Positions 1 through 64,000 of a DNA stretch of 64,000 bases are shown here, piece after piece (the stretch's first letter is position 1; each line of letters opens with the position of its first letter). The stretch is from Ktedonobacteria bacterium brp13 (GTDB taxonomy: Bacteria; Chloroflexota; Ktedonobacteria; Ktedonobacterales; Ktedonobacteraceae). The notes beneath the pieces are model-generated. The model ran no database searches, was not told the DNA's origin, and saw only the letters and a list, made by a program, of their open reading frames with translations. The stretch covers positions 3,596,001 to 3,660,000 of the forward strand of contig AP024096.1 of NCBI GenBank assembly GCA_015099395.1, written 5' to 3'. The position numbers and the translations under genes were made by a program.

Positions 1-1301
1 TTCCAGATGATTCTCCTCATCTACAACTGGTAGAAATGTACGACCCATACGCATCATCTTCTCAACCGCTACATCTATAGTGGTGTTCGTAGTCACTGTG
101 ACCACCTGCGTATTCATTACATCTATTGCACGTTGAGCCTTCGCAGTAGAACGCGGCAATGCGCCAGTAGCGATACGCGTCCGGTTGCCACGTGCCCAAT
201 CTGCGAGCATGTTGAGAATGTTGGGGCGCATCTCAGCCTGGATACGCGTCAAAACGTCCACGTCACTGATAATACCCAGCACGTGCCGTTCAGTATCTAC
301 GACAATCACGCGCTTCAAGGGTGAGCTAACCAGCGCATCGATAACTTCAGTGAGCGGCGTCTCGCTATCAACGGTAGAGACTGCCGTCTGCATATATGTG
401 GCAACCGTCGTCGGTTGCGTCCTGCCCGCTAACACATCGCTCTGGGAGAGCGCTTGCGTCGTCGTACGTGCTTGCGGACTGAGCAGAGGACTCGTCACGA
501 CGACCTGCAACAGATCAGCACGCGAAAGCATACCGATCAGCGTACCATCTTTTTCAACGACCGGTAGCCGCCTCAAGCCCGAATTAAGCATAATTCGCGC
601 AGCATCACGAATCGAGTTCGCCGGTTCCACTGTTCGTACAGCGGTATTCATCACATCTCGTGCTAGCAATGGGCTCTGCTGAATATGTTCAAGTGACGTA
701 TCGATATGTTGAGCGGTAGTCTCATCCAATTCACGAGCCCTCTTGACGATACCACGGCGAATCGGCAGCACATCATGACGGATAAGATCCCCGGTACTAA
801 TAATCCCAACCAGATGATGCTGCTCATTGACGACAGGTAGCACGCGAAATGGCGCATCTAATAGCAAGGAGACAACATGCGTCAGAGAGGCCGTTGGCAG
901 GACAGTCAGCACCGACGTCTCCATTACTTGTCGGACAGGCAGTTTCACAGGCAAACCATGGGCATGGGCATGCGTGTATTTCAAGACATCAGTCTCATGA
1001 AGCGTCATAATACCGCTCCCTACCATAGTAAAAAGGTGTGGCAGTAAACGCTGTAAACGTTCTGGCTGATCAATAACCTGGAGCATGACTGGAGCATCCG
1101 ATGTCAGTTGCCATGCCTTTTGTTCATGTAAGCGTACGCCAGCCCCATAACCGGCGATGGCCCGCGTAACAGTCGCACCGGCACAACCATTCTTACGCAG
1201 AAACTCCACGATCTCGACATACAAAGTATTGCCATTCCACTGATCAGACTCCCCGATATAGATGCTTAGCACCTGTGCCTTGCCCTGACGTAGTAAACTC
1301 A
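1..1301 (-). CDS. DUF190 plus multi-CBS-domain protein (3' end outside window)
   Basis: The reading frame opens at an ATG at 1301 and runs uninterrupted off the left edge, so the C-terminus is missing. The first ~110 residues resemble the DUF190 family (PII-like fold; starts MSLLRQGKAQVLSIYIGES, then a GYGAG loop near residue 50). After that come repeated CBS halves with typical wording such as VMETSVLTVLPTASL, FRVLPVVNEQHHLVGIIS and MNTAVRTVEPANSI; four CBS motifs are visible and the last is cut. CBS pairs bind adenosyl ligands and DUF190 is related to PII signal proteins, so a nucleotide-sensing role is inferred; the output is not visible. No transmembrane segment is seen in the part present. 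It is on the same strand as the dioxygenase behind it but separated by ~310 bases and a hairpin. Confidence 0.82.
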
Positions 1302-1612
1302 TGTCACACGCCTTCTTCCTGACTTCATCCCATGCAAAATATCTTCCTAGCGTTTCTATTATAAACTGTATTGGACAAAGATGTGACGCTTCTGCCGTGG
1401 AGGATTGTCAGTGATAGTGCTCTTTACTTACACTAGAGATACTGTACACGATAGCGGTAATGGCGATATTAGCATCGAATTCATCTTCGATGGTGGCAGG
1501 GATTTTTGCGATATTCTTGGCAATAGCATTGTTTTTATGTATTATAGATACATAAGGGTGGCCTGCTACGCGGGCCACCCTCGTGCTTTATAACTGTAGA
1601 TCCTCCACTCAG
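1302..1612. other. Intergenic region between dioxygenase and CBS gene
   Basis: About 310 bases with no convincing gene. A 62-codon open frame on the plus strand (1405-1593) begins at TTG without a ribosome binding site and has no recognisable sequence. The region should carry the promoter of the minus-strand CBS gene. The only clear structure is the hairpin at 1555-1581. Confidence 0.5.
1555..1581 (-). terminator. Hairpin, probable terminator of dioxygenase gene
   Basis: A 9-bp perfect stem (AGGGTGGCC / GGCCACCCT) with a 9-base loop lies 32 bases past the stop codon of the dioxygenase gene. The T-tract is weak, so termination efficiency is uncertain. Confidence 0.5.
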
Positions 1613-2593
1613 CTAGCGGGTAACTGGCTCAAATTTGAGTGACTGGATGGGTTTCAGGTTCTCTTCAATCTCTTGACGCCGTGGCTCCAGGAACGGTGGC
1701 AGGGCCAGTAGCTCGCCAAGATGCTCTGGATCTTCGTCTGCGGTAAAGCCAGGACCATCCGTTGCGATCTCGAAGAGGACGCCACCGGGCTCCCTAAAGT
1801 AGACGGAGTGGAAGTAGTAACGTTCGATGACCGGTGTGACACCGCGAACGACCTTTGCTATTTTCTCGCGCCAGAGCTCGTGCTCTTCATTGTCAGGCGT
1901 ACGGAAGGCGACATGATGGACCCCTCCAATAGCTGGCATGCCACTGCGCAGTTCGGGACGAATATCAATATGCACCTGCGTTCCAGGTCCGCCAGCTCCT
2001 ACTTCGAAGACTGCTATGGTACTATTGTGCTCTGATTGATAGCTATCTATGGAGCGGAAACCAAGAGTTTCGGTGAGCAATCTGGCACTGGGACCCAGAT
2101 CCCTGACCATGCTTCTGACTCCATAGAGGCCACGAATACGCATCTCGGCTGGAACGGGACTCCCCTTCCAGGGTTGGCCGCCTAACTTTCCTTCATCATC
2201 CACTAATTCAATATGCTGGCCCTCTGGATCAAGGAAAGCCAGATACGGGGTCTCATTTTTGCCGCGTACTTTAATGCCTTCATGGGTGATCTGGAAAGAG
2301 TCCAGACGCGCAACCCACCACTCCAGTGCAGCACGACCAGTCACACCGAACATGATCGCTGAGATGGTGCCAACGCCTGGACGATTAGGACCTGCCTGCG
2401 GCCAGTCAAAAAACGTCAATTCGGTGCCTGCACGGCCAATATCATCTCCATAGAAGAGGTGATAGGCTGCGACATCATCCTGGTTCACCGTCTTTTTGAC
2501 GAGATGCAGGCCAAGAACCTGCGTATAAAATGCGACGTTCAACGATGCGTTGCCACTAATGGCAGTGATATGATGCAGACCATTCAGTTGCAT
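1613..2593 (-). CDS. Ring-cleaving dioxygenase, VOC superfamily (MhqO/LinE type)
   Basis: A 326-residue protein of two vicinal-oxygen-chelate halves, roughly residues 5-132 and 152-280. It begins LNGLHHITAISGN; H8, H226 or H227 (GGVHHVAF) and E275 (GVLFEIATD) fit the metal-binding His-His-Glu triad of extradiol/hydroquinone dioxygenases. The length matches the MhqO/MhqA family, which opens hydroquinone or catechol rings in the quinone stress response and is soluble and cytoplasmic. A ribosome binding site (GGGAGAAATAACT) precedes the ATG. The MarR-family gene lies just upstream on the same strand, and both have the same palindrome AGTTTA-N4-TAAACT in front of them, so MhqR-like repression by that MarR protein is inferred. 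The exact aromatic substrate cannot be read from sequence. Confidence 0.88.
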   Translation of the reverse strand: MQLNGLHHITAISGNASLNVAFYTQVLGLHLVKKTVNQDDVAAYHLFYGDDIGRAGTELTFFDWPQAGPNRPGVGTISAIMFGVTGRAALEWWVARLDSFQITHEGIKVRGKNETPYLAFLDPEGQHIELVDDEGKLGGQPWKGSPVPAEMRIRGLYGVRSMVRDLGPSARLLTETLGFRSIDSYQSEHNSTIAVFEVGAGGPGTQVHIDIRPELRSGMPAIGGVHHVAFRTPDNEEHELWREKIAKVVRGVTPVIERYYFHSVYFREPGGVLFEIATDGPGFTADEDPEHLGELLALPPFLEPRRQEIEENLKPIQSLKFEPVTR

Positions 2594-2643
2594 AGTTATT
2601 TCTCCCTTAACAGAATGTGAATATACTTGTCTCTTTTTTTGAG

Positions 2644-2659
2644 AGTTTAGCAGTAAACT
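2644..2659. promoter_or_regulatory. MarR operator in front of dioxygenase
   Basis: Perfect palindrome AGTTTA-GCAG-TAAACT, about 50 bases upstream of the dioxygenase start. The same half-sites recur at 3128-3143 upstream of the marR-like gene. Binding is inferred. Confidence 0.65.
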
Positions 2660-2679
2660 TTATGCGCAAAAAAATCTTC

Positions 2680-3093
2680 TTACTCCAGAGAAAGATCAAG
2701 TTTACGCAAGAGATAGCGCAGCTGAGAAATCTCCTCCGCGGAAAGTGCCGAAAATTGACTGGTTACCAGATCTTCCTGCGCTGGTACGACCAACCGATAG
2801 AGATCCTGTCCTTTCTCTGTCAGGACAAGATTATTGCTACGTTTGTCTTGATAACGCCGCAACAGATCCAGCTTCTCCATACGGTCAATCAGCTGCGAAA
2901 TGTTACCCTTCGTTACCAGAAGGTGATCCGCCAGTTCCTGCTGCGTAATAGAACGTGAAGCGCCAACGTGCGCAAGAACATCAAATTGGGCCGTACTTAA
3001 GCCCCAGGAGCGCAGATGCACCTCTGAAACGCGATCGATTTTCTGAAAAACGCGAAAGAGCCGCAACCAGACAAGTACCGAAGAGCGAAGCAT
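2680..3093 (-). CDS. MarR-family transcriptional regulator
   Basis: A 137-residue winged-helix protein. The recognition region QQELADHLLVTKGNISQLIDRM (about residues 51-72) and the wing RYQDKRSNNLVLTEKG (80-95) are standard MarR. Start and end helices for dimerisation are present, so it looks full-length. It sits 86 bases in front of a ring-cleaving dioxygenase on the same strand; this pairing matches MhqR-type repressors that respond to quinones or catechols. It probably represses itself and the dioxygenase through the two AGTTTA-N4-TAAACT palindromes. The inducer is inferred from context only. Confidence 0.9.
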   Translation of the reverse strand: MLRSSVLVWLRLFRVFQKIDRVSEVHLRSWGLSTAQFDVLAHVGASRSITQQELADHLLVTKGNISQLIDRMEKLDLLRRYQDKRSNNLVLTEKGQDLYRLVVPAQEDLVTSQFSALSAEEISQLRYLLRKLDLSLE

Positions 3094-3127
3094 CCGTCAG
3101 TTCTCCTTTCCATTCATCTCTGCCAAT

Positions 3128-3143
3128 AGTTTACTTCTAAACT
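3128..3143. promoter_or_regulatory. MarR autoregulatory operator
   Basis: Perfect palindrome AGTTTA-CTTC-TAAACT, 35 bases upstream of the marR-like start. The arms are identical to those at 2644-2659 while the 4-base centres differ, as expected for a dimer-binding site. Confidence 0.65.
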
Positions 3144-3276
3144 CAAAGAATGTCAAGGGATGCTGCTGACGTTGTTACCCACTATCATCTATAACCTTTC
3201 TGTTCCTTTCTCACATGGTACGATTGCCGCGTATGCAGGCTCCAGTGGCTATCATGAAAGGGGCACCTCCTCTCCG

Positions 3277-3702
3277 CTAATACACATAGGGAGTGCCTTT
3301 CCCTGTCTCAAGGTAGGACTTCAGGCTCCCCAGGAAGTATTCCCAGCCTGCGCGCGTCTCCTCAATGCTATAGCCAGTATCACCCACCATGAGATCATGC
3401 TGACCAAAGAGCAGCCTGGTCCCCTTCGAGATCGGCGTGAGATCCCAGGTGATCGTGGACCCCTCCCAATCATGTGGGGAAAGCCTCACGCTCCAATGCA
3501 CTTTCTTTCCGACTTCGAGGTCGATAATCTCCATCTTGAAGACCCCTCCATTCTCAAAGCGAACTTCGGTGAGAGAGCCAACTTTTAGCTCGGCAGTCAC
3601 ATGATTCGACCACCACCCAGTGATCCCATCCGGCATGGCAAGAGCATAAAAGACGTTCTCCGGCGTTGCTTCAATCGTCAGTTCTTGGATAATATCTGAC
3701 AT
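3277..3702 (-). CDS. SRPBCC/AHSA1-domain protein
   Basis: A START-fold protein of 141 residues related to the C-terminal domain of Hsp90 ATPase activator Aha1. Typical features are the opening TIEATPENVFYALAMPDGITGWWS, then a central FENGGVFKMEIIDLEVGKKVHWSV and the C-terminal helix WEYFLGSLKSYLETG. The start at 3702 is chosen because AGGAGG lies 8 bases ahead; an ATG two codons earlier is too close to it. These proteins bind small hydrophobic ligands, and they are usually encoded with an ArsR regulator. Here only an ArsR stub remains immediately upstream, so the gene may have lost its regulator. Ligand unknown. Confidence 0.82.
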   Translation of the reverse strand: MSDIIQELTIEATPENVFYALAMPDGITGWWSNHVTAELKVGSLTEVRFENGGVFKMEIIDLEVGKKVHWSVRLSPHDWEGSTITWDLTPISKGTRLLFGQHDLMVGDTGYSIEETRAGWEYFLGSLKSYLETGKGTPYVY

Positions 3703-3732
3703 CGTCATTCCTCCTCAATGCAGTTTTTAGCT

Positions 3733-3776
3733 GCAGCATGATAAACTTAACTAATAGGTTAAGTTTATCATGCTGC
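3733..3776. repeat. Perfect 19-bp palindrome upstream of AHSA1 gene
   Basis: Arms of 19 bp (left 3733-3751, right 3758-3776; left arm GCAGCATGATAAACTTAAC) flank the 6-base centre TAATAG. It lies between the AHSA1 start codon and the ArsR stub. It could be an ArsR-type operator (the TTAAC-N6-GTTAA core) or a scar left by the event that deleted the regulator. Confidence 0.6.
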
Positions 3777-3813
3777 CGGATGCCCTGTCAAGGAGACGAT
3801 CTGCGCGAGATTC

Positions 3814-3903
3814 TCATTTGAGACGTTCTAAAATGGCCCGACGTGTGGGGTCAGAGAGTGCAAGAAAAACAGCATTGAGGTACTTTGATGCATTGTTAAC
3901 CAT
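3814..3903 (-). pseudogene. N-terminal stub of ArsR-family regulator
   Basis: Twenty-nine codons read MVNNASKYLNAVFLALSDPT then RRAILERLK and stop. This is the first helix pair of ArsR regulators (LADPTRRAILERL). The helix-turn-helix, the wing and the C-terminus are missing; the sequence runs straight into the 19-bp palindrome and then the AHSA1 gene. ArsR and AHSA1 genes normally form a unit, so the stub is read as the remains of a deleted partner. Confidence 0.6.
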
Positions 3904-3949
3904 ATCATCCAACGCTCTATGCTATGCCCGATTGTTAAGACAAAGTGTA

Positions 3950-3989
3950 TTGCCATAAGCAGAGGGAGTGATCCCCTCGCTTATGGCAA
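3950..3989 (-). terminator. Hairpin after the repeat-protein gene
   Basis: Arms TTGCCATAAGC (3950-3960) and GCTTATGGCAA (3979-3989) form an 11-bp stem that is extended by GGG/CCC pairing around a small loop. It lies about 40 bases past the stop of the secreted repeat protein. Confidence 0.55.
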
Positions 3990-4030
3990 CAAAAACACTG
4001 AAAGGTCTGTCTCTACATCATCTCTTGCAA

Positions 4031-5050
4031 TTAGTGATGGGCAGCGTCGTGGTGAGCTGTTGTTCCAGCACCATGACCCGCATCATGATGAGTCGTTCCA
4101 TGACTCGCATCATGATGCGTCGTTCCATGGTCCATATCATGATGCGTTGTTCCAGCACCATGACTCGCATCATGATGCGAGTCATGTGGAACAGGAGCTG
4201 CGACCATTACAGCCTGAACACCATTAATAACATGATGTACTGCTTTTTCCGTATTGTCATTCGCTACGTCATTCGCTACATCATTCACTACTTTTTCCGT
4301 ATTATCACTCACTACGTGATGTACTGATTTTTCTGTATTATCATTCACTACGTGATGTACTGCTTTTTCCGTATTGTCATTCGCTACGGGATTCACTGAT
4401 TTTTCCGTATTATCATCCGCTACGGGATTCACTGATTTTTCCGTATTATCATTCGCTACGTCATTCACTGATTTTTCCGTATTATCATCCGCTACGGGAT
4501 TCACTGATTTTTCCGTATTATCATCCATTACGGGATTCACTGATTTTTCCGTATTATCATCCATTACGGGATTCACTGATTTTTCCGTATTGGCACCCAC
4601 TACGTGATGCATTACCGTTCCCGTATTGGCACCCACTACGTGATGCATTACCGTTCCCGTATTGGCACTCACTACGTGATGCATTACCGTTCCCGTATTG
4701 GCACTCACTACGTGATGCATTACCGTTCCCGTATTGGCACTCACTACGTGATGCATTACCGTTCCCGTATTGGCACTCACTACGTGATGCATTACCGTTC
4801 CCGTATTGGCACTCACTACGTGATGCATTACCGTTCCCGTATTGGCACTCACTACGTGATGCATTACCGTTCCCGTATTGGCACTCACTACGTGATGCAT
4901 TACCGTTCCCGTATTGGCACTCACTACGTGATGAGCAACATGTGGAGCAGGGACTGAGGCAGCATGCACTGGAAGTAATACTAAAAATCCACTGAGAGTG
5001 GCTCCAGCTGCGATAGAAGCGATTTTGCAGGAAATAGTGTACTTAGACAT
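4031..5050 (-). CDS. Secreted tandem-repeat protein with His-rich tail
   Basis: The start at 5050 is preceded by GGAGG at 10 bases; an ATG seven codons earlier lacks a site. Residues 1-31 form a Sec signal peptide (positive N-terminus, hydrophobic core AAGATLSGFLVLLPV, then HAA-S). The mature part is almost entirely 12-residue repeats: about ten copies of HHVVSANTGTVM, then about twelve diverging copies of NPVADDNTEKSV or HHVVNDNTEKAV, followed by a tail rich in HHDASHGT. Such a tail could bind metal ions; this is inference. No domain is recognised. Because the repeats are 36 bp long they keep the opposite strand open too, giving false frames there. Copy number is likely to vary between strains. 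Possible surface or matrix protein. Confidence 0.75.
   Translation of the reverse strand: MSKYTISCKIASIAAGATLSGFLVLLPVHAASVPAPHVAHHVVSANTGTVMHHVVSANTGTVMHHVVSANTGTVMHHVVSANTGTVMHHVVSANTGTVMHHVVSANTGTVMHHVVSANTGTVMHHVVSANTGTVMHHVVGANTGTVMHHVVGANTEKSVNPVMDDNTEKSVNPVMDDNTEKSVNPVADDNTEKSVNDVANDNTEKSVNPVADDNTEKSVNPVANDNTEKAVHHVVNDNTEKSVHHVVSDNTEKVVNDVANDVANDNTEKAVHHVINGVQAVMVAAPVPHDSHHDASHGAGTTHHDMDHGTTHHDASHGTTHHDAGHGAGTTAHHDAAHH
4584..4943. repeat. 36-bp direct tandem repeat array
   Basis: Roughly ten head-to-tail copies of a 36-bp unit (core CACTACGTGATGCATTACC followed by GTTCCCGTATTGG), almost identical to each other; the first two units have a one-base change (ACCCACT for ACTCACT). The array lies inside the secreted-protein gene and encodes 12-residue repeats. 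A second, more diverged 36-bp family (CGGGATTCACTGATTTTTCC core) covers about 4220-4584. There are no unique spacers, so this is not a CRISPR array. Confidence 0.9.
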
Positions 5051-5362
5051 TGAGAGTTGTCCTCCATCCATTAAAAAGTTTTTGTCATGTTTACAGAAAC
5101 AAAAGCGAGCAATTCATCATCACACATTTATGTGTCTTACGACATAAAAACTGCTCTCACTATTATTATAAACTCGCAAGCAAATTTCACAGGATGGACT
5201 GCTACTACGTATTGAAACAATCTTTTCAGGAACATGCGCACCAGACTATGGATCGGAAAACTGCCTCTTGCAAGCGACTTTTGGTATAATTGTAGCTAGC
5301 AATGGATCTGGTAATAGTGCGCCTGATGAAGAAAATAGAAAAAGTAGCGTAAGGACCAACAA
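5051..5362. other. Divergent intergenic region, repeat protein and tag
   Basis: About 310 bases between two divergently transcribed genes, so both promoters should be here. A TATAAT box with an upstream TGG (5283-5291) suits the tag gene, about 70 bases before its start. AT-rich sequence at 5100-5180 may serve the repeat-protein gene. No gene is seen. Confidence 0.4.
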
Positions 5363-5920
5363 ATGAAGCAAGTACGATGCTCATGGGCGGAGTCCAATGA
5401 GTTGTTCATCCCCTACCATGATGATGAATGGGGTGTCCCAGTTCACGATGATCGCCTGCTCTTTGAGATGCTCAATCTTGAGGGCGCGCAAGCAGGTTTA
5501 AGCTGGCTAACCGTTCTCAAAAAACGCGAGAGTTACCGCAAAGCATTCGATCATTTCGATGCCGAGAAAATCGTGCTTTATGATGCAGCCAAAAAAGAGG
5601 CTCTCCTGCAAAACGAAGGCATCATTCGAAATCGTCTGAAAATTAATGCCGTAGTCGAAAATGCCAGAGCTTTCCTCGAAGTTCAGCACGCTTTTGGAAG
5701 TTTCGATACGTACCTGTGGCAGTTCGTAGAGGGGAAACCGTTAGTCGACGCAAAGGAGCAGAATGCGCTTGCAATAAGTGAGCTCATGAGTAAGACCTTG
5801 AAGAAGCGCGGCTTCAGATTTGTAGGACCAACGATCTGCTACGCATTTATGCAAGCAGTCGGCATGGTCAATGACCATGCCCCCGACTGCTTTCGAGCCA
5901 GAATGATCTCCCAGGAATGA
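5363..5920 (+). CDS. tag: DNA-3-methyladenine glycosylase I
   Basis: The 185-residue protein follows Escherichia coli Tag closely along its length. It removes 3-methyladenine from alkylated DNA as the first step of base excision repair. The zinc-snap residues are all present: C6, H19 (PYHDDEWGVP), H172 and C176 (NDHAPDC). The LNLEGAQAGLSW segment holds the conserved Glu (E40, matching E38 of the E. coli enzyme), and LKKRGFRFVGPTICYAFMQA is the signature near the C-terminus. The start ATG has AAGGACC upstream. It stands alone, followed by a cluster of palindromic repeats. Confidence 0.95.
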   Translation: MKQVRCSWAESNELFIPYHDDEWGVPVHDDRLLFEMLNLEGAQAGLSWLTVLKKRESYRKAFDHFDAEKIVLYDAAKKEALLQNEGIIRNRLKINAVVENARAFLEVQHAFGSFDTYLWQFVEGKPLVDAKEQNALAISELMSKTLKKRGFRFVGPTICYAFMQAVGMVNDHAPDCFRARMISQE

Positions 5921-6446
5921 GATATTTGATGTAGATATGCAGTGAATAGTATACGTCGAGAATCTACTCCCCCTTGTCGCTGCGGCGACATCCCCCCTCA
6001 AAGAGGGAGGCAGGGGTTTTAGCATCCTTACAGGCGATAGTGAACGTTATCCATGCGAGAGAGAGTGCACACTCTACAGGAAATGTAGCTTATGCCTCCC
6101 TCTTTGAGGGGGGAAAGCCGCGATAGCGGCAGGGGGGAGTAAAACGCTAGCAATTCCCTGTAATCCTCGCTGACCAACTATGAAGATAAGAGTGATATAT
6201 TGTGTATAATCAAGGTTAATAGCGTAATTCGATAATCTACTCCCCCCTGTCGCTGCGGCGGCATCTCCCCTCAAAGAGGGAGGCAGGGGTTTTAGCATCC
6301 TTACAGGCGATAGTGAATTTTTCTGTACAAAAACCTGCCTCGGTAAGCTTACTTCCAGGAGATACAACCCATCTATGCCCGTATAGGTGCTTTCTCACGC
6401 TCGTACACTTGACATCGCTCATTGGATCAGATAAAATTATCTAAAT
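5921..6446. repeat. Cluster of three GC-rich palindromic repeats
   Basis: This gap of about 520 bases holds no gene. Two direct copies of an ~85-bp unit (5961-6047 and 6234-6319) start AATCTACTCCCCC and end TACAGGCGATAGTGAA. Between them is an inverted copy (6093-6142). Each unit is a hairpin: CTCCCCC, an inner stem such as GTCGC/GCGAC, then CCCCTCAAAGAGGGAGGCAGG. Related copies occur at 20.7, 20.9, 35.4 and 35.5 kb. Confidence 0.8.
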
Positions 6447-6469
6447 ATGACACATGACTCATGTATCAT
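6447..6469. promoter_or_regulatory. TetR-type operator upstream of alpha/beta hydrolase
   Basis: A 23-bp palindrome of form ATGANNCATGA-N-TCATGNNTCAT, ending 28 bases before the hydrolase start. Twenty of 23 positions match the site at 9358-9380 between the acyl-CoA ligase and the tetR-like gene, which suggests one regulator controls all three genes. Confidence 0.7.
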
Positions 6470-6497
6470 CCAGTCAATAGCAGGAGAAAAACGAGCC

Positions 6498-7565
6498 ATG
6501 ACAACCAACCTCATCATTCCTGGTATTACACAACACACAATCAAAACTGATCGGTTAACGGTCTCCCATCTGGAAGCTGGCACTGGGATAAACCCGATCG
6601 TGCTGGTACACGGGAACTGTTCTTCTTCTCTCTTCTTCCAGGATTTTATGCTTGAACTGGCTGCGACCAAGCGCTATACCATCTACGCTCCCGACATGCG
6701 TGGCTATGGTGATAGCGAGGTCCTTCCGCTCGATGGAACACGCGGAGTTCAGGATTTTTCTGATGACCTTGACGCATTTGTGCGCGCACTGGAATTGCCT
6801 CCATTTCATCTACTGGGTTGGTCGCTGGGTGGCAATGTCGTAATGCAGTATGCCATCGATTATCCGGGCACGCTCCGCTCGCTGACACTGGAAGCCCCTG
6901 GTTCTCCCTTTGGCTTTGGCGGTACGAAGGAAGCCGATGGTATTCCTATATGGCCCGATTACGCTGGCAGTGGTGGCGGTATCACCAATTCAGATTTTGT
7001 ACAACGGCTACAACAGGGAGATCGTGGAAGTGACCAGGTTTCACCCCGTACGACGATGAATACCTTCTATTTCAAGCCGCCATTTCATGTATCGCCCGAA
7101 CGTGAAGAGATCTTTGTCAGTTCTATTAATTCGACCCGCGTGACCCCTGGTAATTATCCAGGCGATCTCACGCAATCTTCACACTGGCCTAACATTGCGC
7201 CAGGAACGCAGGGCATCAATAATGCCCTCTCACCCAAATATCTCAACCAGAGCAACTTCGCACAGTGTCAGGTCAAGCCAGCAGTACTCTGGCTCCATGG
7301 CGTGGATGACCAGATTGTCTCTGATACCTCCTTCTTCGACCTGGGTTTTCTTGGCCAGATTGGAGCGGTCCCAGGTTGGCCAGGTGCTGAGATATATCCA
7401 CCACAACCAATGAAGACACAGGTGCGGACAGTTCTGGAGCGCTACAACGCCAATGGTGGTCAGTATAGCGAAGTCGCCTTGCCCGAGTGTGGACACTCAC
7501 CCCATATTGAGAAGCAAGCAGAGGTAGTAAAAATCTTTACAGAGTTCGTGGATAATCATTCGTAA
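6498..7565 (+). CDS. Alpha/beta hydrolase fold protein
   Basis: A 355-residue hydrolase. It shows the oxyanion strand IVLVHGNCSSS (34-44), the strand YAPDMRGYGDSE (63-74), the nucleophile elbow GWSLGG (S109) and the C-terminal catalytic His in CGHSPH (H333). There is no signal peptide, so it is probably cytoplasmic. The chosen ATG has CAGGAG upstream; an earlier in-frame ATG lies inside the operator and is rejected. The shared operator with the neighbouring acyl-CoA ligase suggests a role in breakdown of an ester, lactone or acyl compound that ends in CoA activation. The substrate is unknown. An insertion of ~130 residues between the elbow and the last strands (cap domain) is longer than in minimal family members. 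Confidence 0.82.
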   Translation: MTTNLIIPGITQHTIKTDRLTVSHLEAGTGINPIVLVHGNCSSSLFFQDFMLELAATKRYTIYAPDMRGYGDSEVLPLDGTRGVQDFSDDLDAFVRALELPPFHLLGWSLGGNVVMQYAIDYPGTLRSLTLEAPGSPFGFGGTKEADGIPIWPDYAGSGGGITNSDFVQRLQQGDRGSDQVSPRTTMNTFYFKPPFHVSPEREEIFVSSINSTRVTPGNYPGDLTQSSHWPNIAPGTQGINNALSPKYLNQSNFAQCQVKPAVLWLHGVDDQIVSDTSFFDLGFLGQIGAVPGWPGAEIYPPQPMKTQVRTVLERYNANGGQYSEVALPECGHSPHIEKQAEVVKIFTEFVDNHS

Positions 7566-7589
7566 ACAGGTAAGCAGCGAAACGTTAGC

Positions 7590-7626
7590 AGAGGAGGAAG
7601 CTTGCATACCTGAGGCTCCCTCCTCT
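7590..7626. terminator. Bidirectional hairpin between convergent genes
   Basis: AGAGGAGG (7590-7597) pairs with CCTCCTCT (7619-7626), with further AGC/GCT pairing inside. It lies between the ends of the convergent hydrolase and ligase genes. Confidence 0.55.
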
Positions 7627-7674
7627 CTACTCTGATTGCATACCGTCATTCAAAATACGAGTAAGACACTGAAT

Positions 7675-9204
7675 TTACACACTATAGTGTTTCCGCAACT
7701 CCGCTTTCAAGACCTTGCCCATCACGTTACGCGGCAATGCATCGACGAAGATAACAGAGTGAGGAATCTTATAGCGAGCGAGTTTACCAGCGCAGAAAGC
7801 AATCACCTCTTCGGTAGTAAGGCTGTTCTTGACGCGCGGCACGACAACGGCCAGGCCAACTTCGCCCCATTTGGCATCAGGTTGGGCAATTACCGCTACG
7901 TCAACGATAGAGGGATGCGTAGCCAGAATACCCTCTACCTCGGCAGGGTACACGTTTTCGCCGCCCGAGATCAACATATCCTTCTTACGACCAACAATGT
8001 AGTAGTAGCCTTCGTCGTCACAACGCACCAGATCGCCTGTGCGCCACCAGTCGCCAGACCAGGCCTCCGCAGTAGCTTCTGGCCGCTGCCAATATCCCGA
8101 GCATACATGTGGCCCAGAGAGCAAGAGCTCTCCGACGACATCAGAGGGAACATCTTCATTATCCTCATTCACAATCCGCGCACGAGAATGAAAGACTGGT
8201 CTGCCAACGGAGCCAGCCTTACGGAGTCCATCTTCAGGAGCAAGGCTAAAGCAGTTGACCCCCACCTCGGTCAAGCCGTAGCCCTGCCTGAATACTAAAC
8301 CACGCGCTGCATACTCTTGAATTACAGGGATTGGGCAGGACGAGCCACCGGTCACACAGAAGCGTACCGACGAGAGATCACAGGACGCGAAAGCAGGCTG
8401 CTGCATAAGCATCTGGAAAACCGTGGGGACAGCAAAGACAAGCGTACACCGCTCCTGCTCGATGATGCGTAGTATAGTGGCAGGTTCTGAAGACCGTAAG
8501 AGGACCACGGTCCCCCCACAATGGTAGAGCGGCGTCGTGAGTACATTCAAGCCACCCGCATGAAAAAAAGGAGCAAACGTCGGTGTAATATCATTTTCAC
8601 GAACCCCCCAGCTTATCTGCGTATTAATAGCATTCCAGGTAAGCATACGATGTGAAAGCATTGCCCCCTTGGGCACACCGGTTGTACCAGAGGTATAAAG
8701 AATTAACGCGATCTCCTCACCATCGAGCGTCTGAAATGGCCTGAAACGCAGCGCCAGGGCAGGTACAGCACCCGGAAACGCCGAGAACGCCAGGAGCGGC
8801 ACAGGTCCAATAGCGCTTGCAGGTACCTGCAATGAGAGATCGCTAGCCTGCCTGTGATATGCATCATCATGCAGCAGTAGTTTGGGTTCACAATCTGTCA
8901 GGATTAGCGCCAACTCACGCAGCGTCAGACGTACATTCAATGGCACCAGAATAGCGCCAAGCAGCGCACAAGCAAAAAAAGCATCCAGGTACTCGGGCGC
9001 ATTAAGGGCCAGTACAACCACGCGATCTCCCTGCCGCACTGCATACTCTTCACGCAATACCTCAGCCAGGGCATAAGCACGTAGCATCAACACACGATAC
9101 GTAAGCCGCTGTTGTGTCTCAACATCAATGAGGCCGATCTTTTCGGGAGTCAGTTGCTCACGACGAGCAAGCCATTCTCCAACGCCCACAAATATCATCG
9201 TCAT
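7675..9204 (-). CDS. Acyl-CoA ligase (AMP-forming, ANL superfamily)
   Basis: A 509-residue enzyme that activates a carboxylic acid with ATP to an acyl-adenylate and transfers it to CoA. The phosphate-binding loop LYTSGTTGVPKG is at 169-180; GYGLTEVGVNCFS is the A5 motif, WWRTGDLVR the adenylation aspartate motif, and YYIVGRKKDMLISGGENVYP the hinge. The C-terminal catalytic Lys is in PRNVMGKVLKAEL. Length fits medium/long-chain fatty acyl-CoA ligases, but the acid specificity is not visible. AAAGAGG lies just before the ATG. It is divergent from a TetR regulator with a palindromic operator between them, and the hydrolase at 6498 has the same operator. Confidence 0.9.
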   Translation of the reverse strand: MTMIFVGVGEWLARREQLTPEKIGLIDVETQQRLTYRVLMLRAYALAEVLREEYAVRQGDRVVVLALNAPEYLDAFFACALLGAILVPLNVRLTLRELALILTDCEPKLLLHDDAYHRQASDLSLQVPASAIGPVPLLAFSAFPGAVPALALRFRPFQTLDGEEIALILYTSGTTGVPKGAMLSHRMLTWNAINTQISWGVRENDITPTFAPFFHAGGLNVLTTPLYHCGGTVVLLRSSEPATILRIIEQERCTLVFAVPTVFQMLMQQPAFASCDLSSVRFCVTGGSSCPIPVIQEYAARGLVFRQGYGLTEVGVNCFSLAPEDGLRKAGSVGRPVFHSRARIVNEDNEDVPSDVVGELLLSGPHVCSGYWQRPEATAEAWSGDWWRTGDLVRCDDEGYYYIVGRKKDMLISGGENVYPAEVEGILATHPSIVDVAVIAQPDAKWGEVGLAVVVPRVKNSLTTEEVIAFCAGKLARYKIPHSVIFVDALPRNVMGKVLKAELRKHYSV

Positions 9205-9522
9205 TTACCTCTTTGTATAGGATGCTCTGGCCTGACACTGCCTTGTGCCAAATACATAGCGCAACCAGGGAACATGCGGTATAGCGCTCATCTCCCGAGG
9301 AGAGAGCTAACGTAGCCAAATAATCATACACGCTAAAATAGCTTGTTGTGTTGCAGTATGACGTATGAATCATGTATCATACACTGTACTTATTCTCTCT
9401 ACAAAAGTCAAGCAGGGGAGGCACTCTATCTGCTGTACCTGCATGACTGCGTGAAAAATAGACAGAACTGAGCGTGTATGCGATGATAGTAGAGCAAGCA
9501 GCATAGTACAAAGGAGAACGGA
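9205..9522. other. Divergent promoter region, ligase and tetR-like gene
   Basis: About 318 bases without a gene, between two genes that start outward. It contains the 23-bp palindrome at 9358-9380. The nearby sequence is AT-rich, as expected for the two promoters, but no clean -35/-10 pair could be assigned. Confidence 0.5.
9358..9380. promoter_or_regulatory. TetR-type operator in the divergent region
   Basis: Palindrome with arms ATGACGTATGA and TCATGTATCAT around one central base; outer flanks GT/AC extend the symmetry. It matches 20 of 23 bases of the site at 6447-6469. Confidence 0.72.
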
Positions 9523-10227
9523 ATGCCCAGGCATGAGCATGTACCGCCGGCATCACAGAATGCTACGGCTTTAGATAAACAGGCTTCTTCCAAAGGCCCT
9601 GGAACCATCCCCTCGCCAGCTACCGCCAGAGGTGAGTTAACCAGAAGGCGTATTCTAGATGCAGCCGAGGTAGTTTTTGGCGAGCTGGGCTATTACGAGG
9701 CCAGCATCTCGGAGATCACGAGACGAGCAGGTGTTGCGCAGGGAACCTTCTACATATACTTTCATAGTAAACGCGAGATCTTCGTCGAACTGGTAGAAGA
9801 CGTCGGTGAACGCCTGCGTGCCGCGACAAGAGTTGCCATGGCTGACGCTCCTGACCGCCTGGAGGCTGAGCGACGCGGGTTTGCTGCCTTCTTCGATTTT
9901 GCGGCCAATCACCGTCGCATCTATAGCATCGTCCAGGAAGCCGGACGGGTCGCCCCGGAAGCAGCACAGGCCTACTACCGTGCTATCAGTCATAGCTACG
10001 TACATGGATTGCAGATAGCGATGGAGGGCGGCACAATTAGAACGCTCTCGCCAGAAGCAACCGCCTACGCACTGATGGGCATAGGTCACTTTGTAGCATT
10101 ACGCTGGCTCATCTGGCCGCAAGAAAACGAAGAGACGCAAGAAGAGGAAGTTCATCTCCCCGATGACATATTTAATGCCGTCATGGACTTCATTACGCAT
10201 GGATTAGCGCTGCCAGCAAAAGAATAA
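9523..10227 (+). CDS. TetR-family regulator
   Basis: A 234-residue protein. The N-terminal 30 residues are a polar extension; the DNA-binding domain spans about 36-92 (LTRRRILDAAEVVFGELGYY, then ISEITRRAGVAQGTFYIYF as helix-turn-helix). The rest is the helical ligand-binding and dimerisation domain. Start ATG follows AAAGGAGAACGGA. It is divergent from an acyl-CoA ligase, which is the usual setting for FadR-like TetR proteins that sense acyl-CoA. The 23-bp palindrome in the divergent region and in front of the hydrolase at 6498 is proposed as its operator. Ligand is inferred. Confidence 0.9.
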   Translation: MPRHEHVPPASQNATALDKQASSKGPGTIPSPATARGELTRRRILDAAEVVFGELGYYEASISEITRRAGVAQGTFYIYFHSKREIFVELVEDVGERLRAATRVAMADAPDRLEAERRGFAAFFDFAANHRRIYSIVQEAGRVAPEAAQAYYRAISHSYVHGLQIAMEGGTIRTLSPEATAYALMGIGHFVALRWLIWPQENEETQEEEVHLPDDIFNAVMDFITHGLALPAKE

Positions 10228-10251
10228 ACCTGGCAATACTGGTAGGGAAAA

Positions 10252-10731
10252 TTGGAACTGATCATCTTTATCGGCTTGCAAGCATCCGGCAAAAGCAGCT
10301 TCTATCAGCGGCAGCTTGCTACTGGCAACGCCTATGACTATGTGAGCAAGGATCTGCTGTACAACAATCGGAACAAGGCCAGACGGCAACAGCAATTGAT
10401 CGAAGAGGCATTACAGGCCGGTCACTCGGTCGTTGTCGATAATACCAATGCGACCCTGGCGGATCGTGCTGAACTGATCCGCCAGGGTCGTCAGTACGCC
10501 ACAACTATCACCGGCTACTATTTTGAGTCGCAGGTCTCACAGTGTCTGGAACGCAACCGTACACGTAGCGGGAAAGCCAGGGTACCAGATATAGCAATCT
10601 TCGCGACGCTCAAGAGGCTTGTCCGCCCCTCATATCAGGAAGGCTTTGATCAGCTCTTCTATGTACGCCTCGGTGACGATGACACCTTCGAGATACAGCA
10701 TTGGAAAGAGGACGAAATATCACATGGATAG
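10252..10731 (+). CDS. P-loop kinase of the polynucleotide-kinase type (AAA_33)
   Basis: A 159-residue protein that begins with strand LIIFIGLQASGKSS; the Walker A motif GLQASGKSS is residues 8-16. VVVDNTNATLADRAEL (62-77) matches the DNTN motif of the zeta-toxin/T4 polynucleotide kinase-like AAA_33 group, and RNRTRSGKARVP is the lid with phosphate-binding arginines. Start is TTG, preceded by TAGGGAAAA, 24 bases after the tetR-like stop, so it may be cotranscribed. Related proteins phosphorylate RNA or DNA 5' ends or small molecules; the substrate here is unknown. Confidence 0.8.
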   Translation: MELIIFIGLQASGKSSFYQRQLATGNAYDYVSKDLLYNNRNKARRQQQLIEEALQAGHSVVVDNTNATLADRAELIRQGRQYATTITGYYFESQVSQCLERNRTRSGKARVPDIAIFATLKRLVRPSYQEGFDQLFYVRLGDDDTFEIQHWKEDEISHG

Positions 10732-10823
10732 CAACGAAGGACGCCTATGCTGCGTTTATTCGTACGTTCCTGGCGACCGATACTGCAGGCGAGCTTATTG
10801 CTCACTAAAAACGCTATGCTATA

Positions 10824-10847
10824 AGGAGTGCCAGTTGAGGCACTCCT
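10824..10847. terminator. Intrinsic terminator between convergent genes
   Basis: AGGAGTGCC / GGCACTCCT form a 9-bp stem with a 6-base loop, followed on the plus strand by TTCTGATTT. It separates the kinase gene from the small membrane protein gene. Confidence 0.65.
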
Positions 10848-10854
10848 TTCTGAT

Positions 10855-11082
10855 TTAGTGGATCGTTTCACTCTTTGGGGGCATAGCTTTTGCTCTTTTT
10901 TCTCCTTGTTTCTTTTTTGCTTTTCTAATCGAATAGTTCGTCAATTCTCCAATAGAAGAGATTATTATCGAAAGCAGCAAAGCCATGATAATTGGTCCTT
11001 TTACATCTGTAAGAGAGAGTTCGATTGAAAACATGATGAAGAGAAAAAGGGCAAAGATACAAATTGGGACAATCTTTCTCAC
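10855..11082 (-). CDS. Small two-helix membrane protein, unknown
   Basis: A 75-residue protein with two predicted membrane helices, IVPICIFALFLFIMF (4-18) and ITMALLLSII-like PIIMALLLSIIISSIG (about 30-45), and a basic tail KAKKKQGEKRAKA. The start is GTG, preceded by AAGGGAAAAG. No family is recognised. Base composition is more AT-rich than its neighbours. Confidence 0.5.
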   Translation of the reverse strand: MRKIVPICIFALFLFIMFSIELSLTDVKGPIIMALLLSIIISSIGELTNYSIRKAKKKQGEKRAKAMPPKSETIH

Positions 11083-11181
11083 TGTTTTTCTTTTCCCTTG
11101 TTATAAGGACATTTTTCTATTGATTCATACTAAATACTTTTCATACACGTTTGTAAAGAGCCGTAAGACTTCGTGAGGGGC

Positions 11182-11751
11182 TTACCAATCTATCGACTCT
11201 TCCAGAAGAAGATCACGTCCAAAATAACGTGCCAGAATAGGTTGCAAGGAGGTACCTTGCACCTTTCCTCCCCCTCCTATCATCGAAAAGAGGGTAAAAC
11301 AATACGTGACACTATGGTGAGGCTGCGTGGTCAAAGACCCTGGTAAAGCAAGAAGTAATGGCTGCTTCAGAATATAGAGGACTGCGCCATCCCAACCATT
11401 CCATTCACCTGGGAAACTAATACAACAATCATGTTCTTCCAGGGGCATCCGCGCCAGCGCTTCCAGGAACGCACTTTCATCATCTCCATAATACCAGATC
11501 AATTCTTGAGGGAATTCTGCTTCTTTCAAGTCAAGCATAAACCCGGGAACATTGGGAGTAATGTAAGGGTCATCTGGGCCGCCCCAGTAATGCGAAAGTG
11601 TACGAGCCTGACCGACAAGGATACCGGCAGGGAGTGAGCAGATACTTGCATCAAGAAGCTCGTGGACAAAAGCGACCAGTTCTACAGCACATAGCTTTTC
11701 CTCCGAAGCCGAAGTAATGACCAAATGAGCAAGGATTGCCATATCTATCAT
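11182..11751 (-). CDS. Hypothetical protein
   Basis: A 189-residue soluble protein, not recognised. It is acidic, with an unusual aromatic patch SHYWGGPDDPYITPNVPGF (53-71) and a glycine run MIGGGGK near the end. The ATG has GGAAGG upstream. It stands alone on the minus strand. Nothing in the context suggests a function; its composition recalls bacterial immunity-type proteins, but no specific family can be named. Confidence 0.6.
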   Translation of the reverse strand: MIDMAILAHLVITSASEEKLCAVELVAFVHELLDASICSLPAGILVGQARTLSHYWGGPDDPYITPNVPGFMLDLKEAEFPQELIWYYGDDESAFLEALARMPLEEHDCCISFPGEWNGWDGAVLYILKQPLLLALPGSLTTQPHHSVTYCFTLFSMIGGGGKVQGTSLQPILARYFGRDLLLEESIDW

Positions 11752-11962
11752 CCTTCCCTGGCTGTTATTTATATCATAAATATAGCACGTTGAATCTATC
11801 TTTATAATTGGCAGGAGTAATTCTGCCGCTCAGGTCACACCTGAATTTACATGTCTACAGAGTGTCTCTAATGCAGAGTTACATACGTACTACCAATAAC
11901 ATGAGTTACGTATAGTATCTACAAAAAATCTTATTACTTGCTATAAAAGGAGGGACATTATT

Positions 11963-12151
11963 ATGATACAGTCTGGTCAACCATCGCAACCAAATACACC
12001 ACAGATCATCAAAACAGACCCTACAGGAGACTCTCCATCGAATTGGGTGCAGGATGGGCTTATCTCGCCACATGTCCAACAGCAAGTGACAAGAGGTTGT
12101 GCTCTCTATGCAGGCTGGCAGCGAGCGATGGCTTCTTCCAATTCCTTGTAG
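11963..12151 (+). pseudogene. Small open frame with strong RBS, probably a truncated gene
   Basis: An excellent ribosome binding site (AAAGGAGGG, 9 bases before ATG) opens a frame beginning MIQSGQPSQPNTPQIIKTDP. After about 45 codons it enters the 3' end of the HEAT-repeat gene on the other strand and stops within it. The N-terminal 40 residues are proline- and glutamine-rich and polar. The join near 12106 suggests that the rest of an original gene was replaced when the HEAT gene arrived. No family is recognised. Confidence 0.35.
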
Positions 12152-12945
12152 CGCCAGTTCTCCTTGTCACCCTTCCATTCCTCTCGCAGCCGGAGCAAGA
12201 CCGGGTACAAGCAAGGATCACCGATCTCAGCCGCTGCTTCCATCAGCAGACTTCCAAACCAACCCGCCTCCAGATCGTTGAGCAGCGGTTCAACCATCCC
12301 TCGATCGTGACGACGGGCCAATCCAACCATGGCTTCGCCGCGGGTATCACTCTCCTCGTCGGTGAGACGGGCGAACAGGGCCGTGCGAATGGCGGGAGTG
12401 TCCGCATCAATCTGCGATCCCAGGCCAAACGTTGCCCAGTCGCGTACATCAGCATCGGGGTCTGTGGAGAGTTCAATCAAGGTCTGGATTGCCAACTCGT
12501 CCTCATGGCCCGATACGCCATGGACGACTGCATAGCGCACAAGCGCATCCGGGTGGTTCTTAAAAGCGACCAGTGGCTCGATTGCGCGTGGGTCCTGGCG
12601 GTGGCCCAGCGCTATCGCAACGGCATGCAGGACGTGCGGGTCTTGCTCGTGTTCTACCATTGCCAGCAGGACCGCCATCGTCTTTTCGTGAAAGGAGCTG
12701 CCTGGTTGACCAAAGCGCCCCCCCAGTTGGCCGAGAATATCGGCTCCGATGCGACGCGCCAGAGCATCCTCCGTTCGACACAGCCTGCAAGCATGATCGA
12801 AGACATCGCGATCGCCACGCCCCTGCAACTCTGCAATAGCTCGCCACGCGACATCCTCGTCCGCTTCGGTCAGAGCAACGTGCAGCAACTCCTCATTCGT
12901 GTGCGTGCCGACATCCCCCTCCTGGTGCTGAATGTGTTCGCTCAT
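12106..12945 (-). CDS. HEAT-repeat protein
   Basis: A 279-residue alpha-solenoid. Repeats of ~30 residues are visible, with wording such as AWRAIAELQGRGDRDVFDHA, ARRIGADILGQLG, LHAVAIALGHRQDPRAIEPL and VRYAVVHGVSGHEDELAIQT. The start at 12945 follows CAGGAGGAAGG directly; an upstream extension is open but lacks a site. HEAT proteins of this type are protein-binding scaffolds or phycobilin-lyase-like; no enzyme function is visible. The gene is clearly richer in GC than its neighbours, and it overlaps a truncated plus-strand frame, both hinting at acquisition. Confidence 0.78.
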   Translation of the reverse strand: MSEHIQHQEGDVGTHTNEELLHVALTEADEDVAWRAIAELQGRGDRDVFDHACRLCRTEDALARRIGADILGQLGGRFGQPGSSFHEKTMAVLLAMVEHEQDPHVLHAVAIALGHRQDPRAIEPLVAFKNHPDALVRYAVVHGVSGHEDELAIQTLIELSTDPDADVRDWATFGLGSQIDADTPAIRTALFARLTDEESDTRGEAMVGLARRHDRGMVEPLLNDLEAGWFGSLLMEAAAEIGDPCLYPVLLRLREEWKGDKENWRYKELEEAIARCQPA

Positions 12946-13362
12946 CCTTCCTCCTGAAGAAGAACTGCCCACCTGATGAGATGAGCTCCTGCTCTCGCTC
13001 CTTGAACAAGAGAGATAGAAAAGATCCATTATGGTCGCTTGCCCATCTGGGAACACAGGCGAGAGCCCTCAAACATGAGACAAACTCAGGCTCTCCGGTG
13101 ATTTGGTACTTCGATCATCAATGATAGCATATTCGATCGTGCCCTTTGCAAGGAAAAAGGGCACGAAGGCGAGGTAAACTCATCCTGCACCAAATTCGAC
13201 ACACACATCGTTTTTACCCTTTCCCCAATTTCACCAGTTAGTGAGTCTCTACCGAGTTGTCACAGCTTTGCGACAACTACGAGATCAAGTGGTCATATTT
13301 TTCTTCTACAATGGTCCCAGGTTCACGTTTTCACTATCACTCTGAACTAAAGAAGGTGTTGT
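12946..13362. other. Intergenic region before ABC exporter operon
   Basis: No gene is seen. It contains a 9-bp hairpin GTGCCCTTT/AAAGGGCAC (13139-13164), a short inverted repeat GTTGTC/GACAAC near 13257-13277, and at 13224-13243 a copy of the CCCAATTTCACCAGTTAGTG end motif that bounds the non-coding element at 34.8-35.6 kb. The promoters of the HEAT gene and of the exporter should also be here. Confidence 0.5.
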
Positions 13363-14085
13363 ATGTTGGTTGATCGCTTACGCTATGAGCTACGAATTCT
13401 GGGCGGCTGGATCTTTGCTGTTCCATTAGCAATTATGCTGGCTGTGACGGTACTGGCTCTCTTATTATCACACTCACAGATCTTGCCTATTCGTATTGCA
13501 CAGGTTCTCACTGGCAGCATTGAGATGGTTCTTCCTCTTGCTACCACGCTCTTGATTGCCAATCTGATCTGTTACGATGCGGCAATGGAGCTGCAATTAA
13601 CGCTCCCACGCACGTTTGCGCTAACTGCGCTCTGGCGTCTGACGCTCGTTGTCGTCTGGACGGCTGCCATCTCTATGGTGGCAAGTACGTTCATCTATCA
13701 CTGGAAATTTCTACGCATTCCTGCACAGTTGGAGCACTGGGCTGTGATCCCACAAGTTCTCGGTGAGCAGCTAACATGGTTGGCCCCGTTGCTCTGGCTG
13801 GTGGGAGCGGGTACCTGCCTGGCTCTCTTGATTCGTAGCCGCGTTGCCAGTAGCGCTCTGATCTCTGGACTCTGGATTGTCGAGGCGATCTTCTATGGTT
13901 ACTTTATCAGCTATTCCTGGCTGAAGCCGTTCTTTCTCTTTGCTACCACTCTGGCACCTGGCATCGAGTTCTGGTTCGTCAATCGCTACTCACTGCTGGG
14001 CATTGCTCTACTGCTCTTTCTGGTTGACTGGCAATTATTACACAATGCTGAAGCGCTGCTCCAGGGTCGCGCGGGTGAAGAATAA
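13363..14085 (+). CDS. ABC-2-type transporter membrane protein
   Basis: A 240-residue integral membrane protein with about six hydrophobic helices (first FAVPLAIMLAVTVLALLLS, about 18-36; last SLLGIALLLFLVDW). It starts with a short cytoplasmic helix MLVDRLRYELRILGGW, as in ABC-2 permeases. It is followed at 57 bases by the ATPase and then by a second membrane protein, so the three genes form one exporter. Sequence does not tell the cargo; the two-component system downstream suggests a stress or peptide-antibiotic sensing unit. Confidence 0.78.
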   Translation: MLVDRLRYELRILGGWIFAVPLAIMLAVTVLALLLSHSQILPIRIAQVLTGSIEMVLPLATTLLIANLICYDAAMELQLTLPRTFALTALWRLTLVVVWTAAISMVASTFIYHWKFLRIPAQLEHWAVIPQVLGEQLTWLAPLLWLVGAGTCLALLIRSRVASSALISGLWIVEAIFYGYFISYSWLKPFFLFATTLAPGIEFWFVNRYSLLGIALLLFLVDWQLLHNAEALLQGRAGEE

Positions 14086-14142
14086 CCTGTCTCATTCTGA
14101 TCTACTTTTTTTATCGCATGTATCGACAAGGAGTTATCAATC

Positions 14143-15036
14143 ATGGATATTAAGATCAACGGTTTAAATAAGGTTTATCGCGGCGGTGTGCATGCTCTGA
14201 ATGATCTCAGCGTGACGATTCCGACTGGTATGTTTGGTCTGCTGGGGCCCAATGGGGCTGGAAAAACGACGTTGATGCGTACGCTTGCTGGTATTCTACG
14301 GCCCACGAGCGGACAGCTTCAGGTCGGCGAATTTGATGGCACGACGGCGCGGGGACGCGCGGCTATTCAGCAGACGCTCGGCTATCTGCCACAAGAGTTG
14401 GGTATGTATCCCGATCTGAGTGCGCGCGAGTTTCTGGATTACATTGGAATCCTGAAGGGATTGCGCGATCGCCGTGCTCGCCAGGAACGAGCTGATGAGC
14501 TCTTATCGCTGGTGGCGCTGAGTTCTGTCGCTGGTCGGAAGATCAAGACCTATTCGGGCGGTATGAAACGTCGTGTGGGCATTGCGCAGGCTCTGCTGAA
14601 TGATCCTCGCCTGCTCATTGTCGATGAACCGACGGCGGGCCTTGATCCAGAGGAGCGGATTCGTTTCCGTAATCTGCTCTCTGATCTGGCTGGTGAACGT
14701 ACCGTTCTCCTCTCCACCCATATAGTCGAAGATATCGCTCAGACCTGTCGGCGTCTGGCTATCATGAAGAGCGGACGCGTGATCTTTCAGGGGGATCTCT
14801 CTCAGATGTTGGAGGAGACACAGAATAAAGTCTGGCTACTTAATACGGTCGGTCCCAAGCCTGAAGGAGATTTTATTGTCGTCTCCATGCTCAATCTTGG
14901 CAACTCAATGCAATATCGCATTGTAGGTACGCCCCCTAAACAGGCCCAGGCTATCCCAACAGCACCCGGACTCGAGGATGCTTATGTCTGGTTTATGCAC
15001 GAAGAGAAGCCATCAGCCAGAATCGCCACTTATTAA
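14143..15036 (+). CDS. ABC transporter ATP-binding protein
   Basis: A 297-residue nucleotide-binding subunit. Walker A GPNGAGKT is at 35-42, the signature YSGGM at 137-141, Walker B LLIVDEPTAGLDP at 157-169, and the H-loop LLSTHIVED at about 190. The ~70-residue C-terminal extension is typical of the drug/lipopeptide-export group. ATG is preceded by AAGGAG. It lies between two membrane proteins in one operon, so it most likely energises export by both. Confidence 0.93.
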   Translation: MDIKINGLNKVYRGGVHALNDLSVTIPTGMFGLLGPNGAGKTTLMRTLAGILRPTSGQLQVGEFDGTTARGRAAIQQTLGYLPQELGMYPDLSAREFLDYIGILKGLRDRRARQERADELLSLVALSSVAGRKIKTYSGGMKRRVGIAQALLNDPRLLIVDEPTAGLDPEERIRFRNLLSDLAGERTVLLSTHIVEDIAQTCRRLAIMKSGRVIFQGDLSQMLEETQNKVWLLNTVGPKPEGDFIVVSMLNLGNSMQYRIVGTPPKQAQAIPTAPGLEDAYVWFMHEEKPSARIATY

Positions 15037-15088
15037 GAATTTCTCACTTATTAAGGCTTTATAAGAAAGAACGAAAAAGGAGATCATC

Positions 15089-15871
15089 ATGTTCTACCTG
15101 TCTACTCTATTGGGGGCGACAAACTACGAATTTCGGATGCAGGTTCGTCGTCTGGCGCTCTGGCTCACATTTATTCTGCTTGGCATGATCTTTATCATCT
15201 ATCATCAGCCCTGGTTTCGACCCCTCACCTCGCCAGTGAATGACGCTCTGGTCTACTGGGCGGGTGAGATGCAGATGCTGCTCGCTATTGCCGCTGCCAT
15301 TCTACTCGCAGATCGCCTGCCTCGTGAGCGCCGGACCCATGTCGATGAGCTTCATGCCACGTTCTCTAATCCTTTAAGTGCTCGTCTCCTTGGTAAATTT
15401 TTAGGCAGCACGTTGGCTACTCTCTTGCCCATGGTAGTAGTATATGGGGTAGGAGCTGGCTACATCCTTAATCGTTGGCATACTCTCTCCGCCTGGCCTG
15501 TTGCTCTGGCGAGCTTTGCAGCGCTAATTGTGCCTGGGGTGCTGTTTGTTGGTGCGCTTTCGATTGCCTGTACTGCGCTTCTCTGGCTTCCGCTCTATCA
15601 GTTAGCTTTTGTGCTCTACTGGTTCTGGGGCAATCTACTGCCACCAGAAATAGGGATTCCGACCATGAGCAACACGATGTTGACGCCGATTGGTAGCTAC
15701 ACCTGTTCTGGACTTTTTAATCAGGGATCGCGAGAACTGGTCTGTGGTATAGGGCTACACGGTATCACGCCTCTGCAAGGTGTGGAGAGCATTGCCCTGT
15801 TGATTGGAAGTTCGCTGCTGCTCATTCTACTCCTGACAGGTTACCTGCGTTGGAAGCAAGGAAGGCAGTAA
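15089..15871 (+). CDS. ABC-2-type transporter membrane protein
   Basis: A 260-residue membrane protein with six hydrophobic helices, for example LALWLTFILLGMIFIIY (22-38) and the last SIALLIGSSLLLILLLTGYL. The segment RLPRERRTHVDELHATFSNP is a cytoplasmic loop common in permeases of this type. AAAAGGAG precedes the ATG. It is the third gene of the exporter operon, which ends shortly before the omegaRNA-like locus. Confidence 0.8.
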   Translation: MFYLSTLLGATNYEFRMQVRRLALWLTFILLGMIFIIYHQPWFRPLTSPVNDALVYWAGEMQMLLAIAAAILLADRLPRERRTHVDELHATFSNPLSARLLGKFLGSTLATLLPMVVVYGVGAGYILNRWHTLSAWPVALASFAALIVPGVLFVGALSIACTALLWLPLYQLAFVLYWFWGNLLPPEIGIPTMSNTMLTPIGSYTCSGLFNQGSRELVCGIGLHGITPLQGVESIALLIGSSLLLILLLTGYLRWKQGRQ

Positions 15872-15924
15872 TGATAGGTTGTATATAGTAGTAAAATCAC
15901 TTTGTTTCTAAAGGATACGGCTAG

Positions 15925-16201
15925 GTCAGGAACCCTGTCCCCTAAACGGGACGGGCTTGTAGAGATGGGGTGGTTTCTGCCCGTCTTTCTCTGCGAGCTT
16001 ACCTGACCAGTCCCAGCCAGGACTGTTCCTTGCATGCCCCTTGGGGCGGGAAACGGTTATCGGGCTACGATAGCGGCAATGTTCAAGAACGTACCAATGC
16101 GTGCATGCCAGCGCATTGCTCTATAACTTCTGAGTTAACCAGGTCTACGAGGGTTAAGCCAGTGCTCAGGAGACGTGCAGACCGCTATCATCGACGAGGC
16201 A
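15925..16201 (+). ncRNA. Stand-alone IscB-type omegaRNA-like locus, no nuclease gene
   Basis: The segment shares ordered blocks with the RNA region upstream of iscB at 49498-49704: GTCAGGAACCC at the start, ACCTGACCAGTC after the first hairpin, GTACCAA followed by GTGCATGCCAGC and TGCTCTA in the middle, and GACGAGGCA at the end. GTCAGG and CCTGAC can pair in both. The first hairpin differs in sequence but keeps pairing (CTGTCCC/GGGACGG here, CCC/GGG at iscB). There is no iscB or tnpB frame next to it. The presumed 16-nt guide would be the bases just upstream, 15909-15924. Ktedonobacterial genomes are known to carry omegaRNA loci detached from iscB, so a guide acting in trans with the resident IscB is inferred. 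Confidence 0.7.
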
Positions 16202-16368
16202 CACATTACTTTGTGCGGAAAAGGGTGCCAGCCATCTCTGGCATTGAAGGACAGACCGCACTTCTGTTCTTCCTCCGCAAGGGGACGGCTTGAAACATTG
16301 TGCGTCTGCGGACGCCTTTCTTTCCTCCCATAGCCTGAAGGCGTATGGGTCCCCAGAAAGGATTTCTT
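16202..16368. other. Structured leader between omegaRNA-like locus and response regulator
   Basis: Three short hairpins follow the omegaRNA-like block: TGCCAG/CTGGCA near 16229, GCGTCTGCGGACGC near 16302, and CCCATAGCC-TGAA-GGCGTATGGG at 16328-16350. The last ends about 20 bases before the response regulator start. They may be the distal end of the mobile element or a leader of the two-component operon. Confidence 0.4.
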
Positions 16369-17076
16369 ATGGAGACGGTTTTATTGGTTGAGGATGCCCA
16401 TGATCTGGCTCAAGCAATTCTCCAGGAGCTTTCAGCGCATGGGTATCACACGCGACATGCTGCTGATGGGATACAGGCGCTAGAGTTTCATGCTCAAGAG
16501 CCGCCAGCACTGGTGATTCTGGATTGGATGCTTCCTCGCTTAGATGGTCTGGAGGTGTTGCGCCGCTTGCGACAGAGCTCGGCAACGCCTGTCTTAATGC
16601 TCACGGCACGGAGCGAGGAGATCGACCGTGTGCTTGGTCTGGAGCTGGGAGCTGATGATTATCTCACCAAGCCGTTTAGTATGCGCGAGCTAGTGATACG
16701 CGTGCATGCCCTCTTGCGACGAGCTGAGCGGATGCGACAGATTATGCAGGCCGATCAAGTCGGAGCGGAGAAACCTCTCTACTACGCTTCATTGAGACTC
16801 GAACCATTTACTCATCAGGCCTATCTCGATAATGAGCTCTTAGATCTGGGCGCAACTGAGTTCTCACTGCTTCACTTGTTGCTGCGCAGTCCTGGTCGAG
16901 CCTTTCATCGCTCGTATCTATTAGATACTGTCTGGGGTCAGACCTTTGAAGGGACCGATCGCTCAGTCGATACAGCCGTCCTACGCCTACGTAGAAAACT
17001 AGGGTCGCTGGGTGAAGCGATCGAGATGGTCTGGGGGATTGGTTACCGTCTGCGTTCAGAAAGGAAAGAAGAATGA
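16369..17076 (+). CDS. OmpR/PhoB-family response regulator
   Basis: A 235-residue two-domain regulator. In the receiver, E8/D9, the phosphoacceptor D52 (VILDWMLPRLDG), T79 and K101 (TKPFS) are in place. The C-terminal winged helix (about 140-230) ends AVLRLRRKLG-SLGEAIEMVWGIGYRL, the classical wing. The start follows AGAAAGG; an earlier in-frame ATG lies inside the hairpin. It overlaps the kinase gene by 4 bases (ATGA), so the two are translationally coupled. Exporter genes just upstream suggest that it controls them. Confidence 0.95.
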   Translation: METVLLVEDAHDLAQAILQELSAHGYHTRHAADGIQALEFHAQEPPALVILDWMLPRLDGLEVLRRLRQSSATPVLMLTARSEEIDRVLGLELGADDYLTKPFSMRELVIRVHALLRRAERMRQIMQADQVGAEKPLYYASLRLEPFTHQAYLDNELLDLGATEFSLLHLLLRSPGRAFHRSYLLDTVWGQTFEGTDRSVDTAVLRLRRKLGSLGEAIEMVWGIGYRLRSERKEE

Positions 17077-18686
17077 GACCTTATTCGCAATCTCTTCTAG
17101 CTGCAGCTGGACTAAGACGATCATTGCTTGAATTTCTCCTGGTAGGAATAGTGCTCTGGTCCGGTATGTTATGGCTAAATCTCTCACAGCCACCATCTTT
17201 CTTACGTACTTTTATGATGCTCTTAGTCGGTCCTTGCTGTCTACTCTGGTTAGGCTTGCGGCTACGCGTCTCTTCACATACCTGGTGGAAACAAGGGCTC
17301 ATAGAAATCCTGGTGGGTGGATCAGGCTGTCTCCTCTTAGGTGGAAGCCTCCTGGCGCTCAACCTCCTGCCCAATGGGGGATTAGCTCCAGTATTACATT
17401 GGAAGCATACGGCTGGTGAAGCACTAGGAAGCGCTGTAGAGCTGAATATATTGGCGTTCGTTGGAGCACGAATTGGGGTGCGCTTCTGGGTCCCATGGGA
17501 TCATCTACGCCGTCGCCGATTACTCTTGAGCTTTGCTCACCTGCAGATTACACTGGTCGCTCTGCTGGGCGGGCTTCTGCTTCTAGCAACGATGTTTATG
17601 CTATTCTGGAAGTTGGCCAATAGCCCCAATACAACTTCTAATAATCCCGATACTATTTTTTATATTATTGAGGTTGCACTGTTTATCTTTGGTGTGATTA
17701 TCGTTTCGCTGCCGCTCTCCTTCCTTTTCTCGTATCTGATGGTCAGACAGACAACCCCACGGCTCAAAGCGTTGGCCGAAGCGACGGGAGCTGTCCGTGT
17801 TGGAAATTACGCTTTGCGCATTCCCGTTAATGGTGAGGATGAGATTGCGCAATTGCAGACCGACTTTAATGTGATGGCTGGCGACCTGGAGCACACTATG
17901 CAGGAGTTGGCTCAGACGCTCGCAGCTTTAGGGAGTGAGCGCGATACGGTGACACATCTATTACAGGAGCGCCGCCAGTTGATTGCCTCTGTTTCGCATG
18001 AGCTTCGTACCCCCCTGGCCACACTGCGTAGCTATCTAGAGATTACGCTTTCGCGTTGGAACGAACAGCCTGCTCCTACGCTACAACGCAATCTAGCAGT
18101 GATGGAGAGGGAGGTTCTGCATCTTCAGTCTCTGGTTGATGATCTCTTCTCACTGGCTCGCTCTGAGGTTGGTCGTTTGACTGTCCAGTCCAGGCCTATA
18201 GAGCTTGGAGCATTGCTGGAGAGTCTGGTAGAAGCGCGAGCCCCTCTGGTCCTCCGCACACATAAGATCAAGCTCCTCCTTGATCTACCTTCAGAGCTGC
18301 CAGCCATTCAAGGAGATGCTCAGCGTCTGGAGCAGATTTTTCAGAATCTCCTACACAACGCCTTGCGCCACACTCCCCCAGGCGGCATCATTGCCCTTGT
18401 GGGCTGTATTGAAAATGAACAAGTCAAGATACAGGTGAAGGATACGGGAGAAGGGATCGCTCCACAGGACCTTGCCTCCGTCTGGGAACGCTTCTATCAA
18501 GCAGAACAGAGCACTGGACGCAAGGGTGGGGCAGGGCTTGGGCTCTCACTGGTTAAAGAATGGATTGAGGCCATGGAGGGAATGATCCAGGTCGAGAGTA
18601 CCGTAGGAGAAGGCAGCTGCTTCACTATGTATCTTCCTCTGGCAAGTGCTCAGACCCCTTCGTATTCTAACCCTTTCACAAACTAG
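17073..18686 (+). CDS. Sensor histidine kinase
   Basis: A 537-residue membrane kinase. Six or so hydrophobic segments lie between residues 18 and 222, unusually many for this class. A HAMP linker follows (223-276, RLKALAEATGAVRVGNYALR). The H-box SHELRTPLATLRS has the phosphorylated H309. The N-box QIFQNLLHNALRHTP, G1 DTGEGI and G2 GGAGLGLSLV are intact. It pairs with the response regulator through a 4-base overlap. The lack of a large outer loop suggests sensing within the membrane, as in systems that detect cell-envelope peptides through a neighbouring ABC transporter; that part is inference. Confidence 0.94.
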   Translation: MRPYSQSLLAAAGLRRSLLEFLLVGIVLWSGMLWLNLSQPPSFLRTFMMLLVGPCCLLWLGLRLRVSSHTWWKQGLIEILVGGSGCLLLGGSLLALNLLPNGGLAPVLHWKHTAGEALGSAVELNILAFVGARIGVRFWVPWDHLRRRRLLLSFAHLQITLVALLGGLLLLATMFMLFWKLANSPNTTSNNPDTIFYIIEVALFIFGVIIVSLPLSFLFSYLMVRQTTPRLKALAEATGAVRVGNYALRIPVNGEDEIAQLQTDFNVMAGDLEHTMQELAQTLAALGSERDTVTHLLQERRQLIASVSHELRTPLATLRSYLEITLSRWNEQPAPTLQRNLAVMEREVLHLQSLVDDLFSLARSEVGRLTVQSRPIELGALLESLVEARAPLVLRTHKIKLLLDLPSELPAIQGDAQRLEQIFQNLLHNALRHTPPGGIIALVGCIENEQVKIQVKDTGEGIAPQDLASVWERFYQAEQSTGRKGGAGLGLSLVKEWIEAMEGMIQVESTVGEGSCFTMYLPLASAQTPSYSNPFTN

Positions 18687-18719
18687 CTGCAATCTCTATG
18701 GCTTTTCTTTGTCTCATTC

Positions 18720-19568
18720 TTATAATGGCTTGTTCCCTCGAGCCGTGAGAAGATGCCAGACTCCCTGGAAATTCTCTTGCATCATTTCAATATGCACCTG
18801 GTTGAGTACCGCTCGGAACTCTTCTTCGGTGGCCACACCAGTTTTCTGCACGAACGACAACAAGAGATCAAAGCCGGCCACATAATTTTCGTACTGATGC
18901 TGGTGCAATTCTGTGCCACTCGAAAAATCGAGGACATGGGGAAATAATGTGATCTGTTCAAAACCGGAGGATGAGAGGAGCCCTTTGAGGACCGGCGTCA
19001 TCCCAAGAGTTTTGCGGTCAGGGGAAAAGCCATAGCCCATCTTGCCCAGCGTTAGATATAAGTAACCAAGAAATTGTTCCAGAGCTGGACTGTTACTGAT
19101 CCCCATCATATCAAACTCAGTGACACGAATTATGCCACCTGGCCGTATGACACGAAAAAGCTTTTGTAACACAGGTATCCAGGCTTCCCGAAGAAGAAAT
19201 GCCGTTGCGAAACGAATATTGACCAGATCAAACTCTCCATCAGCGAAATCGAGTTCATTGAGAACGTTGCCATGCACAAATAACGCGTTCGTACGATGCT
19301 GGACCGCTGCCCGCGCGCGTGCATAGGCAAGCAGTGGTTCGCTCACATCGAGTCCAACCACTTCACAGTCAGGATAGCGATAGGCAACTTCAAGAGCCCA
19401 ACCACCAGCACCACATCCAATATCAAGAATATGCAGTACGTTATCAGGTACATCCCCTTCAGGAAAGACGCCTCCCATACCTTTGGTCACGAACTGATCT
19501 TGCTCTATGAGTCTCGTCATTTCCAATCCATCCTCTGGATCAGCGGCATAGGTGTCTTCGCGTGCCAT
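18720..19568 (-). CDS. SAM-dependent methyltransferase, class I
   Basis: A 282-residue protein of Rossmann type. Motif I is LDIGCGAGGWALEVA (47-61); the acidic end of strand 2 is VVGLDVSEPLL; motif II is FDLVNIRFATAFL and the following RVIRPGGIIRVTE is the post-II motif. It starts ATG with AGGAGGA upstream. The segment after residue 160 is likely the substrate lid. It is convergent with the kinase operon and monocistronic. The methyl acceptor is unknown. Confidence 0.88.
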   Translation of the reverse strand: MAREDTYAADPEDGLEMTRLIEQDQFVTKGMGGVFPEGDVPDNVLHILDIGCGAGGWALEVAYRYPDCEVVGLDVSEPLLAYARARAAVQHRTNALFVHGNVLNELDFADGEFDLVNIRFATAFLLREAWIPVLQKLFRVIRPGGIIRVTEFDMMGISNSPALEQFLGYLYLTLGKMGYGFSPDRKTLGMTPVLKGLLSSSGFEQITLFPHVLDFSSGTELHQHQYENYVAGFDLLLSFVQKTGVATEEEFRAVLNQVHIEMMQENFQGVWHLLTARGNKPL

Positions 19569-19891
19569 GTCTTCCTCCTCTTAAAGAAACCATACATCGA
19601 CTATAGAAAAGGTACATCAAACAGTAAGAGCTCTTTTGAGTGTACTGGATCAAAACGAGGAGCGCAACAAGTGAAGAGAAAAACGATAGAATATCCTCGT
19701 TCAACGACCGTCTTCCTGTTTCTCTCATTGCACACCATATAGCATTTTCCAGCCTTTTGAGATAACACTTCTACTTCATAGCAAGAAGCGGATCAACTGT
19801 TGGCAATATACTTGTAAACAAAAGTACGTTAGCACTCCGTTTGGACGCTATAAAGAGGATCAAGGACGGAATAAAGGAAAGGAATACGCGC
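19569..19891. other. Divergent intergenic region
   Basis: About 320 bases between the methyltransferase and the acetyltransferase, which start outward. It must hold both promoters. No gene, repeat or strong palindrome was seen. Confidence 0.4.
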
Positions 19892-20485
19892 ATGAGAAAC
19901 GACGACGCGCACAACCATGACCTGTCCATTTCTACAACAAATGATGGGATTCCCTCGCGGGTCGCACTGGCGACCATATTCAGCGAGGTGCACACAGAAC
20001 GACTCATTCTGCGTCGTTTGCGAGATGATGATGGTCCTGCCATGTTCGCGGTCCATGGCGATCTGGAAACCAACCGCTACAATCCCACTGGCCCCGATCC
20101 AGACTTTGCAACGAGTGAGGAGAGGCTACGACTCTGGAGGCAGAACTGGGAAGAATACGGCATTGGCTATTGGGCGGTCACACTTCCGCAGACAGAGGAT
20201 ATCCTCGGCTTTGGTGGAGTGAGGCCTCTGATCTGGCGTGATCGGGACGTACTGAACCTGTACTATCGGTTCGCTCCGAGCGCATGGGGCAACGGTTATG
20301 CCACCGAGTTGGCACAGACAGCAGTAGTCCTCTCACGAAAACACCTCCCACAGTGGCCTGTAATTGTCCGCACGAGAGCAGAGAATATTGCCGCCATACG
20401 AACCGCCGAGCGATCCGGACTATTGCGACACCCCGCACTGGATACTGAACACATTGTTTTCACGCTGGGCTGGACTCCTTATTGA
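19892..20485 (+). CDS. GNAT-family N-acetyltransferase (RimJ/RimL type)
   Basis: A 197-residue acetyltransferase using acetyl-CoA. Opening TERLILRRLRDDDGPAMFAV is the classical RimJ/RimL start, and YRFAPSAWGNGYATELA carries the acetyl-CoA binding signature (Q/R-x-x-G-x-G/A as AWGNGYA). VIVRTRAENIAAIRTAERSG closes the fold with the N-x-x-S/A-x-x motif. The start is chosen for AAAGGAAAGG upstream. Substrate unknown. It is followed directly by a perfect 26-bp hairpin and a palindromic element. Confidence 0.88.
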   Translation: MRNDDAHNHDLSISTTNDGIPSRVALATIFSEVHTERLILRRLRDDDGPAMFAVHGDLETNRYNPTGPDPDFATSEERLRLWRQNWEEYGIGYWAVTLPQTEDILGFGGVRPLIWRDRDVLNLYYRFAPSAWGNGYATELAQTAVVLSRKHLPQWPVIVRTRAENIAAIRTAERSGLLRHPALDTEHIVFTLGWTPY

Positions 20486-20515
20486 TGATCTTCGAAGCCT
20501 GCTGCACGGGACCTT

Positions 20516-20582
20516 CCTTCGAAAATAACCCGGGATTCGATTTTCCCTCCCCGACCATCGAATCCCGGGTTATTTTCGAAGG
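20516..20582. repeat. Perfect 26-bp hairpin
   Basis: Arms 20516-20541 and 20557-20582 are exact complements (left arm begins CCTTCGAAAATAACCCGGG) around a 15-base pyrimidine-rich loop. It begins 31 bases after the acetyltransferase stop and could end its transcript. A degraded relative of its right half recurs near 21100-21147 (CCTCCCCGACCACCGAGTCC, then TTATTTTCGAAGGAACC), showing that it belongs to the mobile repeat set. Confidence 0.85.
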
Positions 20583-21003
20583 AACCGGTGGAGACAGGTG
20601 GGATGCCATGACGAATGCAGTATGCCGTTTGTCAATAAAGTTCACTATCGCCTGTAAAGTACGCTTAAACTCTTGTCCCCCTCTTTGAGGGGGGAGATAG
20701 CTTTAGCTATCGGGGGGAGCTATCCTTCACTTCTGCTCTCGATGACTCTTCTACGCCAACCATCTCCCGTTCGGACGTGGATTTCGTCATCGAGGATAAC
20801 AGACGATAAAGGCGAGCGTGATAAAGAGCGTTTAATTCGAGATTATAACGTTATTCGAACATTTACTCCCCCCGATAGCTAAAGCTATCTCCCCCCTCAA
20901 AGAGGGGGACAAGGGCTTAAGTGCACTGTACAGGCGATAGTGAACATTACTGGCAAGCGACAGGATGCATTCGTCATGGCGTCCCACCTGTCTCCATCGG
21001 CCT
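20583..21003. mobile_element. Large non-coding palindromic element
   Basis: An outer inverted repeat of about 140 bp (left 20583-20722, right 20861-21003) surrounds ~140 bases of unique sequence. The arms share GGAGACAGGTGGGA, GCCATGACGAATGCA, TTCACTATCGCCTGTA and the CCCCCTCTTTGAGGGGGGAGATAGC hairpin family in mirrored order. No protein is encoded. It looks like a MITE-type element or two repeat units joined head to head. Confidence 0.75.
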
Positions 21004-21249
21004 GAGATGGGGTTTCATTACATATCCCACCAAAAAGGTTCATGTCTTTTCGACAGAGCGGGCCATGAAAATAACGTATATGCTGAGGCAGTGTTGGCCT
21101 TTTTCCCTCCCCGACCACCGAGTCCCAAAGTTATTTTCGAAGGAACCTACACTGGTGAGCCTCAAAGAGGGAGGCAGGGGCTGCATTTCCTGTTTTAGCG
21201 AGCATTTTCGTTTTTCCCAATTTCACTGGTGAATGCGCCTTAACCCAAA
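21004..21249. other. Repeat-derived intergenic tail
   Basis: This stretch has no gene. It carries degenerate pieces of the same repeat family: a partial copy of the 26-bp hairpin near 21100-21147, CCTCAAAGAGGGAGGCAGGGG at 21162-21182, and the end motif TTTTTCCCAATTTCACTGG at 21210-21229, which matches the terminal repeats of the element at 34.8-35.6 kb. Confidence 0.6.
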
Positions 21250-21288
21250 CGCGGGACGCCGACCAATACTCCTGGTCAACGTCCCGCG
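21250..21288 (-). terminator. Intrinsic terminator of maltooligosaccharide cluster
   Basis: A 9-bp stem CGCGGGACG/CGTCCCGCG with a second internal stem GACCA/TGGTC lies 30 bases past the last gene of the minus-strand cluster. On that strand it is followed by TTTGGGTT. Confidence 0.65.
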
Positions 21289-21317
21289 CCTTGCTCTCTG
21301 TTGAAGCTCAGATAGGC

Positions 21318-22658
21318 TTAGAAAAACAGTGAAACCATGTACAGGATCGCTGCGGCAGTCCATGCCTGCACATTACACGCCTGCCGGTAATCGACGAGCG
21401 CCCACGACGATTGGATCTGTGGCGCACGAATTACCTGGGAGGGAAGCACCATGTAAAGCTCGACGGCACTATCAATGGTCGCCAGGGCCTGCAATACGGA
21501 CTGCGCGATGCTACGCGCCTGCTCGTCGAAGCCGTAGCTCGCCATACCAGCGGCAATAATTGCGTTATCGAAGGGCCATATGGTTCCGCGATGGTAGCTA
21601 AAGGGATCATAACAATACGCCTGGTCTGAGAGCGTACGTACTCCCCAGGGCGTCAGCATGTCGGGGCGCAGGAGACGCTCGCTAATCTGCCGCGCCTGCT
21701 GCTCATCAACGGCCTGGCTCCAGAGCAGATGCCCAGCATTCGACGATACCAGGGGGACCTGCTGCTTCTGCGCGTCGAGCCCCATCGCAGGTACGTTCTC
21801 TTGCTGCATCCAGAACGCAGCCAGCCCTTGTCGTAAGCGCTCCATGCGCTGCTCAATCTGCCGCTGCAGGTCGCTATCCAGGTGCTCAAGTTTCGTCGCC
21901 AGCGCAATATAGGCAGCGTATGCATCAAGGGCATAACCCTGCACCTCGATCCAGGCAATCGGATGATTTAACGACCGGTCATCAGGTGCTTGAATCGAGT
22001 CGCCACTGTCCTTCCAGACCTGGTGTGGTAAGCCATAGCCATCTGGATTGCGCCGGGCATACTCAACCAGACCATCCTGGTCCAGATCCGACCAGTTCAA
22101 CATCCAGAGCAGAGCCGCGTGAATATGCGGCCACAGCTCTTCAAGCAAGGCCCGGTCATCAAAGTAGGCATCAACCTGCGCCGCAGTAGAGACATAGAGG
22201 AATGTGGCGTCAAAGGCTCCGTAATAACGTCCATTACCATCGGCAACTGGCCAGTGCGCCTGCACCATATGCGGCGGTACTGGCGACCAGTATTCATGCA
22301 CAATCCTACCCGGCTGCTCCTCGTTGACGTCATTGACCACCTGCCCCTGCAACTGCGCCAGGCCACGCAGGACACTGCTGGCCAACCCGTGCAACCAGTC
22401 ATGGTAGGAGGCATACGCGCCTCCTACCTGCAACGCGCTCGCCGGCAAGCGCCGCGCTGCTTTGAGCGCGAGTTGCACCGTCCACAGTGAGTCGCGACCA
22501 AAGATAGCATGGAAGTGGTCGCTCTGCCCACTTGCCATAAGACCCAACGGATTCTGCAGTGTCTGTAGTGCCTCTAACGCTTTTTGCCCGAAAGTGACTA
22601 ATACATCACGATCAAAAGAAGGCGTGGCCGCAGCGGGGTGCTCGATAATTTCCTTCAT
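21318..22658 (-). CDS. Amylo-alpha-1,6-glucosidase-like glycoside hydrolase
   Basis: A 446-residue (alpha/alpha)6-barrel protein. FHAIFGRDSLWTVQLAL (48-64) is the conserved start of the glycogen debranching catalytic domain; DQDGLVEYARRNPDGYGLPH and QVWKDSGDSI carry probable catalytic acids, and YHRGTIWPFDNAIIAAGM is the third hallmark. It lacks the N-terminal sugar-binding domain that its 806-residue cousin at 26324 has. No signal peptide, so cytoplasmic. It is the last gene of the MalE/F/G-like cluster, where it would debranch imported alpha-glucans. Substrate is inferred. No clear ribosome binding site precedes its ATG. Confidence 0.82.
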   Translation of the reverse strand: MKEIIEHPAAATPSFDRDVLVTFGQKALEALQTLQNPLGLMASGQSDHFHAIFGRDSLWTVQLALKAARRLPASALQVGGAYASYHDWLHGLASSVLRGLAQLQGQVVNDVNEEQPGRIVHEYWSPVPPHMVQAHWPVADGNGRYYGAFDATFLYVSTAAQVDAYFDDRALLEELWPHIHAALLWMLNWSDLDQDGLVEYARRNPDGYGLPHQVWKDSGDSIQAPDDRSLNHPIAWIEVQGYALDAYAAYIALATKLEHLDSDLQRQIEQRMERLRQGLAAFWMQQENVPAMGLDAQKQQVPLVSSNAGHLLWSQAVDEQQARQISERLLRPDMLTPWGVRTLSDQAYCYDPFSYHRGTIWPFDNAIIAAGMASYGFDEQARSIAQSVLQALATIDSAVELYMVLPSQVIRAPQIQSSWALVDYRQACNVQAWTAAAILYMVSLFF

Positions 22659-22782
22659 ATGTATATATGTAATACATGCTCGCTTCCTGCACGTACAATG
22701 ACTTTCGACAAAAGATCACCATCCATGGTTCAGAAAGTAGCACATTTCCTTTCTATTCATTAAACTCAATAGAGATAGTTCT

Positions 22783-23673
22783 CTAACCCTTCACACCTGA
22801 AGCCACAGCACCCTCGATGAAGTAGCGCTGGAAAATGAAAAAGAGAATCAAGATCGGGATTGTATTAAACATAGAACCGGCCAGCAGCAGATTATACTGT
22901 GTATAGTAGGTACTCTTAAAGAAGAAGAGTCCGAGTGGCAACGTATACATGTTCTGCGTGCCCATGGCCACCAACGGCCACTGGAAATCGTTCCAGGCTC
23001 CCTGGAAAGTCAGAATGACGACCGCCGTCAGAGCCGGCTTTACCTGTGGTAGGATGACCTGATAGAACGTACGCCAGCGCGACGCGCCGTCGATGCGAGC
23101 AGATTCCTCCAGTTCCCTGGGTAGACCCTTCATAAACTGCACCATGATGAAGACCGAGAAGGGCTGCGCCATGGCGGGCAGAATCAATGCCCAGTAGGTA
23201 TTGGCCATATGAAAGTTATTGACGACCAGAAACTTCGGAATCAAGGTAATCGCCGTAGGGATCATCATCACGGCCAGCGTAAACGTGAAGATCAGCCCCC
23301 TGCCCGGAAACTCCATACGACCAAGTGCATATCCCGCCATAGCCGAAAAGAGCATATTGAGTACCGTCGCCCCACCGGCATAGATCACAGAATTGAGCAT
23401 CCAGCGCAAGAATAGCGAATTGCCAAAGATGAGTTGGTAGTTACTCCAGACAAAGGGATGCGGGATCAGCGTCGGCGGGAAGGCCAGCACATCTCCCATG
23501 GTTTTAAAGGATGAGATAAACGTAAAAATCAATGGGCCGATAGAACTAATCGTGAAAACCGCAAGGAACGCATAAATCACGATGCGTACCCAGGAAACCG
23601 GGCGTTTTTCTTTTGCCAGCTTCATTTGCTTTTGCTGCGTCAATCGTACTGAACGCGATCTTACCTGTGCCAT
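22783..23673 (-). CDS. Carbohydrate ABC transporter permease (MalG/LacG type)
   Basis: A 296-residue membrane protein with six helices and the EAA loop EESARIDGASRWRTFYQVILPQVKP, which contacts the ATPase. The start is set at 23673, where GGAGG lies 10 bases upstream; an earlier GTG overlaps that site. It follows the MalF-like gene by about 20 bases, so they are cotranscribed. No ATPase gene is present nearby; such transporters often share one MsiK-like ATPase encoded elsewhere. Confidence 0.9.
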   Translation of the reverse strand: MAQVRSRSVRLTQQKQMKLAKEKRPVSWVRIVIYAFLAVFTISSIGPLIFTFISSFKTMGDVLAFPPTLIPHPFVWSNYQLIFGNSLFLRWMLNSVIYAGGATVLNMLFSAMAGYALGRMEFPGRGLIFTFTLAVMMIPTAITLIPKFLVVNNFHMANTYWALILPAMAQPFSVFIMVQFMKGLPRELEESARIDGASRWRTFYQVILPQVKPALTAVVILTFQGAWNDFQWPLVAMGTQNMYTLPLGLFFFKSTYYTQYNLLLAGSMFNTIPILILFFIFQRYFIEGAVASGVKG

Positions 23674-23692
23674 AAACTTCGCCTCCACATAA

Positions 23693-24673
23693 CTACTGCC
23701 GTGTACCGGGATCGATCAAACGGCGTTGCATAATTGTCACAGCAAAAATGAGAATGAAAAGGATCACCGACATCGCAGCCGCCTGGCCAAATCCGCCATT
23801 GAGGAAAGCTTCGTTATAGATCTCCAGCATTGGCGTCAAAGTCGAGTTCAACGGCTGGCCGTTGGTCATAAACTTCGCCTGGTCGAACATCTGGAAGGCA
23901 CCGATGGTACCGAGCGCGACAACCAGGAACACCGTCGGGCGCAGTAGAGGCAATGTAATATACCAGAACGATTGCAGGCGACTGGCTCCATCGACCTCGG
24001 CAGCCTCCAGCACATCCTTAGGCAGATCCTGCAGCGAGGCCAGGAAGTAGATCATAAACGTGGCCGCCGTACTCCAGACATTGAGGAGCATCAGCGCAGG
24101 CAAGGCCCAGAAGACATTATTCAGCCAGTCCGGCCCATGAACCCCAACCAGTGACAGCAGGAAGTTGATTATCCCGTCCGGATTGTAGAGCCAGAGGAAG
24201 ATCAGCGCGGTCGCAACCGACGAGGTCACCGCTGGCACATAGAATATCGTACGGAATATACCGCGACCGCGCCTGAGAGAGTGCAGCAACAGCGCCAGGA
24301 GCAGCGCGAGTATTGTCTGCAAGATCACCACAGAGACCGTAAACTTGAGGATATTCCCCATCGAGGTCCAAAAATCGCTCAGACCAGGATTGGCAAGCTG
24401 GCTAAAGAGCTGTGTATAGTTTTTGAAGCCAACGAAGGTCGCACCGCTAAAACCAAGATCAATGCGAAAAAAGCTCAGCCCAACCCCATAGAGCGAGACG
24501 AGCAGAAAGAATACGAGCAGGACGAATAGATAGGGGGTCAGGAAGAGGTAGGCAGCTACTGTCTCTGAGCGCGTTTTTGCCATTGCGCTGTGTCCTGGCT
24601 TCCGTCGAGGACCCGGCCGCTCCGTCAGCGTGCGAGCACGCGTGATCGAGGGTCCTGCCGGTTGGGTGGCCAT
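23693..24673 (-). CDS. Carbohydrate ABC transporter permease (MalF/LacF type)
   Basis: A 326-residue permease with six membrane helices starting at AYLFLTPYLFVLLVFFLLVS, and the EAA loop LEAAEVDGASRLQSFWYITLPLLRP. The ~40-residue N-terminal tail is basic. Of two nearby ATGs the second (24673) is used because AAAGGAG is 7 bases before it. With the MalG-like protein it forms the channel for the sugar delivered by the lipoprotein encoded upstream. Confidence 0.9.
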   Translation of the reverse strand: MATQPAGPSITRARTLTERPGPRRKPGHSAMAKTRSETVAAYLFLTPYLFVLLVFFLLVSLYGVGLSFFRIDLGFSGATFVGFKNYTQLFSQLANPGLSDFWTSMGNILKFTVSVVILQTILALLLALLLHSLRRGRGIFRTIFYVPAVTSSVATALIFLWLYNPDGIINFLLSLVGVHGPDWLNNVFWALPALMLLNVWSTAATFMIYFLASLQDLPKDVLEAAEVDGASRLQSFWYITLPLLRPTVFLVVALGTIGAFQMFDQAKFMTNGQPLNSTLTPMLEIYNEAFLNGGFGQAAAMSVILFILIFAVTIMQRRLIDPGTRQ

Positions 24674-24837
24674 TGACATTCTCCTTTTACTAGATGTGTT
24701 TAGTCTATGCAGCTCTATCTGCGGCACACCTCACCAGCGATACTGGTGAGGTGTGCGTAAAGGTCATCAAGGTCGTAAAGGTGTGCGTAGATGAGCGCAC
24801 GCCGTTACCCGATCACAATTACTCGTTTTGCAACTAG

Positions 24838-26220
24838 CTATTGATTTTGCAACTGGCTATTGATCCTGGTTGCAGCATCGTTGAGGGCCGCTTGAGCACT
24901 CTGCTTGTTGAGCACAACCGCATCGATCGCGTTGGCGAGGTCCGTGTGGATAGTAGCATCCTGTGGACCATAGTAGTCTGCATAGCTATATGGTGCGGCA
25001 TTGAAGAGTACTTTAAAGTCGGGATGCGTGGAGAAGTAAGACGCATTGGCCAGACTCTTCAAGGTCGGTAGCGCGAAACCAGCGTTCAACTGGCTCTCTT
25101 GCACGGTTGCACCGGTCATGTACTTGATCAGCTCCCAGGCAGCCTCTGCATGCTTGGTGCTGGAGGACGCAGACCAGGCATTGGTGAAGGTTAGATCTGC
25201 CTGCTTGCCAGTCGAAGAGACCGGTAAAGGAGCGATGCCATACTGAGTGCTTGCATACGTTGACTGCAGGTATGGAATAAGCCAGCCACCTTCAATGGTC
25301 ATGGCGGCATTGCCTTTGCCGAAGGCATCACCATTCCAGGAGGCACCAACGGTGGTCGGTAGGATACCAGTGTTGTTCTTGAAGAAGCTATCGTAGTAGT
25401 TCAGAGCATTGACGCCAGCCTGATTATTGAAGGTGGACTGCGTGCCATCTTTACTCAGCACGGACCCACCATTAGCCAGCAGGAAAGCACCCCAGCGTGA
25501 GGCGTCTGCGCTCAAGGAGATGCCATAGGTGGCATTGGATTTACCGGCATTTTTGGTCAGTTTCTGGGCATCGTTCTGCAGATCGCTCCATGTCCAGTTA
25601 GCGGTAGGAGCGGCGAGGCCAGCGGCTTTAAACTGTTGTTTGTTGTAGAAAACACCCAGGCTATTCCAGTCTTTTGGCAGGCCATACACCTGTCCGCTTG
25701 TGCAGGTGAACGGGTTGATAAGTGCGGAATAATAATCGCTGGCGTTCACGCCGCTCTTGGCCATGTACGGTGAAAGATTGAGCAATTTGCCGCTGCTGAT
25801 ATATTCGCTAGACATCGAAGGCTGCATATAGAAGACGTCTGCGACGGTATTGCTTGCGACATTGGCGCGCATCTTCGTCGGATAGTCACCGGTAATAGGA
25901 GACCATTTGACTGTGATGTTGGGATGCAAAGCTTCAAAGTTCTTCAGATTTTGCTGCACCAGTGCATCCTCAGCTGGTGTCGAGGTCCAGCCTGAAACGG
26001 TCAGAGTTACTGGACCTGTCTCTGGAGCTGCGGCGGTCGTTGTTGTGTTGCTGGGACAACTAATATAATGGTTGCCGCTAGCGATACCTTGCTGGTTTAC
26101 ACCACCATTACTACTAGTAGTAGTGTTACTGCTTCCACTTCCGCTCGCTCCACCACACGCAGCCATCAGCAGCGCGAGGATAAATAAGAACGGAGTAAAG
26201 GTTGCAAACTTTTGCTTCAT
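24838..26220 (-). CDS. Sugar-binding lipoprotein of ABC transporter
   Basis: A 460-residue extracellular solute-binding protein (family 1). The signal ends in the lipobox LMAAC with lipidated C22, followed by a Ser/Gly linker and an Ala/Thr-rich segment. The binding domain shows VTLTVSGWTSTPAEDALVQQ, then MTIEGGWLIPYLQS and AWELIKYMTG, typical for this group. ATG is preceded by AGGAGG. It sits between the glycosidase gene and the two permeases. Ligand (probably malto- or isomalto-oligosaccharide) is inferred from the flanking debranching enzymes. Confidence 0.92.
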   Translation of the reverse strand: MKQKFATFTPFLFILALLMAACGGASGSGSSNTTTSSNGGVNQQGIASGNHYISCPSNTTTTAAAPETGPVTLTVSGWTSTPAEDALVQQNLKNFEALHPNITVKWSPITGDYPTKMRANVASNTVADVFYMQPSMSSEYISSGKLLNLSPYMAKSGVNASDYYSALINPFTCTSGQVYGLPKDWNSLGVFYNKQQFKAAGLAAPTANWTWSDLQNDAQKLTKNAGKSNATYGISLSADASRWGAFLLANGGSVLSKDGTQSTFNNQAGVNALNYYDSFFKNNTGILPTTVGASWNGDAFGKGNAAMTIEGGWLIPYLQSTYASTQYGIAPLPVSSTGKQADLTFTNAWSASSSTKHAEAAWELIKYMTGATVQESQLNAGFALPTLKSLANASYFSTHPDFKVLFNAAPYSYADYYGPQDATIHTDLANAIDAVVLNKQSAQAALNDAATRINSQLQNQ

Positions 26221-26323
26221 AGCGATCCTCCTGTATAGAGCTCAACAGTGAGCTATATACTGCAATTTTAGTTAATTGTTACATAATTGCCACCCGGGTT
26301 GAATGCCCGAGGTAACATTTTGT

Positions 26324-28744
26324 TTACCAGACGAGATGTAATTCATAGCGCTGCAAACCTCTCGTCGCAGGAATTTGCAGCGTGCACCTCTGTGCAGTCT
26401 CGTCGTCTTCTCCCCCGTGGTGAAATACCTCGGTGTGAAAAGAGACTTCCTCTCCGTTTAAGGTAACGCGACCGGGCATGGTTGTCCCGAGCCAGGTATA
26501 CCCTAGCGTGACTTCGTACGAGAGATCTTGTGTCTCCAGAACTATCCGCGCGTCTTGAGGAGATTTTGCGACCTCAAGATCCATGCCGGTGGTGCCAACG
26601 CGCACGCTGTGGAGCTGCGCGGTATGCCAGGAGGCAGGAAAGTGAGGGATAAAACGCACGCGATGTTGGGCGACGTTGGGTTGAAAGCCAAAGAAGGCGT
26701 GAACAACCGGCCAGATGATGCCATAGCTCGACCAGCCCTGAATAAAGCTGCCGCCGTCCGGTGAGACTTCGCTGAAAGCACCGGGCATACGCTGGGCTAA
26801 CGTTCGGGCGATGTGATGGCTATAGGCCAGCGCCTGGTCCATGCGCTGATATTGCGCCTCAGCCGCAGCCATGACACCATTGGGCAATGTCATGGTAGCT
26901 GGCTCGCGCTCAGGGTTAAGATACAATCCCCAGGGTCCGGTGAACTCGTCGGACTCCAGACGCGCAAAAGCTTGCGCGGCGTGTTCGGGCGAGGCCAGAC
27001 CGGTCTCCATGGGCATAGCAGCGATCATGTGCTTTAACAGCCAGGGCCGTGCCTGTCGTAGCGTAGCTTCGTCGTGCCCGTGCCGCTCGGTGAAACGAGC
27101 AAGCATGGCATCGGTATGCTCCAGCTCTTTGAGATCGCCAGGCCACAGGGGTCCCTCGGCGCGCAAGGCCTCGTGAGAGGCCGCAAGCTCCTGAGCGGAG
27201 GCGTAGATGTCCCCGAACAGGTTCTCGTCCGACAGCCACCAGTCCGTGTTGACGAGCTCACGTATACGCCGGGCTTTGTCACGCAATGCAGGCACGCGGC
27301 TATCGTCGCCGATAGCGCTGGCAAGCTCAGCCAGACAGAGCAACGCCTGATACGTATAGGCGGCGATATCCAGCGTTTTGAAACCTTTACCGCTCTGCAA
27401 CTCGCGCGATTCGATCATGCCTTTGCCGGTGGCGATCAGTTCATCGTCTGACCCGGTAGAGGCCAGAACGTACTGCATAAGACCACGCACACAGAAGTCA
27501 TAGATATCGTGCAGAAATTGCTGATCTCCGGTCCACAGGAATACGTGGTAGCAGGCACGCACGAATAACGGAACCTCGACAAGGTGCCCGCTATCGTGAA
27601 TATGCCCCAGCGTCAGGATTTCATGCACAACGCTACCATTGTTGTTGACGATCTGACTATGGTGCATCAGGTTGCGTAGTGAGCTCAGAGCCAGCTCGAA
27701 TTGTCCACTGGCAACCAGTGCAAGGGCAGTGAAGGTCGTATCCTTCCCGAACCACCAGGGGAAGTCCGGCAGTCCGGCACTGATGCCCTGTCCAATAGAA
27801 GGAATGACACGCTCAAGCATTTGCAAATTGACCTTGGCCCAGCCAAAGGCGGTCTCAAGCAGTTTGTCATCGCCATGTAGCGAGCTACGCTCGATGATGT
27901 GCTGATAACGCTGGCGTTGCTGCTGCGCCAGCTCCTCAAAGGAGTCCTTGAGCTGCATGAAAGTCGTGCTGGCATCGCTACTGGACTGGGTCGAGCCAGC
28001 AATGATATAGTGCATCTCCTCGCTACCAGTTACCGGCAGGTGCAGGGTATAGCGCAAATGACCGGAGGCACCCTCGCCCGGCGTCTGCTTCGTGACCGAG
28101 AGGTCAGTGCCGATCGTGACTGCGGCAGGACGTTTGCCGGCACCAAAGAGGACATAGGCAGGATTGACCGTGTTGTAGGCTGCGATACAGGCCTGCTCAT
28201 CCAGGTAGACCGCCTCGTCCTGCCCATCGCGCCAGGTCAGGCGATTCTCACCCAGCCAGGCGACACGCAGATCGGTATGCGCCAGGAAATGTAGTTGCAG
28301 GTCCAGCGCCGACGAACCACGGTTCACCAGGCGCAGCCGCACCAGTATCCCCTCATGATCATCGACGCCATATTCCTGCCGCACCACATTCAATCCAGGG
28401 AGTTGATACGTCATCTCAACCTCGCCGGGCGTCATGCGCCAGCGACTGGCGTTGGTCAACCAGTGAATCTTGCTGGCCGGGCCGATGAGAGTATTCGGAC
28501 CATAGGAGATGCCAAACCAGAAGCCATCTAGCAGTTTGATCGGATGATCCCAGACACCAGACATCTCGTGCGGCTGACGCCAACCAATCGCTGAAAACTC
28601 ACCATGCTGGGTTGCCACACTGTAAACACGGTTTCCCGCAGTCACATACGGATTCTCCAGGTCATGATCGTGTTCAATAGACCAGGGCCATCGTTGAATA
28701 GTAACGCCAGCAAAAAGCTGCTGTTGTCGGGCTGAATGGACCAC
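26324..28744 (-). CDS. Glycogen-debranching-type glycoside hydrolase
   Basis: An 806-residue protein starting at GTG (AGGGAG 10 bases upstream). Residues 1-270 form a beta-sandwich like the N-terminal domain of debranching enzymes (WRQPHEMSGVWDHPIKLLDG, then GFWFGISYGPNT). The catalytic (alpha/alpha)6 barrel follows: AGLPDFPWWFGKDTTFTALAL, MIESRELQSGKGFKTLD, then WLSDENLFGDIYASAQEL and GWSSYGIIWPVVHAFFGF. A C-terminal beta domain ends the protein. No signal peptide. It lies directly between the regulator and the sugar-binding protein, so it likely acts on the imported oligosaccharide. The precise linkage cleaved is not certain. Confidence 0.82.
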   Translation of the reverse strand: MVHSARQQQLFAGVTIQRWPWSIEHDHDLENPYVTAGNRVYSVATQHGEFSAIGWRQPHEMSGVWDHPIKLLDGFWFGISYGPNTLIGPASKIHWLTNASRWRMTPGEVEMTYQLPGLNVVRQEYGVDDHEGILVRLRLVNRGSSALDLQLHFLAHTDLRVAWLGENRLTWRDGQDEAVYLDEQACIAAYNTVNPAYVLFGAGKRPAAVTIGTDLSVTKQTPGEGASGHLRYTLHLPVTGSEEMHYIIAGSTQSSSDASTTFMQLKDSFEELAQQQRQRYQHIIERSSLHGDDKLLETAFGWAKVNLQMLERVIPSIGQGISAGLPDFPWWFGKDTTFTALALVASGQFELALSSLRNLMHHSQIVNNNGSVVHEILTLGHIHDSGHLVEVPLFVRACYHVFLWTGDQQFLHDIYDFCVRGLMQYVLASTGSDDELIATGKGMIESRELQSGKGFKTLDIAAYTYQALLCLAELASAIGDDSRVPALRDKARRIRELVNTDWWLSDENLFGDIYASAQELAASHEALRAEGPLWPGDLKELEHTDAMLARFTERHGHDEATLRQARPWLLKHMIAAMPMETGLASPEHAAQAFARLESDEFTGPWGLYLNPEREPATMTLPNGVMAAAEAQYQRMDQALAYSHHIARTLAQRMPGAFSEVSPDGGSFIQGWSSYGIIWPVVHAFFGFQPNVAQHRVRFIPHFPASWHTAQLHSVRVGTTGMDLEVAKSPQDARIVLETQDLSYEVTLGYTWLGTTMPGRVTLNGEEVSFHTEVFHHGGEDDETAQRCTLQIPATRGLQRYELHLVW

Positions 28745-28991
28745 CGTGTCAATACTCCCTCGTTAAAAATAGCAATGATCGCGCTATGACCAGATAACCT
28801 TATCTGACCCTCGGCTTTATCATAGACACCACAAACTGTGTCCTCGCAACGTGATCATGGAGGAAGCATACACCGTAAGGGTTACAAAAAAGTTACAAGC
28901 AAGTTGCAAAAACGACGGCAGGGGAAGAAGCGAAGCAGAGAGCGCCGGTAACGTTGCGCGAAATATATACGAGAATGAGATAATTAAGCGA
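28745..28991. other. Promoter region of glycosidase-transporter operon
   Basis: About 250 bases between the regulator gene and the glycosidase on the same strand. No gene is visible. No clear palindromic operator was found, in line with BTAD regulators often using direct repeats. Confidence 0.35.
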
Positions 28992-31076
28992 TTATACTGT
29001 AATACCGATATCCAACGTACCTTGAACCGCCCGTTGTAACAGAGAACGCTCGATAGCAGTCATTGAGGCCAGGACACTCACGCGAGCAGTGCGATGCGCA
29101 AATGTATATAACGTATAGATAGAAGTTGCGGGAGTTGGAACCGCAACGATCAAGCGCTGTTCGATCAGCTCAGCACTGGCTGCCAGTGTCGTCGCGAGCG
29201 TATAACCGAGCAGTGACCCGGACAGTGCCAGATCGAACGCTTCCTGGCTACAGGCAGCCAGTATCAGCAGATGCCGGGCATGGCGGCTCAAGCGGTCCAG
29301 TTGTGCGCTAACCTGCGACGCAATGTGCTCTGGCACAAATGTCTCCGGTCGATTCCAACCAGCTTCGAGCCAGGCCAATGCGTATAAAGGATTTCCTTCA
29401 CTCTGCCGGTAACACCAGTCGTTCAGCGAGAGGCCAGTTGCGGTATACTGCGGTACACTGTCTTGAGCATCTAAAGCACTGGAAGCACTGGGAGTGCCGG
29501 GAGTGCCAAAAAGCGCGACCAGTTCACTTATATCCGCACTGGAGAGTGGAGCAAGCGCTAACTCGGACAACACACCCAGGCGCATAGCGTTGTTGCGCAG
29601 AGCAGCCAGTCGCTGCTCCCCACCACCCGGACTATACGTACTCAGCAAAAAGACTTCCCGACGGCGTACATGACGGGCCAGATAGCCCAGCAACCCCAGC
29701 GTGTTCACATCGCACCAATGCACATCATCCAGCAACAAAAGCAACGGACGCTGAGAGGTTGCCAGTCCGTTCAGCAACGCCACCAGCGCATCAGCCAGCA
29801 GCGTTGCCTCGCTGCGACTCGCCCCGGTGCGTTCAACGCTATCATACGTGCTCGTATCGACAACGCTACCAGCACCACCTATACTAAAAAGGTCCGGCAC
29901 AAGCAATTCTAATTGTGCGCGCCATGCCGGGTACAGTTCCAGATGGGCAATATCCTCCCGGTCCAGACCCGAGCGTAGAGCCTCGACCAATGGATGATAC
30001 CCATTCTTGCCCTCCGCCTCCTGGCATGTACCACGCAAAACGAGCCAATCGGCGCAGTAGCACCTCAGCATCTCCTGCAGCAGACGCGTCTTACCCATAC
30101 CCATCTCACCCTGTACCAGCAGCAACGAATGCTCGTTCTCATGACCGATCAGATGCTCCCGCAGCCAATCCAATTCCCGCGCCCGACCCACATATGGTAA
30201 AGCCACATCCACCAGCGGCACCTCCACCGTAGTTTTTAGAGGCATATGAGGCATATGAGGCATAGCTGGCACTATAGGTGTCGGGGCAGCGTGAACAGGG
30301 GCAATGCGTGCTGGGGGTATAGAGGAAGTGACGGCATGTGCATCTGTGCTGCGTGCAATCTGCTGATACAGAGCCTGCGTCGTCGCCATTGGCTGCACCG
30401 AAAACTCCTCAGCCAGCATCTTACCCAACCGCTCATACTGCCGTAGCGCCTGCGTACGATCGCCCACCAGCCAGTGGAGGCGCATCAGGCGAGCATGAGC
30501 ATCTTCGGACAGCGGATCGGCCGCCAGCAACATATGCATACAAGTAATGGCCTCATCCAGTTGATGATTGGCCTCATACACATCCGCCATTTGCTGCAAG
30601 GCCATCATATAGAGGTTGTGAAAGTGGTCGCGCGTACTCTGCACCCAGGCATCGAAATCGGGAGCACCCTTCAGAAAGAAACCATCCAGAAAATCGCTAC
30701 GGTAGAGCTTGATCGCCTGATTCGAGTTGCGCTGCAAGCTCGCCGTATCCTTCTCGAAGATCTCCGTATCCAGCCAGATCGGCGCGAGCGGATTGAACGT
30801 CAGTCGATCCTCGTCGCTCTTGATCCAATCGATGGAGGGATCAATGCTGCGTAATTGTGAACGCACCTCCGCCAGCATTGTTTTAAAGGCCCGGCGTGCA
30901 CTCTCCTCGTCCATATCACCACAAAGTAACGTCATCAAACGTTCGCGAGGTTGTGAAGTATGGGTTGAAACCATATAGTAGAGCAAGGCGCGAGAGCGGC
31001 GGCGGGGAATCCTGATTGGCTGGTCGTTGTAAGAGATTTCCGGTGGTCCCAGAAGGCGAAAAATAACCTGTTGCAT
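28992..31076 (-). CDS. SARP-like BTAD activator with AAA ATPase domain
   Basis: A 694-residue regulator. The start at 31076 follows AGGACGAG; the upstream open extension looks non-coding. Residues 1-95 are a winged helix (FRLLGPPEISYNDQPIRIPR then RRRSRALLYYMVST). Residues ~100-240 are the BTAD (bacterial transcriptional activation domain) with TPR-like helices. A Pro-rich linker contains three PHM repeats. From ~290 an AAA/STAND ATPase follows: YVGRARELDWL, Walker A GEMGMGKTRL, and LLLLLDDVHWCD as Walker B. It lacks a C-terminal LuxR helix-turn-helix. It heads the glycosidase/transporter cluster and is the obvious local activator; the signal is unknown. Confidence 0.88.
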   Translation of the reverse strand: MQQVIFRLLGPPEISYNDQPIRIPRRRSRALLYYMVSTHTSQPRERLMTLLCGDMDEESARRAFKTMLAEVRSQLRSIDPSIDWIKSDEDRLTFNPLAPIWLDTEIFEKDTASLQRNSNQAIKLYRSDFLDGFFLKGAPDFDAWVQSTRDHFHNLYMMALQQMADVYEANHQLDEAITCMHMLLAADPLSEDAHARLMRLHWLVGDRTQALRQYERLGKMLAEEFSVQPMATTQALYQQIARSTDAHAVTSSIPPARIAPVHAAPTPIVPAMPHMPHMPLKTTVEVPLVDVALPYVGRARELDWLREHLIGHENEHSLLLVQGEMGMGKTRLLQEMLRCYCADWLVLRGTCQEAEGKNGYHPLVEALRSGLDREDIAHLELYPAWRAQLELLVPDLFSIGGAGSVVDTSTYDSVERTGASRSEATLLADALVALLNGLATSQRPLLLLLDDVHWCDVNTLGLLGYLARHVRRREVFLLSTYSPGGGEQRLAALRNNAMRLGVLSELALAPLSSADISELVALFGTPGTPSASSALDAQDSVPQYTATGLSLNDWCYRQSEGNPLYALAWLEAGWNRPETFVPEHIASQVSAQLDRLSRHARHLLILAACSQEAFDLALSGSLLGYTLATTLAASAELIEQRLIVAVPTPATSIYTLYTFAHRTARVSVLASMTAIERSLLQRAVQGTLDIGITV

Positions 31077-31602
31077 ACTCGTCCTGACGGTACATGATAA
31101 TACATGAGCATGAGCCATCAAAACGCCGCAAGCGCGCTCCACACCCTCCATCGCCACCACGCTACATCCCCATATCCTCACACGATTTGACACCACATCC
31201 CAGTATTTCGGTCACTGGAGTATACCTCTTCCATAGACAAAACGACAAAGCGCATAGCCCGATCACCCTACCCAAAAATTTCTACATTAAATAATGATAC
31301 ATACTCCTAATGTTCTATCTACTCAACAAAATACGCAGCAGTATGCTATGTACTGCTGCGTATCATCCCATGGAGAAGACGTTCATAAGGCTTCCCACGC
31401 CACCGCCCGGCATTTCAATCCAGTGCTGCTCCTTGCTGAAAGGTGCAAAAACAGTATTGCCTATGCTCTACCTGTCCTCTAGAAGCGGTATGAAGCATGC
31501 TACAATGTCGGGCGCTATCAGGTTGTCTTGTACATAATCTGGATGCAGGTTGCTACAAGAACTACCACCTGATCATGCTGCGTAGAAAGCGGTACCGTTG
31601 TA
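31077..31602. other. Intergenic region with one hairpin
   Basis: About 525 bases without a supported gene. ATACGCAGCAGTA (31331-31343) and TACTGCTGCGTAT (31351-31363) form a perfect 13-bp stem, followed on the minus strand by TTTTGTTGAG, so it may end minus-strand transcripts coming from 31.6-34.7 kb. The stretch 31370-31600 shows nothing recognisable. Confidence 0.5.
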
Positions 31603-31839
31603 CTAATGGGTTACGGCCAAGCCGATGCGCTCTCTCAAGAGTTCCTTTGCTCGTGCAGCCCGTTTACATTCGTCGAGTTGTGCTTCGTGGAAAAATTGAG
31701 CTAACTGGTGATCACCAGCTTTCTCCGCTTCCTTACGGAAGCTCTCATATTTCCAGGCGCCTTCGAGCATGTGGTAGAGCGCACCAATCAGATCATAGTG
31801 TTCGTTACAAGTAGATGTAATCTCCTCTGATTTCATCAT
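31603..31839 (-). CDS. Small helical protein, unknown
   Basis: A 78-residue, highly charged, alpha-helical protein: TCNEHYDLIGALYHMLEGAW, then EAEKAGDHQLAQFFHEAQLD and ECKRAARAKELLRERIG. The ATG pair follows AGAAAGAGAAGAG. Spacing of His, Glu and Asp recalls ferritin-like four-helix proteins but it is too short for a full one. No family can be named. Confidence 0.6.
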   Translation of the reverse strand: MMKSEEITSTCNEHYDLIGALYHMLEGAWKYESFRKEAEKAGDHQLAQFFHEAQLDECKRAARAKELLRERIGLAVTH

Positions 31840-32033
31840 CTCTTCTCTTTCTGGATATCGCAGGGCCTGTTTTCTTATTCTGCAAGGCCCTGCCTATTGA
31901 TGAACAGATCTCGCTACTAGCAACATAGCTTGCATACCTCTCGTTGCTATCTCCGAAGCCAAAAACATCTCTCAAAACCATCACAAAGAGATGGAAGAGA
32001 TTTCTGAATGGTAAAAAGGCAATGCCTGATCCC

Positions 32034-32714
32034 TCAGCCAGATTGATTGCTAGAAATCTGAAGTTTCTCGTGCTTAGAACGAGTAAGCAGAGCGTGTACT
32101 TCGTTGTCCGAAATTTGCGCGAAGTTCTCATACCACCAGCCCACACCATACAAAGATGCCGGCATGCGAGCGCAGATCATTTCATCAACTTCAGGGCGAA
32201 GCTCAGCACATGTTTGAGGTGCAGCCACGGGCACAGCAACGATAATACGTGCAGGATGTTCCTGGCGGAGCGCGCGCACTGCGGCACGCATCGTTGCCCC
32301 GGTCGCTAAACCATCATCAACGAGAATTACAGTGCGATTCTGCATATGCGGTGGAGGCTGACCATCACGATAGAGACGCTCACGTCGTTCAAGCTCCTTT
32401 TGCTCTTTTGCCACAACGCTTTCGATAATGTAGTCAGGAATGTGCAGCATGCGCACTACATCTGCATTGAAGACACGTATCCCTCCCATTGCCAGCGCGC
32501 CCATCGCCAGCTCCTCTTGACCGGGAACGCCCAGTTTACGCACGAGGAAGAGGTCGAGTGGGACATGGAGCGCTTTTGCTACCTCATATGCGACGGGCAC
32601 TCCACCACGAGGCAGCGCCAGCACCAGGACATCTGGACGCTGAGCATAGGCAACAAGCATCGTAGCTAACAACCGACCAGCCTCGGCTCGATCGCGATAA
32701 CGCATTTCGTCCAT
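32034..32714 (-). CDS. Phosphoribosyltransferase-fold protein
   Basis: A 226-residue type I PRTase. The PRPP loop TVILVDDGLATGAT is at 128-141, and VLALPRGGVPVAYEVA (30-45) holds the other nucleotide-contacting turn. Such proteins are commonly encoded with, or fused to, a dienelactone-hydrolase-like protein, exactly as here: the hydrolase gene ends 53 bases upstream. The base substrate is unknown; a role in nucleoside or phosphate-stress metabolism is only inferred. Confidence 0.88.
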   Translation of the reverse strand: MDEMRYRDRAEAGRLLATMLVAYAQRPDVLVLALPRGGVPVAYEVAKALHVPLDLFLVRKLGVPGQEELAMGALAMGGIRVFNADVVRMLHIPDYIIESVVAKEQKELERRERLYRDGQPPPHMQNRTVILVDDGLATGATMRAAVRALRQEHPARIIVAVPVAAPQTCAELRPEVDEMICARMPASLYGVGWWYENFAQISDNEVHALLTRSKHEKLQISSNQSG

Positions 32715-32767
32715 CGTTCACCCCTCCAAACAAAGAATCCGCTAGCTACCGTTTAGCAGTAACAGCA

Positions 32768-33436
32768 TCAGGTAACGAGATAGCCCGCAAACCATCGGCT
32801 AGCCAGTTCTGCGACCTGCTCCAGGGTACCGGGTTCTTCGAAAAGATGGGTAGCTCCTTCAACGATCGCTATCTCGTTTTCGCACGTGAGAAATGAAGCA
32901 GCCTCCCGGTTCAACAGAATAACCTGCCTATCTTTGGAGCCAACGATGAGGAGTGTAGGAGCCAGGACGTGGCGCAGAAAGGAACCGGCCAGATCTGGTC
33001 GACCACCACGCGAGACGACAGCGCCAACGGCATGAGGATGCTCTGCAGCCGCAACGAGTGCGGCTGCCGCCCCTGTACTTGCACCAAAGTAGCCAATATT
33101 GAGATGGCTGGTGGCAGGATTCTGGGAGAGCCAGTCTGTAGCATGTACGACCCGCTTGCTCAATAATGTGATGTCAAAGCGTAAGTGGCCGGTATAGCGA
33201 TCCTCTTCCTCTTCCTCTAATGTAAGCAAGTCGATCAACAGGGTCGCAAAGCCAGCGTCATGCAACATGCGTGCAACGAACTGGTTACGTGGGCTGTGCC
33301 GGCTGCTTCCACTACCATGAACGAAGAGCACTATACCGTAAGCCTGCTCAGGAATGTTTAAATTCCCTTCAAGAGTGATGCCGCTCCCTAACGGTACTTG
33401 ATATGTCTGTATATTCCATCCAGGTTTTGTATTCAT
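32768..33436 (-). CDS. Dienelactone-hydrolase-family protein
   Basis: A 222-residue alpha/beta hydrolase. Oxyanion region IVLFVHGSGSSRHSPRN (35-51), nucleophile elbow GASTGAAA (S120), acid in LLIVGSKDRQV, and His in EGATHLFEEPG are all seen. It is the small class often fused to phosphoribosyltransferases; here the two are separate adjacent genes read in one direction. No signal peptide. Substrate unknown. Confidence 0.87.
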   Translation of the reverse strand: MNTKPGWNIQTYQVPLGSGITLEGNLNIPEQAYGIVLFVHGSGSSRHSPRNQFVARMLHDAGFATLLIDLLTLEEEEEDRYTGHLRFDITLLSKRVVHATDWLSQNPATSHLNIGYFGASTGAAAALVAAAEHPHAVGAVVSRGGRPDLAGSFLRHVLAPTLLIVGSKDRQVILLNREAASFLTCENEIAIVEGATHLFEEPGTLEQVAELASRWFAGYLVT

Positions 33437-33555
33437 AGGACCCGCCGGAATCGATGCTGCTCTGTGTAATCAACGACATAATTTTCGGTGATTCAGTTCC
33501 TCTCTCTACTAAGACTACGCCGTTTTTCAGAGAAAAGTTTCTCCATTTCTTCCGC

Positions 33556-34728
33556 TCAGGCTACCCAGTAGTGATGGCTAAAAAGGAGACAATTAAAGAT
33601 GAAGAGGGTGATTGTAAACGCCAGATAGAGCGCTACGACCCTTTGCTGTTTCCAACTCGCACTGATAATAATGATGGGGAAAACGATGAGCATATAGCGT
33701 GGGAGCGCCGCTAAAGCATCGGCAGTACCAAGAGGATAACACAGCGGGAAGATAATCAGTACCAACGCAAAGAGGGTATAGTACAGCGGCAGACGTTTCC
33801 AACCACTTACAAGAATGAGCAAGGTCACAAGAAAACTACCAAGATTGAGCGCATTTTGCAGTTGTAGTCCTCCAGGAATGAAAAGGCCCCGCACAGCAGC
33901 ATGCAGCCCAACCCAGGGAAGTCGAAAAGCGCGATGCCAATCTCTTGCCTCAGCCACGCTGAAGAGCATGGGATTACCTTTCGTATACCAGAGATAACAC
34001 ATGTAGAGCACAACACCGGTAGGAACAAGTACAATAGGAAGCAGGGCAATAATCTTTTCACGCCAACGTGCCATAGTGAATTTGCCTGCCAGGATATAGT
34101 GCTGCGCAAAAACAAGTATGAATGGTACTGTCAGGAGAAAGCCTTGTGAGCGCGTTAATGAGGCGAGTAAACCACAGAGACCCGCGAGCCACCAGTTTAT
34201 CGCAACACCATATTGCAATCCTCTTTGTAAGAAGAGGAAGGTTGTCAGACACAGCAACAAGAAGAGGGATTCCGTATAGCCAATGAAGAAAAATAAAGCA
34301 TAGGGGGCAAAGGCGAGATAGAGCAATGCCTTTTGCGCAACGCCCTGCTCAAAAAGATTGGCGGTAAGCAGGTAAAGCACCACCAGCGCCAGATAGAAAA
34401 AGAGATTGGCAAGAACCATACCGATAAGATAAAAGTTGACATCCGAGCCTCCTGCTAAAAAACCCAGGCTGTGCAGAAGGAGAGGCCAGAGCGGAAAAAA
34501 CACAGTCGCACGCTCAGCATCATACCCATGCATCGCAATATATATATACGAGAAGACATCGAAGTGCATCCAGGCACGTATACAATTGCTCGGATTTGCC
34601 AGACATGAAGAGTTACTCCCACTCATTGGCAGCAGAGATACGCCTAGAAAGGTTATCACAAGGATAACCAGACGACTGATGAAGAAAATCCAACCGGCTT
34701 CCTTGAACGCAACCTTGACCATTGACAT
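33556..34728 (-). CDS. PIG-V-like mannosyltransferase, membrane
   Basis: A 390-residue integral membrane protein with nine or ten helices. The first loop after helix 1 contains WMHFDVFSYIYIAMHGYD, where the acidic residue of the W-x-x-x-D/E motif is the likely catalytic site of GT-C glycosyltransferases; VFFPLWPLLLHSLGF and FFIGYTESLFLLLCL are typical of the bacterial PIG-V-related family. Such enzymes use polyprenyl-phosphate sugars on the outer side of the membrane. Acceptor unknown. The repeat element starts 60 bases upstream of it. Confidence 0.8.
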   Translation of the reverse strand: MSMVKVAFKEAGWIFFISRLVILVITFLGVSLLPMSGSNSSCLANPSNCIRAWMHFDVFSYIYIAMHGYDAERATVFFPLWPLLLHSLGFLAGGSDVNFYLIGMVLANLFFYLALVVLYLLTANLFEQGVAQKALLYLAFAPYALFFFIGYTESLFLLLCLTTFLFLQRGLQYGVAINWWLAGLCGLLASLTRSQGFLLTVPFILVFAQHYILAGKFTMARWREKIIALLPIVLVPTGVVLYMCYLWYTKGNPMLFSVAEARDWHRAFRLPWVGLHAAVRGLFIPGGLQLQNALNLGSFLVTLLILVSGWKRLPLYYTLFALVLIIFPLCYPLGTADALAALPRYMLIVFPIIIISASWKQQRVVALYLAFTITLFIFNCLLFSHHYWVA

Positions 34729-34787
34729 AGTTTTTATCTTTCTTTTGGTATCCAGTTACATTATTAATCCTCTATGTATTTAATCGG

Positions 34788-35648
34788 AAGAGCCCCACTA
34801 ACTGGTGAAATTGGGAAAAGCAAAAACGACAAATGCTCATAAAAACATGTAATATTGCTAAAAACTCACATCCTTCTTTGAGGGGATAGTGGTTTTTGCG
34901 AGTCTACAGGCGATAGTTGGCCTTATCGATAGACACAGATAGTATATGCGATACAGTTAATGATGGTTACTATTACGTATTGCCCTCAAAGAGGCTCACC
35001 GGGATATGCAAAAAACATATCCCTATGAGTTGGAGGTAGGGGATGAAAATGTGTATAGATCTTCTCCGCTGTCTTATGTAAGAAAACGTTTTCATACATA
35101 AGACAGCGAGGAAGTCAGCAAACGCAAATTTATAGCTAAAATCATGTATACACCATGGTAAGGCAACGTATATGGAGGCGGCTTATACACTCTATTGAGA
35201 GAGAGACAATAAGGTATTGTGAGACACATTCTGCTATATAGTGAACTTCAAAAAAAATGGATACGTCGAGTCATCCGGTAGAACAACACTAACTGGTGAA
35301 GTTTTTTAAACAACCTTCACAATAAAACCTCTGATACCAAAAAGTAGGAATTCACAGGAAAGGATGGTAATACCCCTGCCTCCCTCTTTGAGGGGGGATG
35401 TCGCCGCAGCGACAGGGGGGAGTAGATTCTCGAACTACGCTACTCACGATACCTCTACGTCAAAAACACTTTTTATCTACTAAATCCGTATCAACTTCTG
35501 TTGGGCGATTGCTAACTTTCTACTCCCCCCTGTCGCTATGGCGACTTTCCCCCCTCAAAGAGGGAGGCAGGTATTAGCAGCATTACCTAATTTTTCGATC
35601 ATTTACCGTTTTTTCTTTTCCCAATTTCACCGGTTAATGCGGCTCTTC
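34788..35648. mobile_element. Non-coding element with 41-bp terminal inverted repeats
   Basis: Left end 34788-34828 and right end 35608-35648 are inverted repeats with 37 of 41 positions matching; both carry CCCAATTTCACC and GGCTCTT-type ends. The 860-bp interior has no open frame of note. It contains a 14-bp stem (35067-35080 with 35095-35108), two copies of the CTACTCCCCCC hairpin family (35373-35435 and 35520-35574), and an internal partial end (ACTAACTGGTGAAG near 35290) preceded by CGAGTCATCCGGTA, a string repeated just outside the right end at 35650. It resembles a MITE, perhaps several nested. The transposase must be elsewhere. Confidence 0.72.
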
Positions 35649-35764
35649 GAGTCATCCGGTAAAGCTATTTTGTTGGTAAAAAAAAAGACCTGTTTCAGTA
35701 GAGAGTAGACGCAAGGGCAAGGCGAATACATATATATAATTACCAGAGTTCAACGATCCTGCCA
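35649..35764. other. Gap between element and pseudogene
   Basis: Short stretch with the repeated string CGAGTCATCCGGTA and a run of nine A. No gene or further signal is seen. Confidence 0.4.
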
Positions 35765-36215
35765 ATGCCCTTCAGCCTCAGCTGCACTTTCGCGTTTACC
35801 AGTCCACTCAACGGCTGGGCCACAGGTATCTGGCTCTCAGGAGACGTCTACCTCTACGCCACGCATGACGGAGGCAAGACCTGGAGTAAGGCCAACGATA
35901 CGCTGATAAAAGGGGCCGCCGATAGCTATTTCACGCATTAGCTTCATCAATGCTCAGGACGGAGCGAGCTTTGGCTTCAATGGTCAGGGCCAGTATGTTC
36001 TCCATACCACCAGTACGGCAGGGCGAATCTGGCGCGTTATCAATCCTACCGGACTGATACAGGCACAGGCCAACTACCAGGTAGTGTCAGAGCTGACATT
36101 CCTCAACGCCCGAACAGGCTGGGTGATCATCAAAGACGCCCAGAACAATTTCAACCTGTTCCAGACCAACAACGGCGGTAAGAGCTGGAGTACGCTCCAT
36201 CCTGTCGCCAACTAG
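35765..36215 (+). pseudogene. Fragment of BNR/YCF48-like beta-propeller protein, frameshifted
   Basis: Two joined frames read as one protein. The first has NGWATGIWLSGDVYLYATHD then GGKTWSKAND; it stops at 35939-35941. A shift there opens the second: ISFINAQDGASFGFNGQG, then FLNARTGWVIIKDAQNNFNL and TNNGGKSWSTL up to 36215. H-D-G-G-K-T-W and N-N-G-G-K-S-W are the blade motifs of BNR/YCF48-type propellers, which are often secreted in this phylum. Only about two blades remain, with no signal peptide or upstream part, so it is a decayed tail. Confidence 0.65.
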
Positions 36216-36420
36216 TCCAACTCTGTAGGTATAGCGCCAACATGCGGTATCAATGCATCCGTATGTTGGCGCTATATCCAGGCTATACTTCCTTCAAATC
36301 CGCACGGATATGTACGTGATACTGCACACAACTGCATGTCGAGCCTTCATTATACCTGCTATGCTTTAGTACATACAATTATATTTATATTATTCTCCAC
36401 CTGCCAATTTCATACGTCAA
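36216..36420. other. Intergenic region
   Basis: No gene. GTAGGTATAGCGCCAACAT near 36225 and ATGTTGGCGCTATATCC near 36261 form a stem of about 12 bp (TATAGCGCCAACAT with ATGTTGGCGCTATA) just after the pseudogene, a probable terminator left from it. Confidence 0.5.
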
Positions 36421-36579
36421 TTAAAAAGGTAAAAGATCTGCTGTCAAATACTTCAATTCGCCCTCAGACAGCATAGACTCTTGCTCTAGCCCTGGCAGAG
36501 CCCCCCATTTCATACAGGTACGCAGGTAGTTTACGGAGGTGGTATTATTCCAGATAGGAACCTTGCTGATAATCTTCAT
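36421..36579 (-). CDS. Small hypothetical protein (52 residues)
   Basis: An open frame from ATG at 36579 reads MKIISKVPIWNNTTSVNYLR, then TCMKWGALPGLEQESMLSEG and ELKYLTADLLPF. Its composition is protein-like (W, Y, L and charged residues well spread). It starts 20 bases after the stop of the next unknown gene on the same strand, so the two may form an operon. No strong ribosome binding site is seen and no family is recognised. Confidence 0.45.
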   Translation of the reverse strand: MKIISKVPIWNNTTSVNYLRTCMKWGALPGLEQESMLSEGELKYLTADLLPF

Positions 36580-36599
36580 AAAATCGAAACATCTTGTTT

Positions 36600-36962
36600 C
36601 TACTTCCCTCTAAAATTCAGTTCACAATGTACGCTTAACTCACTTGATTTGACTGAACAGAAAGAATACTTAATACACTCATCGAATATTCTGCGACAAT
36701 AAAACGTCATACCATCTTGATACTCAATGCAATTTACGAAGTCCCAGAAAAATTTGTGAGATGTAAATCGGGAGAAGTCTTTGAGAACGATACCAATGTT
36801 ATAGATGTTCTTTTGTCGGTCAAATATTATTGTATAAGCTGCGATAGCTTCGTTCTCCTTCATGACCTCTTCAATATCAATCGTCATGTCCGGATCAAGC
36901 TTGTACTCAAACTTCTGACATAGTTCGGAAAAAAAGGCAAACGGTTCATCCATCTTTTTCAT
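36600..36962 (-). CDS. Hypothetical protein, immunity-like
   Basis: A 120-residue acidic protein (KLDPDMTIDIEEVMKENEAI, then FSRFTSHKFFWDFVNCIEYQ). It is markedly AT-rich compared with the surroundings, which suggests recent arrival. AAGG directly precedes the first ATG; a second ATG at codon 4 has better spacing. Size, acidity and company of another tiny gene recall immunity proteins of toxin systems, but no toxin is visible and no family can be named. Confidence 0.5.
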   Translation of the reverse strand: MKKMDEPFAFFSELCQKFEYKLDPDMTIDIEEVMKENEAIAAYTIIFDRQKNIYNIGIVLKDFSRFTSHKFFWDFVNCIEYQDGMTFYCRRIFDECIKYSFCSVKSSELSVHCELNFRGK

Positions 36963-37412
36963 CCTTATTATAGTTAAACGTATATTTCAAGCGAGGGTTT
37001 TCTCGCTGTATTGTACAATGTGGCAATAGTAGTATTCTATATATATACAGTAAGGAAAGTATATGCGAAAACATATCGAAACAGATGCTACATCTTGTGT
37101 GAGCATCATCACGAGTACATTATTGGCATTGTAATAGTTGAAATTGCTTTTTGGCATTCAAGGCTACGAGCAGAAGTTTTTCCTGAAATGCAGCAATATC
37201 TGCAGGTCTATGCTTATCAAAAAAGGGGTGCGGCATATCTAACAACGTAAACTCGTCAAACCAGGCAGATGCTAACTCTTGCATGTCAGTACAACTCCGC
37301 TGCGAGATTTTAACGCCGGGAGCGGGAAGTCCCACCCCGTTTGAGTGGGTGGGATGAAAGCGACCCGCTTCCCTTTCTTTTTCCTTGTTATGTGCTATAC
37401 TACCCAAAAGAG
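36963..37412. other. Decayed region around a transposon end
   Basis: AT-rich at first. A minus-strand frame over 37120-37290 reads ELASAWFDEFTLLDMPHPFF, then DKHRPADIAAFQEKLLLVAL; this looks like the C-terminal end of a lost protein but cannot be assigned. It is followed, on the plus strand, by an IS200/IS605-type right end (next entry). No intact gene is present. Confidence 0.45.
37300..37365 (+). mobile_element. Orphan IS200/IS605 (TnpB-type) right end
   Basis: The sequence TTTAACGCCGGGAGCGGGAA, then GTCCCACCCCGTTTGAGTGG and GTGGGATGAAAG, matches the shape of TnpB-associated right ends: a GCGGGAA run, then a CCCACCC/GGGTGGG hairpin (37331-37337 with 37347-37353), then GGATGA. In intact elements this is the 3' part of the TnpB omegaRNA. 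No tnpB or tnpA is beside it. It lies at the break of the amidase-like gene, so the insertion may have split that gene. Confidence 0.5.
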
Positions 37413-37889
37413 CTAGAAACGAATAACTGTCTTGGTCGCGCTCGTAGGTACGGTACAAGCCCGTTGGCCTGCTCCTTCCAGAGAGACGGCATTGGAGTAT
37501 TTCGTTTGCTCACCTATTGCCTCCTGTGTTGGCGCAGGATCAAGGCAGAGACTTGTTGCACCAACGTATCTACGTAACCTGGTTTGTCCAGGCGCAAAGG
37601 CAGTGCAGCCAATAATAAATTTGACCAGATCATAGTAAAGATTCACAGCAAGCACAACCTCCTCAGGGACAGCGAGCAGATGCGCAACTGCGGCAAGTTC
37701 AGTGGTATACTCCGCAGGCAGATAAGCATCGCGGTAAGAGAGAAGATGGTCCCGCAATTGCTCAACACTACCCAGACCTGTCGTGTACTGGTCAAGCAAT
37801 TGGCGTGCCTGATCTTTGAAAGCCAGCAGTTGATGCCAACGTTTAGCAGGTGGTAGAGCAAGATCAATGGCTATATGTGGAATGTTCAT
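37413..37889 (-). pseudogene. 5' fragment of acid-ceramidase/NAAA-like amidase
   Basis: The first ~105 residues fit the alpha part of Ntn-type acid amidases: IAIDLALPPAKRWHQLLAFK, LLSYRDAYLPAEYTTELAAV, then NLYYDLVKFIIGCTAFA, where the Cys of GCTAFA is the family's self-cleavage nucleophile. After that the frame loses similarity and stops at 37413, less than 50 bases from an IS200/IS605-type end. Full-length members have ~330-360 residues, so about two thirds are gone. Function in hydrolysing N-acyl lipids is therefore unlikely to remain. Confidence 0.6.
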
Positions 37890-38306
37890 ATTTTCTTTTC
37901 CCTATAAATAACACTTAAACATCTTATATTAATATTCTCAAAGTTCTAACGTTCCAGTAAGATTATCTGTACCTAATGCTACCCTGGAGTGCACTCTCAG
38001 TCAAGCATTGGCTTCGGTGTGCAACTTATTTTCCACTGTTCCTCTTTGCCCCACTTCCCTTCCATGATACCCTGGTAGTGAGAACATGTATCTTCCAGTA
38101 TGAACAGTAGAGAGGGGGTTCCACAACAGCAATACCGGAGAGACGCTTACATGTACTCCTACTTTGGAATCCTACTTTCAGGTCATGACATCCCTCCGAT
38201 GGCTGTTTATACTAACAGCATGCACTTATATTTACAGAACAGGAGTGTTTGCATAGTTGCGTTAAACATAATGACCAGTCAAGTGGTCGTAAGGAGAAAA
38301 CTGATC
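37890..38306. other. Divergent intergenic region
   Basis: About 415 bases between the amidase fragment and the HD gene. The HD frame stays open upstream to 38100 but the extra part is not protein-like. No repeat or clear promoter pair was found. Confidence 0.35.
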
Positions 38307-38945
38307 ATGACAAAGAATATTGCAGGTATCGAAATTCCCGATAGTAAATTGGCCAACGAAGCTGCAGAGCTACTTCATGAACACGGTAATCCACTGCTAT
38401 GGAACCATTCGCACCGAGTTTTCCTCTTCGGATCATCGCTAGGCCGTAAAGACAACGTGAAGTACGATCCTGAGCTGTTATATATTAGCGCCATATTCCA
38501 TGATCTTGGACTGACTAAACACTATAGCAGTCCAGACAAACGCTTCGAGGTAGATGGAGCCAACGCGGCACGTAGCTTCCTTGAACAACATGGCATCCCC
38601 AAAGAAACCTCTCAGCTCGTGTGGGATGCGATCGCGCTACATACGACAATTGGAGTAGCCGAATACAAGGAGCCAGTCGTTACGCTTGTCTATCACGGAG
38701 TTGGCTTCGACGTCATGGGTGATCGCATGAAAGAGATCTCAGAGGAGGCGCGTAAACAGATCGTAGCAGCATTCCCACGTGATGGTTTCAAGAACAAGAT
38801 CCTGCCCGCGTTTTTCGAGGGCTTCAAGCACAAACCACAAACAACGTTTGGGAACATCAAAGCGGACGTCTGTGAGCGTTTCATCCCTGGATACAAAAGT
38901 CCAAATTTCTGCGACCTTGTCCTCCAGTCACCCTGGAACGAATAG
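38307..38945 (+). CDS. HD-domain phosphohydrolase-like protein
   Basis: A 212-residue protein; start chosen for TAAGGAG 11 bases ahead. Metal ligands of the HD fold are seen: H36 (WNHSHRVF), H65-D66 (SAIFHDLGLT) and a later Asp in the helix VWDAIALHTTIG. The overall pattern, with NPLLWNHSHRVFLFG, fits the cyanamide hydratase-like HD group rather than nucleotide phosphodiesterases. Substrate unknown. It is followed by a strong terminator and then by cas6. Confidence 0.82.
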   Translation: MTKNIAGIEIPDSKLANEAAELLHEHGNPLLWNHSHRVFLFGSSLGRKDNVKYDPELLYISAIFHDLGLTKHYSSPDKRFEVDGANAARSFLEQHGIPKETSQLVWDAIALHTTIGVAEYKEPVVTLVYHGVGFDVMGDRMKEISEEARKQIVAAFPRDGFKNKILPAFFEGFKHKPQTTFGNIKADVCERFIPGYKSPNFCDLVLQSPWNE

Positions 38946-39007
38946 AGGCGTGATAGCTCTTAAAGTCGCTTCAGAGAGATCAAACACTATCAGTGTTATC
39001 AGCTCTT

Positions 39008-39033
39008 CCAGGGAAGGTTGCCTCCTTCCCTGG
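39008..39033 (+). terminator. Intrinsic terminator after HD gene
   Basis: CCAGGGAAGG (39008-39017) and CCTTCCCTGG (39024-39033) form a 10-bp stem with a 6-base loop, then ATTGTTT. It separates cas6 from the HD gene, so cas6 has its own promoter. Confidence 0.72.
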
Positions 39034-39187
39034 ATTGTTTCACTTCTATTATTGAGCATTACTTTTGCGTCGTACACATCATAACTTCTATCTCGTACCA
39101 GGTAAATCTATACAAAGCACTCATTTCTGGCATAAAATAGACTTTTACAGAGATAATTTACTGGCAGCTATAGAGAAGGAAGATTTT

Positions 39188-40150
39188 ATGACAGAGATAG
39201 CAGAGATGCGGACTGGCCCGGCGCGGCTTTATGCCCTGCTTTTAAAATTGCGCCCACTTCAGCCAGGGACGCTCATGCCTTTCTCGGGCGAACTGGTACA
39301 CGGAGCCTTTCTCAAGTGGCTCGCGGCGGCGGCTCCTGATGTCGCGCAATGGATGCATGAGGGACAGAAACGCCGCCTGTTTACCTGTTCCAGTCTGCAC
39401 TTTCCACATCCGACGCAGCGTTTTCTGCATGCTGAACGCGAGAATATCCATCTCCCGCTCGATCCAGAGAAGACCTATACCTTGCGTCTCACCTTGCTAC
39501 TCGGCGACCTGTTTCCTCTCTTATACAATGCACTGCTGCAAGCGAACATCGCTCAGACAGACACGGCCAGCGCGCCATTTCTACGCCTGGGCAAACAGGT
39601 GTTCCTCTTAGAGAATGTTCTGCTCACCAACGATGACCCCTCTGGCTGGACTGGCTTTACCTCACTGGAGACCCTCGTGGAGCAGGCAAAGGCAAAGCGT
39701 TTTGCAGCGAACACGTCACTGACACTCGAATTTGCCGCGTTGACAACCTTCAGTCGTGGCACAAGCAAAACCGGCTATGGATCGCATCACGCCATGTTCC
39801 CGCTCCCCCAATTTATCTTCTCCAATCTGCTCCGTCGCTGGGAAGATATCGCGCCACCTGAGCTTACTCCACTGATACAGAAAGAGCGAATTGAGCAATA
39901 TCTGCAAGAGGATGGCATCATTGTAATGGATTATGATCTCACAGCCCACCATGTCCACTTTACGACGCACATGCAACGCGGCTTCGTAGGCTCCTGCACC
40001 TATCAATTGCGCAGACACAATGAACGCAGCGATGCAGAAGCTCCTCTATCGATCCAACAACAACTCTATTTCCTGGCACAAATGGCCTTTTATAGCGGCG
40101 TTGGCTACAAAACAGCGATGGGATTAGGGCAGGTCCGTCTTAGAAAGTAA
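39188..40150 (+). CDS. cas6: CRISPR-associated endoribonuclease Cas6
   Basis: A 320-residue protein with the two ferredoxin-like domains of Cas6, the enzyme that cuts CRISPR precursor RNA within repeats. The hallmark is the C-terminal Gly-rich loop: GFVGSCTYQL, then LAQMAFYSGVGYKTAMGLGQ. In the first domain LMPFSGELVHGAFLKWL carries H38, a candidate catalytic His. The start at 39188 follows GAAGGA. No other cas gene and no CRISPR array are within 39 kb to the left or 24 kb to the right, so it is an orphan here and must serve an array elsewhere or none. Upstream and downstream genes are unrelated. Confidence 0.85.
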   Translation: MTEIAEMRTGPARLYALLLKLRPLQPGTLMPFSGELVHGAFLKWLAAAAPDVAQWMHEGQKRRLFTCSSLHFPHPTQRFLHAERENIHLPLDPEKTYTLRLTLLLGDLFPLLYNALLQANIAQTDTASAPFLRLGKQVFLLENVLLTNDDPSGWTGFTSLETLVEQAKAKRFAANTSLTLEFAALTTFSRGTSKTGYGSHHAMFPLPQFIFSNLLRRWEDIAPPELTPLIQKERIEQYLQEDGIIVMDYDLTAHHVHFTTHMQRGFVGSCTYQLRRHNERSDAEAPLSIQQQLYFLAQMAFYSGVGYKTAMGLGQVRLRK

Positions 40151-40213
40151 TCACCATTGAAGGGAGAGTGGATACGATCGTGCTAAGATCAAGGAAGGAT
40201 ATAATCCTGCGTT

Positions 40214-40591
40214 TCAGAAAGGCAACGGAGGGTCGAATTTCCATTGAATCTGTAGAAGAGAAAAATCGTCTAAATACTTCTCTACTTCTCTTTCTAATTG
40301 CTCTATATCCTGAATGTCATTCTTAAACATATCATGAGCCAACTGCTCTTCCGCGATCTCATCAGTACTTCCTAGATACTTTTTATCTATCTCATATTTA
40401 TGAAGCCAAAAGCGTAAATCATCCTGGTCGCGATTAAGGATTCTTGAAGATGCACTTGCCCTGCCATTTTTGATGTCATAAGAGCCAATTACAACATATG
40501 CCTTCAATTCCAGAGTAGATGCAGGTATTTCAGCGGCTAAGCTCGTACCAATGATAAGATTATTGCGTTGATCTATGTTAAATGTATGCAT
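40214..40591 (-). CDS. Hypothetical protein
   Basis: A 125-residue acidic protein opening MHTFNIDQRNNLIIGTSLAA; the start has GGGAGGC upstream at the right distance. Its second half is charged and helical (EEQLAHDMFKNDIQDIEQLE). It faces cas6 and ends 63 bases from it. Not recognised. Confidence 0.55.
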   Translation of the reverse strand: MHTFNIDQRNNLIIGTSLAAEIPASTLELKAYVVIGSYDIKNGRASASSRILNRDQDDLRFWLHKYEIDKKYLGSTDEIAEEQLAHDMFKNDIQDIEQLEREVEKYLDDFSLLQIQWKFDPPLPF

Positions 40592-40832
40592 AAAAAGCCT
40601 CCCTTGTGCACACGACAACGTCTTTTTGCTCTTATTGTACCTCTACCACATCTTTTACTCCAGAGCAAATACGTGAGATACATGCTCTACTTAACTTGCG
40701 TGAACATGTGATCTTCTCTATAATGAGTGCACTGGCAGAGCAAAGAAAGCCTGCCTGGTTTGCGGTATCAAGCAAACGAGTACGCTCACCCGCACGACCA
40801 CGCTTTCCACAACAGACAAGGAGGATTTGACC

Positions 40833-41438
40833 ATGTCGGAAACCCCTCAGACAGACGCAAGCACAAAACCCAGATGGCATCAAGCCCGCACACTTTTTCA
40901 CAATAGCCCGCATCCTCATCAACCACAGAATGTGAACCTGCTCTTCGAAGCTGAGAAAGCCGCTGGATCAGTTAATCAAAAAGTAGCGGTATGGATGACG
41001 AAACTTTTCCAGGCGATGTCTACATTCTGGGTCATTATGGCCTGGATTGTCCTGTGGATCATTGCGAATGCCACCATTGTGCATTTTGACCGCCTGCCAT
41101 GGCCGCTCCTCCTGGCACTGGCATCCGTCCCTCAATTACCATTGATGATCGTAATTATGGTTGGACAGGGACTGCTGGGAAGACAGCAAGAATTACAGGC
41201 AACGGAGCAGTATAACACCACCATCAAGACCTATCACGATATCGAAGAAGTCATGAACCACCTGAAGGCTCAAGATGAGGAGATCGTACGGCAGACCCAT
41301 ATGATTATGCACCTGTTACAGGCAAATGGTATTCCGCCCGAGCAGTTTTTGACGGTACCTACTGTACCTACTCAGACGGCATCCACCCCGGCCAGCGATA
41401 ACAACGGGCATAGTACCACAGTGGAAACGTCCCACTAG
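40833..41438 (+). CDS. DUF1003 membrane protein
   Basis: A 201-residue protein with the DUF1003 core: two close membrane helices (STFWVIMAWIVLWIIANATI and WPLLLALASVPQLPLMIVIM), preceded by a soluble part with VNQKVAVWMTKLFQAM, and followed by a long helix with GRQQELQATEQYNTTIKTYH. Start ATG has AAGGAGG. DUF1003 proteins are inner-membrane proteins of unknown role. Confidence 0.87.
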   Translation: MSETPQTDASTKPRWHQARTLFHNSPHPHQPQNVNLLFEAEKAAGSVNQKVAVWMTKLFQAMSTFWVIMAWIVLWIIANATIVHFDRLPWPLLLALASVPQLPLMIVIMVGQGLLGRQQELQATEQYNTTIKTYHDIEEVMNHLKAQDEEIVRQTHMIMHLLQANGIPPEQFLTVPTVPTQTASTPASDNNGHSTTVETSH

Positions 41439-41464
41439 CTCGCCACATTGAGATTATGCGGTAG

Positions 41465-41488
41465 CCCCTCTGTATGCATGCAGAGGGG
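41465..41488 (+). terminator. Hairpin after DUF1003 gene
   Basis: CCCCTCTG and CAGAGGGG form an 8-bp stem around TATGCATG, 27 bases after the stop codon. No T-run follows. Confidence 0.5.
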
Positions 41489-41586
41489 AGTTCGTAATAC
41501 ACGCTTGATGAGTTTTCAAAGAGAAAACCATCATCAGAGGTTTGCTGAAGCAATGCCCTACTTATCAGAGGCGCCACCTTCAATTA

Positions 41587-42615
41587 CTAACGTTCCTTAT
41601 CCATACTAGCAGGAATAATAAACTGAGGGATAATTTCTCTTTGCAGTCGTTCTTTAGGATTATGTTGGTTAGCGGACAATATCACGACGACAAGATCCAG
41701 TTCTGGCACAACAGCAATAATCTGGCCACCTATCCCACTAGCAAAATAGGTGTGATAGCCCAGATAATTGGTAACCCACCACAGATATCCATAGGTTTCC
41801 TGAACAGGAGGGCCACCAGCATTAGCTTGCTGTGTTGTCAACGCATGATATTCAGGCGAGAAAAGTTGCTTATCTTCCCACTGACCGCCGTTCAGATAGA
41901 GATATCCCAAGCGGGCACAATCTCTAGCCGCTAGACGCATGCCGCCACCGCCACGATAATATCCTTGGGGATCACGCATCCACAGAAAACCATCCTGTTC
42001 ATTCGTAGCAATGCCAAGTGGATTAAAGAGATAGTGACGAGCAAAATCCAATGTACTTTTGCCAGTCACTTTCGTTAAAATAATTGAGAGTAAGTGAACA
42101 CCAAGTGAAGCATATTGAAATACTTCTCCAGGCTTATGCGCCATCGGTAGTGAAAGCGCAAACTCTGCCCATTGATCGCCGCCTTCATCCCAACGTACTA
42201 CATAATCTTTAAATTCATCATACGCTAACCCGCTGGTCATGGTCAGCAGATGCCGCAAAGTAATGGCTTGTTTATCCATATCGGTAATTGATGAAGCATA
42301 CTCAGGAAAGAAGGAAACAAGAGTTTGATCAAGACTCCTCAAATAGTTCTCTTTCAGAGCAATCCCTATCAACATGGAGATAATACTTTTAGTCGCTGAA
42401 GCAATGCGATGATAGTGATACGGTTCTAACTCCTCATAGTAGCGCTCAAAGACAAGCTTACCATGTTGTATCACCAGAATAGCTCGAAACTTTGAGTCTT
42501 CCCTTTGTACATACTGGTCCATAGCTACAAGAAATTTACTATTTAAGCCTCGTTCTTCAGGGAAAGATTCAGACCAGTTCTCTGTGGGCCATACTCTATT
42601 GTTCCTTGTTACCAT
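41587..42615 (-). CDS. Class-C beta-lactamase-family serine hydrolase
   Basis: A 342-residue penicillin-binding-protein-like fold. The S-x-x-K motif is SATKS (S73, K76), in the usual context HRIASATKSIISMLIG; the tyrosine motif is VFQYASLGVHLLS; the third motif is YFASGIGGQIIAVVPELD, replacing K-T-G with S-G-I-G. There is no signal peptide, unlike true beta-lactamases, so an esterase or amidase role in the cytoplasm is more likely. Substrate unknown. GAGGA precedes the ATG. Confidence 0.86.
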   Translation of the reverse strand: MVTRNNRVWPTENWSESFPEERGLNSKFLVAMDQYVQREDSKFRAILVIQHGKLVFERYYEELEPYHYHRIASATKSIISMLIGIALKENYLRSLDQTLVSFFPEYASSITDMDKQAITLRHLLTMTSGLAYDEFKDYVVRWDEGGDQWAEFALSLPMAHKPGEVFQYASLGVHLLSIILTKVTGKSTLDFARHYLFNPLGIATNEQDGFLWMRDPQGYYRGGGGMRLAARDCARLGYLYLNGGQWEDKQLFSPEYHALTTQQANAGGPPVQETYGYLWWVTNYLGYHTYFASGIGGQIIAVVPELDLVVVILSANQHNPKERLQREIIPQFIIPASMDKER

Positions 42616-42762
42616 TTTATGTATTCCTCATATTATGTATTATTTCTTATTGAGTCTCCCGTAGCAATAACCCAAAAATCAACGTTAATAATACGTTTGT
42701 CAGGCGTGAATAGCATAGTAAAGGAAATACACCTGACAATCGTATCAGCACATCATGTGAAT

Positions 42763-43560
42763 TTAAGCAAGGAATGTCGCGAGCCGTTGTGCGATGATAT
42801 CGGGAGACTCAACAGCCAACCAGTGTCCATTCTGTGCAAAATGTTCAACCCGTGCGCTGCCAAACTGTTCTGCATACTCTGGTGAGATAAAAGGATCTTT
42901 GTCGCCCCAGAGCACAAGGGTTGGGACCTGCTCTATCAGTTTATGCAGACGATCTTCTTTCCCTATAAAGTCCCTGGAATTAATACTGCGATACAATTTC
43001 AGCATCATACGACGTGTCTCTGGTTTTGCCAGTGAGAGGGTATACGCTGCCCGCACATACTCGGTACTGACTAAGGGAGCATTTTGACGCATCATCTTCT
43101 CCTGAGCGGACAGGGTCAGCGTTGCCATTGCTAATTCTCCAAGTAAGGGGATGCGCAATAGACGGGCAGTACCATGCCAGTGGTAGCGCGAACTAAAGTT
43201 GGAGCTGCCAGCAATTGCAATACTCTGCACCTTGTGAGGATAAGCCACAGCCCAGGACAGACCATACGTTGCCCCAAAATCTGTAACGACCAGATTGAGT
43301 GGCGTTGGGATAGCGGCCTCTACTATCAATTCGTCGAGAAAACGGGCCATATTCTCCAGCGAGCAGGTGAAATCTGCCGGGGTAGTAGAACGCCCAAATC
43401 CTGGCAAATCAATAGCAAAACAGCGATATTGTTTCTTTAACTGCTCTATGACACCACTCCACATCTCAGCCGAGTCAGGAGCACCATGTAGAAAGAGAAT
43501 AGGGGAACCAGAACCAGAATCTGTTAGGTGGACGTTAACACCTTGAATAACGAGCGACAT
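42763..43560 (-). CDS. Alpha/beta hydrolase with Asp nucleophile (epoxide hydrolase/haloalkane dehalogenase-like)
   Basis: A 265-residue hydrolase. Oxyanion segment ILFLHGAPDSAEMW (21-34) and strand AIDLPGFGRS are typical. The elbow is VVTDFGATYGL: an Asp (D94) stands where esterases have Ser, as in epoxide hydrolases and haloalkane dehalogenases. The acid is in LVLWGDKDPFIS and the His in HFAQNGHWLAVE. It is divergent from a PadR-family regulator, which probably controls it. Two tandem 15-bp repeats (TGAGAAATAT start, 43572-43601) lie just upstream of its ribosome binding site. Substrate unknown. Confidence 0.84.
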   Translation of the reverse strand: MSLVIQGVNVHLTDSGSGSPILFLHGAPDSAEMWSGVIEQLKKQYRCFAIDLPGFGRSTTPADFTCSLENMARFLDELIVEAAIPTPLNLVVTDFGATYGLSWAVAYPHKVQSIAIAGSSNFSSRYHWHGTARLLRIPLLGELAMATLTLSAQEKMMRQNAPLVSTEYVRAAYTLSLAKPETRRMMLKLYRSINSRDFIGKEDRLHKLIEQVPTLVLWGDKDPFISPEYAEQFGSARVEHFAQNGHWLAVESPDIIAQRLATFLA

Positions 43561-43741
43561 ACTCTTCTCCCTGAGAAATATTCTTGTGAGAAATATCCTT
43601 ATTTCTATGACTTCCCATCATATTACTTATAATCATAGAGCGAAAAGGCATCTCTTGTCAAGACAATATATGACGTGATAACATAGGATGCCCTGGATTT
43701 TTTTACAAAGGTAGAGTGAGCAAGGCTGCAAAGGAGGTGCA

Positions 43742-44350
43742 ATGGATCGATCGAACGCTTATCCAATTACCTATGGAGTGTTGGGGCTCCTTGCATTTTG
43801 GGGGCCCCAGTCCGGCTATGATCTCAAACGCCTTTTCGATCACAGCCTCTCGCCGATGTGGGGAGCAGCCCACAGCCAGATCTATCATGAACTTCGCCGT
43901 ATGAAAGATCTCGGCTGGGTAGAAATGGAACGTGAAGAGCAAGAATCACGGCCAGATCGGAAAGTCTATTCTATTACACCGAGAGGATCTGAAGCATTGG
44001 CCTCCTGGCAAGCGCAACCTGCGAGTGTCTTGCAGCTTCGCGATGAGTTGTTGCTGAAGATCTTATTTGGCTCGTTTGCTTCTCACGACGACTTAGCAGC
44101 GAATCTGAAAAAAGGTATTGCAGAGCATGAGATGCGCCTTCTCAACTACCGCCAGAATTTACAATACATTCCCACCCGTGGAGAACGTATACAAGAAGGA
44201 CGTCGCCACAATCCCTACACTGAAGCCGACGAAGGAGATCCTTTCTTCACTCTTATCGCACGCTTCGCGATCGAGTTTGAAAACGCCTATCTGCGCTGGT
44301 TGTATGAAACACTCGCATTTTTAGAAGAGAACGAAATTCCAAAGCAATAA
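43742..44350 (+). CDS. PadR-family transcriptional regulator
   Basis: A 202-residue regulator. The N-terminal winged helix holds ITYGVLGLLAFWGPQSGYDL then KRLFDHSLSPMWGAAHSQIY, and the wing GWVEMEREEQESRPDRKVYS, as in PadR group 2 (AphA-like). The C-terminal helical dimer domain is complete. AAAGGAGG precedes the ATG. It is divergent from the hydrolase at 42763; mutual control through the 180-base gap is inferred. Confidence 0.92.
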   Translation: MDRSNAYPITYGVLGLLAFWGPQSGYDLKRLFDHSLSPMWGAAHSQIYHELRRMKDLGWVEMEREEQESRPDRKVYSITPRGSEALASWQAQPASVLQLRDELLLKILFGSFASHDDLAANLKKGIAEHEMRLLNYRQNLQYIPTRGERIQEGRRHNPYTEADEGDPFFTLIARFAIEFENAYLRWLYETLAFLEENEIPKQ

Positions 44351-44418
44351 CAAGGCTTGTACTCTCTGGGAAGAATAGGAGATGCGGATAACTTTTGTTA
44401 TCGGCGGTCAACGCATCC

Positions 44419-44457
44419 GTCTGCTGCTGATAAGACGACGCTTTCCCAGCAGCAGAC
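44419..44457. terminator. Bidirectional hairpin between convergent genes
   Basis: GTCTGCTGCTG (44419-44429) and CAGCAGCAGAC (44447-44457) form an 11-bp stem between the ends of the padR-like gene and the sugar permease gene. Confidence 0.6.
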
Positions 44458-44521
44458 GCTGCTTGCTCACCAAGCACGGGTGCTGCCATTGAGTAGCCAT
44501 TCCAGTCCTGCGCAGTTCGCT

Positions 44522-45559
44522 CTATGCACGATCGGTACCAATGACACGAGCCAACCCCAGGGCAACCAGAATGATCAAACCAGTGGCTGCATCAATCCAG
44601 AAAGTCTGGATCTGCGAGAGAACCAGGATGTTGGTAACCAGTGCTAGTAGGATAACGCCGGTAAGTGCACCAACCATACGTCCACGTCCACCATCAAGGG
44701 AGATACCACCAATCACAGCGGCAGCAAAGACTGAGAAGATGAGATTATTACCCTGGCTGGAGGTAACTGCAACCACCTGGCCAGCTGTCATCAGACCGGC
44801 CAGCGCAGCCAGGATGCTACCCACAATAAAAACGCCAATGCGTATCCTATCCACATGGATACCTGCGGCACGAGCCGCCTCGGTATTACCACCGATCGCG
44901 TAGATGGCGCGTCCAATACGGTGATACTTTAAGAAGAGTGCCGCCAGCAAAAAGATGAGTCCAGTCACCCAGACAGAGACAGGGATGCCAAGCAGGGATT
45001 GTCCACCCAGGTATGTAAACGCATAGGGCAGGAAGTAAATGGTTCGTCCACTGACAATGCCTACCTGGATACCGGCCAGGAGGATCAGCATGGCCAGGGT
45101 CAAAATGAAAGCATTAAAGCCCAGCTTAATGACCAGAAAACCATTGATTGCCCCCACTATAAGCCCGACCAGCAGGACAATCGCAATGCCTATAAATGGA
45201 TTCCACTGAGTACCCAAACCTTGCCCCTCTTTCGAGGCAATCAGGAATGCTCCAATCATCGGTGCCAGTCCATACGTCGATTGCAGGGATAGATCAAATT
45301 TGCCTGTGAGCAGGATCAGGGTTTCGGCAACGACGACGAGACCTAACGCGGCAGACTCCTGCGCGACGTTGATCAGGTTATTGAGAGTCAGAAATGACGA
45401 ATTCACAAAGGCACCGATGATCAGCAGGAGGATGATCACCGGAACCAGGGCCAGTTCCCCTATCCAATTGGCAATAACGAGCTGACCCTGACGCCGCAAT
45501 GTTCTGCCGATACTCTCCCCCGGCTGCTCTAACGGACGCTCTACTGTCGACTTACTCAT
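44522..45559 (-). CDS. Sugar ABC transporter permease (RbsC type)
   Basis: A 345-residue permease of the ribose/galactose family with eight to ten helices. NLINVAQESAALGLVVVAET, LLTGKFDLSLQSTYGL and AIYAIGGNTEAARAAGIHVD are diagnostic; the last is the loop that contacts the ATPase. The start at 45559 has AGGAG upstream and overlaps the 3' end of the ATPase gene by 8 bases, giving coupled translation. It is the last gene of the uptake operon. Confidence 0.93.
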   Translation of the reverse strand: MSKSTVERPLEQPGESIGRTLRRQGQLVIANWIGELALVPVIILLLIIGAFVNSSFLTLNNLINVAQESAALGLVVVAETLILLTGKFDLSLQSTYGLAPMIGAFLIASKEGQGLGTQWNPFIGIAIVLLVGLIVGAINGFLVIKLGFNAFILTLAMLILLAGIQVGIVSGRTIYFLPYAFTYLGGQSLLGIPVSVWVTGLIFLLAALFLKYHRIGRAIYAIGGNTEAARAAGIHVDRIRIGVFIVGSILAALAGLMTAGQVVAVTSSQGNNLIFSVFAAAVIGGISLDGGRGRMVGALTGVILLALVTNILVLSQIQTFWIDAATGLIILVALGLARVIGTDRA

Positions 45560-47132
45560 CGTGATTCTCCTCTGCTGTTGTGTTTTCCGTCGTAGCAAGG
45601 CCCTCAATCGCTGCAATCAATTCATGCCGGTCCCAGGGCGGTTCGGAATACTCCTTGACCAGTTTCCCTTTCACCATAACGAGCAGGCGCGTGCAAATAC
45701 GCAAATCCTCCAGATCGTCTGAGACAAGTAAAATTGCAGTGCCACTTTTGCGCGCCGCGTCAATTACGTTGAGGAGCGTTTCTTTAGAGGCCACATCAAC
45801 GCCAACTGTCGGCGTAATGGCGACCAGTACACCTGGATGCAGGGCCAGCGCTCGCCCAACCACCACCTTTTGCTGGTTTCCTCCACTCAATTGCCCGACC
45901 GGTTGATTGAGGCCGCTAGAAATAATCCCCAACTGCTCCGCCAGTGCAGTCGCGATCCGGTGATAGCGCGAGTGTGAAACGATCCCGCCGTTCGATAGAC
46001 GATCAAGAATACATAGCGTTAAATTCTCGCCCACTCCAAGATAAGGCACAAAACCACGCGCATGCCGATCCTCTGGTATATATGCGATGCCCTGGCGCAG
46101 ACTGTCATCTACCCTACCAGCGTGGAGCGCACTCCCATTCAGCATAATCTCGCCAGAGGCAGGCTTCACCAGACCAACTACAGCATCCGCAACCGTCGCG
46201 ACACCAGAACCTTGCAAACCGACCAGACCAACACACTCATCCTCCCGTAGCGCAAAACTTACATCCTGGACCGGACCCAGAGTAGCCGGAATACACAGAT
46301 GGGAAACTTCGAGACGTGGCTGTTCAGACGTGCTCTTTCGTGCCGGGACGACGATCTCTGTGACACGCTGTGGAGCAGCCCCAACCATAGCCTCAACCAG
46401 GCTATTCTGTTTGATTGCATGCACCGACTCGCTCAATACACGTTTACCATCGCGCAGTACGGTCACGTGTTCACATACTTCATAGATCTCTTCCAGATGG
46501 TGGGAGATATACAGGATGCCAACTCCACTGGCCTTGAGACGACGAATCCTATCAAACAGACGTTCAATCGCGGCCTTTTCTAATGATGCCGTGGGCTCGT
46601 CGAGGATCAGGAAACGCGCTCCAACTGAAAGGGCACGCGCAATCTCGACAACCTGACGCTGCTCCACTGAAAGGTCACGCGCCAGGCGGTTCACATCCAG
46701 ATCGAAGCCCCAATCGAGCATAATCTGACGCGCACTGGCACGTACAGCACGCCAGTTGATGATACCGTGGTCATTGCCTATCGCGCGATTCAACATCACG
46801 TTCTCAGCAACCGTCAGACTCGGCACAACCATCGACTTCTGGTACACACACGCGACCAGACGCTGCCAGGCGGCACGATCCGCCAGAGACGGCGCTGCCG
46901 TAGAACCAAGCCTGATCACACCACGATCTGGCCGGACCAGACCAGTTAAGATCGCCACCAGGGTTGATTTTCCGGCACCATTGCGCCCAACCAGCGCGTG
47001 ACACGTACCAGCCTCAACAGCAAGCGATACATCACTCAATGCCTGCGTTTCACCAAAGGCTTTCCAGACACCTTGCGCCGCGCCAACAGAGATCCGATCA
47101 ACGACCGGCCCTCCGCTAACAGGTTCCATCAT
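45552..47132 (-). CDS. Sugar ABC transporter ATP-binding protein (RbsA/XylG type)
   Basis: A 526-residue protein of two nucleotide-binding halves. The first is canonical: Walker A GRNGAGKST (49-57), signature LSVEQRQVV, Walker B RFLILDEPTAS. The second is degenerate: its P-loop reads GLQGSGVAT without Lys, and the Walker B end reads VAITPTVGVDVASK, where I-T replaces the catalytic D-E; its signature LSGGNQQKVVVGRA is intact. Asymmetric halves are known in this family, but loss of both acidic residues is marked. Start is set at the ATG pair after GGAGGG. Confidence 0.92.
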   Translation of the reverse strand: MMEPVSGGPVVDRISVGAAQGVWKAFGETQALSDVSLAVEAGTCHALVGRNGAGKSTLVAILTGLVRPDRGVIRLGSTAAPSLADRAAWQRLVACVYQKSMVVPSLTVAENVMLNRAIGNDHGIINWRAVRASARQIMLDWGFDLDVNRLARDLSVEQRQVVEIARALSVGARFLILDEPTASLEKAAIERLFDRIRRLKASGVGILYISHHLEEIYEVCEHVTVLRDGKRVLSESVHAIKQNSLVEAMVGAAPQRVTEIVVPARKSTSEQPRLEVSHLCIPATLGPVQDVSFALREDECVGLVGLQGSGVATVADAVVGLVKPASGEIMLNGSALHAGRVDDSLRQGIAYIPEDRHARGFVPYLGVGENLTLCILDRLSNGGIVSHSRYHRIATALAEQLGIISSGLNQPVGQLSGGNQQKVVVGRALALHPGVLVAITPTVGVDVASKETLLNVIDAARKSGTAILLVSDDLEDLRICTRLLVMVKGKLVKEYSEPPWDRHELIAAIEGLATTENTTAEENHDE

Positions 47133-47276
47133 GATCCCTCCGTTCGTTGATAGGGAAACCTGACCTTTGCTTGCGGATAGAACCCATCCTCCATCCTCCA
47201 TCCTCCATTCCTCATACCCAACACATCACAGGATTTGACAGATTCTATCAACAAACAGAAGGCACTTACTACTTAT

Positions 47277-47328
47277 CCGAAAACCTGCGTGTGCGAGCAC
47301 TAGCGACGCCAGTCGCGTTGGGTTTCGG
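47277..47328 (-). terminator. Hairpin between binding protein and ATPase genes
   Basis: CCGAAAACC (47277-47285) and GGTTTCGG (47321-47328) pair with one bulge, with an inner GCGAC/GTCGC stem. Such hairpins between the binding-protein gene and the rest of the operon often lower downstream expression or protect the upstream mRNA. Confidence 0.45.
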
Positions 47329-47337
47329 AATAAGATC

Positions 47338-48411
47338 TTAGGAGGTGGATTTCGCATTCCCCCATAGATTCGGGTCGTTAACGTTGCTGCTATCGACAAT
47401 AGGAGCTGGAAGAGCATCTTCAAGGTTATTTTGCAGAGTAACGATGGTGCTATTGTGGTCGGTGGTCTGACCGGCGGAATAGGTCTTCTTTTCAAGGGCA
47501 GCTCGCGCATAGAAGACTGCGTACTGCGCGTAAGTGTTGGCTGGCTGTGAGATGGTAGCGTCGAGCTGGCCAGCACGGATCAGCGCGTGCTCATGTGGTA
47601 CACCATCGTTGCCAATCAGAACGATATGCGAAGGACTACCCACTTTGGAGAACTTGCCAAGGGCCTGCTCAGCCGCTAGAATGCCATCTTCAGGTGAGCT
47701 CCACTGAACGTAGATCCCCCTGAGATCTGGATAGGTACTCAGCGCGGTTTTAGCATCACTGACCGCGGTCGGGGTGTCCCACTTTGTTGCATACTCAGCG
47801 ACCTTGAGGTTTGGATAGTTCGTTTTGAGGTACTGGATACAGCCATTCGAGCGATCCTGGCCATTGAGGGAGGCAAGATCTCCTTCCAGAATAGCGACAT
47901 GACCGCTGGTACTCGTTGCATGCTGAGCGATATATTTACAAGAATTCTGCCCGTACGCGACATTGTCAGCACGCACCGTCATAAATACCTTGCCAGTACT
48001 CGGCGCAACATCAACACTGACGACGGGGATGTTCTTACTGGCCGCAAAATCGAGCGCAGGCGCAATTGCCGCGCTATCGACCGGATTGACGATCAATGCC
48101 TGAGCGCCCTCCTGGATCAACGTATGGATGTCCGTGATCTGCTGAGCAGCATTGTTATTAGCGACAAGCGGTCCAATTAAGGATGCATTGTACTGAGATG
48201 CGAATTTGGTCTCGTAGGGGATATAACTGGTCCAGAAGTCGGTATTATTGAAGGTTAGCGATACACCGAGTTTGAAGCTCGCATTCGATGCGAGCGCGCC
48301 CCCTCCAGACGATGAGGATGTGGCTGGCGTACTACCGCACGCCCCAAGGACAAGAGCGACAGCGAAGAGCGCACCTAGCGCTCGTAGACGACGTGGGAAC
48401 TTCAATTTCAT
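47338..48411 (-). CDS. Sugar-binding lipoprotein (RbsB-like)
   Basis: A 357-residue periplasmic-binding protein of the ribose type. Signal with lipobox LGAC (C25). The sugar-binding fold shows FKLGVSLTFNNTDFWTSYIP, IQEGAQALIVNPVDSAAIAP and VSVDVAPSTGKVFMTVRADN; a conserved VLIGNDGVPHEHALIRAGQL follows. It is the first gene after the GntR regulator and the receptor for the RbsA/C-like pair. Fucose or a fucoside is the inferred ligand because of the coregulated alpha-L-fucosidase. Confidence 0.93.
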   Translation of the reverse strand: MKLKFPRRLRALGALFAVALVLGACGSTPATSSSSGGGALASNASFKLGVSLTFNNTDFWTSYIPYETKFASQYNASLIGPLVANNNAAQQITDIHTLIQEGAQALIVNPVDSAAIAPALDFAASKNIPVVSVDVAPSTGKVFMTVRADNVAYGQNSCKYIAQHATSTSGHVAILEGDLASLNGQDRSNGCIQYLKTNYPNLKVAEYATKWDTPTAVSDAKTALSTYPDLRGIYVQWSSPEDGILAAEQALGKFSKVGSPSHIVLIGNDGVPHEHALIRAGQLDATISQPANTYAQYAVFYARAALEKKTYSAGQTTDHNSTIVTLQNNLEDALPAPIVDSSNVNDPNLWGNAKSTS

Positions 48412-48511
48412 AGTTCTCCCTCCCGGTTTCCCAGGTTACATAACAGATATAGAGGCATCATTGTCACTATTGTGTTACACTCTGAACGCTCAATTACCTC
48501 CGTCGTTGTAA

Positions 48512-48530
48512 AGCTCCACAGGCTGGAGCT
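48512..48530 (-). terminator. Terminator overlapping the end of the gntR-like gene
   Basis: AGCTCCA/TGGAGCT, a 7-bp stem with a 5-base loop, overlaps the stop codon (TAG at 48529-48531). It would separate the regulator transcript from the transporter operon. Confidence 0.5.
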
Positions 48531-49302
48531 ATAAAATACCCTCCTTTCCTTCCAAAAAGATATCTGCCAGCACCCCATCCATCGCGTGCCGGATATGCTT
48601 TGCCAGACACGTTACCGCCTCGTCCACATTGCCTGCTAGCAGCGCTAATAAGATACGCTCATGGTCATTCAAAGCAATTTCCATGCGCTGAGGATAGTAT
48701 GTGTCTTGCATCTGAAACATCGAATGCTGGCTGCGCAAAAGAGAAAGACTGTGGATCAAACGCCCATTGTTTGAAGCCCGTGTAATGAGCGTGTGGAAAC
48801 GGATGTCTATCTGGAGGAAACGCAGCACAGGATGCGTATCCAGGTCCGCACGTACAGCATAGAGAGTAGCAAGCTGCGCCTTGAGTTCGTCCTGGCTGAG
48901 ACGCGGAGCTGCCAGATGTACGGCCAATACTTCCAGTGCGCTACGTATCTCATAGATTTCGCGGATGTCCTGCGCAGTATACGTGCACGTCCAAAAACCT
49001 CGCCGGGGATCAGAGCGTACTAATCCTTCTTGCACCAGACGCTCCAGCGCCTGGCGGACCGGTGTGCGGCTGATGCCCAACTGTTCGGCCAGGATGACAT
49101 CTGAAAGCCGCTGCTCCTTGCTTCCACCAATCATGATGACGCGCTTCCAGATTTCTTCATACGCGTGATCCACTACTGTAGGCAAGGCAGTACGCTCCTG
49201 TCCCCAGAGCAGTGTAAATAATTCCGCGCACAGGCTTTCGTCAAATATCTCTGCAACAGTACCCTTCTTCCGATCATCCGCTCCTGTGAAATTTGAAGTC
49301 AT
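48529..49302 (-). CDS. GntR/FadR-family regulator with FCD domain
   Basis: A 257-residue repressor. The winged helix covers about 45-110 (QRLSDVILAEQLGISRTPVR, then QALERLVQEGLVRSDPRRGF). The C-terminal helical FCD domain (115-245) contains IRFHTLITRASNNGR, a metal/ligand-binding helix. The N-terminal 40 residues are an unusual extension, but the ATG is followed by good coding sequence. A motif with core TGTATACAA upstream of this gene recurs upstream of the fucosidase, so self-control plus control of the fucosidase is inferred. The inducer would be the incoming sugar acid or sugar. Confidence 0.92.
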   Translation of the reverse strand: MTSNFTGADDRKKGTVAEIFDESLCAELFTLLWGQERTALPTVVDHAYEEIWKRVIMIGGSKEQRLSDVILAEQLGISRTPVRQALERLVQEGLVRSDPRRGFWTCTYTAQDIREIYEIRSALEVLAVHLAAPRLSQDELKAQLATLYAVRADLDTHPVLRFLQIDIRFHTLITRASNNGRLIHSLSLLRSQHSMFQMQDTYYPQRMEIALNDHERILLALLAGNVDEAVTCLAKHIRHAMDGVLADIFLEGKEGIL

Positions 49303-49423
49303 CGGGTGCTTCCTATCAATATCCGAATGTTCTGTAACTGGCGCTCACACCAGGCCACCTGGCGCTCATCCTCTTTCCCAGGAGACGCATCTACATATAA
49401 ACTCTTGCTTTTCCGGGAAACGC

Positions 49424-49453
49424 ACTGTATTATGTATACAAAATACAGTATAC
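49424..49453. promoter_or_regulatory. GntR operator in front of its own gene
   Basis: Contains TGTATACAAAATACAG (49433-49448), 15 of 16 bases identical to 54295-54310 upstream of the fucosidase, and then AATACAGTATAC, matching AATACAGTATTC there. TGTATACA is self-complementary. Confidence 0.68.
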
Positions 49454-49497
49454 TTATCTGATCTTCATTCGTCAAGGGCTTGTTTTACATTATGCGC

Positions 49498-49733
49498 GTC
49501 AGGAACCCCACGGATAAATCCGGGGGCTTGCGCAAGTAAGTCCACACCTGACCAGTCTTAGCACTAGCGATAGTGCTCCCTTCGGGAAGAAATAGGTACC
49601 AACGGGTGCATGCCAGCCCGCTGCTCTACGGTCCCACATTAAACAGGGCTACAGGGTTAACCCAGTGTGTTGGACGATAAACCCTCCCGAAGATTGACGA
49701 GGCAAACAACACCCTAGCAATAGGAGGCTCAAC
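49498..49733 (+). ncRNA. IscB omegaRNA
   Basis: The region directly upstream of iscB is structured: GTCAGG (49498-49503) can pair with CCTGAC (49554-49559) around a CCC/GGG hairpin, followed by GCACTAGCGATAGTGC (16-base hairpin) and CCCTTCGGG. GTGCATGCCAGC and GACGAGGCA blocks recur in the locus at 15.9 kb. In IscB systems this RNA guides the nuclease, with the guide at its 5' end; here it would be 49482-49497. The 3' end probably reaches the ribosome binding site AGGAGG. Confidence 0.8.
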
Positions 49734-51008
49734 TTGAGCAATGTATTCGTGATCGACAGTTTTTGTAAGCCGTTAAACCCGGTGCATCCGGCCCGCGCAC
49801 GTCTGCTCTTGAAACAGGGCAAAGCGTCCGTGTACCGCATGTATCCATTCACCATCGTCTTAAAGCGAGTGGTCGAGCAGCCTGAAGTCAAGCCGCTACG
49901 GGTCAAGCTTGATCCCGGCTCGAAGACCACTGGCATTGCGGTCGTCAATGATGCAACAGGCGAAGTCGTTTTTGCCGCAGAACTCACGCATCGTGGACAG
50001 GCGATCAAGTCGGCCCTCGATGATCGTCGGGGGGTACGCAGAGGACGCAGACAGCGAAAAACACGCTACCGAAAGCCACGCTGGTCCAACCGGAAGAACA
50101 GAAAGAAGGGTTGGCTACCACCCTCGTTAGAAAGTAGGATCGACAACATTCTGACATGGGTACTGCGTCTTGCTCGCTATTGTCCAATCACCGCGATGAG
50201 CATGGAACTCGTCAAGTTCGATCTTCAGCAGATGGAGCACCCGGAAATATCAGGAGTGGAATATCAACAAGGGACGCTCGCAAGCTATGAAATCCGCGAG
50301 TACCTGCTCGAAAAGTGGGAACGACAATGCTCCTACTGCGGAGCCAAAGATATTCCTTTACAGGTAGAGCACATTGTACCGCGTGCCAAAGGTGGGACGA
50401 ATCGCATCAGCAATTTGGCTCTGGCCTGTGAGAAGTGCAATATCGCCAAAGGCACGCAGGACATCAAGGATTTTCTGAAAAAGAAACCCGAGGTGCTCAA
50501 GCGCATCCAGGCCCAGGCTAAGCAGCCGCTCAGGGATGCAGCAGCCGTGAATGTGACACGCTGGGCACTCTTTGAACGCTTACAAGTCACGGGATTGCCG
50601 GTTGAATGCGGTTCGGGCGGGCTGACGAAGTTCAACAGAACGACGCGCAAGATGCCCAAGACCCACTGGTGCGATGCTGCGAATGTAGGGAAGAGTACAC
50701 CGCTCCTACTCTCAGTGCGGGGAGTGGTTCCATTGTTGGTGAAGGCGACTGGTCACGGACGACGAAAAATGTGCGTCACGGATGCCTACGGGTTCCCGAA
50801 ACAGCACAAAGAGCGCAAAGGATCATTTCTGGGGTATCGCACAGGCGACGTGGTAAAAGCCGTCACTCCGAAGAGAATCTCCCAGGGACGCATTGCAATT
50901 CGTCATCGCCCAAGTTTTCGTCTTGGAAAGTTTGATATTCACCCCAAGTATATGCGCCGTTTGCACAGGGCGGACGGTTATGAATACACACAAGAAAGGA
51001 GTGCGTGA
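49734..51008 (+). CDS. iscB: IscB RNA-guided nuclease
   Basis: A 424-residue IscB, the compact ancestor-type relative of Cas9, carried on an IS200/IS605-like transposon. The N-terminal PLMP domain reads CKPLNPVHPARARLLLKQGK. RuvC-I has D60 (VKLDPGSKTTGIAVV), the Arg-rich bridge helix is 98-124, RuvC-II has E158 (MSMELVKFD). An intact HNH domain follows: C199/C202, E212-H213 (VEHIVPRAKGGTN), N227, C232/C235. RuvC-III has H311 and D314 (HWCDAANVGK). All catalytic residues are kept, so it should be active. TTG start with AGGAGG 8 bases ahead. No transposase gene tnpA is adjacent. Confidence 0.95.
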   Translation: MSNVFVIDSFCKPLNPVHPARARLLLKQGKASVYRMYPFTIVLKRVVEQPEVKPLRVKLDPGSKTTGIAVVNDATGEVVFAAELTHRGQAIKSALDDRRGVRRGRRQRKTRYRKPRWSNRKNRKKGWLPPSLESRIDNILTWVLRLARYCPITAMSMELVKFDLQQMEHPEISGVEYQQGTLASYEIREYLLEKWERQCSYCGAKDIPLQVEHIVPRAKGGTNRISNLALACEKCNIAKGTQDIKDFLKKKPEVLKRIQAQAKQPLRDAAAVNVTRWALFERLQVTGLPVECGSGGLTKFNRTTRKMPKTHWCDAANVGKSTPLLLSVRGVVPLLVKATGHGRRKMCVTDAYGFPKQHKERKGSFLGYRTGDVVKAVTPKRISQGRIAIRHRPSFRLGKFDIHPKYMRRLHRADGYEYTQERSA

Positions 51009-51050
51009 TGCTCCTCCCCATAGGTGAACCAAGGGGTACCCGCATCACGC
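51003..51050 (+). terminator. Hairpin at the end of the IscB element
   Basis: GCGTGATGC (51003-51011) pairs with GCATCACGC (51042-51050), with CCCC/GGGG inside, then GATTTTTAAA. It overlaps the iscB stop and likely both ends transcription and forms the right-end structure of the element. Confidence 0.65.
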
Positions 51051-51181
51051 GATTTTTAAAGATGGAGATGGGGATCGGTAATTGATGGAGGATGGACAGC
51101 CCAGTAACACTCGCGCTGTTGACAGAAGGAACACAACCCTGGCTACGCAGGTCTGTGCTCCCTCTTCTAGCATGCTAACCC

Positions 51182-54088
51182 TTAACTCCAGGCAATTTTG
51201 AATACCCAGGCATACTGACCACTTTGTTGAGCAGCCGCAGGCACGGTAATCACCAGCGAGCCATTTTGCAGACTCCACTGTAATGAGCCTCCTTGATACC
51301 CAAGCAGTTGAATAGTATCCCCAGATTGGATAGGCACCGGCTCATTAACAACAATCTGGTTACCTGGTTGCACGAGGGAAGTGATATAGAATGCATTGTT
51401 CGGACTGATAGTAAAACGCAGATTGCCGTCTTGCTGCGCACGCTGCCAATAGGTGGTATTGTAGATGGCCTCACCATTGACTTTGAGCCAGGCTCCCATC
51501 CCTTGCAAACACTGCTGCATAATGGTTGGAATAGTGCCATCAGCCTTTGGTCCAATATCGAGCAGGAAGTTACCATTCTTACTGACGATATCCACAAGTT
51601 GTGTGATGAGCTGACCGGGAGTCGCATAATCGCTATCAGGCGTAGCTGCATTGTAGCCAAAAGAAAAAGGATCGATACCGCGTGTAGCCTCCCACTTCTG
51701 AGCGTTAAACGAGAAACTGGACGCATACTCAGGCGTTGTATAGTCGTAATCGGGAATACCAAAACGATTGTTCACGGTCACTTGCTGACCAGTAGTAAGC
51801 GCCTGGTTAAAGTAGTCCGCCAGCACAGTACGACTATCGTTAGGTCCGCCAATATCGGCCCAGAGGTTATCCGGATGATATTGGTTCGCCAGTTCAAGCA
51901 GCTGAGGTTTCTGGAAATCGTTCACGTAATCATTCACAGGAATATAACCGGTATAAGGGATTACCTGACCAGTTACAAACTGCTTGGGAGGTCCGCCAGC
52001 AAATGAGCCACCTTGATTGTACGCAGCATACGCGGGATTATACCATTCCGGCAGTGAGTAGTAGAGGCCACGCTTTAAAGTGGGTGCAGTGGTCGCAGCG
52101 GCATCAAAAAGCATTTTCACAAGGTCTTTCTTCGGACCCATTTCCACTGCGTTACGATGGCTATATTGCGTCTGAAAGAGGGCGAAACCTTCATGGTGCT
52201 TGGAGACAAGCACAAAGTATTTCGCTCCCGCCTGCTGGAATAATTGGACCCATTGTTGCGGATCAAAGTTTGCCGCAGTGAACTGGGGAATAAAATCATC
52301 GTATTGCGAACTGGCACCGTAGTTCTGTAACTGGTGCTGATAGGTTGGATCACTGCTATTGTCCATGTGATTCCAGTACCACTCGGCATATTCCTGCCCC
52401 ACTGGTGCCCAGGCGGGCACAGAATAGACGCCCCAGTGGATAAAAATGCCGAACTTGGCCTGGTTAAACCAATCAGGCGACTCATGTTGTGAGAGTGATG
52501 CATCTGTCGCACTGTATGCAGCAATGCCAGCAGTAAGCGTAAAGGCTAGCATAGCGGTATTGCCATCATTTACATCGGCCACAGCTGTTGCAGCAATCTG
52601 GCTACCGTTTGCAAGCGAGGATGCATTCGTGATGCCGATCTCTACAATTGCCTGCTCGCCAGGACCCAGTCTGGAGACAATCCCAGGCACGACTGTTTGT
52701 ATACCTGTAGCTTCAACTCTGAGCGTCACGCTATGTGATGAGCTAAACCAGCTATTACCAACGTTCTGCACAGTCGCCTCGACAACCTGCGCCAGTCCGG
52801 AGCCGGTCACGGGCATCTGCCTGGTCGTAGAGCGCACTTTAAGAAATTGGACCGCGTAGGTTTGCGCGGAAGGCAGTTGCAACGTCAGAGCAAATACATG
52901 CAGGCTGGCAGTATTCGCGGCCGGCAGAGCAGTCTGTGGTAATGTCAACGACGCGGCTACGCGTGAAGCATCGATCCACACCTGGCTAACATATATGTGG
53001 ACCGCATGCTGATCCGTTCCGGTTGGCGTATAGCGATACGTCGTATTGATCACATCAGAAGTACCATTATACCAATCGGGCGCATTCAGCGTTGCGGTAC
53101 TGCTTGAGCCATCAGTATAGTGGACCGTGACTGTACCGCTCGCAGGGCCATAGCTGGAGGCGGTAAGCAAAGAGGCTTGCTGATAGTGGCCCTGTGGGAG
53201 CGTAATAGATTGTCCAAGTGCAACAACATTGTCTTTCGTCGCTGAACCGTGAGTGGGAAAAAGGTAGGAGACCCCGGCCAGCCCAATGATGCCACCAGCT
53301 GGTACTTGATCGCTCGGATAGCCATAGCCCGAACCATCAAAATTGGCTTGTCCGGCAGCACTACCGATACCCTGGTTGTTCAATAGTGAGGGCAATGGTA
53401 CTGGCACCTGGGTAGAGGGAAGCAGTGTCAGAGCAAAAATGTGGAGACTGGCCTGACCTGCCGCTGGCTGAGCAGTGTTCGGCAATATCAAAGAAGCTAC
53501 GGTGCGAGTAGCGTCCACCAACGCGGAGAGAGCATAAATATGGACGGCATGCTGCTCCGTACCTGTAGGTGTGTAGCGATACGTCGTGCTCACGAGACCG
53601 GCAGTCGGTGTATACCAATCTGATACCGTCAACGAGACCGAACTTGATGAGCCATCAGTATAATGAATCGTCAGCGTCCCACCGCTCGGACCATAGCTTG
53701 CAGCCGCCAGCAGAGAGATCTGTTGATATTGTTGCTGCTCGCCCGGCGAGAGACTTACCGTTTGCCCGAGGGCAACGACATTATCATTGGCACCGGCAGA
53801 ATAATTCGGGAACAGGTATGGGATACCATTCAGCGTTTGCTGTCCAGCCCCCGGTAGCTGATTGGCGGGATAGGCGTAGCCCGAACCATCAAAGTTGGCC
53901 TGTCCAGGAGCACCTCCAACACCTTTATTGTTAAATAAAGAGGACAATGATACAGGAGTCACAGCAGACGTAGCCGCCGCGGCATACACAAATTTTTGAG
54001 CGTTCGGCCAGTGTGCTCCAACCACGATTGCACCAGCGGTGCCAGCGGAGACTGTCAAAAATCGTCGTCGATTGAAACGCTTTTTCAT
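51182..54088 (-). CDS. Exported GH29 alpha-L-fucosidase
   Basis: A 968-residue secreted enzyme. The N-terminus has a twin-arginine signal (RRRFLTVSAG then hydrophobic GTAGAIVVGA). Two related ~180-residue modules follow (about 45-225 and 230-405; each has GQANFDGSGYxYP, a YTDGSSS strand and RYTPTGTxQHAVHIY), likely carbohydrate-binding. An Ig/CARDB-like domain (410-525) precedes the GH29 catalytic domain (about 538-875): FNQAKFGIFIHWGVYSVPAW, VLVSKHHEGFALF and NLWADIGGPN, where D745 is the nucleophile. A C-terminal beta domain ends the protein. It would release fucose outside the cell for the neighbouring transporter. Confidence 0.92.
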   Translation of the reverse strand: MKKRFNRRRFLTVSAGTAGAIVVGAHWPNAQKFVYAAAATSAVTPVSLSSLFNNKGVGGAPGQANFDGSGYAYPANQLPGAGQQTLNGIPYLFPNYSAGANDNVVALGQTVSLSPGEQQQYQQISLLAAASYGPSGGTLTIHYTDGSSSSVSLTVSDWYTPTAGLVSTTYRYTPTGTEQHAVHIYALSALVDATRTVASLILPNTAQPAAGQASLHIFALTLLPSTQVPVPLPSLLNNQGIGSAAGQANFDGSGYGYPSDQVPAGGIIGLAGVSYLFPTHGSATKDNVVALGQSITLPQGHYQQASLLTASSYGPASGTVTVHYTDGSSSTATLNAPDWYNGTSDVINTTYRYTPTGTDQHAVHIYVSQVWIDASRVAASLTLPQTALPAANTASLHVFALTLQLPSAQTYAVQFLKVRSTTRQMPVTGSGLAQVVEATVQNVGNSWFSSSHSVTLRVEATGIQTVVPGIVSRLGPGEQAIVEIGITNASSLANGSQIAATAVADVNDGNTAMLAFTLTAGIAAYSATDASLSQHESPDWFNQAKFGIFIHWGVYSVPAWAPVGQEYAEWYWNHMDNSSDPTYQHQLQNYGASSQYDDFIPQFTAANFDPQQWVQLFQQAGAKYFVLVSKHHEGFALFQTQYSHRNAVEMGPKKDLVKMLFDAAATTAPTLKRGLYYSLPEWYNPAYAAYNQGGSFAGGPPKQFVTGQVIPYTGYIPVNDYVNDFQKPQLLELANQYHPDNLWADIGGPNDSRTVLADYFNQALTTGQQVTVNNRFGIPDYDYTTPEYASSFSFNAQKWEATRGIDPFSFGYNAATPDSDYATPGQLITQLVDIVSKNGNFLLDIGPKADGTIPTIMQQCLQGMGAWLKVNGEAIYNTTYWQRAQQDGNLRFTISPNNAFYITSLVQPGNQIVVNEPVPIQSGDTIQLLGYQGGSLQWSLQNGSLVITVPAAAQQSGQYAWVFKIAWS

Positions 54089-54291
54089 TCAGAAGAATCC
54101 ATCCTTCCTGATGTGAGAGATGCCTTCCCTCAAAACCCCTGCTATGTTAGCCGCGCTACAACGTTGTAAACGCTTAAAGCAGAGTCATCCCTAAGAGTCC
54201 TTTCCCTAAGAAAGCAGCTATGAGGCGAAAATCGCTACGAACACCTCCCTCCTCCTCTCCATGCATAATAGATGCTTAGAGAATATATTTA
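54089..54291. other. 5' untranslated region of the fucosidase gene
   Basis: About 200 bases between the fucosidase start and its operator. No gene. An 8-base direct repeat CCCTAAGA (54190 and 54205) is the only feature noticed. Confidence 0.35.
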
Positions 54292-54322
54292 TTTTGTATA
54301 CAAGATACAGAATACAGTATTC
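54292..54322. promoter_or_regulatory. GntR operator in front of fucosidase
   Basis: Holds the perfect palindrome TTGTATACAA (54294-54303) and the run TGTATACAAGATACAG, followed by AATACAGTATTC. Nearly the same string precedes the gntR-like gene at 49424-49453, 4.8 kb away. Confidence 0.7.
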
Positions 54323-54834
54323 GATTAGAGAAGTCAAGAACCACTATAGAATCCCGTTATAAACCATCTTTTGCTATGCAACAAGTGTGAGCGTACACAT
54401 ACATTCTGGACATGAACAATCAAGGGATTTGCATCATATTATGCCATGCTGTACAAACAGCATCACACTGGTTACGTAAACTTTATCAAAGCGTGCGGAG
54501 TGGGATTTTATGGGCCTTCATTGGCAAATGAATATGAGAAAAGAGGAGATAAAGTGGAGCCAGCAATCCGCCGCTGGCAGCTATCCACAACGTCGCATGC
54601 ACTCCAACCTGTACACCCTGAGGGCAATACCCAACTTTCATTGCTGGCCTCTCAGTAATAGCTAGCCAGACGTAGTAAAGATATGTATACCTGAGTCTAG
54701 CTATCTTTACCAACCAGACATTTTCCGACCATGCTGGCTATTCTGTGCGACCAAAAACCGTATAAGGATGAGCATATTTTGACAGAAAATGAAGAGGCCA
54801 GCGAGATCTGGAGAGGAGCAAAAGCAGTCTAAAG
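54323..54834. other. Intergenic region left of the repeat array
   Basis: No supported gene. A 70-codon frame at 54446-54658 lacks a ribosome binding site and any recognisable sequence. GGTAGACC-like strings begin at its right end. Confidence 0.4.
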
Positions 54835-55091
54835 TGGTAGACTTTTAGTAAGATTTGGCAGACCGCTGAAGATAAGCAGGCAAACGTCATAGCGGTCGTA
54901 GAAGATTACCATCGCAAAAGTGGTAGACCGCAAAATAATTCTGGCAGACCGCTGAATACTTTTGGTAGACCGCAGTGTAATTTTGGTAGACCGCTAAATA
55001 TTTTTGGTAGACCGCAATGTACGTTTGGTAGACCGCAAAGCAGCAAAATAAGCTCAAATACAGAAATTTACGTGAAATCTGGTAGACTTTT
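54835..55091. repeat. Array of 21-bp-phased repeats, core TGGYAGACCGC
   Basis: Six copies of TGG(T/C)AGACCGC begin at 54921, 54942, 54963, 54984, 55005 and 55026, exactly 21 bases apart, with unrelated 10-base fillers. Two more, 21 apart, sit at 54835 and 54856. A degenerate inverted copy (AGCGGTC) is at 54891. TGGTAGACTTTT occurs at both edges (54835 and 55080). Two helical turns of spacing puts all sites on one face of the helix, as for iterons of replication origins, partition sites or transposase-binding ends. No gene for a binding protein is adjacent. Confidence 0.85.
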
Positions 55092-55106
55092 CATGTTTTG
55101 CGGGGT

Positions 55107-55174
55107 CCCTATCGTTAAACGTTATATATATTATTATAATATTTTCTCTAAGAGATATTAGATACGTTAACGAT
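55107..55174. repeat. AT-rich segment inside an inverted repeat
   Basis: CCTATCGTTAAACGT (from 55109) and ACGTTAACGATAGG (to 55174) are inverted repeats with one extra base in the left arm. Between them is an A/T-only-like stretch (TTATATATATTATTATAATA) of about 40 bases. It lies 16 bases beyond the phased array and could be a duplex-unwinding region or a transposon end. Confidence 0.65.
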
Positions 55175-55611
55175 AGGTGCTGGCTTCTTGCGGCATCCTG
55201 TCAGCAAGCATACGCTGAATGAGTTTTTGGAGATTTTAACCCTTTCCAAGAAATTGGTCTGAAAAAAGAGATCCAATCGGCTGTTTTTTACGTATTTGTT
55301 GTTGAAGGGCTGAAAAACTTGAGCAAGCAATGGTTTTCTGAGTGGTGACCAGGGAAACATGCTGGCAGAGAACGTCGGCACGACAAACGTTCGCAGTAAG
55401 TTGGCGGAGATGGCACCGCCCATGAGGATGAGGTTGCGGCCTTGTCTTCGGGTCACTGGCGAGGAGAAAATGTACTCGCCTGGAAGCTGACATGACTGGA
55501 CTGGATGGCGATACCTGAGGAGAGACTGTACTTGGGAGACGCAACTGGTTTGGACCGTGCAGAATGCCACGAACGGTTTTCAGGCAGCAATCATTGGAAC
55601 GCCAAAACACG
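55175..55611. pseudogene. Unassigned decayed sequence
   Basis: Two overlapping minus-strand frames (55148-55570 and 55236-55622) are open but start inside each other and show no known protein. One reads NLILMGGAISANLLRTFVVP, the other LQQQIRKKQPIGSLFSDQFL; pieces of an ancient gene with frameshifts are possible. I cannot name it. Confidence 0.25.
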
Positions 55612-56097
55612 CTACTGCCCATAAGCGTCTCCTAGCGAAACAAAATCTGGACGTAGCCAGTACCAATATTGTCCTCGATTTTCATAAAGCCGAGAGACAA
55701 GGTCAGTAAAAGAGGTAGCAATAATTGGACACGATCCAGCTACGCCGTGACAATCATTAAAACTATCGTAGCATCTTCCTGGCCTTTCCGCACTTACATC
55801 GATAGTGATATAGTCTCCATTTGCATCATCACCAATAATGTGCCAGGTTGCTGATATATCATCTTCAACAATTTCACCTATAATGGTTGGATTAGCAAGG
55901 ACAAACCGATTGGGAGGAACTATGCTGAGTGGATACGCTCGATCTTCAAAAAGGCTCATACCTCCACATAAGGTGTAAAACATCTTCAGGTCATCAGGTA
56001 AAACATTCTTCCCTGATAGCATTGGTAATCCGATCGGGTCGTATACCTTACATCCTTGAGTCACACGAATCCTGCTAACTAACGTATCAATGTCCAT
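55612..56097 (-). CDS. SMI1/KNR4 (SUKH) family protein
   Basis: A 161-residue SUKH-domain protein. LSGKNVLPDDLKMFYTLCGG is the standard opening (LP-x-x-x-x-F/L-Y-x-x-x-N/C-G-G), then NPTIIGEIVEDDISATWHII, NGDYITIDVSAERPGRCYDS and IIATSFTDLVSRLYENRGQY. SUKH proteins are often immunity proteins of contact-dependent toxins but also occur alone. No toxin is nearby. AAAAAGGG precedes the start. It follows a TetR stub on the same strand, so the promoter of that lost gene may now drive it. Confidence 0.86.
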   Translation of the reverse strand: MDIDTLVSRIRVTQGCKVYDPIGLPMLSGKNVLPDDLKMFYTLCGGMSLFEDRAYPLSIVPPNRFVLANPTIIGEIVEDDISATWHIIGDDANGDYITIDVSAERPGRCYDSFNDCHGVAGSCPIIATSFTDLVSRLYENRGQYWYWLRPDFVSLGDAYGQ

Positions 56098-56111
56098 CAA
56101 CAACCCTTTTT

Positions 56112-56288
56112 CTACGTAAGGAAAAAGAGCTGATCTTTATTGCCGAAATAGTCGTAGATGAGTGCCTTACTGCACCCGGCAAGGTCAGCAATCCGGTCAA
56201 CACGTGCCCCGGCAATGCCCCGCCGGGCAAACTCATTCGTTGCTGCATTAAGCAGGCGTTTTTTTGTTTCTTGTATATCTCGTCCCAT
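56112..56288 (-). pseudogene. Truncated TetR regulator (DNA-binding domain only)
   Basis: Fifty-eight codons: MGRDIQETKKRLLNAATNEF, then ARRGIAGARVDRIADLAGCS and KALIYDYFGNKDQLFFLT. This is a complete TetR helix-turn-helix domain that stops where the ligand domain should begin, 15 bases before the SUKH gene. TetR proteins need the C-terminal domain to dimerise, so it is probably inactive, or at most a DNA-binding remnant. Confidence 0.72.
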
Positions 56289-56402
56289 GCCCCTACTATA
56301 TCTCACTAACCAGTCAGTTGACAAGAATGTGAGAAAGTCCTCTGGCGTCCAGCTGGCGAGTGGGGTCAACCCACGCATACGTCCACCTTCAGTGAGATTG
56401 CA

Positions 56403-57575
56403 CTACTTTGTCTGCAGAGGGATTCGCACGAAAAAGGTGGTGCCGTTGCCTTCAGATGATTCTACCCAGATATGGCCGCCATGTCGCTCAACAATTTCTT
56501 TACTAATTGTGAGACCAAGTCCCCAGCCTTCTCTAAACATGGTTTCAGCATAGGGGCTACGATAAAATGGTTCAAAAAGATGTTCTTGTTCTTCATCTGA
56601 AAGGACATGACCCTCGTTATGAACCTGGAGAATGGCAGCGGAATGTGTTGTGTATATGCGAATGTCGACTACAGTGTTTTTGGCGGCATACTGGAAGGCA
56701 TTATTCACGACATTCAGGACGACATGGGAAAGTCGTTCACAATCAGCTTGTAGGATAATGGGCTCAGAAGGAAGCGTCCATTTAATAGATCTCTCCGAAA
56801 TTGTACAAAGATTCTCAATGGCTTCCTGGCAGAGGCGCTCAAAATTACATGTTCCAATCCGTAATTGCATCCCTTCCGAGCGAAAACTACTGATATCAAT
56901 CAGTTCTTCAATTAATATACGTAAATGACGTGTCCTTTCCTCAATCTTTTCAAAGTGATTTCTCCATACGAGCAATTCAGTTGTTGTTCCCTTTACCTTA
57001 TTCAGGCGACGCAGAGCCAGTTGCGCTTCCCCTAGTATCGTAGTCACAGGCGTCCTTAATTCGTGCGCTGCACGTGTCATAAAATAGTCCTTGAGATGGT
57101 TGACTCTCTCAAGCTGCTGATTGGCTGCTGCCAGTTCTTGTACATATGTAGAGATCTCTTGCTTAGCGGCAAGAATACGCCGCTGCTGCACAGCATTGTG
57201 AGCTGCGAAAAGAGCTATCGCGAATTGCGCAAGCACAAAGGGACCGAATACTCTGATATCGGTCCATATGTTCGCAGTCAATAAACTATATTGAGGAGCG
57301 ACAAAGAAATTGAAAGCGAGGAAACCAAGTACCACTGTGATGAGCGCGGGACTTACTCCCCACACAAATCCAACGATGACGGTTACAAAACAAAAGGGAG
57401 TCCACATGAAATGCATTTGTTTTATAAAAAAGTTCGCAAGCACCATGACAATCACCAGGAAGAGCCCCACTGGATAGCCAAAAAAGGGCTGGCGCCACCG
57501 GGGAAGACGTACGCCAACATCTTGAGGCGGTGTTCCATGATGCCAAAGATATCGGATCATCTTACTCATGCACAT
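56403..57575 (-). CDS. KdpD-like membrane histidine kinase (DUF4118)
   Basis: A 390-residue kinase. Four close helices lie in residues ~25-125 (PVGLFLVIVMVLANFFI, FVTVIVGFVWGVSPALITVV, LGFLAFNFFVAPQYSLL), the DUF4118 fold known from KdpD. A coiled coil follows, then H-box TRAAHELRTPVTTILGEA, N-box VVLNVVNNAFQYA and G-box WGLGLTISKEIVERHGG. It lacks the KdpD N-terminal sensor and universal-stress domains. No response regulator is adjacent, so its partner is elsewhere. The start has AAGGGTG upstream. Confidence 0.9.
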   Translation of the reverse strand: MCMSKMIRYLWHHGTPPQDVGVRLPRWRQPFFGYPVGLFLVIVMVLANFFIKQMHFMWTPFCFVTVIVGFVWGVSPALITVVLGFLAFNFFVAPQYSLLTANIWTDIRVFGPFVLAQFAIALFAAHNAVQQRRILAAKQEISTYVQELAAANQQLERVNHLKDYFMTRAAHELRTPVTTILGEAQLALRRLNKVKGTTTELLVWRNHFEKIEERTRHLRILIEELIDISSFRSEGMQLRIGTCNFERLCQEAIENLCTISERSIKWTLPSEPIILQADCERLSHVVLNVVNNAFQYAAKNTVVDIRIYTTHSAAILQVHNEGHVLSDEEQEHLFEPFYRSPYAETMFREGWGLGLTISKEIVERHGGHIWVESSEGNGTTFFVRIPLQTK

Positions 57576-57793
57576 AATGAACACCCTTATCTCTGTGCTA
57601 ACTATTGTAGGGTTATGTCCTTTTATATACCGATACATTTATCAGTACAGTTATACATTTATATATGACTATTATAACGCCTGGATATATCGTTTATCAA
57701 TTTCACAAGTAAGACTCATCAATATACATAAAATAGCGTAGTATATATTTCTGAAAAGGTTGATTACCACGCTCTCTAGCAGGCAACGATCGG

Positions 57794-57822
57794 TTGACAT
57801 ACACAAATACATCTGTTATCAT
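57794..57822 (+). promoter_or_regulatory. Sigma-70-type promoter
   Basis: TTGACA (57794-57799), a 17-base spacer and TATCAT (57817-57822) match the consensus well. It points to the small cysteine-protein gene 60 bases downstream. Confidence 0.7.
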
Positions 57823-57882
57823 CACTTTTGCTGCATCCTCGCAGCACGCAGCCTCCAGTATAGAAAGAAGAAAAGGACCTGT

Positions 57883-58020
57883 ATGACTGACGCGACAATG
57901 ACGAAGCAGCCCAAAGGCTGGCACTTTCGCTCGTGTTACGCATGTGTTCACGCGTTTCGTGTCGCCCAATGTCGTACTATGCCCTTTTTTGGGGAAGACG
58001 TTGACACGAGTCTGGAGTGA
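57883..58020 (+). CDS. Small cysteine-containing protein (45 residues)
   Basis: The frame reads MTDATMTKQPKGWHFRSCYA then CVHAFRVAQCRTMPFFGEDV and DTSLE. C18, C21, H23 and C31 could form a metal site or disulphides. A good promoter lies 60 bases upstream, AAAGGACC precedes the ATG, and a strong terminator follows 25 bases after the stop, so it is a complete small transcription unit. No family is recognised. It could be a peptide precursor or a small zinc-ribbon-like protein. Confidence 0.6.
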   Translation: MTDATMTKQPKGWHFRSCYACVHAFRVAQCRTMPFFGEDVDTSLE

Positions 58021-58044
58021 GCGTTAGCAAAACATCACATCGAC

Positions 58045-58082
58045 AAGCCGTGGGTGACACACACAGGTCTCGCCCACGGCTT
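58045..58082 (+). terminator. Strong intrinsic terminator
   Basis: AAGCCGTGGG/CCCACGGCTT form a 10-bp stem with an 18-base loop, followed by TCCTTTTTTC. Confidence 0.85.
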
Positions 58083-58114
58083 TCCTTTTTTCTTGCCATT
58101 TCTCATCAGCAGAC

Positions 58115-58155
58115 AGGCCCTGGGGCGAGTGACAAGCGCTGTCCACGGCCTTTTT
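58115..58155 (+). terminator. Second, related hairpin with T-run
   Basis: AGGCCCTGG and CCACGGCCT pair with one mismatch and are followed by TTTTTG. Shape and sequence resemble the preceding terminator, as if duplicated; it lies 54 bases before the MFS gene. Confidence 0.55.
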
Positions 58156-58208
58156 GCACGCTTTGTGTTTTCTCTGTACAAGCATTTTGAGAATGGAGTT
58201 TTCCAGGG

Positions 58209-59462
58209 ATGAAGTCGCACAAGCATAAAACCAATGTATCGCAATCGCTCTGGCGTAATCACAACTACCTGCTCTTGCAAGGTGGCCAGCTTGTTTCGTT
58301 TATCGGAGATCAACAGCAATTTATTGCGCTCCCACTCCTGGTCTTAGCCCTCACCAGATCTGCCGTTCAAGCGGGTATTGCGGTCAGCCTGGGCACGATC
58401 GCGGTACTTGTAATCAGTCCATTTGCGGGCGTGATCGCAGACAGATGGGACCGTAAGAAGATTATGCTACTCTGTGATGCTGGACGTCTGTGCATCATAC
58501 TCACTATTCCTCTTGCCTTCTGGTTTCACGTCCTGACGATGCTACACATCTATATCGCAGTGACGCTCGCCGGTGTACTGGGAACCATTTTTAGCGTTGC
58601 AAATGCGGCAGCCCTACCCAACGTGGTGACGCAAGAACAGCTCCCTGCCGCGCTTTCCCAATCGCAGGCGGCGTACTCCAGTGTGCGCACCGTTGGATCA
58701 TTACTTGGTGGCGCACTCTATAGCATCGGGAGCGTCTTCCCTTTCCTGGTGAACGCCATCTCCTTTGGAGTGTCAGTATTGTCGCTGAATCTCATGCAGG
58801 GGAATTTCCAGAGCAGTCAGGAACGTTCGAACCTGCCGCTGCATAAAACTATCGCCGCAGGTTTTACCTGGTTGTGGCGGCAGCCGCTGCTCAGGTTCCT
58901 CACCATCGTGAATGGAGCCGATAGCTTGCGCTATGGTGCAGGCTACCTGGTCATCCTGATCCTGGCTAAAGATCTCCATACCTCCGCCAGTGGTATTGGG
59001 GCTATCTTTACCGCTGCGGCTATAGGTGCGCTGCTGGGAAACATTGCCAGCAACTGGGTACGTCAACGCTTCCCCTTTGGCAAGATCGCAATCAGTATGT
59101 TCTGGCTCGAAGCCCTGATGTTCCCGCTCTACGCGATCGCACCGAATGCCATCGTAATGGGCTTTATAGCGGCAGCAGAAGAACTGGTTGCTCCGATCTA
59201 TACCATTTCGCTGGTGACCTATCGACTACAAGCAACCCCTGATGCCATGCGTGGTCGCATGAACAGTACCGTACAATTGGTGACACGGGGCACCCAATCA
59301 GTAGGAGCCATCGTCGGAGGAATACTGATTCAAGGTGTTGGAGCAAAATGGAGTGCACTACTCCTGGGTGGATTGCTGATACTACTTGCCATCGCGACCA
59401 CCTTGAATAGACAGGTTCGCCACGCATCACTACCATCGACAGAGTCAGAGTCGACCCTCTGA
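58209..59462 (+). CDS. MFS transporter (MFS_3/EntS-like)
   Basis: A 417-residue, 12-helix exporter. QSLWRNHNYLLLQGGQLVSF is the usual start for the MFS_3 group, and the first inter-helix loop holds GVIADRWDRKKIMLLCDAGR, the GD/DR-x-x-x-R/K motif. The central motif AQSAYSSVRTVGSLLGG-like SQAAYSSVRTVGSLLGGALY is clear. Members export siderophores, macrolides or other small molecules; the cargo here is unknown. It ends at a shared 21-bp hairpin with the convergent gene. Confidence 0.9.
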   Translation: MKSHKHKTNVSQSLWRNHNYLLLQGGQLVSFIGDQQQFIALPLLVLALTRSAVQAGIAVSLGTIAVLVISPFAGVIADRWDRKKIMLLCDAGRLCIILTIPLAFWFHVLTMLHIYIAVTLAGVLGTIFSVANAAALPNVVTQEQLPAALSQSQAAYSSVRTVGSLLGGALYSIGSVFPFLVNAISFGVSVLSLNLMQGNFQSSQERSNLPLHKTIAAGFTWLWRQPLLRFLTIVNGADSLRYGAGYLVILILAKDLHTSASGIGAIFTAAAIGALLGNIASNWVRQRFPFGKIAISMFWLEALMFPLYAIAPNAIVMGFIAAAEELVAPIYTISLVTYRLQATPDAMRGRMNSTVQLVTRGTQSVGAIVGGILIQGVGAKWSALLLGGLLILLAIATTLNRQVRHASLPSTESESTL

Positions 59463-59491
59463 TCGATAGGGAAACAACTCGAACCTACGAG

Positions 59492-59535
59492 CAGCCTTAT
59501 GGCATGCTCCAATGTTGGAGCATGCCATAAGGCTG
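59492..59535. terminator. Perfect 21-bp bidirectional hairpin
   Basis: Arms 59492-59512 and 59515-59535 are exact complements (CAGCCTTATGGCATGC start), leaving a 2-base centre. It lies between the convergent MFS and flavin-oxidoreductase genes. A run of T is absent. Confidence 0.75.
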
Positions 59536-59539
59536 AGGC

Positions 59540-60598
59540 TTACGCACGCGTATCTACGGCGGCAGTAGAGGCAGTCTCACGGCGTATAACTGGAGCGACT
59601 TTGGTACCGAACAACTCAATCGCATGCAAGACCTTGTCATGCGGTAGCGCGCCAATGCTTATCTGCATCAGGAAACGCTGATGCCCCAGGACCTCATGCT
59701 GGAAAAGGATCTTTTCAATGACTTCCTCGGGACTCCCAACCACCAGGGCTCCGCGCAGAGAAGTCGAGGCGTCATATTCACGCCGACCAGACCTGGGCCA
59801 GCCACGCTCTACTGCCAGCTTGCCCATCATAGCCATATGGAAAGGCGCGTGCTCGTCTCTTGCAGCTTGCGACGTGTCCGCAATATAGCCATGCGAGTTG
59901 ATGCCGACGGGTAATGTGTTTATGTCGTGTCCGCTACGCTGTGCCGCATCACGATACAGATTGACTGATGGAGCAAAGCGTGCAGGCTCGCCTCCAATAA
60001 TAGCCAACGCCAACGGCAGACCAAGGGTTCCCGCACGAACCATTGATGCAGGCGTGCCACCTACAGCGACCCAGACTGGCAAGGGATCCTGTATAGGACG
60101 CGGATAGACGCCAAGCCCATCGATGGCAGGACGGTGCTGACCCGACCAGGTCACGCGCACATCCTTACGGAGACGCAGCAGCAGGTCGAGCTTCTCATTA
60201 AACAACTGATCATAGTCATCAAGATCGTAGCCAAAAAGTGGAAACGACTCTATGAACGAGCCACGACCAGCCATTATCTCTGCACGTCCTCCCGACAGAA
60301 GATCCAGCGTCGCAAAATTCTGGAAGACGCGCACAGGATCATCCGAGCTTAAAACGCTGACGGCACTTGTCAGGCGAATCTTCTTCGTGCGCTCAGCAGC
60401 AGCAGCGAGTACCACAGCCGGAGTCGAGACAGCGTATTCGGGGCGATGATGCTCACCAACACCGAAGACGTCGAGTCCAACCTGATCGGCCAGTTCGATC
60501 TCCTCAATAAGGTTGCGCAGGCGTTGTGCCGGGCTAACCGTCTCACCCGTCAGCGGAGAAGACATACTATCAGCAAATGTATATAGACCAAGTTCCAT
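59540..60598 (-). CDS. LLM-class flavin-dependent oxidoreductase
   Basis: A 352-residue luciferase-like monooxygenase. [20 protein letters not shown] starts the TIM barrel; [59 protein letters not shown] and [20 protein letters not shown] are the family's usual motifs. It uses reduced FMN (or F420). The start at 60598 has AAGGAG 7 bases ahead. Substrate unknown; no flavin reductase is adjacent. Confidence 0.92.
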
Positions 60599-60738
60599 CA
60601 AGAACTCCTTGCAGGGCGCAGCGTCACCAGAGCGCACCTCTTTCACTAATTATTTGTATGTGACTTACTATAGTATTGTACGAATAAAGCACCCCATCCG
60701 TCAAGTCCACGAGTATAATTCCAACGCGATACTTAATA

Positions 60739-60858
60739 ATGGGTTCCGTTTTGTATTTGTTGTATCATAAAAAAATACATTCCACTAAAATTTCTGATGC
60801 ATTTATAGAGGGTATACTACATGATGTAAGTGATCTTTTGAGTCCGGAAGAGGGATAA
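60739..60858 (+). CDS. Small open frame, possible tail of a lost gene (39 residues)
   Basis: Reads MGSVLYLLYHKKIHSTKISD then AFIEGILHDVSDLLSPEEG. The second half is well-formed helical protein. It ends 3 bases before the TTG start of the next gene, and its last codons contain that gene's ribosome binding site (GGAAGAGGG). It has no ribosome binding site itself. It could be a real small protein or the C-terminus of a deleted upstream gene, for example a toxin whose immunity gene follows. Confidence 0.35.
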   Translation: MGSVLYLLYHKKIHSTKISDAFIEGILHDVSDLLSPEEG

Positions 60859-60861
60859 AAA

Positions 60862-61185
60862 TTGCTACAAGAGTATGAAGTATCGCTACGGTTTGTAAAT
60901 GAACAAAAGGCCCTTACGACTTTTATCTTAGAACCCTGGGGGGAGATATATACAATGGAGCCGGATGTTACATGGCTCCTGACGTTACAAAGTGCTATTG
61001 CTCCAGTCGGCTCAAATGCTATTGAAGTTATGTATAGCATTAATTGTATAACAGTCTATGGTTGGGAAGGATGTACTGCGACACTATACCAGGATGGTGA
61101 AGAGGTACCGAAAGATATGACTGGCACCCGAGGACGTGTGCCCAAGACACCAGATGGAGTAGTAGATAGCTTAATTTCAGAATAG
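60862..61185 (+). CDS. Hypothetical protein
   Basis: A 107-residue protein from a TTG start: YEVSLRFVNEQKALTTFILE, then PWGEIYTMEPDVTWLLTLQS. It is a mixed alpha/beta, acidic protein. The next gene starts 25 bases after its stop, so the two are likely one operon. No family is recognised; size and setting fit immunity-type genes. Confidence 0.55.
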   Translation: MLQEYEVSLRFVNEQKALTTFILEPWGEIYTMEPDVTWLLTLQSAIAPVGSNAIEVMYSINCITVYGWEGCTATLYQDGEEVPKDMTGTRGRVPKTPDGVVDSLISE

Positions 61186-61209
61186 TATTCATAAAAGGAA
61201 AGTAAGAGC

Positions 61210-61845
61210 ATGGAAGTGGAAGATTTTTCTTTGCAGCAAGCCTATACAGTTTTACAGTATCATGTAACTGAGCCTGGTGGTCTATTGGATCAAGTTGATC
61301 GTGGTTTACCCATTGAAAAAGACTTGAAAGACGATTTTTCCCAGCTAGAGCGAGCTTTCAAAAAAGTTCAGAGTGCATGGGAACAGCAAGTGGAAGTTCC
61401 CAAACATATTGTGCATATGTTTAGTGGTGTCTTCCCACGCATCGATGCTCGTATGCAACTTCATCCAGAAGAGCTTGAATTACGTGAGGTCTATCTACGG
61501 TTCAGCCATTGGATAGAGCATCTTTTCACTCCAGGAGATCCGGATGAAAATTACGCTATTGCCGTTGTTACGACACAAGTATTGGGTGTCTCATCTATTT
61601 CTCTGGATCTTCATCATCGTCAAGGACTTGATCAGCCCACCTTAGGTCTGTTTTTTGATGCGCTAGATGACCTGGCGCACATATGGCAAACACGAGAGAA
61701 TGTCTCAAGATTGGCAGCAGGCTCAATGATCATTGCACAGGATATTTTTATCTCACAAGACAATGGTCATACGGGCCGAAAAATGCAAGAGATTGTAGAA
61801 GCTCGTAAGGTGTTGGCTGAAAAGGTTGAGAACTGCTTGCAATAG
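61210..61845 (+). CDS. Hypothetical helical protein
   Basis: A 211-residue, acidic, almost all-helical protein (FSLQQAYTVLQYHVTEPGGL; DDFSQLERAFKKVQSAWEQQ; GLFFDALDDLAHIWQTRENV). ATG follows AAAGGAAAG. It is cotranscribed with the gene before it. Composition resembles DUF5063-type proteins, but I cannot assign it with confidence. Confidence 0.6.
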   Translation: MEVEDFSLQQAYTVLQYHVTEPGGLLDQVDRGLPIEKDLKDDFSQLERAFKKVQSAWEQQVEVPKHIVHMFSGVFPRIDARMQLHPEELELREVYLRFSHWIEHLFTPGDPDENYAIAVVTTQVLGVSSISLDLHHRQGLDQPTLGLFFDALDDLAHIWQTRENVSRLAAGSMIIAQDIFISQDNGHTGRKMQEIVEARKVLAEKVENCLQ

Positions 61846-61964
61846 AAGCGGAAAGGTTGCGAATCAAACAGTCGCTTACATTAGCGAACTTGCATATGAA
61901 CCCGTACCTTATCTGTCTGAGACATACGTTTTGCCGCAATTACAAAATTGTGTCTGCCACAGGC

Positions 61965-62561
61965 TCACCAGAGTTCATAGAACAGATCAGTGCCCAGGGT
62001 GGGAATAAACGCATGAGCCAACTCTGCCACGGGTCCCGTTTGACTCAGTTCTAGCCAGCCGTCGCTACTGCGTCGGTAGCACATCCGCTGCACGCTGAAC
62101 CGCCGCTGTATCAGATCGAGGAGGATGAAGCGCAACACAGGCGTGTACCGGGGGGCATAGTGCTCCTCCTGTGACCGCAACCGCGAAACCTGGTCCGGGT
62201 CCAACTGGAAAGTCGTCTGTAGTCGGCTGCACAGAACGTCGAAATTGAGGCTGTTCTGCTCGTAGATTTCAATCTTGTCGCGCTTGACGGCGATCTGGTA
62301 CTGGTAAGCCTCGGGGTGCCGCTTTACCTCTGCCTCTATAGCTGTCACCTCCTCTGGCTGGATCAATACAGGGCGGTATTTGCTGAGGGTGACCAGGCCA
62401 TTGATGTTCTCGCTGATCGTGAAACCGGATGGCAACTCCTTGACTGGTTCACCTTGACTATGGCCCGGGCGGCCAAAGTAATAACGTGGCTTGCCGGTTT
62501 TAGTCTGCCCCTTATAGAGCGTATATGTCTGGCCTTTGCGATTAGTGTAACTGACCGGCAT
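61965..62561 (-). CDS. Hypothetical protein
   Basis: A 198-residue basic protein. The N-terminus TNRKGQTYTLYKGQTKTGKP then RYYFGRPGHSQGEPVKELPS is a beta-rich module that reads like a small barrel; the middle VTAIEAEVKRHPEAYQYQIA is helical. ATG has AAGGAGG upstream. No family is recognised. It stands alone. Confidence 0.65.
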   Translation of the reverse strand: MPVSYTNRKGQTYTLYKGQTKTGKPRYYFGRPGHSQGEPVKELPSGFTISENINGLVTLSKYRPVLIQPEEVTAIEAEVKRHPEAYQYQIAVKRDKIEIYEQNSLNFDVLCSRLQTTFQLDPDQVSRLRSQEEHYAPRYTPVLRFILLDLIQRRFSVQRMCYRRSSDGWLELSQTGPVAELAHAFIPTLGTDLFYELW

Positions 62562-63010
62562 CCTGGTCCTCCTTGTACTACTCTCACTACGGTGATGCTA
62601 AGGGACATTCTGGGCACTCGCTTCGTTTCCTACGAGTATACCCAAAACTACACTCCTACGACAAGCCCCCCAATCCCTGCAGAGATTTACAGATTTTTTA
62701 CAGCTTCAGATTTTTTTTTTGATATTTATGAGCTATCTTGTATCCATGTGGAAACGAGTAAGAGACCGGATAGAGTATGTACCATTTAGATTCCTCTCAT
62801 CCTGGTTTCATTTAAGAATGATACATTTAAGAATGATAAATATACACATATGGCAGCATCTTCCTATTGTGATGAAGAAACCAGGAACGAGCAATCATTT
62901 CCTGTCCTTTACCTGAATGTACCTGAATACTTCTTCAGCGATAGAGAAAGATATTGTAAAGGACATCATACTCAAGAGCTGAAGATAATTTAAGAAGGGT
63001 TGCATACATA
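62562..63010. other. Intergenic region
   Basis: About 450 AT-rich bases with a T10 run near 62710 and a tandem repeat TTTAAGAATGATA at 62810 and 62825. A short plus-strand frame (62719-62916) lacks a ribosome binding site and is not accepted. The promoter of the FMN-binding protein gene must be here. Confidence 0.45.
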
Positions 63011-63511
63011 ATGAAGAAGTTTATTGTCAGCGCTTTTATTATAGGCGCTTTTGTCCTCTATAGCTTTGTCTATAGTCGTTCAAATCCTGTTGCAGTTGTG
63101 CCAGGTAACTCAATCAGTGGAAGTACTTCATCCACGCGCTCAACTACTACTCCTGCCGGGGGAACAACACCTGGAGCAACAAGTCCATCTCCATCCGGTA
63201 CCACAACTGCATCAACAACACCTGGTCAGTATAAAAATGGCACCTACACCGGAAGTGCTGCGGATGCTTACTATGGCATGATACAAGTCAAAGCGGTCAT
63301 TCAACAAGGAAAAATAACCGATGTGCAATTTTTGCAGGCCCCCAATGATCGCAACCAATCAGTCATGATCAATAGTTATGCCGACCCCCAGCTCACGCAG
63401 GAGGCTATTCAGACTCAGAGTGCTAATGTAAATGTAGTCACCGGAGCAACTGATTCCAGTGAAGCATTTATACAATCGCTTACAGATGCACTTTCGCAAG
63501 CAAAAGCATAA
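63011..63511 (+). CDS. FMN-binding domain protein, membrane-anchored
   Basis: A 166-residue protein. One N-terminal helix (FIVSAFIIGAFVLYSFVYS) anchors it outside the membrane, a Ser/Thr/Pro/Gly linker follows (30-73), then the FMN_bind domain: GQYKNGTYTGSAADAYYGMI and VKAVIQQGKITDVQF. VVTGATDSS near the end is the motif whose Thr receives FMN covalently in NqrC/RnfG. The next gene is NqrB/RnfD-like, so the two probably form a short electron-transfer chain across the membrane. AAGAAGGG lies before the ATG. Confidence 0.87.
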   Translation: MKKFIVSAFIIGAFVLYSFVYSRSNPVAVVPGNSISGSTSSTRSTTTPAGGTTPGATSPSPSGTTTASTTPGQYKNGTYTGSAADAYYGMIQVKAVIQQGKITDVQFLQAPNDRNQSVMINSYADPQLTQEAIQTQSANVNVVTGATDSSEAFIQSLTDALSQAKA

Positions 63512-63611
63512 ATGCTATCAACAGGCGACCAGGATTTGAAGGGTATAGGAATAATTACCCGGACAAAGGCAACACTTACCAGCAGATTTGAAAGGCATGT
63601 GGTGTAAAATA

Positions 63612-64000
63612 ATGGCAAAAATTGATTATATACTGGATCGTATAACGATGTACAGGGTTGTACTTTATCTCCTGATTGGATTGATTGGGGTCGCGACTAT
63701 CCTGGCAGCGTTTAAGGTTCTGGCCTTCTCTCCACTGGCACTGCTGGCATCGACAGCCTTTCTGATTATTATATGCTGGGCAATGAATACGATTTTAGCA
63801 TTTATGCTTAACGTACCAGCAAATGTTGAATCGGTCTATATTACCGCCCTCATCCTGGCGTTGATTATTGATCCAGCGCAATCGGTAGGCGCTTTTCTGT
63901 TCCTGGGTTGGGCTGCCATACTGGCGATGTCTTCAAAGTATATTCTGGCACTACGGAAGAAGCATATCTTTAATCCAGCCGCGATTGCAGTTGTGATTAC
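63612..64000 (+). CDS. NqrB/RnfD-like membrane protein (3' end outside window)
   Basis: The frame from ATG at 63612 is open to the window edge. The first 129 residues contain four hydrophobic helices, beginning DYILDRITMYRVVLYLLIGL, and the motif ALRKKHIFNPAAIAVVI, close to the K-H-x-F-N-P-A signature of RnfD/NqrB. Such subunits carry FMN on a Thr beyond the part visible here. It follows the FMN-binding protein gene by 100 bases. Confidence 0.8.
   Translation, partial: MAKIDYILDRITMYRVVLYLLIGLIGVATILAAFKVLAFSPLALLASTAFLIIICWAMNTILAFMLNVPANVESVYITALILALIIDPAQSVGAFLFLGWAAILAMSSKYILALRKKHIFNPAAIAVVI

Follow-up and report, generated by a model that had tools for sequence, protein, structure and literature searches.

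Solo omegaRNA elements at start codons in a Ktedonobacteria genome: a candidate mobile satellite of IscB

The stretch of DNA analysed here (the window, 64,000 nucleotides from the 8.88-Mb genome of Ktedonobacteria bacterium brp13) contains just two Rfam matches above the gathering cut-off, both to the HEARO/omegaRNA model RF02033 (cmscan, cut-off 83). One of them, scoring 132.4 bits, belongs to an intact iscB element, and the other, scoring 95.5 bits (E 2.8e-18), lies between ABC transporter genes and a response regulator–histidine kinase pair (Table 1). A preliminary description of this DNA had proposed a stand-alone omegaRNA-like locus without a nuclease gene at 15909-16201, and the covariance model supports this proposal, the score being above the cut-off with no IscB match at the locus. 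A genome-wide HEARO search began the alignment of this locus at position 15983 and gave it 69.5 bits, below the cut-off of 83; the score thus varies with the alignment of a long variable arm, and the full cmscan alignment was taken as the better one. The five ordered sequence blocks said to be common to this region and the RNA of the intact iscB were all found at both places (15925, 16001, 16101, 16117 and 16193; 49498, 49546, 49606, 49622 and 49696). On the + strand of the window four of the five are confined to these two loci, and the remaining one, TGCTCTA, occurs 12 times. In agreement with the same description, the first hairpin differs in sequence between the 15925 and 49498 loci, yet pairs in both. 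A decayed iscB at the locus, which that description had considered, was rejected: no IscB-like frame overlaps 15925-16209, and none of the 17 genome matches to the window's IscB falls there, all of them lying elsewhere.

The extent first given for the locus had to be revised, as the scaffold starts at 15925, the repeated unit defined below reaches 16368, and 15909-15924 is host flank, inside which sits the host's own SD-like AAAGGA. A guide length of 16 nt is given in the available text of PMC9640706. On the other side of the element, translation from 16369 gives a protein in which the receiver domain PF00072 starts at residue 4. This domain match favours 16369 as the start of the response regulator over 16345, an in-frame ATG within the element's right end at which an ORF finder begins the gene, 8 codons early.

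Table 1. Coordinates of the features discussed in the text (positions of the window).
Feature	Position	Strand	Remarks
ABC transporter ATPase	14143-15036		upstream of the element
Membrane protein	15089-15871		upstream of the element; ABC2_membrane_3 match, below curated cut-off only
Guide region, last 16 bases of host leader before the element	15909-15924	+	left flanks differ in 19/19 copies
OmegaRNA (HEARO) scaffold	15925-16209	+	RF02033, 95.5 bits; covariation among 22 solo omegaRNAs
Non-autonomous mobile element, 444 bp	15925-16368	+	one of 19 full-length copies
Right-end structure	16315-16361	+	DNA fold of 16290-16372
SD-like AGAAAGGA	16355-16362	+	6 bases upstream of the start codon; also forms one side of the outer stem
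ATGG, right-flank motif (presumed target and TAM) = response regulator start codon	16369-16372	+	19/19 right flanks
Response regulator gene, host gene of the window insertion	16369-17076	+	PF00072 and PF00486
Histidine kinase	17073-18686		downstream of the response regulator
OmegaRNA of the intact iscB element	49498-49712	+	RF02033, 132.4 bits
iscB element, right junction AAAG/ATGG, possible source of IscB in trans	49498-51061	+	L002, L009 and L010 compared
iscB gene, 424 aa, TTG start	49734-51008	+	PF14239 RRXRR and PF01844 HNH; PDB IscB chains

A DNA search of the genome with positions 15925-16372 as the query (448 positions) returned 31 matches, 19 of which span all 448 positions: five at 100% identity (the window copy included), nine at 99% and five at 91-94%. 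The left flanks are distinct in all 19 copies and ATGG opens the right flank in 19 out of 19, and therefore the element proper corresponds to 15925-16368. Since it is present in multiple copies, its guide is simply the flank at the insertion point. The preliminary description had thus correctly seen a guide region left of the scaffold and the lack of a nuclease gene, but this guide is host sequence belonging to the insertion site, and what had seemed an isolated, detached locus is one of 19 full-length copies of a mobile element. A sister solo type of about 440 bp, represented by L006, L008, L011 and L012, ends before ATGA or GTGG, and three of its members (L006, L008 and L012) are 77-78% identical to the window element over its right part. 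The founding paper on HEARO reportedly describes integration at ATGA or GTGA. Altogether the genome holds 35 HEARO matches, namely the 19 copies, the four of the sister type, L007 (GTGAACT type, with no IscB match in its 1.5-kb flanks), eight beside an iscB match and three (L062, L064 and L065) that belong to iscB elements with an intron-split omegaRNA; in 24 of the 35 no nuclease gene adjoins. No match to the element was obtained in plasmid and phage collections, which may lack entries for this genome or for ones very close to it. By eye, we also noted a right-half fragment of the element (L066, G000:C1 ~1.263 Mb) and a 118-bp internally deleted copy (L069, ~5.112 Mb), each directly before an ATGA that apparently opens a gene.

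At the right end of the element, CCTTTCT (16315-16321) and AGAAAGG (16355-16361) form an outer stem, which encloses an inner hairpin at 16327-16349 and is followed by a short linker and then ATGG; this stem appears in the minimum-energy DNA fold and is absent from the centroid. The left end also has a subterminal hairpin, located within the scaffold, and the right-end layout of iscB-bearing elements is alike. Several copies with identical ends and unrelated flanks, a fixed short motif and subterminal hairpins are all features by which IS200/IS605 elements are recognised. Insertion is seamless, with no target duplication: this is base-exact in 7 of 11 iscB-bearing relatives, and for the solo type it is seen as protein-level vacant sites with diverged leaders. 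PATEs are non-autonomous IS200/IS605 derivatives, and the window element resembles them in its subterminal hairpins, the short motif at one junction, the lack of a transposase gene and the seamless insertion found in relatives; unlike them, it holds a full, constrained guide-RNA scaffold.

The scaffold constraint emerges from an alignment of 22 solo omegaRNAs, comprising 11 of the 19 copies, three of the four sister copies and eight sequences from G002, G003 and G012. The consensus contains 58 pairs, with both-sided changes in 30 of them and compensatory changes in all 11 scaffold helices. Pairing was found in 98.3% of the cells, compared to 33.7-42.9% in a slid control, and the covariation score was reached by 0 of 500 shuffles, in a setting where the alignment tested had also served to predict the consensus structure and the kinship of rows inflates such scores. 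The single-sequence fold of the scaffold surpassed shuffles only to a moderate degree (z -2.25, with 6 of 200 equally good). Judging from these aligned sequences, the solo omegaRNA fold is kept through compensatory change, which bears out the structural constraint postulated at the outset. In the stretches fetched around the G002 and G003 solo loci no IscB match was present, and in G012 there is no room for iscB, because a right-end match lies less than 100 bases past the scaffold. In a tree of 40 omegaRNAs, 13 solo rows form one group (95/93; 94% of bootstraps), which covers sequences of the own genome, G002, G003 and G012 and whose nearest neighbours are iscB-linked omegaRNAs of G025/G023, not those of the own genome's iscB genes. 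As the group spans several genomes and its neighbours lie in G025/G023, the solo state looks old.

These data bear on the possibility that the element is a plain non-autonomous IS200/IS605-like transposon, in which the omegaRNA part is a transposase-recognised end or a relic and IscB is no longer involved. Such a transposon would account for the absent nuclease gene, the hairpin ends and the near-identical copies, which indicate recent spread, and according to the available text of PMC9581776 the first stem-loop may serve mobility. However, the compensatory changes extend to all 11 helices, beyond the end hairpins, and the solo lineage has kept its fold in several genomes, so that we regard this explanation as unlikely.

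An intact IscB is encoded in the same genome, by an element that likewise has ATGG on its right flank; specifically, the window's iscB element and two near-identical copies share the AAAG/ATGG right junction, and L003 and L005 have ATGA. IscB-type genes number eight uninterrupted and three split. By hand count, 14 of 17 elements with a 5' GTGAACT, from four genomes, have a TATAAA right end, which is absent in L215, L219 and L224. These TATAAA ends agree with the NTAAA TAM of OrufIscB (PMC13180657, available text), and the nickase DtIsrB is described in the available text of PMC9581776 as accepting NTGA and refusing ATGG, its Q326R form accepting ATGG too. The view of the right-flank motif as the TAM fits with these three specificities.

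Several iscB elements of this genome are themselves interrupted. In L276 (G000:C1 ~2.12 Mb), L277 (4.38 Mb) and L278 (6.56 Mb), an intron identified as group II by Rfam splits the omegaRNA and carries an RT/maturase/HNH gene, which in L276 matches PF00078, PF13655, PF08388 and PF01844. Another group-II-type intron, distinct from the first, interrupts iscB around codon 280 in L275 (G000:C1 ~2.98 Mb), L277 and L278, both introns being present in the latter two; its RNA scores 38.8 against an Rfam cut-off of 40, and its gene has RT, maturase and HNH domains. In addition, an insert whose ends are inverted interrupts the first omegaRNA hairpin of L009 and L010 (G000:C1 5.52 and 2.69 Mb), at an identical point in the two; the L009 insert is short, that of L010 ~1.4 kb long.

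For 12 of the 19 copies, the right-flank ATG reads, in our judgement, as the start codon of a host gene (L014, L015, L018, L021, L024, L026, L027, which is the window copy, L028, L029, L030, L061 and L063), an assignment made from frames and orthologues in which the native start of L021 possibly lies one codon upstream. At these sites the element parts the gene from its own leader. The other seven copies are L016, L017, L019, L020, L022, L023 and L025, the last apparently inside a histidine kinase gene. In tests that take sites as independent and draw their background from the 64-kb window, 14 of the 19 copies have a frame of 60 aa or more after the junction, versus 26% of the 542 ATGG sites of the window (P 1.9e-5), with L022 and L025 passing this test though outside the judged list. 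A stricter start-like test gave 10/19 versus 10.7% (P 7e-6) and, at 80 aa, 7/19 versus 7.2% (P 2e-4). With the background limited to those ATGG sites at which no predicted frame is disrupted, possible starts numbered 22 of 113, and the 12 of 19 copies correspond to P 3.8e-5. This bias could reflect an insertion preference, of the transposase or for accessible single strand, instead of better maintenance of transcribed copies. The motif itself is ATG plus G, and solo and iscB-bearing elements are placed similarly; nevertheless, the seven ATGG insertions elsewhere argue that a start codon is not required. We keep such a preference as a tentative option, which covers one step and is compatible with the satellite explanation presented below.

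Vacant sites were sought with the N-termini of nine host genes in four congeners (G001-G004), and the 60 upstream bases were viewed for eight of the nine. Alignments from residue 1 were found in 3/4 loci for L014 and L026, in 4/4 for L029, L024 and L061, in 2/2 fetched for L018, in 1/4 for L063 and in 0/4 for L028, none of whose orthologues aligns before residue 3. The orthologues found for L015 were weak (39-45%). In the congener rows aligned from residue 1, the leader reaches the start codon uninterrupted, with no element, and the congener leaders of L024 and L029 show the same SD motif as the left flank in the own genome. For the window locus no vacant site was obtained in G001-G004, where matches to the regulator and kinase genes were short or weak, and the neighbouring membrane protein had no match in named genomes. 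The best 80 of 590 relatives of the response regulator in named genomes included that of Thermogemmatispora tikiterensis (68%), and the element is absent from the 100 bases upstream of the latter.

A closer view was offered by the iscB-bearing elements of G025/G023, 13 of which, out of 24, are followed by a frame open to the stretch end (~85 codons); the 13 count both L181 and L207, one shared insertion, and the 24 include L208, without RTGR at its end. L181 and L207 are the same iscB element at the same site, with both flanks in common, in G025 and G023. The vacant-site search covered 11 of the 13, and a base-exact vacant site was present in a sister genome for seven (L174, L176, L179, L180, L182, L183 and L206): joining the flanks, 0 bases are gained or lost at the junction, with identity up to 97% over 300 bp. 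L182 and L209 match diverged relatives too (68% and 72%), in which ATGG is not kept; the match of L178 begins just 10 bases before the junction, and for L169 and L172 an orthologous match was not found. In L179, L180, L182 and L183 the 16 bases preceding ATGG are identical in the vacant allele, and therefore the guide fits that allele. From their sequence, the genes at L179, L183 and L176 are presumably gyrase/topoisomerase-A-like, glutamine-synthetase-like and HIT-family, respectively.

An SD tetramer occurs in the last left-flank bases of 25/54 RTGR-type versus 6/33 TATAAA-type elements (Fisher P 0.007), the 54 including L208, the L181/L207 pair and four 440-bp elements that score 0; its frequency at window positions is 12.7%. 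In addition, sense promoter-like sites outnumber antisense ones in the 19 left flanks (score of at least 9: 11 versus 4; Wilcoxon P 0.006). The best promoter-like site of the window copy scores 8 of 12, and a promoter scan of 15700-16500 found 0 promoter-like sites; as this site is weak and the scan empty, the window guide may need read-through from the ABC genes. The element has two weak terminator-like hairpins (shuffle mean 0.6), which argue that the regulator is not easily reached by read-through.

The right end invites another explanation, namely that the host co-opted the element as a 5' leader controlling the response regulator, for instance with the SD-like motif held in a stem. AGAAAGGA can indeed pair with CCTTTCT, and it is intact or SD-like in 12/12 start-codon copies, with GG lost in 2 of the other 7, a difference that is not significant and due to one change shared by both copies. 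Against co-option, the same sequence precedes unrelated genes, and iscB-bearing relatives without an SD-like end also lie at start codons; we consider it improbable. The motif may help the host gene, but no weight is put on this, because it is half of the outer stem and relatives without it are placed alike. SD replacement as the cause of start-codon placement is weakened by the same iscB-bearing relatives.

The suggestion that the locus may have been retained to regulate or target a particular site found no support. Searched with a 19-base pattern that joins the guide end to ATGG, the genome yields no further site at up to 2 mismatches; at 3 mismatches there are three matches, one of which is the locus itself, none better, and a reversed control also gave three. 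The expected target of the guide is the vacant insertion site itself.

In conclusion, we favour, with moderate confidence, the explanation that the window locus is a non-autonomous, IS200/IS605-like satellite in which an omegaRNA is the one recognised cargo, which a transposase moves, which IscB maintains in trans and whose guide is transcribed together with the host leader. What supports it in the sequence are the copies, the fixed ends, the ATGG junction, the compensatory fold, the leader/start-codon placement and the uninterrupted leaders of relatives; the mobility machinery, the maintenance in trans and the expression are deduced, transposase movement and IscB maintenance on the ground of established IS200/IS605 and OMEGA biology. 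By analogy, a Y1 transposase would excise the element and insert it seamlessly, and IscB made elsewhere in the genome would bind the transcribed omegaRNA, with the host leader just upstream as the guide. IscB would then cut vacant sites, in which the guide match is followed by ATGG, and repair would restore the element; the occupied site would be spared, the guide match there running into GTCA instead of ATGG. Placed within a 5' leader, the guide and the scaffold could be transcribed together with the host gene, and copies in transcribed leaders would be best maintained, leading to the start-codon bias. Standalone omegaRNAs can function with IscB (PMC9581776, available text), and guiding of IscB in trans by the window omegaRNA is possible and the reading we place first. 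The pairing with the local IscB is uncertain, because the nearest iscB-linked omegaRNAs lie in G025 and G023. Counted against the satellite explanation are the 7 of 19 copies away from start codons; moreover, the genome has three Y1_Tnp matches, one of them intact and next to a tnpB-like frame, but none of these three loci matches the element, and a transposase whose ends correspond was not found.

With respect to known systems, the window RNA is like the IscB omegaRNA/HEARO (RF02033) in its score over the cut-off, the guide 5' of the scaffold and the right-flank motif, but it has no adjoining iscB and belongs to its own lineage among the 40 omegaRNAs; it is a solo variant of the usual placement, in which HEARO and a downstream iscB share one element. 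Standalone omegaRNAs are already known, those of Ktedonobacter having reportedly been described by Altae-Tran in 2021. The present locus resembles these in having no nuclease gene and possibly acting with IscB in trans, and differs in its multiple copies, defined ends, fixed right-flank motif and start-codon placement, although it may partly have been described already. Standalone omegaRNAs of Ktedonobacter are also cited in the available text of PMC9581776. Neither a mobile solo lineage nor start-codon placement was found in the literature searched, which included the available parts of PMC9755519, PMC9581776, PMC9640706 and PMC13180657, with the founding HEARO/ISC/OMEGA papers outside its scope.

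As to the biological meaning, the standalone omegaRNA becomes a testable genetic satellite, and the vacant sister-genome alleles (guide plus ATGG) are natural guide-target pairs for testing a role of IscB in homing or retention. More speculatively, the element might represent an RNA-only selfish satellite of IscB, a nuclease-less lineage of its own that sits at start codons, has its guides made by host promoters, can give a gene a new ribosome-binding leader and spreads at low cost. Start-codon placement would account for the making of a promoterless guide RNA and, if IscB elements generally settle at start codons, the ATGA/ATGG motifs would acquire a biological meaning.
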